Assembly: GCA_019096065.1 (NCBI GenBank)
Contig: JAGUCH010000008.1
Location: forward strand, 935,001-999,000
Origin: Paracyclopina nana
Lineage: Eukaryota > Arthropoda > Copepoda > Cyclopoida > Cyclopettidae
Reading direction: 5' to 3'
Length of the DNA: 64,000 nucleotides
Shown here: positions 1-64,000 of the stretch, in pieces
Position numbering within the stretch: the first letter of the stretch is position 1
Layout: each line of letters begins with the position of its first letter
Made by a program: the position numbers and the translations under genes
The notes under the pieces: model-generated
Told to the model about the DNA's origin: nothing
Database searches by the model: none
The model's input: the letters and a program-made list of their open reading frames with translations, nothing else

Positions 1-937
1 GCAAAAAAGTGAGCTTGCAAGGTGAGCACAAATCTTAATTGCTCCACATCTGTCATGAAACCAGGTTTTGTTTGCCTTTTTTCACAAGCAGAAATCCTTA
101 AAGCTGAAGGTTCTTGAATGTCTTGGTATCAAAGCTAGGATTAGGATTTTCTCCAGGACACTCAGACACAAAAAAGAGCATTAGTTTTTTGTTGATGCAT
201 CTTTTTGCTGACCATTCTTATAAGGCAGTGTATAATGAGAGTTCAATAGACCAAGCTTTTAAGACCCCATCATCAACTTTTCAAGCTTGAAATCCAATAA
301 AAAAAGTCCTCTGACCTTCTGTCAAATGGCTCTTTGTTCAAAAAGAGTTTAAACCAGAAATTTACTATTGAAAAGCCTCATTAACTAATGTTCAAACCTT
401 CTGTTAGCAAAAGCAGGCAGATAAGCATAAATCATTTTTTTCATTGGGTGATAAAACTTGAAATTATTAATTACATTATGTTAGGTTTTACTAATTTGAC
501 AAATGTCAGCTCAAGTCCTGGAAAGTCTTTTCTCTATTGGAATTCAGGAATGCATTAAATGATGTCCTGTCATTTTTGCAGGTCAGGAAAAAATGAGACA
601 CCCTGTGGAGAATAAAACATGAGAGTTTCACTCAGTGCACACATATCCTACTTGTAGTGCTACAACAAGTTTTTAGGCATAATTGAGGTTTTGCATGTGA
701 TTTTTTGATAAGGCAACAAATAATACTTTCACTAGCTCCTAAATTGCCTGCAGACATTGACAAAAAGTTTCTCTTCCACCAAAAAATCTTCAAACCTACA
801 TTGCCAAGTTTTAGCAAGGTTAAAGACAGGGAATTTTGCATCACCTTGATTTGACGCATTTTGAAGAAGACCCAGGAAAGATTCACCTTGCATTTCTTGA
901 CATTATCTTAGAATTAATGTTTGGGCATGATTATTCC
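1..937. other. Non-coding stretch downstream of receptor copy 1
   Basis: I see no convincing exon. An 84-codon open frame on the minus strand (632-886) has no recognisable domain. A TTTATT at 938-943 is AATAAA on the minus strand and probably serves the receptor gene ending at 1079. Confidence 0.5.
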
Positions 938-1078
938 TTTATTTCTCTTTAAATACTACATAATCTTCTCTGCTGATGACAATTATATATGAACATGCTA
1001 CAAGTAAATAACTTTTTCTTCTTTCTTTAAAGTTTTAAATCTTGATGTTAAAAAATCTTGAGGTGCCTTTACTCTTTA

Positions 1079-2261
1079 TCATTCATACTTTTGCTTCCAT
1101 GCTTTCACAATGGCTTTTAAAAACCCATCTTGGCTAAGTGAGTTTCTGAAAGAACCATCAGCTAAGAAATAGAAATTAGGAACACAAACATGTGAGATTA
1201 AGACAGTTATTATGGCTGCAAAATGATCCATGGCTCTGCTTTCTCCAAATGCAAAAACAGTGAAAAGTATGAGTCCTAAATATGAAAAAAACTCAAAGCA
1301 CCATTGCCAAATTGTGATGGTGACAACAATGCCTTCCATTCTGCAATGTATTCATTCCATGAAAAATTAATTTCAAAATATCAGGATTTAAATGTTGTGT
1401 ACCTTCTCCTTTTTGTTAAGCTTTGAACTGTCAACAGGTGTGCAACAGATTCAGTTTGTTGCCGCATATTCTTGTTGATACACCAGAGGAAATAAATTTC
1501 ACACAAATTACAACTAATTATGCATCCGAGTATTATTGTCCCATAACAAAGAGATTCCCCAAAGATATTGTTGATCTGACAGAATTCCCTCTTCATTGAG
1601 TAGCCTCCATTGACAAAGTAATCAAACTCAAAGAAAACCTCCATCCTTCCCAAGCATCGCAGTATTCCTGGTTTGGTTCCAGGAGTGGTTGGGAATGCGA
1701 AGGCAACTGCAAAAGCCGTTGAGGTCAGGAACTCACAAGACATTACAATGTAAGCCAATAACTGAAAGATTGCATACATGCCATGAAACTAGTGTTTTAT
1801 GAAATTGACAATCATCTCACCTTTGCATTTATGTTGTACTGTGCTAGTGTATCGGCATGAATGATGCAAATGTAACGATACAGAGCAATATAAAATGAAT
1901 GTCCTTGCATGAATGCTGAAAAGCCGTTTGTTACAAATCCTGTAGCATAGCATCCATAATGCCCAATCAATGCTTTTAGGTCAGCCTCCCATGATGACAG
2001 TATTAAAAAGAGCAGCGTTAAGGGTGCATAAATATTATTACCCCAACTGTGAAATTGAATGATCTTGTTAATATTTCTGTCACCTTGCTTTCTTAGAAAT
2101 GACAGAAGTTTTTTATGCTGCACCAAACCAATCAGGATGAAAGTGAAGCTTATTGATGTAAGGGTAACTTTATGGGCCAAATCATGCTCTTGTTTGTCAA
2201 CATTTGTGGTATTCATCCACAAAATAGAGGATGCTTCAAACTTGGTTTGTTGCTGATCCAT
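1079..2261 (-). CDS. Seven-TM receptor paralogue 1 (GPCR-like, lineage-specific family)
   Basis: Three exons on the minus strand: 2261-1821, 1761-1403 and 1340-1079. They total 1062 nt and encode 353 aa. Introns are GT-AG with phases 0 and 2. The protein has no signal peptide, an N-glycosylation site near residue 17 (NTT) and seven hydrophobic segments: about 32-48, 73-91, 104-134, 148-170, one in the second half of exon 2, 271-297 and 304-329. TM3 ends in LYRYICIIH, which resembles the class A DRY region. TM7 contains VPNFYFLADGSFRN in place of NPxxY. TM6 has WQWCFEFF without the CWxP proline. A rhodopsin-like GPCR is the best inference; ligand and expression are unknown. It is the most downstream of three tandem copies transcribed in the same direction. 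Confidence 0.72.
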
Positions 2262-2743
2262 TGAGAGGAGACTCTGAACTACTCTAAATAATGCTTGGCA
2301 TAGAAAAGTGTGAGCGGAGAGCTTATCTTGCGTATGAATGTAGTTTTAAGGGGCTTCTTTGCATCTTGTAAGTAAGCTGAAATAGCATTGACAAATACGC
2401 TTTTTAGCCAAGAGTGTGAAGAGGAAGCTAATTAGGCTGATATTTTAAATGTGCATAACAAGGCATATTGTTACAAACTACTTTCTCAAAATCTTCTTCA
2501 TCTTGCCTAATGAGCTAAAAACAGCTTTTGACTAAAAAAATGCCTTTCTGGCCTATAAGCATATTTTACAGATTTGAAAGCCAAAAGTTTCTATAGCTTT
2601 TTTAATTGCTAGCTAAGGGACATGAAAGATTTTGCTTGACAAGCCCTGTAAAGATTGTTTTAGAGTTTTGTCAGTTATTGGTTAAACTTATGATAAGATG
2701 GAATTTCTTTTTTGCCAAGCTCAAGATACATCAGTACATTACA

Positions 2744-3932
2744 TTATTCATACTTTTGCTTCAAGGCTTTGGTCATGGCTCTCAAAAACCCATCTTGCCC
2801 AAGAGAGTTTCTGAAGCAGCCATCAGCCAAGAAGTAGAAGTTAGGAGTGCAAATGTGAGAGATAAAGACTAAGATTAATCCAGCAAAATGGTCCAAGGCT
2901 CTGCTCTCCCCTAAAGCCAAAGCAGCAAAAATCAAAAAGCCTAAGTTCGAAAAGAATTCAAAGCACCATTGCCAAATTGTGATGGTGACCACCACACCTT
3001 CCATCCTAAGTTAGACAGCAGAAAAAATAATAAAAACAGGGCTGTAATATGTGCAAAATGCCATGCGTACCTTCTCCTTTTAACCAAGCTTTGAACTGAC
3101 AATAAATGAGCAACTGACTCAGTTTGCTGCCGCATATTCTTGTTAATTGCCCATAGGAAGTAAACTTCACACAAATTGCTATTAATAATGCAGCCAAGTG
3201 CTAGTGACCCATAGCAAACAGTGGCCCCGAGAAAGTTATCAATCTGGCAGAATTCTTTCTTTATTGAGTTGCCACCACTTGTGAAGTAATCAAAGTCATA
3301 AAATACTTCCATTCTTCCCAAGCATCGCAGTATCCCAGGTTGGGTTCCAGGAGTGGTTGGATATGCAAAGGCTACTCCGAAAGCAACTGAAGACAGGAAT
3401 TCCCAAACCATTACAATGTCAGCCAATCTCTGCAAAATTTGCTGAATGTCAAAACCAATGATTAAGGCACTACATGTAATCAACTCACCTTTGCGCTTAT
3501 GTTGTACTTGGTCAGCTTGTCGTTGTGGATGATGCAAATGTATCGGTAGAAAGCAATGAAGAATGAGTGCCCTTGAATGAAAGCGGACCAAAATCCACCT
3601 GTTAGGATGATGGCAGCATAGCAGCCATAGTGACCAAAAACTGTTTTTGGCACTGGCACCCATGATACCAAAATCATGAAGAGAAGCGTCAAGGGCACAC
3701 AAATGTTGTTGCCCCAACTGTGAAATTTGATGATCTGATTGATATTTCTGTCGCCTTGCCTGCTTAGGAAAGCAACCAGCTTCTGATGCTGGAGCAGACC
3801 CACAACAAGAAAGACTGAGCTTAATGAAGTTAAAGTAACTTTTGTGCCCAAATCATGCATTTGACTGTCATTACTTGTCATGTTTGTCAGCAAAATGTTG
3901 GAAGCTTCTAAGCTGTGATGTTTCAGCTCCAT
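2744..3932 (-). CDS. Seven-TM receptor paralogue 2
   Basis: Exons at 3932-3489, 3429-3071 and 3005-2744 total 1065 nt and encode 354 aa. I chose the ATG at 3932 because the open frame further upstream begins only with TTG. The architecture matches paralogue 1: an N-terminal NMT glycosylation site, FYRYICIIH at the end of TM3, a PTTPGTQPGILRCLGRMEVF loop after TM4, an RQQTESVAHLL intracellular stretch and a VTITIWQWCFEFF TM6. Exons 2 and 3 have the same lengths (359 and 262 nt) as in both neighbours, so the gene arose by tandem duplication. No frameshift is seen. The function is inferred only from topology. Confidence 0.72.
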
Positions 3933-4414
3933 GGTCAAGCTTTCAACTGCCAGAATTTTTTGTAAGCGCCCAGGTAAGACCTAGCTAGCAAACACTCTTA
4001 AAATTAAAGCACTTTTAAGAAGGCTTAGCCATATTATGAGAAAGCATGAACATTTCAAATTTCAAATTGAATTTAAAAATCCAATTGATGCTTGACTAGC
4101 CCGAGCCTGTGGTGTCTATAATTTTCTTTCTTAAATCCCAATTTCGAACCTTTATCTGTCAATTCATTTCAATTTGAGATATTTCCACGAGCAATGATTC
4201 AGTTTACCGATCTGACACAGTTTTTTAAGGTCATATGGACTATTTTGGGTACATTTAAAAGCACGTCACTTCATGGTGTTTTTGGCAAGCTCCTAATGGC
4301 AATTACAAATTGACTAAAGCCAGTTTCTTTGATATTTTACATGGATTTGCAAAGATGTATGCTAATTGGGTTCATTTAGTATATTTCAGTAGTGCGGGAC
4401 ACAAATAATGACAT
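3933..4414. other. Spacer between receptor copies 2 and 3
   Basis: AT-rich spacer of about 480 bp. It should hold the promoter of paralogue 2 and the 3' end of paralogue 3. I see no TATA box or repeat that stands out. A comparable spacer of about 480 bp separates copies 1 and 2. Confidence 0.4.
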
Positions 4415-5605
4415 CTACTCATACTTTTGCCTGATTGCTTTCAAGATTGCCTTGATTGGTCCATCTTGGCCAAGTGAATTCCTGAAAGAGCTATCAGCCA
4501 AAAAATAGAAATTAGGAATGCAAATATGTGAGATCATTGAGGATAGAATTGCTGCAAAATGGTCCATGGCTCTGCTCTCTCCATAAGCTGAAATTGTAAA
4601 GGTGACCAGACATATGTATGTGCAAAACTCAAAACACCATTGCCAAATTGTTATGGTGACAGCAATCCCTTCCATCCTATAAAAGTAAACAATTGTGTAT
4701 TCTTAAGTCGTTCTTTTTAATTAAGAACTATATCTCACCGTCTCCTTTTGGTTAGACTTTGAATCGACAGCAGATGAGCAACTGATTTAGTTTGGTGCCG
4801 CATATTTTTACCGATGCTCCATAAGAAATAAATTTCACACAAATTGCTATTTGTGATGTATCCAATGACTAGAGCTGCTTTGCAAGCCACTGCCCCAAAG
4901 ATATTTTCAATTTGGCAAAATTCCCTCTTCATTGAGTAACCACCTTTTGTGAAGTAATCAAAGTCGAAGAAAACCTCTGGTCTTCCCAAACATCGAAGAA
5001 TTCCTCCCTTGGTAGCAGGGGTGGTTGGAAATGAAAAGGCTATTCCAAAAGCAGATGTAGTCAGAAACTCGAAAGCAATTAAAATATCCACCAATCTCTA
5101 AAAATAAATAGAATCCTTGGTACTTTGAGCAAAAGCTAAACTGAAAACTTCTTACATTCGCTGATAAGTTGTACTTGGCTAGTTTGTCGTTGTGGATAAT
5201 GCAAATGTATCGATACAAAGCAATATAGAATGAGTGTCCATTCATGAAAGCCGCCCAAAAGGCATTTGCAAGAATGACCCCAGTGTAGCAGCCATAGTGA
5301 CCAAGGAATGCCTTTGGTATCGAGACCCAGCATATCAAAATCACATACAGTAAGTTGATGGGCACAAAAATGTTGTTGCCCCAGCTGTGAAACTTGATGA
5401 TCTTGTTGATATTTCTGTCTCCTTGCTTGTTAAGGAAGATCATGAGCTTGTTATGCTGGACAAAGCCTGTCACAATCAAGAGGCTACAACAGATGGTGAG
5501 AACTATCTTTGTGGCCAAATCGTGCTCCTTTTGGTTGAAGTTTGGGTTAAAAGCCCAAAAAACTTGTATTTCCTCAGTCACATTGCATTGCTGTTCTTCC
5601 TCCAT
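4415..5605 (-). CDS. Seven-TM receptor paralogue 3
   Basis: Exons at 5605-5156, 5097-4739 and 4676-4415 total 1071 nt and encode 356 aa. The start is the ATG at 5605 (MEEEQQCNVTEE), with an N-glycosylation site NVT at the N-terminus. It has the same seven hydrophobic segments and signature motifs (LYRYICIIHNDKLAKYN, RCLGRPEVFFDFDYF, IPNFYFLADSSFRNSL) as the two downstream copies, and identical exon 2 and exon 3 lengths. Spacing between the three copies is about 0.5 kb, so each probably has its own short promoter. I do not recognise the family from well-studied species; a chemosensory or peptide receptor expansion is one possibility. Confidence 0.72.
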
Positions 5606-5730
5606 CCTTAGCAATTGGACTGTTAAAAGAGGATTGCTCTCAAGTTGACAGCAGGAAACCAGTAAGGAAAATTTTTGCTCTTACCAATTTTAACTGGTGC
5701 AACTCTGGTTTCCATAGTAGCATTGGGCGG

Positions 5731-6375
5731 CCGTACTTGGATCGACTAGAACAAACTGTCCCTGGACAGACTGCAACAGATCATCCCTGGATCAAATATG
5801 AGAACACACTGTCCATGGATCGACAAGATGGGACCGTACTTGGATCGACAGTCATGACAGAGAAGGATCTGGGTAGACTAGAACGAACTGTACTTGGATA
5901 GACTAGCAGAACACAATGTACCTGCATCGAAAAACGGATCATCCTTGGATCGACTGTGAGAACAAAGAGTCCCTGGATAGACTAGAACTAACCTAGTCCA
6001 GCTGAGACTTCCCACCTAAAATTTACTAAGTGAGAAATGGAAAGTAAAAGTTTTCAAGCAAAATTGCCCAGCAAGTCTCGGCTGACAAGCAAGATTTTTT
6101 ATGTTAGACTTGGGTGACTGGAGTTCACCAGTCGATCCAAGAACGATCCGTTGTCGATCCAAGGACTGTTCGTTCTCAATGTCGATCTAGGGATGGTTTG
6201 TCTTGTCTATCCAGGTAATGCGCGTTTTTCTTGTCTAACCAAATACAGTCAGTCCTGGTCTATCTAAGGACTGTGTGTTTTCATAGTCGATCCAAGGACG
6301 ATTCGTTTTGTCGATCCAAGTCCAGTTCGTCGCAGTCAATCCACGGACGATCTGTTGTCGATCCAAGGGTAGGAG
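5731..6375. repeat. Inverted pair of short minisatellites (GGATCGAC / GTCGATCC)
   Basis: From 5731 to about 5991 the plus strand carries degenerate ~25-40 bp units built on CTTGGATCGACTAGAAC and CCTGGATAGACTAGAAC. From about 6131 to 6375 the same motif appears as its reverse complement (GTCGATCCAAGGACGATYCG). About 140 bp of unrelated sequence separates the arms. A transcript across the region could fold into a long imperfect stem. Confidence 0.7.
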
Positions 6376-6739
6376 TAGCATTAAGAGTCCAGAGTAAACA
6401 AAGAATGGGTCATAAGCAAGGCATACTTTCTTCTTTTTTTTGGACTGGTAGAATATGGCTCCAAAACCTAAGGTAAATTGTCCTCAAGCCAAAAAATAGC
6501 TTTCAGTCCACATAAGGCATCTTTGGTATGGTTTAAAAGTTCTTAATCAATTCATACTCTCTTGGAGTAGTTTTAGCTTTGTAGTGGTCACTTATCTTTA
6601 TGGTTTGACAAATTGCTAAAGAGAAAAGTAAAAGTGAGGTGCACGCAAAGTATGACCTGAGGTGGGAAAATCAGGCAAGATGCTTTGAGCTCCAGTAAGG
6701 TCAAGTTTTCTAATAGAAGTGGCCAGTTTCAACCAAATC

Positions 6740-8831
6740 ATGAAGAGCACAGCTACCACAATCAGTTTACTCCAATTTGTCTTCCTGCTAATTGTTGGCA
6801 TTTGCCACTGCAAGCCACAAGTCAATTTTGGTAAGTGATTATGGAATGTTTGGTATGTGCTTTGGCTCAAGCTCAGACCCATGAAAAATGGAGCTAACAC
6901 AGGAATTTGAAAGGTTGCATTTTCCCCTAGGTCTTGCCTTTTCATTGGTGCCATCAAAAGAAGATGTCTTCATATCTACCTCAAACTACAATGCACCTAA
7001 ACCTAGTGTGTTTAAGGTGGAGCCTGCACCTACTTATGAGATCATTGAAGAACCTTCTAATAATGGTGGAGTTCTGGGTGAAATGAGCAGATTTGTCAAA
7101 ACAAGCATTGATAAGGGTGTCAAAGTGATCAAGGACTTTGTTAAGCCAAACAAACCTTCTTCAGGCTCTTATACAGTGTCTTCAAGCTCCTACTCAGCAC
7201 CTTCAAGCTCTTACTCAGCACCTTCAAGCTCCTACTCAGCACCTTCAAGCTCCTACTCAGCACCTTCTAGCTCTTACTTAGCACCTTCAAGCTCCTACTC
7301 AGCACCTTCTAGCTCTTACTCAGCACCTTCTAGCTCTTACACTGCACCTTCTAGCTCAAATTCTGCAGCTTCTTTTACTGTAATTCAAGGTAAAATTCCT
7401 TTTAAAAGTTTATTTAGCAGAAGTGGCCCGTTAGCTCAGTTGGTTAGAGCGTGGTGCTAATAACGCCAAGGTCGTGGGTTCGATCCCCCCACGGGCCAAT
7501 AATTTTTTCCCCTTTTTTTCAGATGTTGAAGCCCCCAAAATTCCTTCTTTGACTTTTACCACTCCAGATTCATTAAGGCCTTCTAGCCAATTGGGATCTT
7601 TTGCACCTCAACTCATAAGTACTCAATTAAGAAGAGAAGATGTCACCACTGAAGATCCAAGTTTTGGTGGGCAGAAGAAGAAACCTTTGGCGGGCAGGCC
7701 AGCCAAAAATGATGCCAAAAAGAAGTCCAAAGGCAGGAACAAGCCAAAGGCCAGCCTGCAAGACACCTTTGCACCTACAAAAGCTGAAATTGACAGAAGG
7801 CCAATTGTCTTTTTTGACCTGACCATAGATGACATTCCGGCAGGAACTGTATTTTTTGAGCTATTCAATGAAACAGTTCCCATTACAGCTGAGAATTTTA
7901 GGGTTTTAGCTACAGGTAAAAAAACCTCACATTTTCTATTTTCAAGTGGCTAAAAAGCAGTTACACAACAACGGATTGTGAAGGCCAAATTTCTTGCACA
8001 ATGTGGCCATCATAATAAGCATATTTTCCTCCTATTGCAGGCGAGCTTGGTTTTGGTTACAAGGAATCGAGTATGCATCGAATTGTCTCTGGTTTTGTTG
8101 TCCAGGGTGGAGATTTCACAAGCAGAGATGGCAATGGGCAGATGTCAATCTATGGGAAACTATTTGAAGATGAGAACTTTTTGATTCCCCATGACTCCCC
8201 AGGTATTTTCATTGATCTGAAGATACCTCAAAAATTGATTTCACAATATCAATATTTCTAGCAAAATTCATTTGCTTGAATAGCAAGAAGGTAGCGTGGC
8301 CGAGCGGTCTAAGGCGCTGGTTTAAGGCACCAGTCTCTTCGGGGGCGCGAGTTCGAATCTCGCCGCTGCCAAAACTTTTTTCCTTTAATTTCCAGATTTT
8401 TTTTTTTTTTTTTTTGCTCTCATCTCAAGGTTTTTAACTGCCACAGAATTTGCTAAAAACAGTCAAATATGCTGCGTTAAATATGGCCCCATATTAGGAT
8501 TGCAAGTGTTTTTTAGGTTGTATTTTGCTCTCGTTGCCTAATGAAGCAAAAACACCAAAAAATCCAGAACTCACTGGTTCGAACCCCGGTTGATGCCCTA
8601 TTTTTTTCAGGCCTTTTATCTATGGCAAATGAAGGTCCAGACTCGAATGGATCTCAGTTTTTCATCACTGTCACGCCTTTGAAGCAACTGGATGGAAAGC
8701 ACGTGGTTTTTGGCCGAGTCCATGATGAGACTTCTTACAAATTAGTGGAGAGAATCAACAAAGAATGCGGAAGTGAAAATGGAGCTCCATTAAAGGCTGT
8801 AAAAATCATCAATTCAGGCCAATATCGATAG
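6740..8831 (+). CDS. Secreted cyclophilin with resilin-like N-terminal repeat
   Basis: Five exons (6740-6830, 6931-7389, 7523-7915, 8041-8202, 8611-8831) total 1326 nt and encode 441 aa; every intron is phase 1. Residues 1-25 are a signal peptide ([20 protein letters not shown]). Residues about 114-175 are a run of PSSSYSAP-type repeats like the elastic motif of arthropod resilin. Residues 234-258 are Lys-rich. Residues 276-441 are a complete cyclophilin (peptidyl-prolyl isomerase) domain with [19 protein letters not shown] and LDGKHVVFG, so the equivalents of Arg55, Phe60, Gln63, Phe113 and His126 of human CypA are kept. Trp121 is Gln, which predicts weak cyclosporin binding. An AATAAA lies at 8864-8869. 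Introns 2 and 4 contain tRNA genes. A role in extracellular matrix or cuticle folding is inference. Confidence 0.82.
7425..7498 (+). tRNA. tRNA-Ile (anticodon AAU)
   Basis: The 74-nt cloverleaf has a perfect 7-bp acceptor stem (GGCCCGT/ACGGGCC). The D-arm is GCTCAGTTGGTTAGAGC. The anticodon loop CTAATAA between TGGTG and CGCCA gives AAU. The T-arm is GTGGGTTCGATCCCCCC. An oligo-T Pol III terminator follows at 7503-7508. The gene lies wholly inside intron 2 of the secreted cyclophilin gene, in the same orientation. Confidence 0.95.
8290..8371 (+). tRNA. tRNA-Leu (anticodon AAG)
   Basis: The 82-nt class II tRNA has an acceptor stem GGTAGCG/CGCTGCC with one G-T pair. The anticodon stem CTGGT/ACCAG encloses loop TTAAGGC, giving AAG. 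It has a long variable arm (TCTCTTCGGGGGC) and T-loop GTTCGAATC. Oligo-T follows at about 8376. It lies in intron 4 of the cyclophilin gene, in the sense direction. Confidence 0.95.
8560..8600 (+). other. Possible decayed tRNA 3' fragment
   Basis: CTGGTTCGAACCCCGG resembles a tRNA T-arm with a B box (GGTTCGAACCC), sitting just upstream of the acceptor of cyclophilin intron 4. Stem pairing is imperfect, and I see no matching D-arm or acceptor stem upstream. Confidence 0.3.
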
Positions 8832-8916
8832 TGAAGAATCTTCTTCTTCTTTTAATGATGCCAATAAAGACTTGTTCAAATAATTCAGCATTAGATTTCA
8901 CTCACCTCAGTTCAGC

Positions 8917-11151
8917 ATGGATTGCTTCAAAGTTAACATTGTCCTGGCTTTTAGCTTAATTTTGCAGACTTTTCATGCATCAGCTGGTATAAGCTAAAAA
9001 ATATTATTCAAAAAAGACTTCAATTTCCAAACATGAATTTAATTTAAAAAATATCTAAATATTTGGCAGAAAAAGTAGTTTTTTAGATTGTTAATAGATT
9101 TTTAGATTATTTTAACATTTAGTTTTATTAATTTTGTTTTTTGGCAGATAATCCTAAAGTTGTTATGCATTTTGGAATTGGTGAGGATCAAAGTCATTTA
9201 GGTCACTTAGCCCTCAATCTTTTCATGGATCAAGTTCCAGTTACAGTTAACAACTTTTTAGCCTTGGCCACAGGTAAAAAATATTGTGTTAGTTACCACA
9301 TAATAAAAAAAGGATACAAGTATTTCTTGGAAGGCAAATGTGGATTTGGATTGGTGGGCTCCACATTTCACCGCATTATTCCAGGATTTATGATTCAAGG
9401 TGGTGATTTCACCAATGGGGATGGCACAGGGGGAAGAGCAATTTGTGGGGAAAAGTTTCCAGACGAAAACTTCAATCTAAATCATGACAAACCAGGTAAA
9501 CATAACAAAAACATAATTTCTCAAAAATGCATCTATACAAAGAATTTTCACTACAATTTTTAATACTATTTGTAATATTTATATGTATTTTTTTACTTAA
9601 TGGCAAATTTTTATATTTAATGCTTAATATTTATATTTATTGTTTAATAGTAGCATTGCATGGATAATTGTGACATTTTTAAAGTAAGTGCAATATTATT
9701 GATACAATTATTACATTTTTAAGTAAGTGAAATGTAATTTAAATTAGAAATGTAAATTAGAAATGTAACTTTAGCATTTATAAGTAATATTGATGATTTA
9801 AGCTTGGATTTATTTGTGAAAATGCAATGATTAAAAATGTAAAATATTTGTATTTTCACAGTTTTTCTTTAATTTTTTGTAATTTTGTTTCAGGGGTTAT
9901 TTCGATGGCCAATTCAGGTCCGGACTCAAATGGCTCGCAATTTTTCATCACTTTTGGCCCGCAACCTCATTTGGACGGGAAGCACGTGGTTTTTGGCGAA
10001 ATCGACCCAGTTGACGAGAATTCACTGGCTTTTTTGCAAGTCCTCGAGAAATATGGATCAGACTCAGGAGAACCAACTGAAAAATTGTCCATAATTGGCA
10101 TGGAATATTCTGGAATTCCAGATGACAACATTTCTTGTATGTGCTAATAAAAATTTGCTTTGAAGTTCTTCAAGACATAAACATGAAAAAATAATTTGAT
10201 TTATGCCTTGGCATTAATTTTGTGTATTGATTGAGGTGAAAGTGAAATGGCCTCTTTTGTGGGATTCATCTATGAAAATAAAGAGTTAATTTGCCAAGGA
10301 GTCATTTTAAGCCAATTTCACATATTGACAGCCTCAATTTGTTTACATCAAGATGGCTTCATTGACTACAGCTATTACAAAACATTGGAGGCAAATTTAG
10401 CTAGAAATGTTTTGCATATTTATTTTTTGAATTATTTTGCAGTTTTGGACTGGAGCTAAAGAAATGAAGACACTCAAAGGAATTGCCTTTCATCCTGGCT
10501 ATAAGCCTGAAAATATCCTGGCTTCAACTGAACATAACCTTGCTCTGGCCTTGCTTAACTCAAAATTAAGCTTAAATAATGAAATTGTGAAATTGCCTCA
10601 TTTGCAAGACTTGACCATGCAAAAAAGAAGTGGGCAATTATGTGAAGTGTCCACGCTTAAAACAATCATTTCAATGGAGTCAAAATGCTCATTAGTCATT
10701 TCTGAGGCTGGAAAGTCCATAAATCATACATTTCACAATTCCACTTTTTGCCTGGATTTTCATCAGCAAAATGTCAGCTCATGTGAAGTAATTTTAAAAA
10801 AGTGTCTCAAGTGTTGCAACAAAAAATCACCAGATGGCGCATCTCTGTTGCGATACTGATGTCTATAGGCACATGATTATTATTTTTCAGATTGCTTCAG
10901 GAGCTCCAGTGATTTGTGCAAAAAAGGGCCAGAATACACTTTTGGGTATCAATGCCACTGGTGCAAAATGGTGCTCAAGATTGGCCATAGTTTTGTTAGA
11001 ACCACCCTCCATTTTTGTGTCACTTCCATACCATATTTTTTGGATGAATTCCACTATGGCTGATAACTCAAATTTCAAGTCTAGCAAGGCTAGCAGAAGC
11101 CAAGTGAGCTTAAATGTATTTTTGCTAGTTCTCTCAGTGCAACAAAGCTGA
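8917..11151 (+). CDS. Secreted cyclophilin fused to serine-protease homologue (pseudoprotease)
   Basis: Proposed exons are 8917-8986, 9148-9273, 9334-9495, 9894-10136, 10236-10390, 10443-10787 and 10891-11151. They total 1362 nt and encode 453 aa. Residues 1-23 form a signal peptide. A cyclophilin domain follows ([34 protein letters not shown]; the Trp121 position is His). It then joins, through donor TT/GTATGT at 10137 and acceptor TTGAG at 10235, to a chymotrypsin-fold domain. There ILTASIC replaces LTAAHC and HNLALALL replaces NDIALLKL, so His57 and Asp102 are lost; SGAP keeps a Ser at position 195. It is therefore predicted to be proteolytically inactive. If the 99-bp intron is not spliced, translation stops at 10147 after 203 aa, leaving a cyclophilin-only form. 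An AATAAA lies at 11357-11362. The exon 5/6 junction is uncertain: either a 52-bp GC-AG intron or a 34-bp GT-AG intron. Confidence 0.68.
9274..9333 (+). other. 60-bp intron without stops (possible exitron)
   Basis: The second intron of the cyclophilin-SPH gene is 60 bp (GTAAAAAATA...TTGGAAG). It is a multiple of three and has no in-frame stop. Removing it gives the canonical [16 protein letters not shown] alignment; keeping it would insert 20 residues before the active-site loop. Confidence 0.55.
10827..10841 (+). promoter_or_regulatory. CTCF-like motif in the last intron of the SPH gene
   Basis: TCACCAGATGGCGCA matches 13 of 15 consensus positions. It sits between the two SPH-domain exons. 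Confidence 0.35.
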
Positions 11152-11253
11152 CTGAAATCACCCAACCTTTCCATTAACTCAAAAATATTGTACATCTATT
11201 GAGGAATATTCAGTGTATTCTAAAGTCCAAAATGTATCTCTGAAAGGTCAGTA

Positions 11254-11362
11254 TTTATTGGTACAACTTCCTCTAATTGTAATAATGATTATAAATGGAA
11301 GTCACAAGATCTATAAGTAATCTTCTTCATTATGGTTCCTTCATTGTGTCATTATTAATAAA
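11254..11362. promoter_or_regulatory. Facing poly(A) signals of two convergent genes
   Basis: AATAAA on the plus strand at 11357-11362 suits the cyclophilin-SPH gene. TTTATT at 11254-11259 is AATAAA on the minus strand and suits the Draper-like gene, whose stop codon is at 11441. If both are used, the 3' UTRs overlap by roughly 100 bp or more. Confidence 0.5.
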
Positions 11363-11440
11363 CATTGCTTTTTTATCACTGGGTAAAAAGGGAAATAAAG
11401 CGTCACAGCCAATGTCATGCTTAGCTTTTAAAGTAGTTAA

Positions 11441-39791
<28,351 letters not shown>

Positions 39792-42700
39792 CTGAAAATA
39801 GGAAAAAAGCTTCAGATTCACCAGCTGCCTTGTTTGGAGAAGAGGGAGATAAACAAACTTTGCCTCTTTCCACGCTTTTAAAGTTAGCATCACATCATCA
39901 ACTACTTTTTTCTGCTTTGATCTACTATGGAGAGAGGCCCTTTAAAAATTGCACACAACATCAACAGACCCAAGGTCAAGAAAGGAGCATTTGATTGCTC
40001 ATACTTTATGTCAAGTTAGGCAATGCAGACTCCTTTGCCAAAACATTGGAAAAATGACTGTATTTTAGGGGGGCCCATAAAAGGTTGCCAAAAAAGTCCA
40101 AGCAGGATGCAAGTGCAAAAGGGCCATTTTGAGAGGATGTAAAATCTTGCAGAATTTTTCCATTCATTGGAGTATTATGCATGCTGTTGGGCTGGTAGAG
40201 AATACACAACTGTATTTATATAACATGGCTCACTTGAGGAGCACTTTAGATAAGAAGATGCTTTGACAAGGAGCCTAACTATCCACTGAGGGAGCAACAT
40301 CATAAGCTCTGCTCATCTGCAGATGTGCAACTGCGAAAAGTGAAAGCCTTGGCTTGTCGATACTTCCTTACAATCAATGCAGTAATTTCAGTTTTGAGAA
40401 CTGAAACCAAATTGGTAACTTGGCAATCAAGTCTCAATACTTGAAGCATTCAGTTGAATGAGTTGATTTGCCAAAAAAGTTGACTTCATTGCTCAAGAGC
40501 AAAATACATTTGACGACTGTAAGGCTACATGCGTAAGATACAGTTTACTACAATTCGATCTCATTTGTATATGTATTTAGGGATACCAATGAGATTTTGG
40601 CCTACTGTGTCACTTATTAGCAGCAATATGTGCAAACCTGGACTACTGAGGGTTGTTCTCCAGCAACAAAAGAAGAGCTGGTGGATACAGTAACATGTCC
40701 AACATAAATTATCTGGAGATAAATCAAGTGTCTAATGCTGAACAATGAGCTTATTATCGACCTTTGCTAATTCTCCCCTTCTTTTGAGCCTTTCTGATGA
40801 TGAAGGGAAATGAAAAACCACTAATAATTACCTCATTTCAGTGCAAGAAAGATGGTCTCATTTGAAGAAATGGCCTTGGTTTTAATGCATGGTATAAAGG
40901 TGGGGTATATAGCCTTAAGGAGAGAATCACAGAGAATTAGATAATAATCCCTACCCTAAAGGTAGAGACAGCCATATTGATGATGTCTGCTACTGTAAAA
41001 GAGCCATGGATTATTGTAGCAGATTTCCCAGCCTTTCTTCCTCCTTTTTTCTTGCTGCTAATAATTCATTCTCTTGCAAAAAAAATGCACTATGCTTCAT
41101 CTCAGCAGAAAAGTAAACATAAATCACAAATTCAGCCTTCATTTCCAATAATGCAATTGTTAGTGATCATTTTGATAGTTGTGCTTTTTAAAATGTATCT
41201 TACACTTTTTTTTGCAAATTAACTCATTCAAATCAATGCAATGCTTTAATTAATGAGACTTCATTTTCCAGTTTCCAATTTGGTTTCAGTTTTCAAAACT
41301 GACATTAGAGCAAGTATTGAAAGGCTTTCTCTTTTTTTGCATTGGAACATCTGCAGATGAGCCAAAATTGTCTTTTTGCAGTTTTTTTGCTCGATTTCTG
41401 GTTCATGATCCACTTGATATAGCGTGCAAAAAGTTTGGAACGTGTAGCACTCAATCACCTTGATTGCTCTCAATCTCGATTACTTCTGGTATACTATACA
41501 TAGTATATAACAGAGTTATACACAGTATATCAAGAGTCTTTTGTGTACCACCATATTGAATAACTTTTTCCTGCTGAAGGCTGCACAGAAGCAGCAACAT
41601 TTGCATGCCTACTACAGCTACAGCCCAGGCCAGGCTAGGTCAAGGTGAGAAATGAAAGAGCATGCAAAAAAGTTGGACAAAACTACCACCCCACAGCTAT
41701 TTTGGTCCTTTTTTGAAAACTTGAAAAATGGCAGAGCCATTTTCCATTGAAGATTGCAAAAGGGTGCAATGGTGCTTCACTTTTTCCCACTAATTGTGAA
41801 GAATAACAAATGCACTTTGTTCACTTGTATTTGCCTACATAAGGAAGCAAGGTTCCGGTGAAGAACTTCAGTGACATTTACTGCAGTTTGCAATACACTA
41901 GTGAACCTTCTTTTCTTGGTAGAGACCATTGTTGTTGTGCTACTTGAATGAACATGCCATTTTATTTTTGCATTTGTCGACAATAAAAGATATCCTTCGA
42001 TCAAAGCAGTCTTGTCGCTGACTTTTCATTTCACAAGAAAAAAAAAACAATATTTATCAGCTGTTGCACAATTTGAGTCAATTTCAATTTTGAGAGCTCT
42101 CCAAAGTTGGCATGGAGTATCACTGCCCATTCCTGCACGAGGATCAGCTTCAATATCAAAAGCATATCAATGAACATCCATGTCGACAAATGTGATGGCT
42201 TTGATAAAAATTGACAAGCTCTAGGAGGACATAAGGCAGGCTAATGGGTTTTTGTTTTGCCTCAAATCGGGCCCTAAAAAAAGTTTTCCTTGCCAAGTCT
42301 ACTTTCCCCTGACGTCCGGTATCCATTTGTGAGAGAAGGAGAGCGAGAGAAAGTCTTCTTTTTCGCCAAACTGAAGACGAATGGCGTATGTCAAACCATC
42401 GTCAGCTCTTTTCTTCCAGATGCCATTTTTTGCCATATTGGCGCAAATTCTCTTCCATCTTCGCATGATGCTGAGGACTAAATGAAACAAAGCAGCTCTC
42501 TTCATTAGTACTTGGCATCGACATCAAAAGGCCTTGAGCAAAGGTCAGCTTGTCAATTTTCATCCAAGCCATCACAGCCTTTGACATTGATGCTCATGAA
42601 AGCCTTCACGACACATTGACTGATTCTAATGCAGGCATGGACAGTTGCACTCCACGCCAACTTTGAAAAAGTCTCAAAGACGAGATTGATTCAAATTGTT

Positions 42701-44940
42701 ATAGGAGTGAGAAATATTGCTTTCTCTCTCCGCAAAGCCAAAAATACGAAAGGTGTCAAAACGAATGTATTTTCAGCCGCAAACTCGCTGCTACTATTTT
42801 GTCATGTAAGATTGTCTCTTCCACGATTCGTCAGCTAGTTTGTCTGTCAGTCATGGAAAGCATACCAAATGTAGCACAAACCAATAGTTGACATTGCAAA
42901 ATCCAATGATCAATATAAGCAGATATTTTTTCCTGTGACCAAGAGAGAAGAAGCTCATCAGGCTAATTGCTGGTTGCCACCAGAATCCCTCAAGTTCAAA
43001 GAGAAGCAATGAATTCCCATGGGACTTCCCTTTTAGTAGAGCTAGCTAGTGAATGCACATTAATGCATGCTGCTATATGTAAGGTGTTTTAGCCAATTAA
43101 TCCCCAGTTAAGTAGGAGCAAGTGAGCCAGTTGTAGTGCACAAAGGGCCATGTACTGTACTTGGATGTTGGCCAACAGACCGGAAAAGGAGGAGACTTTA
43201 CCATCACAGAAACTTGTGATTAAAAAGCCCTTTTAGGGCTTTCTTCAGCTTTTGCTTCAACTCAAGCAAGTTTCTGCTCACTAATGAAAATCAAAAGCTC
43301 CAAAGGGCCTTAAATGATGCACACTTCTCAAGCTGTTTTTCTTGGATACATTTCAGCCAGTGTATCCAGCAAATCGATACACTTCCGGAGTCTAAGGGGG
43401 TCAACAGAATAATCAAAAGACCATTTTCAACCCCTGAAGAGTGATGCATGATTATTTACAACACTTTTTGGCAAGGCAAGGAGGAGCAGATCAATCACAT
43501 GGATTGACCTTGACACGATTATCTCATAAATAATGTTAACTATGTGTGTAGTATTGAGATACAGCCGCTTGTATCCACTGACGTAGCATTATACTGAAAT
43601 GGGGAACAATTAGTTAACGTCCTGTTTTTGCTCAAGCTTTCTGTTCTAAGTGCACAAAACAAACAAGCCCTTTCTGCAGTGCTGCATTTGATTTAATGTA
43701 TTACCAAAGTCTTCTGGATACGTTTATCCTTATTTCATCCATTTTTTGAATACATTTTGTATGTCTGAAGAAGAATGGATACATTTCAACTATTTTGTCA
43801 CACTTTTGATATTCTGGATACATTTTAGCATATTCTAAGTATGTTTTGGGTACATCTTATCAAGCTAGCTTCCAAAGTATTCCAAATACATTTTTCCCTA
43901 TTTCAACTTTTCTTTTTGAGGTTATTCACAAAAGTAAGTAAAAATATTTGGATACAATTTGTGCTATGTAAAAATCACATTTTTTTCTGCAGAAGTATTT
44001 GTGGAAACATTTCAATATGCAATAATAGCCCACAAATACAGGAGAAAGTGCGAAACAATAATTTGCAGTATTTCCAGGGGCCAAAATTTGTCTGGCCCTT
44101 TTTGATAAGGCTTTAACAGGCCTTTTTCGCAGAAGAAGAAGCAAATAAAAGTGTTTGACCATGTGATGATGTGAGGGCACAAAAAAAAGAATCAGCTCAA
44201 AATTGGGTCAGCTTTCTTTTTGATATGGGCGAAATGTGAATTAAAGTGCACACATTTCATAGCAGCAAATGGCTCTGCAAATTGGCCACTGTGTGCTACA
44301 TACAAAATACATATTCACCGAGTGGCTGTATTCATCCACAATACCAAAGAAAATACAGCGCTGTATTTTGCATTTTTTCATCGTAGCCAAGCTCAAAGCA
44401 AAAAACAGAAAAATTGGTGACAAATTGAAAGTTAAATTGTCAATATAGTTGTTCAGATAGCAAAACTTCCATAAACCCAAAAGCACATGTTCACACTTGA
44501 GTGAAAAGGAAAAGTGCGTCAAAAATCAAAGCTTGCACAAAATTGGTTAATCTCTAATTGTATTTCAATCCAAATACGATAAATTCATTTTAGATTTTCC
44601 TGACATCATACTTTTCAATTATTAACCTTAAAATAGGTATGTAGGTACCTTTTTGGCTTTTTCAAGATATTTGTTCCCTGTGTGCATGTCTTTCATTCTT
44701 GAATGGGACAAAAGTACTACTTCTATACAGAGAGCAAGTCACAAACTTTCAAGAGCCTTTCAAGAGTAGGATATAGATACTATCTTATTGTTGACAAGTG
44801 CATTGGGTGGCCAATCTAGATGTTTTTGTGCGAAAACACATCAACTACCCCACTCACTTTTGAGCTTACCCCATTGTAGCAGCAAATAGTTGCAGTCATT
44901 TTGTCAGTGAGGACTTTTTCTTCTCCTAATTTTTAGCAGA
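39792..44940. other. Upstream region of the Draper-like gene
   Basis: No coding exon is recognised. The 5' UTR exon(s) and promoter of the Draper-like gene should lie somewhere upstream of acceptor 39791, but I cannot place them. Members of a dispersed repeat with the palindrome CAGTTTTSARAACTG occur at about 40389 and 41284. Confidence 0.4.
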
Positions 44941-44944
44941 GTCA

Positions 44945-45047
44945 AGACACGTGGACGCCTCAAATGGGTCACGTAGGCGGGTCATTACGGTTAACACCAG
45001 GATGATATATAAGAGAGCACGTGCTAAAACTTCTTCGATTGGAAAAG
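44945..45047 (+). promoter_or_regulatory. TATA-box promoter with CACGTG boxes
   Basis: TATATAAG lies at 45006-45013. CACGTGG at about 44948, GGTCACGTAG at about 44968 and GCACGTGC at about 45018 are E-box/ACGTG-type sites. Transcription would start near 45036, just before a donor at 45048 (AAAAG|GTAACA). Confidence 0.4.
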
Positions 45048-45304
45048 GTAACAATAGAAAGCCTTGAAAATACTCAGCAATACACCAAAGGAATTATTTA
45101 CATTTAAGAGATATTTCATCAAAAATCAATTTATCTTGCTTTGATTGAAATACAATTTGACTGTAGTCAATTTTGTACAAGTTTTTACTTTTGACGTACT
45201 TTTCCTTTTCAGCCAAGTGTGAACATGTGTTTTGGGGTTCAGCAAAGTTTCGCAACGCAAACAACTTTATTGTCACATCCAACTTTGAACTTGTTGCCAA
45301 TTAA
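45002..45304 (+). CDS. Possible two-exon small ORF
   Basis: An ATG at 45002 opens 15 codons to donor 45047/45048. The acceptor CTTTTCAG ending at 45212 joins in phase (1+2) to AKCEHVFWGSAKFRNANN and on to TAA at 45302-45304, giving 45 aa. The phase match and clean acceptor support a real exon. The overlap of the first codons with a TATA box argues that exon 1 may instead be a non-coding leader. No homologue is recognised. Confidence 0.25.
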
Positions 45305-45888
45305 ACTGTCTTTTGAGACTTACATGGATACGCGAATACACCCCACAAAACAAAAAGTCTATAGTAAATCTGTAGTAAAGCCAGTTGGAAAATCAATAGT
45401 GTCCAAATTGATTAATTTTGATATAAATCAATTCATCTATATCCATAGATTACTCGCATGTTATTTTTTCACTCTATCATAATTAGTCTTTAAGATATTC
45501 AATTTTAAAAGATTTGAAATGGCGACAAAATGACCTACTATAAGTCTTTAAAATGTTTTCATTATTCTTTAATTTTGGAATTGATATGAATTTTATAGCA
45601 TATAACTAAGTCATTCATCATTAACTTTTTTTAATAAACCTAAAAATCAATGTCCCTATTTTAAGTATATTAATCACCTATTTATTTGATGTAATTGTAA
45701 CAAAGTTTACACTAATTTTTATCCCAACTGATTTGCTTCATTATTAATGATATTTGTTTAAATGAAATGTATACTAATGCCAAATAGTATATAATTTAGG
45801 TGTGAATTTTTTAACAACATCAATATTACTTTATTTATGTTTTTTTCTATATTTTATCTCTATTAAATCCCCACTCTTCTAATTAACT

Positions 45889-46395
45889 AGGTTAGTTCTA
45901 AATGTATATTGACCTCATTTTGCTATTAAAAAATTGCATGTTCTTAATCACACCTAAATGCAGTTACGACTGTACACTGAGAATCATCCGCTACTATTCA
46001 GCTATGCTGTCAACAAGTATACTAAGTCAAGTTTTAAAGTATATTTACTGGAATAAGTAGGTTGGTACTAAATGTAGATTGACATCATTTTGCTATTTAA
46101 AAAATTGCATGTTCTTAATCACACCTAAATGCAGTTACGACTCTACACTGAGAATCATCCGCTACTATTCAGCTATGCTGTCAACAAGTATACTAAGTCA
46201 AGTTTTAAAGTATATTTACTGGAATAAGTAGGTTGGTACTAAATGTAGATTGACATCATTTTGCTATTAAAAAAATTGCATGTTCTTAATCACACCTAAA
46301 TACACTTAGGACTCTACACTGAGTCTCATCCTCTTACTTTTGGTGCTGCTATCTACAAGTATACTAAGTCGGGTGTAAATGTAGATTTTACAGAT
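45889..46395. repeat. ~170-bp tandem repeat, 2.9 copies
   Basis: Units begin at about 45889, 46059 and 46230 (AGGTTGGTACTAAATGTAGA). Copies 1 and 2 are over 95% alike by eye; the third diverges after about 80 bp. Unit length is in the range of satellite monomers. Confidence 0.85.
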
Positions 46396-49040
46396 TTAAT
46401 AAGTGGGTAGAAAATCTGTATTTTATCTGTTTGCTTAAATTGAACTTAGTAAACTGTTCAGAGATGGCTCTGCTTGCAATTCAATAATTTGTGAAATTGT
46501 TCTTATCAATAACTTTTAATGGTTTTGAGATTTCAAAAATCATCATTAATAGATGTTGTTTAGAACAGCATGAAAACTGAGTTAGAAAGTATCATGAACC
46601 CCAGTTTTTATACAAAAAACTGAGATTTTTAGAATATTTCAATATTTTTTTACATGTACCACAATCACTTTAGTCCACTCTATTTTTTCAAAATCAGAAC
46701 TTTCTATGTCTAAAGACTTACATATGAAATGGGTCATTAGAGTGGAGAGAGCCAGCAAATTTCAGGCTCACATAAAAATTCAAAACATTAAATAACATAG
46801 TTGTTTTTCAGGATTTGTATGCACTGTATCTTGTTAATAAGTTGTGAAATAAAATCAGTCTTATATCCCCCATTAATGTATTTGTAATACATAAAAGTGG
46901 GGAAAAAAGGTAATTAAGAAATCACATTTTTATCATAAAAATTGACATATAATTGGGATGAAATTGACATCAGAATTCACAATGCCAGATAAAAACATCA
47001 TTCCCCTTTGATTTAATGTACTTGTTAATTTTTTTTAAAAGTATAGTACATACCTATAAAACAAAAAAAATTGACAATAAATAGCTATAAAATAGGCATA
47101 GCAGATTCGAAATTTGTCAAAAAAAATATTATTTTTAAATAAGTCTTTTATTAGATGAAAACACTTTTAAAACAGATTCAATACTATTAATTTATTAATT
47201 AAATTATAAATACTATCTATAATAACTTATGAAACAAAAAAATTCATGTATTATTTTCACACACGCATACCATAGGATAAAATAAAAATGAAATTAAGTT
47301 GATAGCAATAAGTTTTAGAGATCAGGATTTCGCAAAAATTTTATGAAACGGTTGCGTTACGCTTTTAGGTATATTCTTGTAACAAGAATACCGATCAAAA
47401 ATACGTACTAAATTAGGATCAAATCGGTATGGTTAGCGGATTTGTTTTGTGGGGCAATTGTCGAATACAGTTATGTCTTGATGACTAAAGCAAGCAAAGT
47501 TCTCCAATATATCGAGGAACAGTGTGGCACTTTTTTGCAGGGCCAACCAGATTTCACTGTTTACTTGCGCCATATTCGCGTGTAAAAAGTCTATCTGGGC
47601 TCAAAAACTGAACATGGCCACATTTATAATGGGGAGAGCTGCTAGGGGAAATATGGAAGCTTGTAGAGGAGCAAGGGGACTTTTTGCTCCAAAGCCTTAC
47701 TTATCTCATTTCAATGAATATGAGCTAGGTTTTTGGCACAAACCTCCAACTAGAACTTTTTCCTACAAGTAGAAGAGAGGAAAAAGAGGTTCAGAAGCAT
47801 AGAGTAGCAGTTGTAGTAACCCACTTTAAAAGAACAAATTGCCTCTTTCCCCAGCTAAAATGTGCTGATTTCATGCCTGACATTTTTCACCAGGGTCTTT
47901 ACCATGCTTTTGCGATTGGTGCAGCACAAAAGAAGAAGAAGGCTGGATATTTCACGAGGAGGATTTTCACAGTAGCTGGAATTGCCATCAAAATGTATTG
48001 CTGTTCTTTTGAGGTGTATCCAAGTTTTGTAAAAATGGCAATATTATTGCTTTTGTGATGCGAGGCTTGTCCATTATTCAGCTTTTTGATGATATTTGTA
48101 TGTTGACTAGGATCAATGCTTGCTGAAGGCTCAAGAATGTCGGACTTGTTAATTTGCGACAACTTCACAAGTAAACGATTGTAAAAGACGTTTCTCACAA
48201 AATATCCAGCCCATAGATAAAATGAGACACCGAGACGGATTTAACTGGTCTGTAAAATTCATGCCACAACTACAGAGTGAGGATTTGCCCAACAACTTTC
48301 ACGATCTGACTTGAGGACACACAAAATTTTATAGCATATATTCCACTTTTTGGAGCTAGATTGCCGAGGTTTTTTTTTTTGCCTTTCAGCCGGGGTCCAA
48401 AATGTGCAAAAGGAAAAAAGGGTTTTTCCCCGTACTTTTGCTAATTAACAAGCATGGCGCCTACTTTGAACGTTGTCATGCAAAAGTTGGCGAAAATTAC
48501 TTAATACGACATTTATGCGCCTTAAAAAAGCATGCATGCTAGTAAACATGTAAATCTCAACAAACAGCTTCATAATGGACAAGCCCAAGGTTAAAACGGC
48601 AATAAAATTGCCACCACAACAAAACTTGGATACACCCAAATACACAACGTACACACTGGGCTGAAACACGCATTGAAAACACATTTTCACACAGAACCTA
48701 GAAACACATATATAACTTTCTTGGCCTCGAAAAAGCAGGTTTTTCGGAATTTTCCCCTCAGTGCGCACAGAGCAATGAAGATGTCTGCAAAAACCGCGCA
48801 AAGTTGTAATTCAGTCAAACGGTAAAAGGTGACTTTACTATGGGACCAAGCATGGCCATAATTCCTCGCTCCCTTGGGAATTTTCACCTAACCAAAGAAG
48901 TAGAAGCAGCCGCTTTTGGTGGTTTTTAACTCTCTCAGATTTGCCTCATGGCTTAGTAGCGGTGTTGGTTTAGTTTTGCATGAGCCTGAGAAGAGCCAGT
49001 TGTTTGGAATGCCAAGAGGACGCTCAAAGACTCAGCCCGA
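46396..49040. other. AT-rich spacer
   Basis: Unique AT-rich sequence without a recognisable exon. Open frames at 47524-47772 (plus) and 48445-48801 (minus) show no domain and no supporting splice sites. Confidence 0.4.
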
Positions 49041-49044
49041 GATT

Positions 49045-49905
49045 ATTCGAGCCGCTTCGCTATGTTCCTTTCTTCCGCTTAAGGACTTGAAAAGGCGCCG
49101 CTACATTATAATGTTCTGCTCCGCTACCTACAAAACACACACTTTACTCGCTCCGCTACTATTCTATGCTCCGCTACCTTCATTAACTAACTTTTCTCGC
49201 TCCGCTACAACTCTAAGAACCGCTACATTCATTTATAAACTCACTTTTCTCGCTATTCTAGGCTCCGCTACTATTGTGAATTACTGAACTCCGGTACTTT
49301 CCTAAACTCCGCTACTTCCTTAAGCTACGCTACTTTCCTTAACTCCGCTACTTTCTCAAGCTACGCTACTTTCTTTCTCTATATTACTTTTCTAGGCTCC
49401 GCTACATTGTTATTTTCGGCTTCTTGCCTAGCTCCGCTTTTTTCCAAAGCTCGGCCATTTTCCCAAGTTCTGCATTTAAGGCTCCGCTACAATTAAATGC
49501 TCCGCTACGATAAAATGCTCCGCTTCGTTCCCATGTCCGCTACTTACCCAAAAGCTCCGTTACTTTCATAATCTCCGCTACGTTCTACAGTTATGCTTCA
49601 TGCTTCTACACTCCGTTACTTTGATTAGCTCCGCAACTTTCTCAAACTCCGCTACGTTCTATTGTTCCGCTACATCACGTCACTCCGCTACTTTCCTCGG
49701 CTCATCGCTTCTAGCTCCGCTACATTCATCCGATCCCCAACTTTCCAACCTTTTTCTTTAAAAAAAATACGGTAAGTAGCCGTACGTATTTACGTCGCTA
49801 CATTTAACTTTAAAAGAACGTAATTTCACGCTTCGCCTTCGCCGCGTTGCTCCGCTCCGCTCGATTCGACTCCTCCTCGCTGGGACGGAGCTGATGTTGT
49901 TATTG
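49045..49905. repeat. CTCCGCTAC-rich degenerate array
   Basis: About 35-40 CTCCGCTAC/CTCCGCTCC units are separated by 8-20 bp of T-rich linker (for example TTTCCTAAACTCCGCTAC). The same motif gives the small tracts at 12.9, 13.1 and 18.66 kb. Confidence 0.8.
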
Positions 49906-51430
49906 AGTAATTGTCACTCGGCTGATGTATCAATTGCCAGATATAAGGGAAATGTCGCGCGATTGAGCTGACATTGTGCATAAGAAGAGGGTTAGCATAA
50001 GATAAAACCAAATTAAAGAATAGCAAGGGGGAAGAATATCTCGAATGCGCCATGATCTTGCACACTGGGCAATGCACCCCCGAAAAACCCCAAAATTAAA
50101 ATTTCTCAATTTATTTTTGGAAGCTAAAAAAAGGATCCAAATTCCATGATAATTTATATTTTTTGTGGGGCGAATTCCGAGCGTGCTTAACCTATTTTAG
50201 CTAAGTGTATACAAAAGTTAGTTATACCATGAAATTGGCTCCTTTAAAATTGCAGCGAAGAAAAGTTGGCAGAGTGTAGAAGAAAAAAGAGGGACATGCA
50301 ATTAGTGCCATTTTATGTGTGGCGCAATTTTTTTTTTCGCGACATTTTTTGCTTTTTCTGTCGAAATAAACAAAAAACAACTCAGGCCTGAAAATGTAAA
50401 CAAAGCCACGTGGTTCCTCTTTGTTTACAAATGAATATTCATGCGCGGATTTTTTTTTAAAAATAAAGAGACGCTTAAAAATTGGTACAACGAATTGAGA
50501 ATACCTAATGTAATAACCCCTTTCAAATTGAGCAAGACTTGCTTAACAAAAGTTTCTGGCTACAAAAGGAGTTGGAAGAAGAAGCCAAAAAGCAAGAAAT
50601 TCAGTCGTAGAATACTGTGGTAGGACAGGAATTTCAATGAGCTGCTTATTTTGCTTTCACGAGCTTAGCATATTAGATATCTAATTCTACCCCCAAATCA
50701 CGTATTACTAATGATATGCCACGTGTTTGCTTATTACAATGATTGGAGTAAAAACACCCCACAAAATAATGGATACAATTCCAGGAGACAAGTTCAATTA
50801 GAAAGCCAAAAAAGGACCAGAGTCTGCTCCGAAAAAAATAAGACTCTCAGTTTTTATTCACCAGACTCTACATAAAATGGCTGACATTCCCAAAAAAATT
50901 TTTTAAAGAGCTGAGATTTTTTGGGGGGGATAAAAATGGCTGATTTTAGTTTTTTAAGTTTTTTTCATCAGACTCCCAGAGCTTGAAAAAGGGTGATATT
51001 TGAAAAAAGGTACACATTTCAGAGCACATTTTGCAGATTGGGGTCAAAACTGAGCTGTCATCAATCTTGCAGCATAGTCAATCAATTAAGTCGTAATAAT
51101 AGAAATAAACATTATATGGTGTAAGCACACTGAATAATGGCAGCAAGCTTTCTCATTAATTTTGCACACATGCACTGTAGTGCACACACCTGAGAAATAA
51201 CTCTCACTTTCCATATGTAATACTATTTTCCCTCTTTTGCATTGCTATGGATGGGTCTCATTTTCTATAAGCCTTTTAGCTTGTCATAATTGATATGGAC
51301 CCAGAGTTGTCATTTATGTCTCACGCCATGTCACTTCGTGGCTCAAGCTAATATGGTGTTCATCTACAACTCTGAGCAAATCGTAACGAAAACATTATTT
51401 GTCATAAAGTACTCAATTTTTAATGTGAAC
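49906..51430. other. AT-rich spacer with CACGTG and TGTTTAC motifs
   Basis: No exon is seen. CCACGTGGTTCCTCTTTGTT at about 50406 and CCACGTGT at about 50719 pair an E-box with nearby Forkhead-like TGTTTAC. A similar arrangement is at about 55342. Confidence 0.35.
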
Positions 51431-51439
51431 TGAAATTAA

Positions 51440-52075
51440 AGCAAAAATGCAATATATAGTACTTTTTTCGCATAAAAACCATTATTTTTATTCTTTGAAA
51501 AATTGAAAGGTAAACAAATCACCCTTTTTTTGAATTTCAGTTAAAGATACTGAAAGTAAAAAGTTGAGGAAAAAATCAAGAGTCTTTACAAAGCAAACTG
51601 GTTTGTAAGCATTACAAAGTCAAAAAATTGTTGTCAAGCACAGAAATAAAAATTAATGTGAAAGCTTTGCAATTAAATACAAAAAATACAATTTGCTATA
51701 ATATGCTTCATTTTAGTTTCGTTAAATGACATTTCAACATACTTAAAATAAACAGTGCCACAAAAAATTATTTTTTGCCTTAAAAAATTGACGGGTTAAC
51801 AAATCGGCCTTTTTTATATTTCAGTTTAAGATACTGAAAATAAAAAGTTGAGGAAACAATCAAGTGTTTTTAGCAAAAATGCAATAATTAGTGCTTTTTT
51901 GCATAAAAAACCATGATTTTTTCTTTAAAAAATTGACGGGTTATCAAATCACCCTTTTTTTGAATTTCATTTAAAGATACTGAAAATAAAAAGTTGAGGA
52001 AAAAATCAAGTGTTTTTACAAAGCAAATTGGTTTGTATGCATTACAAAGTCAAAAAATTGTGCTCAAAAAGCAAA
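51440..52075. repeat. Three degenerate copies of a ~130-200 bp repeat
   Basis: The landmark GATACTGAAARTAAAAAGTT occurs near 51547, 51830 and 51976. A preceding ATCACCCTTTTTTTGAATTT block occurs in at least two of the copies. Confidence 0.65.
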
Positions 52076-52547
52076 ATATAACTTATCGTCAAAACTTTTA
52101 CTACAACTATTTCTATAGGTGAACAGCACATTAGAGGGAAAAATTGCCTTTGGACACCTATCATCGCTTCAGTGCAGTGAGAAAAGCAATGGAGGATAAA
52201 GTCATGATGATGATGATAATGATGGAAATGTCCCATGGGACTTTTACTGATGCACTATTTACTATCTGAATAAAAAATCTTTTGACTAATGGAATATAGA
52301 TTGATGCTGCCCCATGGGACATTTATTTGGTCATTTTTGATGTGCACAGTGGGGGGCAGAAGTGTCCTCCAAAACTCCCATGATGATGTGGTCAAAAGGG
52401 GCCCTTTGAAAATCCCCCAAAATGCAAAATATCCCCAATTTCCTGCATGTAAGGAAAATATACATATTGGCTTCTTGTGCTTGTGTAATATGAAATGTCC
52501 CCAAGTTGCAGCAGCAGCTTCCCCACCAGATGATAAATGATCCCTAC

Positions 52548-52612
52548 CTCTTCATCATATGGCTCAATGCTGGATATCAAATCTATGACTTCCTCATCAT
52601 TACAGCAAAAAT
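52548..52612 (-). CDS. Coding-like exon of an unidentified minus-strand gene
   Basis: An acceptor (TTACAGAG) and donor (GAAGAG|GTAGGG) bound 65 nt reading FCCNDEEVIDLISSIEPYD in one open frame. Its 5' phase (2 nt) fits the 3' phase of the candidate exon at 55593-55558; joined across the junction they read IQQDFCCNDEE. The acidic, non-repetitive composition looks like real protein. No family is recognised, and the rest of the gene was not found. Confidence 0.4.
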
Positions 52613-52619
52613 CTCTGTA

Positions 52620-55550
52620 ATGATGGTTGTAATTATGCTGATTAACTCCCAGAAAATGTAGCATGTGAAAAAGTGACTTTTTTACTACATAAAGGACTTC
52701 TTATTAAGTGGCAATGCTCAAAAATACATTTTAGGTTTTCTTAAAACTTCCCATTAAGAAATGTGACTTAACTTACTACAACTCTTTATTTTGGCTTTCT
52801 AATATATTTTTAGAATTATTATCAAAAGTCTCAAATGGCAGCTGTTTTACTACATAAGATCATTAATTTAGTAATAATTAAAAAAGATTGCTTTTTACAT
52901 AGCAATCAAGAAAGCTCATTCACTTCATAATTTACTTCATAAGGGCCTCAAAAATATCTGATAAATTTAGTTTTTTGCCTAGATGTGGCCTTTTTCTGGT
53001 AGGCTGTGGCATTTTCTTGTGCTATAAGGAAATGTTGTCACTCAGTGGCCCTGTAAGAGGGCTCATTGTTGTGTTTGCCTTCTTCTGAGGCCAGATTTTT
53101 TCTTCCTGCCTTTCTATATACCAATGTCCTGGCACAACAGCTCTCTACCTTACTGAAGAAATTGTACACCATGTAAATAAGTACAAGTGAAGCCATTTTG
53201 TCTGCCAAAGGCCAAAAGTCTTTTATTACTTAATACTGATAAATAAATGCTAGTTTTTTTCTTAACTTCATTTTGGCCAATATTTTGAAGGCCAACTGTG
53301 TACCAACAGTTTTTGAGACAGATTTGCTGCTGTTGGCCTTTGGGAAAAAAGGCCAGAAACACGATATGATTCAATCAGCAGCAGGGCCATAATATAGGCA
53401 CAAGCTTTGCTTATGACAAACTGAAACACAGTATAGTGTACAGTGCTGAGCAAAAAAAGCCTTCTTGACCTTCAGTACAATTCTGATCCAAGAAAAAGTT
53501 TCCCTCTCATGAGAATGACTTTCTCATTTCCGACCTTTATTAGCTAGTGGTGGAAATCAGTGCCAAAAACGACCCAACTTTGCAACATGAAAGCTCAAGG
53601 GGGCGGCCTTACCATGCAATTTCAAGCCCTCCAAAAAAGGGCACAATTCCCCATTATTACATAATACCATAATTTCACAAAAAAAGGGTCTGGAATTTCA
53701 AAGTAAGTGAGATTTTAGGGCCTGGCGCCACGGTGTCTGCATGGAGTTTAACGGTTTTATTGGCTGGCGCCATAGAGTCTGCGTCTGGAAGTAACGGACT
53801 TTTTGTCGCGCCAGGACTAAAACCCGCTCAAATAGACAGTGAAAACGCCATTTTAAGGCACTTTTTGAGCACCATTGATCCTTGACAAAAGTTAGCAAAG
53901 AACTATTCGGATTTCAGCCTAATTTTTCATCATCAAGAGCCATTTCATTCAAATCAAGGCTGCCATTTTCCCACGAAGATCTCATCTCCAACTTCTTTTC
54001 CATTTCAATTTGCCATGCCAACAAAAGTTAGTTTTGCACTAAAAGTGCATCTCAATTAGACTTACCTCAACTCAAAATTAGCTCTTGATCCACCACAAAA
54101 AGACACCCGAATTTATGCTAGGGTTCAAACTCACAAAATTGATAAGGAATGCTATTATATTCCTGTTTTGCAACGGAAAGTTCCTGCTCTTTCCTTATGG
54201 TAAAAGTGGAGACAGGGCCACTGCTAAATGGGAACTGACACGAAAATGAAATGCGAGAAAGCTCGGAGAGCCATGGGCTGAATCCGCGCAGAAAATTATC
54301 GGTTCACTTACTCTAACGGCGAATGGACGCGTGAAACGCCGTTGGAAATTATGCACTACGCGGGCCTTCAATCATCATGGCAAATTTGGCGGTGTTCAAC
54401 TTTAGAAAGGCGGAAATGCATTTTGCTTACATTTGCCACTTTTGAAATCTCAATTCAATATTCAATACTTTTTTTTGTCAAAACTCCTTCCTCAAAGAAG
54501 AAAACTTTGGAATCAGACTCGATTGTCATCTTTTCGTTTTGCTATCAGTTTTCAAAACTGACATGAAATTTTGCTTTGCGTTAAGGTACTTCAATGTTCC
54601 GTAGGTGAACACTGCATTAAAGTGGAGCTTGCATTTATGAAGCTATTCTTTTTGTTGAATGATTTACTGTGAATCATTGTTGATTTTTTTGGATATTTTT
54701 TCCAAAGGTGAACATTGCATAAAGGTGCATTTGTAAGGGAAAAGCCCTTACTTAGATGGTTCACACAATTATGAAGTGGTGCCAAAATTACCCTTATTTG
54801 CTGTATCTTGGCCATTAGTAAATTGTACCGGTCAAATGTGGGGCAAACTGGGAAAAATTGTGCTATTTTCAATATGGGGGAAGGAGGGAGAAAAGGGTGA
54901 GGTTATCTTGGCAGTAAAATAGCCCATTTGAAGTGCATATCTGAGCCATAATTCTCTCTCAGCCAATTGTCATGGCAAAAGAAAGTAGAGACTACTACTG
55001 GTAAAGCAGCAAATTGTGTACCATAAAACTGTCGACAAAGGGTCAATGAATGTGATCTTCACCAATGATAAAGGCTAACTTGCTTTACTTGTGTACTCCA
55101 AAACCTCTTCAATGTGTGGTGTTCATCTATAGGAATTAATGGTAATTGTATTCAAAAACATTTCAATCTGAATTCAGTATCGAGAACTGAAAGCCAAATG
55201 GAAAGATAGTAATCGAGTCTGATATCAAAGTTAACTTTATTGATGAGGTTTTTCTGCCAAAAAAATTTGAGTGTCATTGAACTAACCCAAGATATTGAAA
55301 TGATAAGGTTTAGGAGTCTTATTTTGTTTACAAAATGAGACCACGTGTATTTGTTTACAAAAACGCGCGAGGACTCTACGCAGCAAGGCAGGAGTCAAAA
55401 CAAAGACTCTACTGCTGGCAAAATGTCTGAATAAAAAAGGCATTACAGCTTCAAATGAGCAAGTGTAGGAAAGGGCCGTAAAAATGGGCTTACATTCAAA
55501 TTATTTTACAGTTTAAACGCAATCCCAGAAGAAATTAAGATAAGGATTCT
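52620..55550. other. Spacer between the two candidate exons
   Basis: No further exon is recognised. A small duplication (GGCGCCAYRGWGTCTGCRTSTGGA) lies at about 53725-53800. Copies of the GGTGAACAYTGCATTAAAG repeat lie at about 54603 and 54709, near a CAGTTTTCAAAACTG palindrome at about 54547. Confidence 0.4.
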
Positions 55551-55557
55551 TTCTTAC

Positions 55558-55593
55558 CTTGCTGAATTTTCTCACACAGAACCTTGCTCAGAC
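55558..55593 (-). CDS. Coding-like micro-exon of an unidentified minus-strand gene
   Basis: Minus-strand acceptor GGTTCCAG and donor CAAG|GTAAGAAAG enclose 36 nt, reading LSKVLCEKIQQ in the only open frame (phase 1 in, phase 1 out). It may belong with the exon at 52612-52548. If so, a ~2.9-kb intron separates them and the zinc-finger genes to the right would lie within or upstream of this gene. Confidence 0.35.
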
Positions 55594-55599
55594 CTGGAA

Positions 55600-56790
55600 C
55601 CAAAAAAAAAAAAATGAAAATGAAAAATTACTCAGTTGACAGCCATAATGACTAACATTAAAGCATGACCTGAGAAATAACTAATCAATAGTTGGGCTCA
55701 AACAGTTCACATTTTCACATATTTTTGAATAATATGCATCATGGAAAGGGAATGTCAATTTAAAAAAAGCCCCTCAATTTCTCAAATTCAGGAAAGGCCA
55801 AAAAGTGAAAGTCTTGAATGTCAAGTAGTAGGGAAAATGATGGATGGGGCTCTTTTCTGACATGTCACCTCAATAAATCAATTCATTTGGGATGATCAAA
55901 AAAGATCTTCCAATCTTGCAGGACCAATAAAGTGGAGTTTCCCCAAGCACAAAAATGGAAAAGAAAACTTTTTTGCCTCTGCTGTATTCTAGATCTAAAT
56001 GCCATTTTTCATGTGACAATTGCCCCTAAAATAGCAGTGGAATAAGAAGGGGGTGGAAATGGTTTGGATGTGTGGCCAAAATTCTCAAATTATGCAGGCT
56101 TTTCTGGCGCCACACTGGGGCAAACTGGGCTGGAAAAACTCCCTTTTTTCAGGCATGTCTTCCTTCTTTGGCCCTTGAGTGCACTGCACCAAGTTGAGTA
56201 CCAAGAAATTGGGGAAAAAGAAGACAAAAAAACCATTTGTTGCAGGCAAATTTACTGCTTTAAAGCCAAAAGTTGAGAGCATGATTTAAGAATTATCTGG
56301 GAGAAAGTCTTCTTTTGTTTTTATGCAAGAAAAGGCGTTTTTTCGTCAAAACGATGTAAACTTGGTACAAAAAGCCAATTTTCCCCATCTTTGAGTTTCA
56401 TGTTATTGCTTTGCCCATGACAATTTCAGCTTTAAACTTGCGTAACTCACCAATTAACAGAATTGTAGTCAAATGACGGCAGTTTTGCTGCTGCGGAATT
56501 GCAAACTTTGTTGTTGTTATTGTTTTTAACGAGTTGCAGAGCTTCCAGATGGGAGCAGCGTTACCAGATGAAATTATGGCATTTTGCGCGATTTAAAAAT
56601 ATAAATATCTTAACTGGTTTCAGAGATTCCAGATGTTAATTCAGTTGTTTAAAAAATCCAAAAAAGTGGTTATTACATAATTAATTAGCAACAAACAGAC
56701 ATTTGCTTTGTATCCATTTGGCGACTTTCATAAATCCTGCTTAACTGGTCACAGAGCTACCAGATTTAAGCAGAGTTACCAGATAACATT
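55600..56790. other. Spacer downstream of the minus-strand zinc-finger gene
   Basis: No exon is seen. TTTATT at 56789-56794 is AATAAA on the minus strand, about 105 bp past the zinc-finger gene's stop, and is its likely poly(A) signal. GAGYTMCCAGATKNDA blocks recur at about 56536, 56632 and 56752. Confidence 0.45.
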
Positions 56791-56898
56791 TATTTAGGAT
56801 GGCTCTTTTGAAAGCTTTCTGAATTAAATACTAATTAGGTCTTTTTTTCAACTTTTGTATTTCATTCTGTTAATGAAAGTCCATACTTCATTCTCTTT

Positions 56899-58479
56899 TC
56901 AACCTTGTTTTTTAACCGGTTTGACAATGATAATGCATCCATACTTAAAAAGACATTTGGAGCAAAACTTTGGGCCCCACTTGTCCAAAATCATGTCACA
57001 GCCACAACATTTGGATGGCTTTTTCTCATGGTGGTGGAAAATGGCCACGTGGCTTTGTTTATGTTTGATTGAGGCAAAATCAATCTGGCAACACTGCACA
57101 CAACTCTTCTTTTGATGCACCAAACGTTGGTGGTTTTTCAAGCAAATGTGATTCAATGTTTTCATGTCACATCTGTCACACTTGAAGTACTCTTCGGAAG
57201 TTCTTGAAAGCTTCAAATGTTTGGACAAATTCTTCACCTTTTTGGTGCAGTATGGACAATTCATGTTCAGCATCGGATGAGCTGAATTATTATGAGCTTT
57301 GAAGCTGGCGTCACTGGCAAAATCAATGTGACACTTGTGACATGTCACATTTGGACCCAATGGATTGTCATGCACCTTTTCCTTATGAGTACGCAAGCAG
57401 GAGTGAGTCATAACAATGGCGTCACATCTGTCACACTTTAGCTGAGGGTGTCTGAGATGATTAAACAAATTGCCTAACGTCGTGTCACAATAAGGGCACA
57501 AGCCGGCACTTAAAATCCTGGCACCGAGACCTTTTTGGAGACTTATGTCACTAATGTCACTTGTGTTGGTGTAGCTTTCTTTGTCACTGCCATTTTGAGC
57601 ATTGGAAACAATGTCACAATCATCACTCATGTCACTTGTGTGATTATCATTGATTTCATCATCATTGTCGCAATTGACACTCGTAATTTTTATGCTGTTC
57701 CTTGAATTAATGTCAGTGTCACTCGTAGATTTTACAGTGTCACTCGTTTTCATTGAAGTGTCACTCGCTTTCTTAGCAGTGTCACTCGTTTTCATTGCAT
57801 AGTCACTCGTTTTCTTAGCAGTGACACTCGTTATCTTAGCAGCGTCACTTGTTTTCTTACAATTGTCACTCGTAGTCTTGATAGTGTCACTCGTATTTTC
57901 GGTAGCGTCACTCGTACTCTTAGCAGCGTCACATGTAAGAATGAGAGCGTCACTCATATGCATATAAACATCACTCGTTTCATGTGACACGTCACAGTCA
58001 TTAACAAGCTTGGTAGCGTCACTCGTGTCACCTCCCTCGTTAGAACGAGTGTTGTCATGCATTCGCCTGATGTGTCTGTCTAGGCACGACTTTTTGCCAA
58101 CTGTAACATTGCACAAGTGGCATTTATTGGCGGCTTTTTTGGCTCCCAAATGGAGGCTTAAATTCGGGACTCGTTTAAGGCAAAAGTGGCACCGTTTTTT
58201 AGCGTCAACAATGCCCAAATGGTGGCTACGCACGTGGTCTCTGACGGCGCTGACACTTTTGCAGCAAAGTGAGCAAATTCCCGGCCCGATTTCGCTCACG
58301 TGGATTTTCCACAGGTGAGCTTCCAGCTTCTTTTGGTGGCGAAACGTTTTGAAGCAGCCATTTTGGGCCCGGTAAGGACACTCGAAGCTGCTTTTCCCAC
58401 ATTTATGCTGACTCATTGTCCTCTTGTTTGCGAAATGGAAGCCGCAATTGGCACACAAATTCAGCTTGGCTTTTGACAT
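56899..58479 (-). CDS. Multi-zinc-finger protein with Thr-Ser-Asp repeat and C-terminal Cys module
   Basis: A single-exon frame of 526 aa starts at ATG 58479 (MSKAKLNLC), with G at -3. The open frame extends upstream only through a TTG. There are about five Cys/His fingers in the N-terminal 170 residues (for example CANCGFHFANKRTMSQHKC and CHLCNVTVGKKSC). An acidic linker of TSDxxKxTSD units follows, encoded by a ~30-bp repeat over 57.7-58.03 kb. Four to five more fingers come next (CPYCDTTLGNLFNHL, CHKCHIDFASDASFKAH). The C-terminus is CCGCDMILDKWGPKFCSKC then LFKYGC. Several fingers occur as CxxC-H pairs rather than tandem C2H2 arrays. A nuclear DNA- or RNA-binding role is inferred. Confidence 0.78.
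   Translation of the reverse strand: MSKAKLNLCANCGFHFANKRTMSQHKCGKSSFECPYRAQNGCFKTFRHQKKLEAHLWKIHVSEIGPGICSLCCKSVSAVRDHVRSHHLGIVDAKKRCHFCLKRVPNLSLHLGAKKAANKCHLCNVTVGKKSCLDRHIRRMHDNTRSNEGGDTSDATKLVNDCDVSHETSDVYMHMSDALILTCDAAKSTSDATENTSDTIKTTSDNCKKTSDAAKITSVTAKKTSDYAMKTSDTAKKASDTSMKTSDTVKSTSDTDINSRNSIKITSVNCDNDDEINDNHTSDMSDDCDIVSNAQNGSDKESYTNTSDISDISLQKGLGARILSAGLCPYCDTTLGNLFNHLRHPQLKCDRCDAIVMTHSCLRTHKEKVHDNPLGPNVTCHKCHIDFASDASFKAHNNSAHPMLNMNCPYCTKKVKNLSKHLKLSRTSEEYFKCDRCDMKTLNHICLKNHQRLVHQKKSCVQCCQIDFASIKHKQSHVAIFHHHEKKPSKCCGCDMILDKWGPKFCSKCLFKYGCIIIVKPVKKQG
57700..58030 (-). repeat. ~30-bp repeat coding for TSD units
   Basis: About eleven in-frame units (GTGTCACTCGT plus a 15-20 bp linker on the plus strand) encode the TSDxxKxTSD tract of the zinc-finger protein. 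It lies inside the coding exon and keeps frame. Confidence 0.8.
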
Positions 58480-59139
58480 TGCAACCACGTGGTTCGTTGA
58501 CGAGATTTTATGATGAAATGACAGCAACAAAACATGACGCGCGCGAGCGAGCGAGCGCGCGCGCCGTCGGCGTGCGAGTTGCGTTGACGCCTTTCGATTT
58601 AACGGAAAAGAAACGTTTTTTCAAAATATTTCATTTGTACATGAAATTCAATTTTTAATTTATTTTCAGCAATAATTAGAGCAAAATCTAGAGCTCTAGC
58701 AATAATAAATGGCTGTTTTTCTTTAAAGAGGTATATTCTAGGCCATTATTTAAGTTTTGAGTTCCAGTCAGATTTCGAATTTTAGTCTGCGAATTAAATC
58801 ATGCAATTTCGCTTTTGACCTCTGGTAACGTTGCTTCAAGCTGAGTTAACTGAAGAAATAACGATTATTGAAAAATGAGTAAGCATTAAGTTTAAGCAAG
58901 CTTCTAATCACCGGAAAATCTGAAAATTCAAAATTCGAAATTCCTTTCTGAACTCGCTGAGGTTTGGCGGAAAATCAAAACCGTTAAATCCGTTAAAATC
59001 CTCAATTCTCAAGTCTGATTTTAACGGATTCATCTGGTAGCGCTGAAACAAGCTGAGCCGTATAAAAACTGACAAGAGCAACAAGTGACTGGAACAGCTG
59101 ACATTTTTGAAAGTTTTTTAAATCGGGAAATAACGGAAA
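58480..59139. promoter_or_regulatory. Divergent promoter region of two zinc-finger genes
   Basis: 660 bp separates two ATGs facing away from each other. A CG-rich run (CGCGCGAGCGAGCGAGCGCG) lies at 58537-58562. No TATA box stands out. A shared bidirectional promoter is inferred. Confidence 0.45.
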
Positions 59140-59439
59140 ATGGGGGCACGGAAAATGGGGGCGCGGAATCGAAGAACGGATCGAGTGAACGGCGTGGATT
59201 ACAAGAGCGAGCCAAATTTCAAGTTTCATTGCAAAGTTTGCCGAAGAAAATTCGAAAGTCGCCAAGAATTGAGGAAACATATCCAAAATCACGTTTGCAC
59301 CAATCCCAAAAGAAAGAGAAGCAATTTTAACGCGAAATGCCTCGCTTGCGTCAATTTTACCATGAATGGCAACATTTTGTGCAGGCGATGCATGTTCAAA
59401 TTTGGCTGCGTTGTGCTCATCTACGACTGCGAGCGATAA
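59140..59439 (+). CDS. Small single-finger protein sharing the C-terminal Cys module
   Basis: 99 aa; ATG at 59140 with an in-frame TAA at 59131-59133, so the N-terminus is defined. A basic N-terminus is followed by one C2H2 finger (FHCKVCRRKFESRQELRKH), then CLACVNFTMNGNILCRRC and MFKFGCVVLI. The last part matches the C-terminus of the divergent neighbour in pattern: CxxC, 10-11 residues, CxxC, x, F-K-Y/F-G-C, then hydrophobics. AATAAA lies at 59563-59568. The two genes probably arose from one ancestor, with this copy reduced or the other expanded. Confidence 0.72.
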   Translation: MGARKMGARNRRTDRVNGVDYKSEPNFKFHCKVCRRKFESRQELRKHIQNHVCTNPKRKRSNFNAKCLACVNFTMNGNILCRRCMFKFGCVVLIYDCER

Positions 59440-59981
59440 TTGCCATTGACTGGCGAAAAACGCCACTTTTCATCTCCTTCCGTGATCCAAAATGGCTTTC
59501 CACTAATATTTAACGATTTCTGACATTTTCCAGTTGACATTATGTAAACTTACTTACTAGGGAATAAATGATGAGCAAAAATTATTTGAAAAAGTATTAT
59601 GCTCAAAAGCCAATCTGGTAACGACCCAACCAGTTACAAACACTCCAACAATTTGAATAATATACAGGTAGACTCTATCAAAAAAGGCATTTTCTCATTA
59701 TTTTGGGCAAAGAGATGAACTTTCTCCTTGATCATGTAACATTTTTAAAAGGCTGCAGTTGGCTTTCTCTTTTTTTTTATGAAGAGCCTGAAGATTCCAT
59801 GATTTGGTTAAGGCCATATAAACAATGGCTCAAAAGTGAATTGCCTCAAATGGCTTTCCACTTTGGAATGAGGAGAGGAGAGGGTGGCAGCTTTCCTTTT
59901 TATTGGGATCTGGCAACTCTGAATCAGCTGCTGCAGCTGTGTGTACTACAATGTTATAGCAAGTATTGATTTCCATTAAAA

Positions 59982-61280
59982 ATGGAACTTTCAAGCAATT
60001 ATGTGACTTTGCCCAACATGGAGCCCCATGAAGAGGCCGAGGAGTCTCAGTTTTCTCCCTATGCTGAGCTTGTCTCAGTCCCACCGGACTACTACAGCAC
60101 TCCAGAGTCCACTGAGACAATTACCATGTACCAGAGCTGCATTACAGTCCAGCCAGACTACCACAACTTGTACAGCGAGCCAGAAGTGTCCCAGGTGTAC
60201 CAGGTGGTACCAAAAGACATTGAGGCGGAGGACCAAGTGTACCAGATTGTGCAACAGCCCAAAGCTGAGACTGGGCCATCGTCAGCTGATGTGTACCAGC
60301 TTCTCCCAGCTGCAAGCAATGACTCAGCACCAGTGATGTACCAAAATAGCAAAACTGAGCAGTCAGCTGAGACTGCTCAGCCAGTGTACCAAATAGTTCA
60401 ACAACAACAACAACAGGAGCAGCCTAAGGCTGAGACTGTGTACCAATTGGTCCCAAATACAATTGTGTACCAACAACAACAACAAGTGGAGCAATCAGCT
60501 GAAATGACTCAGCCATCGAGCAGCAGTTCTTCTTCTGCTGAGAAGAAGACCAGCAACAATCATTTCTGCCAAATTTGCAACAAGCCCTTTCCCACACCTT
60601 CCAAGGTGAAAAGGCACATAATGGCAGTGCATGAAAACATCAAAGAGTTCAAATGTGATTTGTGTGGCCATGAGTTCTCACAAAACATCCACGTGGTTCA
60701 GCATAGGTCAAAAACGCACAAAGCCGAGCTAGAAAACAACCCTGGACTTGCATCCAAGAAAAATTTCAGATTCACAACAATCCCACTGAAAAGCTACACT
60801 GAAGCACCAAGTCCCAGCAAGTCAGACAATGGGACAAAAAAATGCACAGTAGGTGAGACCTTGCTCAAGTTGGAGCCAGTTGAGCCGCCAGCGTCTGCGG
60901 TGAAGCAAGCAGGACCGGGTCCCAACAGTGTTAGTCCCAGTAGCGCCAAGGTGTGTCCCACCTGCAACAAGTCCTTGTCCACAAATTGGCAGCTGAAAAA
61001 GCACATCCAGGCAGTTCATGAGAAGCTGAGACCTTTCAAGTGTGACAGCTGTGAGAGGACTTTTTCGGCCAAAAAGAACCTTGTCATACATGTGAACCGA
61101 GCCCACCAAAAAAGGGCCAACAACAACACCATTCAAAGCTGCAGCAGCAAGAAAAAGGAGTTTGAAGTGTCCAAAGTCATCTTTAAATGCATGAATTGTG
61201 TGTTTGACTCTGAGGACTCTTCTGACATGATTGAGCATCACTTGAAAAATCATGCAGAAGTCGCGAAAAACTCTGAATGA
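59982..61280 (+). CDS. C2H2 zinc-finger protein with VYQ repeats
   Basis: A single-exon frame of 432 aa. Residues 49-165 contain eight [VM]YQ units (VYQVVP, VYQIVQQ, VYQLLP, VYQLVP), poly-Gln and then poly-Ser (179-185). C2H2 fingers lie at 194-217, 223-246, 323-346 and 352-375. A fifth, atypical C2H2-like segment lies at 401-424 (FKCMNCVFDS...HHLKNH). The two finger pairs are split by about 75 residues rich in Ser, Pro and Lys. A transcription factor with a Gln/Tyr-rich activation-type N-terminus is likely. AATAAA lies at 61302-61307. No orthologue is recognised. Confidence 0.78.
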   Translation: MELSSNYVTLPNMEPHEEAEESQFSPYAELVSVPPDYYSTPESTETITMYQSCITVQPDYHNLYSEPEVSQVYQVVPKDIEAEDQVYQIVQQPKAETGPSSADVYQLLPAASNDSAPVMYQNSKTEQSAETAQPVYQIVQQQQQQEQPKAETVYQLVPNTIVYQQQQQVEQSAEMTQPSSSSSSSAEKKTSNNHFCQICNKPFPTPSKVKRHIMAVHENIKEFKCDLCGHEFSQNIHVVQHRSKTHKAELENNPGLASKKNFRFTTIPLKSYTEAPSPSKSDNGTKKCTVGETLLKLEPVEPPASAVKQAGPGPNSVSPSSAKVCPTCNKSLSTNWQLKKHIQAVHEKLRPFKCDSCERTFSAKKNLVIHVNRAHQKRANNNTIQSCSSKKKEFEVSKVIFKCMNCVFDSEDSSDMIEHHLKNHAEVAKNSE

Positions 61281-61307
61281 TAATGCTATAAATCAATAGG
61301 TAATAAA

Positions 61308-64000
61308 TGGTTGTTTTTGCTGTTGTTTGACTCCTTTTGGTGCCTCCCTGTCTGGCAGCCTCAGCTGTCCCCTTGGCCAGCCACAGCCTGCCATTTCTGC
61401 CCACTTTGATCACAACTGAGAGTGGCAAGCTGTTTTATGAGCTTTTAGTTAAATAAAATCTAGCTTTGGCAATTTAGCTAAAGAAAAATGGGATTTTGCT
61501 TGTCAAAAGAGCCAAATTTGGCAGATGAAAGGATATAGAAATTCTCTAGTCATCTGATTGAAGTGAGTCAATAGAATCCAAAAATGTTTGAACATGTTGA
61601 TTGCACCACCCATCCCAGTTGACATATTATTTATTGGAAAAGGAGCTTGAGGACACTTTATTACCTAAAACCCCAAAACTCAAAGAGAATAATGGCACTT
61701 ACCTATTAACTATGAAGCAATAGGAAAAATTGGAGAAATTGCCAAGTTGCCTTGAAGGCATCCCTTTATGGTTTGAACTTGCCTATCTGGAATCGATATT
61801 GGATTGAAAAGCAGCACCCAAAGAAAGGGAACATCATGATCACCATCATGATAAAAGCAAGCCCCAATGTCTTATATAGTGCAAGTGTGAGCAGAAGCCC
61901 TGAAATTACACCTGGAGCAGGGCTTTTTACTTGCCCTTTTGGCTGACTGTGGCTTTCAGAGGATCTGTTTGCCAATAAGGTTTTCTCTCCAATTACTCCT
62001 GGTGGAGCAATTGAGAGGAGAAGTAATTGCAAATATTCATGTATAACACACACACACCCAATCTATTTGTTGGACATCAAAAGTACAGATATCAAACAAA
62101 GGAATCTTCTTGAGGTGGTAAACAACCCTCTTTCCCATATACTGCTCACTATGGCTTTCCATTATGCACTCACCCTTTGATGATGATCATGATAAGGAAA
62201 ACCTTTTGTTCACTCCTCCCAAGTGATTTGTGCTGCTCAACTATTTGCCATTTAAACACCAAGTTTGAGTATGGTAGCTAGACAGCTTGAAATAAAATGG
62301 GAGCAGCAGCAACAAGGGAATCCACCATCATTGAGACTTTGCACTCTAAGACCTTTCAAAATGGCCTCCAATTCCACTACCCTCCCTTCTTTTGTGTGAG
62401 CAAAGCTATAAGTAAAGGCACGCTGAGATAGTTCATTTTGGAAAAATAACGCTTAAAGTACTTTTCCCTTTTTGAAGATTCCACACTTCACCTAGTTTTG
62501 TGCTTCAAATTGGCAATGAGACAAAACGTCTTGATTAGTTAACTTGGAATCTAAATTGTTTTAAAAGTGCGTACATTGCATAATTCAAATTCAAATATTT
62601 AGGGAATTATTTAACCCAGAGTGCAGCTCTTGAACCCTTTTGTCCCCTCTCGATATCCTGTAAAAATAAATCCAATTCAATTGGATTCAAGTCCAATGAC
62701 ATTTATGTTTTTCACTTTGCACACGCAAGAGGCGCTTTAACAAGGGGGATTTTTGCTGCAGCAATCTTGATGATTTGACTCCTCAACAATTCCAAAGCTA
62801 AAACTAGTGCAAAGGTGGAATCTTCTCGGAGTGAAAAGTAACCTCGGTGTGTACGTTAGATGACGACGATGGTATTTTCTAGTTACATTGGCATCGTCCC
62901 AGGGGTAAATAATGTGGGGGGTCCTTGAAGAATGATGATGCCAATTTGGCCACCATGAACCTTTGAAGCCTTGGGCGGCCATTTGTCCTTTGTCAAGGCT
63001 TCAACAAGGAAAAATGGAAAAGGCTGAACTATCAACATCACCATTGGGCGTGTCAATGGCCAACTTTTTAATACCAAATTCAAACTGACATGCCATTTCA
63101 AAATATTTCTACTATTTTCTACTACAAACATTGATTTTTGGGAAAAATTGGCTTCTTACCTTAGTATAATGGCTGTTTTAGAGGCTCTAAAGGTGGATCA
63201 CTGTTTTCAATTGTTGACACACTGATAAATAGGCCTTTTTAGGCCTTGTCTCAGTTTGAAGATTTCCAGGTACTGAGAGCTATGAATCACTTGTTGAAAA
63301 ATCCCAAGAATCCTCGTTTCTCATTGGCTGAGAGGATTTAAGGTTGTTGTTATGCATGGACTAGCGCCACCTGGTGGCCATTATTGGAACTAATTTGCGT
63401 AATTGTACATTTTTGCCTGTTAAAATCCGAAAAATTTTCAATTTCTGCCATGAAAATATTTAGTTTTTCAAAATGTGCGTGAATTTTGAGAATTCTACTT
63501 TTGAAGCATCAATTTTAACTTTGTTTCTCATATGTAAATCAATTCAAGCATTTGTAATGAAATTCAGGAAAATTTGACGTAAATAATTAGGCAAAAAATA
63601 TCTCTTTTAAATTGTGGCTTAACATTTGCTGAAATACGCGATTTCAAAATAAGCCTATTTGAATTTTCGCGCGCTTTGCGCGCCACAGGCTTCTACGACG
63701 AGACGCAAACAGCTGCTGGCTGTGGAACACCCTGAGGAAAATCCACGGATGTCTACTCATCTCGAAGAAAACTTGAAGTAGAAGTAGTATTTCAAAAGTC
63801 ACCTGTTTTCAGCCTCAAAATCATCAGAATCCGGACAAAACGCTTGGAAATCGTTAAATTATGACATTTTGATGTCAACAGCAAATCCTTCCATTAAAAA
63901 TAATCCAATTTGGTAAATGTTTCATTTTTTCACATTTTCTCTCCTTTGAAATCACAATTGCAAGAAAAAAACTCCCCTTGGAATATTTTTGCTTGACCTT
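61308..64000. other. Non-coding right end
   Basis: No exon is recognised. Minus-strand donor-like sites occur at about 61704, 62168 and 63156, but the sequence before them is closed in most frames. They may belong to the 5' part of the unidentified minus-strand gene. Confidence 0.4.
63362..63380 (-). promoter_or_regulatory. Near-perfect CTCF-type site
   Basis: On the minus strand, TGGCCACCAGGTGGCGCTA agrees with the well-known CTCF consensus at all 15 core positions (CCASYAGRKGGCRSY). It also matches most of the flanks. Confidence 0.65.

Follow-up and report, generated by a model that had tools for sequence, protein, structure and literature searches.

Along one strand, a signal-peptide-like exon, a cyclophilin and a trypsin-like reading frame beginning 88 nt past the cyclophilin stop follow one another so closely that the question arises whether they are routinely spliced into one secreted protein, or whether they are two genes sharing a single signal exon. 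The locus lies in a window of 64,000 nt, which is the whole stretch of DNA analysed here (C8:935001-999000 of a 92 Mb genome in ten contigs), and all positions refer to this window unless a contig is named (Table 1). Our preferred reading, to which we give a probability of about 0.5, is that a cyclophilin cassette is nested in the first intron of an S1A serine protease homologue (SPH) gene, that both use the same signal exon (hereafter E1), and that the fusion is not the default product. An earlier note on this DNA had proposed the fusion, joined at 10136/10236; several of its observations stand, and they are discussed below where the relevant evidence is given.

Both domains are well supported. 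In a Pfam search of the joined model, the cyclophilin matched PF00160 with 132.4 bits (curated cut-off 21.7, E 2e-38) and the SPH matched the trypsin profile PF00089 with 45.9 bits (curated cut-off 20.6, E 8e-12), and beyond these two the search returned only a sub-threshold DUF316 match. The query of the Pfam, PDB and genome searches was a model still carrying a 20-residue insertion, encoded by 9274-9333, from the reading of 9148-9495 as a single exon; this reading was replaced after a home-made profile-to-genome alignment, with a profile built from five single-exon cyclophilins of the same genome, removed the segment at a position common to the upstream cyclophilin (gene 1). The segment, which has no in-frame stop, can also be retained as coding sequence, and its removal restores a canonical cyclophilin. 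Together with 10391-10442 and 10788-10890 in the SPH, it is one of three introns that the earlier note did not have; that note had correctly placed the end of the cyclophilin frame at TAA 10145-10147 and an AATAAA at 10146, and had rightly observed that the downstream trypsin-fold frame has no signal peptide of its own nearby. The exon E1 (8917-8986) is signal-peptide-like by its hydropathy.

Table 1. Features of the cyclophilin-SPH locus, in window coordinates.
Feature	Position	Strand	Basis or remark
E1, shared signal-peptide exon (preferred reading)	8917..8986	+	Phase-1 donor at 8987; hydropathy; resembles exon 1 of the SPH relative rel4
Cyclophilin cassette exon 1	9148..9273	+	PF00160; donor at 9274 CAG/GTAAAA, score 10.0
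Cyclophilin intron, 60 nt, phase 1	9274..9333	+	Same profile position and phase in gene 1
Cyclophilin cassette exon 2	9334..9495	+	Profile-to-genome alignment
Cyclophilin cassette last exon	9894..10147	+	PF00160; stop TAA 10145-10147
AATAAA overlapping the cyclophilin stop (TAATAAA)	10146..10151	+	Stops of rel3 and rel4 overlap AATAAA too
Putative fusion-isoform intron, 99 nt	10137..10235	+	Weak donor 10137, family-conserved acceptor 10235
SPH exon after the family's phase-1 intron	10236..10390	+	Catalytic His position is Ile (LTASIC)
SPH intron, 52 nt, GC-AG	10391..10442	+	Family's second intron position, off by one nt
SPH exon, catalytic Asp position is Asn	10443..10787	+	Alignment to relatives
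SPH intron, phase 0	10788..10890	+	Family position before xDSGGP
SPH last exon and stop	10891..11151	+	ASGAP replaces DSGGP; hydrophobic C-terminal tail resembling a GPI signal (putative GPI)
12-mer TCACCCAACCTT, 6 nt past the SPH stop	11158..11169	+	Identical 12-mer 10 nt past the rel4 stop

In human CypA numbering, Arg55, Phe60, Met61, Gln63, Phe113 and His126 are aligned in the cyclophilin, including the motif LDGKH, and the position of Trp121 is occupied by His; prolyl isomerase activity is predicted. Gene 1, whose domain spans about 7.8-8.83 kb, has introns at both cassette profile positions and in the same phases, and a more distant neighbouring cyclophilin (L039) has one cassette intron in common, whereas the combination of position and phase was absent from the 12 other modelled cyclophilins, the nearest intron being two positions off (C2:14.38M). 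A common origin with gene 1 was unsupported (45/0) in a tree of 15 cyclophilin genes, from which two match sites (C4:757666 and C5:5344058) were left out, but the shared introns do support one. Furthermore, at the border where an intron and E1 precede the focal cyclophilin, gene 1 and L039 instead continue upstream of the domain for at least 60 open codons.

The downstream frame belongs to a group of proteases with hydrophobic tails. Four relatives, rel1-rel4, are arranged in two tandem pairs at C1:897.9-900.3k and C1:763.4-765.9k (L044, L046-L049, L051), with weaker candidates elsewhere in the genome. In a tree of 35 rows that included 30 other trypsins of the genome, the focal SPH and the four relatives constitute one clade (support 100/98), and an HMM of the four relatives gave 99.3 bits for the focal SPH, against 72.6 for the next of the 30 other trypsins. 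The focal SPH is 27-32% identical to the relatives, which are 25-36% identical among themselves; six cysteines are common to all five members, and all five end in a hydrophobic tail, which suggests a GPI or membrane anchor. The loss of catalytic residues reported in the earlier note was borne out: His is replaced by Ile and Asp by Asn, the Ser is kept in ASGAP by alignment, and the preceding Asp position holds Ala. Both His and Asp are kept in all four relatives, and the catalytic Ser is replaced (by Ala) in rel3 only. Since rel3 has lost Ser and keeps His and Asp, while the focal SPH shows the reverse, inactivation within the clade probably arose twice.

Intron homology ties position 10236 to this clade. 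The relatives have introns of phases 1, 2, 1 and 0, of which the focal SPH has the first and fourth at the same place and in the same phase, the second within one nt, and lacks the third. In each of rel1-rel4, a signal exon is followed by a phase-1 intron of 53-60 nt directly before an exon starting with xEAPF (EAAF in rel1 and DAPF in rel3), and the sequence before EAPY in the candidate L052 also fits a phase-1 acceptor. The focal exon from 10236 starts with xGTGAAAGT..., at the same place and phase as the exon of the relatives. Acceptor 10235 is thus very probably the ancestral intron-1 acceptor of the SPH, and the phase-1 acceptor recognised in the earlier note holds, with the homology to the relatives' intron 1 as its support. 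In rel4, the open reading frame finishes with LAEQ and its stop lies inside CAATAAA, the gene model ending two residues early.

These observations also bear on whether the SPH is still expressed. The cyclophilin might be the only product of the locus, having taken over the signal exon of an SPH that fell silent recently and persists as a remnant; the missing catalytic residues, the cyclophilin's own 3' end and the combination of a GAG acceptor with a GC donor within one short gene all fit this view, and the two unusual splice sites could be signs of decay. However, the three SPH exons together hold an unbroken frame of about 250 codons, with a branch length of 1.32 changes per column, and the SPH has kept the six family cysteines and 26 of the 42 columns that are invariant in the four relatives. 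Such conservation speaks against a long period of silence, though a recent one would be compatible with it, and we regard the remnant explanation as distinctly improbable.

A further issue is to which gene E1 originally belonged. In the 400 nt upstream of 10236, the search for an SPH signal exon (an ATG stretch of 15-60 codons ending at a phase-1 GT) returned a single stretch, which is not hydrophobic, and thus the SPH is without a signal exon where its relatives have one; E1 ends 1249 nt from 10236, whereas the signal exon of the relatives ends within 60 nt of the acceptor. We compared E1 with exon 1 of the four relatives, over six spans, using as a null 371 hydrophobic ATG starts from genome loci, with loci overlapping the focal region removed. 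From the ATG to +110, E1 scored 53.0 against rel4 exon 1 (null mean 25.7, sd 6.6), a value reached by none of the 371 null starts, and the extended span from -100 to +110 scored 83.5 (null 44.3, sd 9.6), again with 0/371 as high. For exon 1 of rel1, rel2 and rel3, null starts scoring as high numbered 35, 234 and 283 of 371, respectively. Taken alone, the 5' flank of the E1-rel4 comparison (21/371) and the span from +60 to +120 (33/371) both lay within the null distribution, and a blastn search with the E1 region gave no match better than E 1.9 in the region upstream of rel4. The focal-rel4 pair was the strongest of the ten pairs among the five clade genes; most of the other pairs, though homologous, were not above the null, which indicates that the exon-1 test is insensitive. 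In the protein tree, rel4 is not the neighbour of the focal SPH. Past the stops of these two genes, the identical 12-mer TCACCCAACCTT is absent from the other loci examined, except those covering the focal region, and its chance expectation in the window is 0.03. The evidence that E1 resembles rel4 exon 1 can thus be considered good but not conclusive. As E1 resembles the signal exon of one SPH relative, the nesting of the cyclophilin in SPH intron 1 is the more economical reading.

Alternatively, the SPH might have a private promoter and signal exon within the 398-nt intron of the cyclophilin, where hydrophobic stretches from an ATG to a phase-1 GT are present (ATG 9527 with GT 9585, strongly hydrophobic; or ATG 9827 with GT 9918, weakly so). 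Stretches of this kind are prone to arise by chance in AT-rich DNA, three distinct ATGs (one of them that of E1) being found against 0.86 (sd 1.02) in 100 mononucleotide shuffles, and none of them ends within 60 nt of the acceptor, unlike the signal exons of the four relatives; hence, a private signal exon is highly improbable. An origin of the SPH 5' end by spliced leader (SL) trans-splicing was rejected, as the product from ATG 10248 would lack a signal peptide; for cyclopoid data, PMC4664967 reports no copepod SL matches.

With regard to the junction itself, the phase-1 join of 10136 to 10236 is arithmetically right and the joined frame is open, as the earlier note stated, but among the 18 GT/AG pairs formed by the 2 GT in 10100-10148 and the 9 AG in 10150-10330, 4 give an open joined frame, so that an in-frame join by itself does not exceed chance expectation. 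One alternative, 10140/10243, would encode a fusion of 452 aa. Splice sites were scored with 43 training introns, comprising 16 from rel1-rel4 and 27 from 30 trypsin loci (36 introns were found in these loci, of which the 27 forced by a frameshift or stop were kept and 9 dropped). The donor at 10137 (CTT/GTATGT) scored 1.75, which is equalled or exceeded by 53% of the 3062 + strand GTs of the window; in the training set, 5 of 43 donors have no higher score than this one, and for the E1 donor at 8987 (score 3.85) the figure is 14 of 43. The base at -3 of the training acceptors was T in 20, C in 12, A in 9 and G in 2, which makes the GAG of acceptor 10235 atypical. Of the proposed pair of splice sites, then, the acceptor withstands scrutiny by its position at the family's phase-1 intron, despite its unusual TTGAG, while the donor stays at background level.

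Three open joins are available at the locus: the cyclophilin only (203 aa), E1 to SPH (276 aa) and the fusion (453 aa). Their mature forms contain 4, 8 and 11 cysteines, respectively, and six of the 8 in the form that skips the cyclophilin fall in columns conserved in 5/5 SPH members. Extracellular proteins usually have even numbers of cysteines. The counts of 4 and 8 for separate products, against 11 for the fusion, mildly favour separate products.

The claim that E1, cyclophilin and SPH are routinely joined through 10136/10236 into a single secreted, C-terminally anchored protein can now be weighed. The frame is open and one model carries Pfam matches to both domains, the acceptor occupies the position and phase of the family intron, the 99-nt intron is of ordinary length, and a linker could be provided by the approximately 12 residues that separate the Pfam match from the donor; on the other side stand a donor no better than an average GT, the 4/18 open pairs, the AATAAA overlapping the cyclophilin stop, and the odd number of cysteines. 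We consider routine fusion unlikely, although the fusion may still arise as one isoform. A full-text search of the openly licensed PMC literature yielded no recognised cyclophilin-trypsin fusion. Of the secreted cyclophilin-pseudoprotease envisaged in the earlier note, the two domains are real, whereas the fusion as main product is not established, given its donor, its cysteines and the position of the AATAAA; the cyclophilin-only form that the same note derived from intron retention fits the stop and AATAAA.

The preferred reading, nesting with a shared signal exon, can be put as a sequence of events, for which we infer the direction of insertion, the cassette source and the isoforms made from sequence features. 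An SPH gene of the hydrophobic-tail protease clade would have received, in its phase-1 intron 1 and in the same orientation, a three-exon cyclophilin cassette, most likely from the tandem cyclophilins next door. A phase-1 acceptor at the start of the cassette would have allowed it to be read behind the SPH's own signal exon, and the cassette has a stop and polyadenylation signal of its own at its end. A transcript with E1 spliced to 9148 and cleaved after 10151 would encode the secreted cyclophilin of 203 aa; splicing of E1 straight to 10236 would give a secreted pseudoprotease of 276 aa with a C-terminal hydrophobic anchor; and if the weak donor 10137 were used in place of the polyadenylation site, the fusion of 453 aa would result as a third product, made in small amounts or under certain conditions. 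Phase 1 is common to all the joins, whether from E1, inside the cassette or into the SPH. A single cassette arrival would explain why the cyclophilin has a signal exon and the SPH is missing one, as well as the shared phase 1, the intact 3' end of the cyclophilin and the weak donor. Against the skipping of the three cassette exons, it should be noted that an intron of 1249 nt is needed, whereas the 27 forced protease introns measure 31-297 nt.

A further proposal, which we put forward tentatively and regard as rather unlikely, is that this one signal exon serves, by way of matching phase-1 introns, all three outputs: a prolyl isomerase in soluble form, a pseudoprotease with a membrane tail, and a fusion of the two at the cell surface. 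The choice would depend on competition between the weak donor 10137 and the polyadenylation signal 9 nt downstream, and such a locus would show exon shuffling in nature at a stage intermediate between nesting and fusion.

Several known systems share some of these features. TRIMCyp arose when cyclophilin A was copied into the TRIM5 locus of some primates, and resembles the present case in that a cyclophilin copy lies inside another gene, behind the upstream exons of that gene. However, TRIMCyp is a retrocopy without introns and yields a fusion, whereas the focal cassette keeps its introns (the two common to gene 1) and its own end, and probably shares a signal exon; it is thus no intronless retrocopy. 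Arthropod serine protease homologues have an S1A fold without catalysis. The focal SPH is like them in its trypsin fold, conserved cysteines and lost catalytic His and Asp, and differs in the hydrophobic C-terminal tail and in the cyclophilin lying between signal exon and protease exons. Secreted cyclophilins of the cyclophilin B type likewise combine a signal peptide with a PF00160 domain behind it in which most active-site residues are present, but the signal exon of the focal cyclophilin is apparently borrowed, and the position of W121 (human CypA) is His. Nested genes and alternative terminal exons that share a first exon are a known kind of arrangement, to which this locus would correspond in having one first exon and two alternative 3' parts; it differs in that the folds encoded by the two parts are unrelated and that introns of matching phase 1 join them. 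For a shared signal-peptide exon, no match was found in the openly licensed PMC literature.

If the nested reading is true, a folding enzyme gained secretion by landing in the first intron of a gene for a secreted protein, without evolving a signal peptide, and the phase-1 introns made the capture of the signal immediate. The locus would also be an intermediate of gene fusion, in which one partner still has its stop and polyadenylation signal and the other its splice acceptor. More generally, little weight attaches to an in-frame join past a stop codon as evidence of fusion, as 4 of 18 splice pairs would produce one here.

Other features of the window and genome were also recorded. Gene 1 may extend over 6885-8831, from SSSYSAP repeats and a Lys-rich stretch, and is perhaps a second unusual cyclophilin architecture; its repeat part had no Pfam match. 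A tRNA-Ile(AAT) lies at 7424-7499, just upstream of the gene 1 domain exon, and a tRNA-Leu(AAG) at 8290-8371, within the intron between two gene 1 exons. Only 85 nt separate the gene 1 stop from the E1 ATG (8831-8917), and the gap between rel1 and rel2 is 14 nt, with ATGCCTTTGATGTTTTTT duplicated; such very compact neighbours on the same strand are perhaps polycistronic. In the genome, there are 80 Chitin_bind_4 matches, which point to an arthropod, and at least 38 LNR matches, which are reminiscent of the cyclopoid copepod Oithona, for which PMC8301441 describes an LNR expansion; Blo-t-5 had no match, a negative that its control showed to be uninformative. Finally, two long minisatellite arrays, at 24786-26187 and 29243-30316, have a like unit in opposite orientation, + in one and - in the other.
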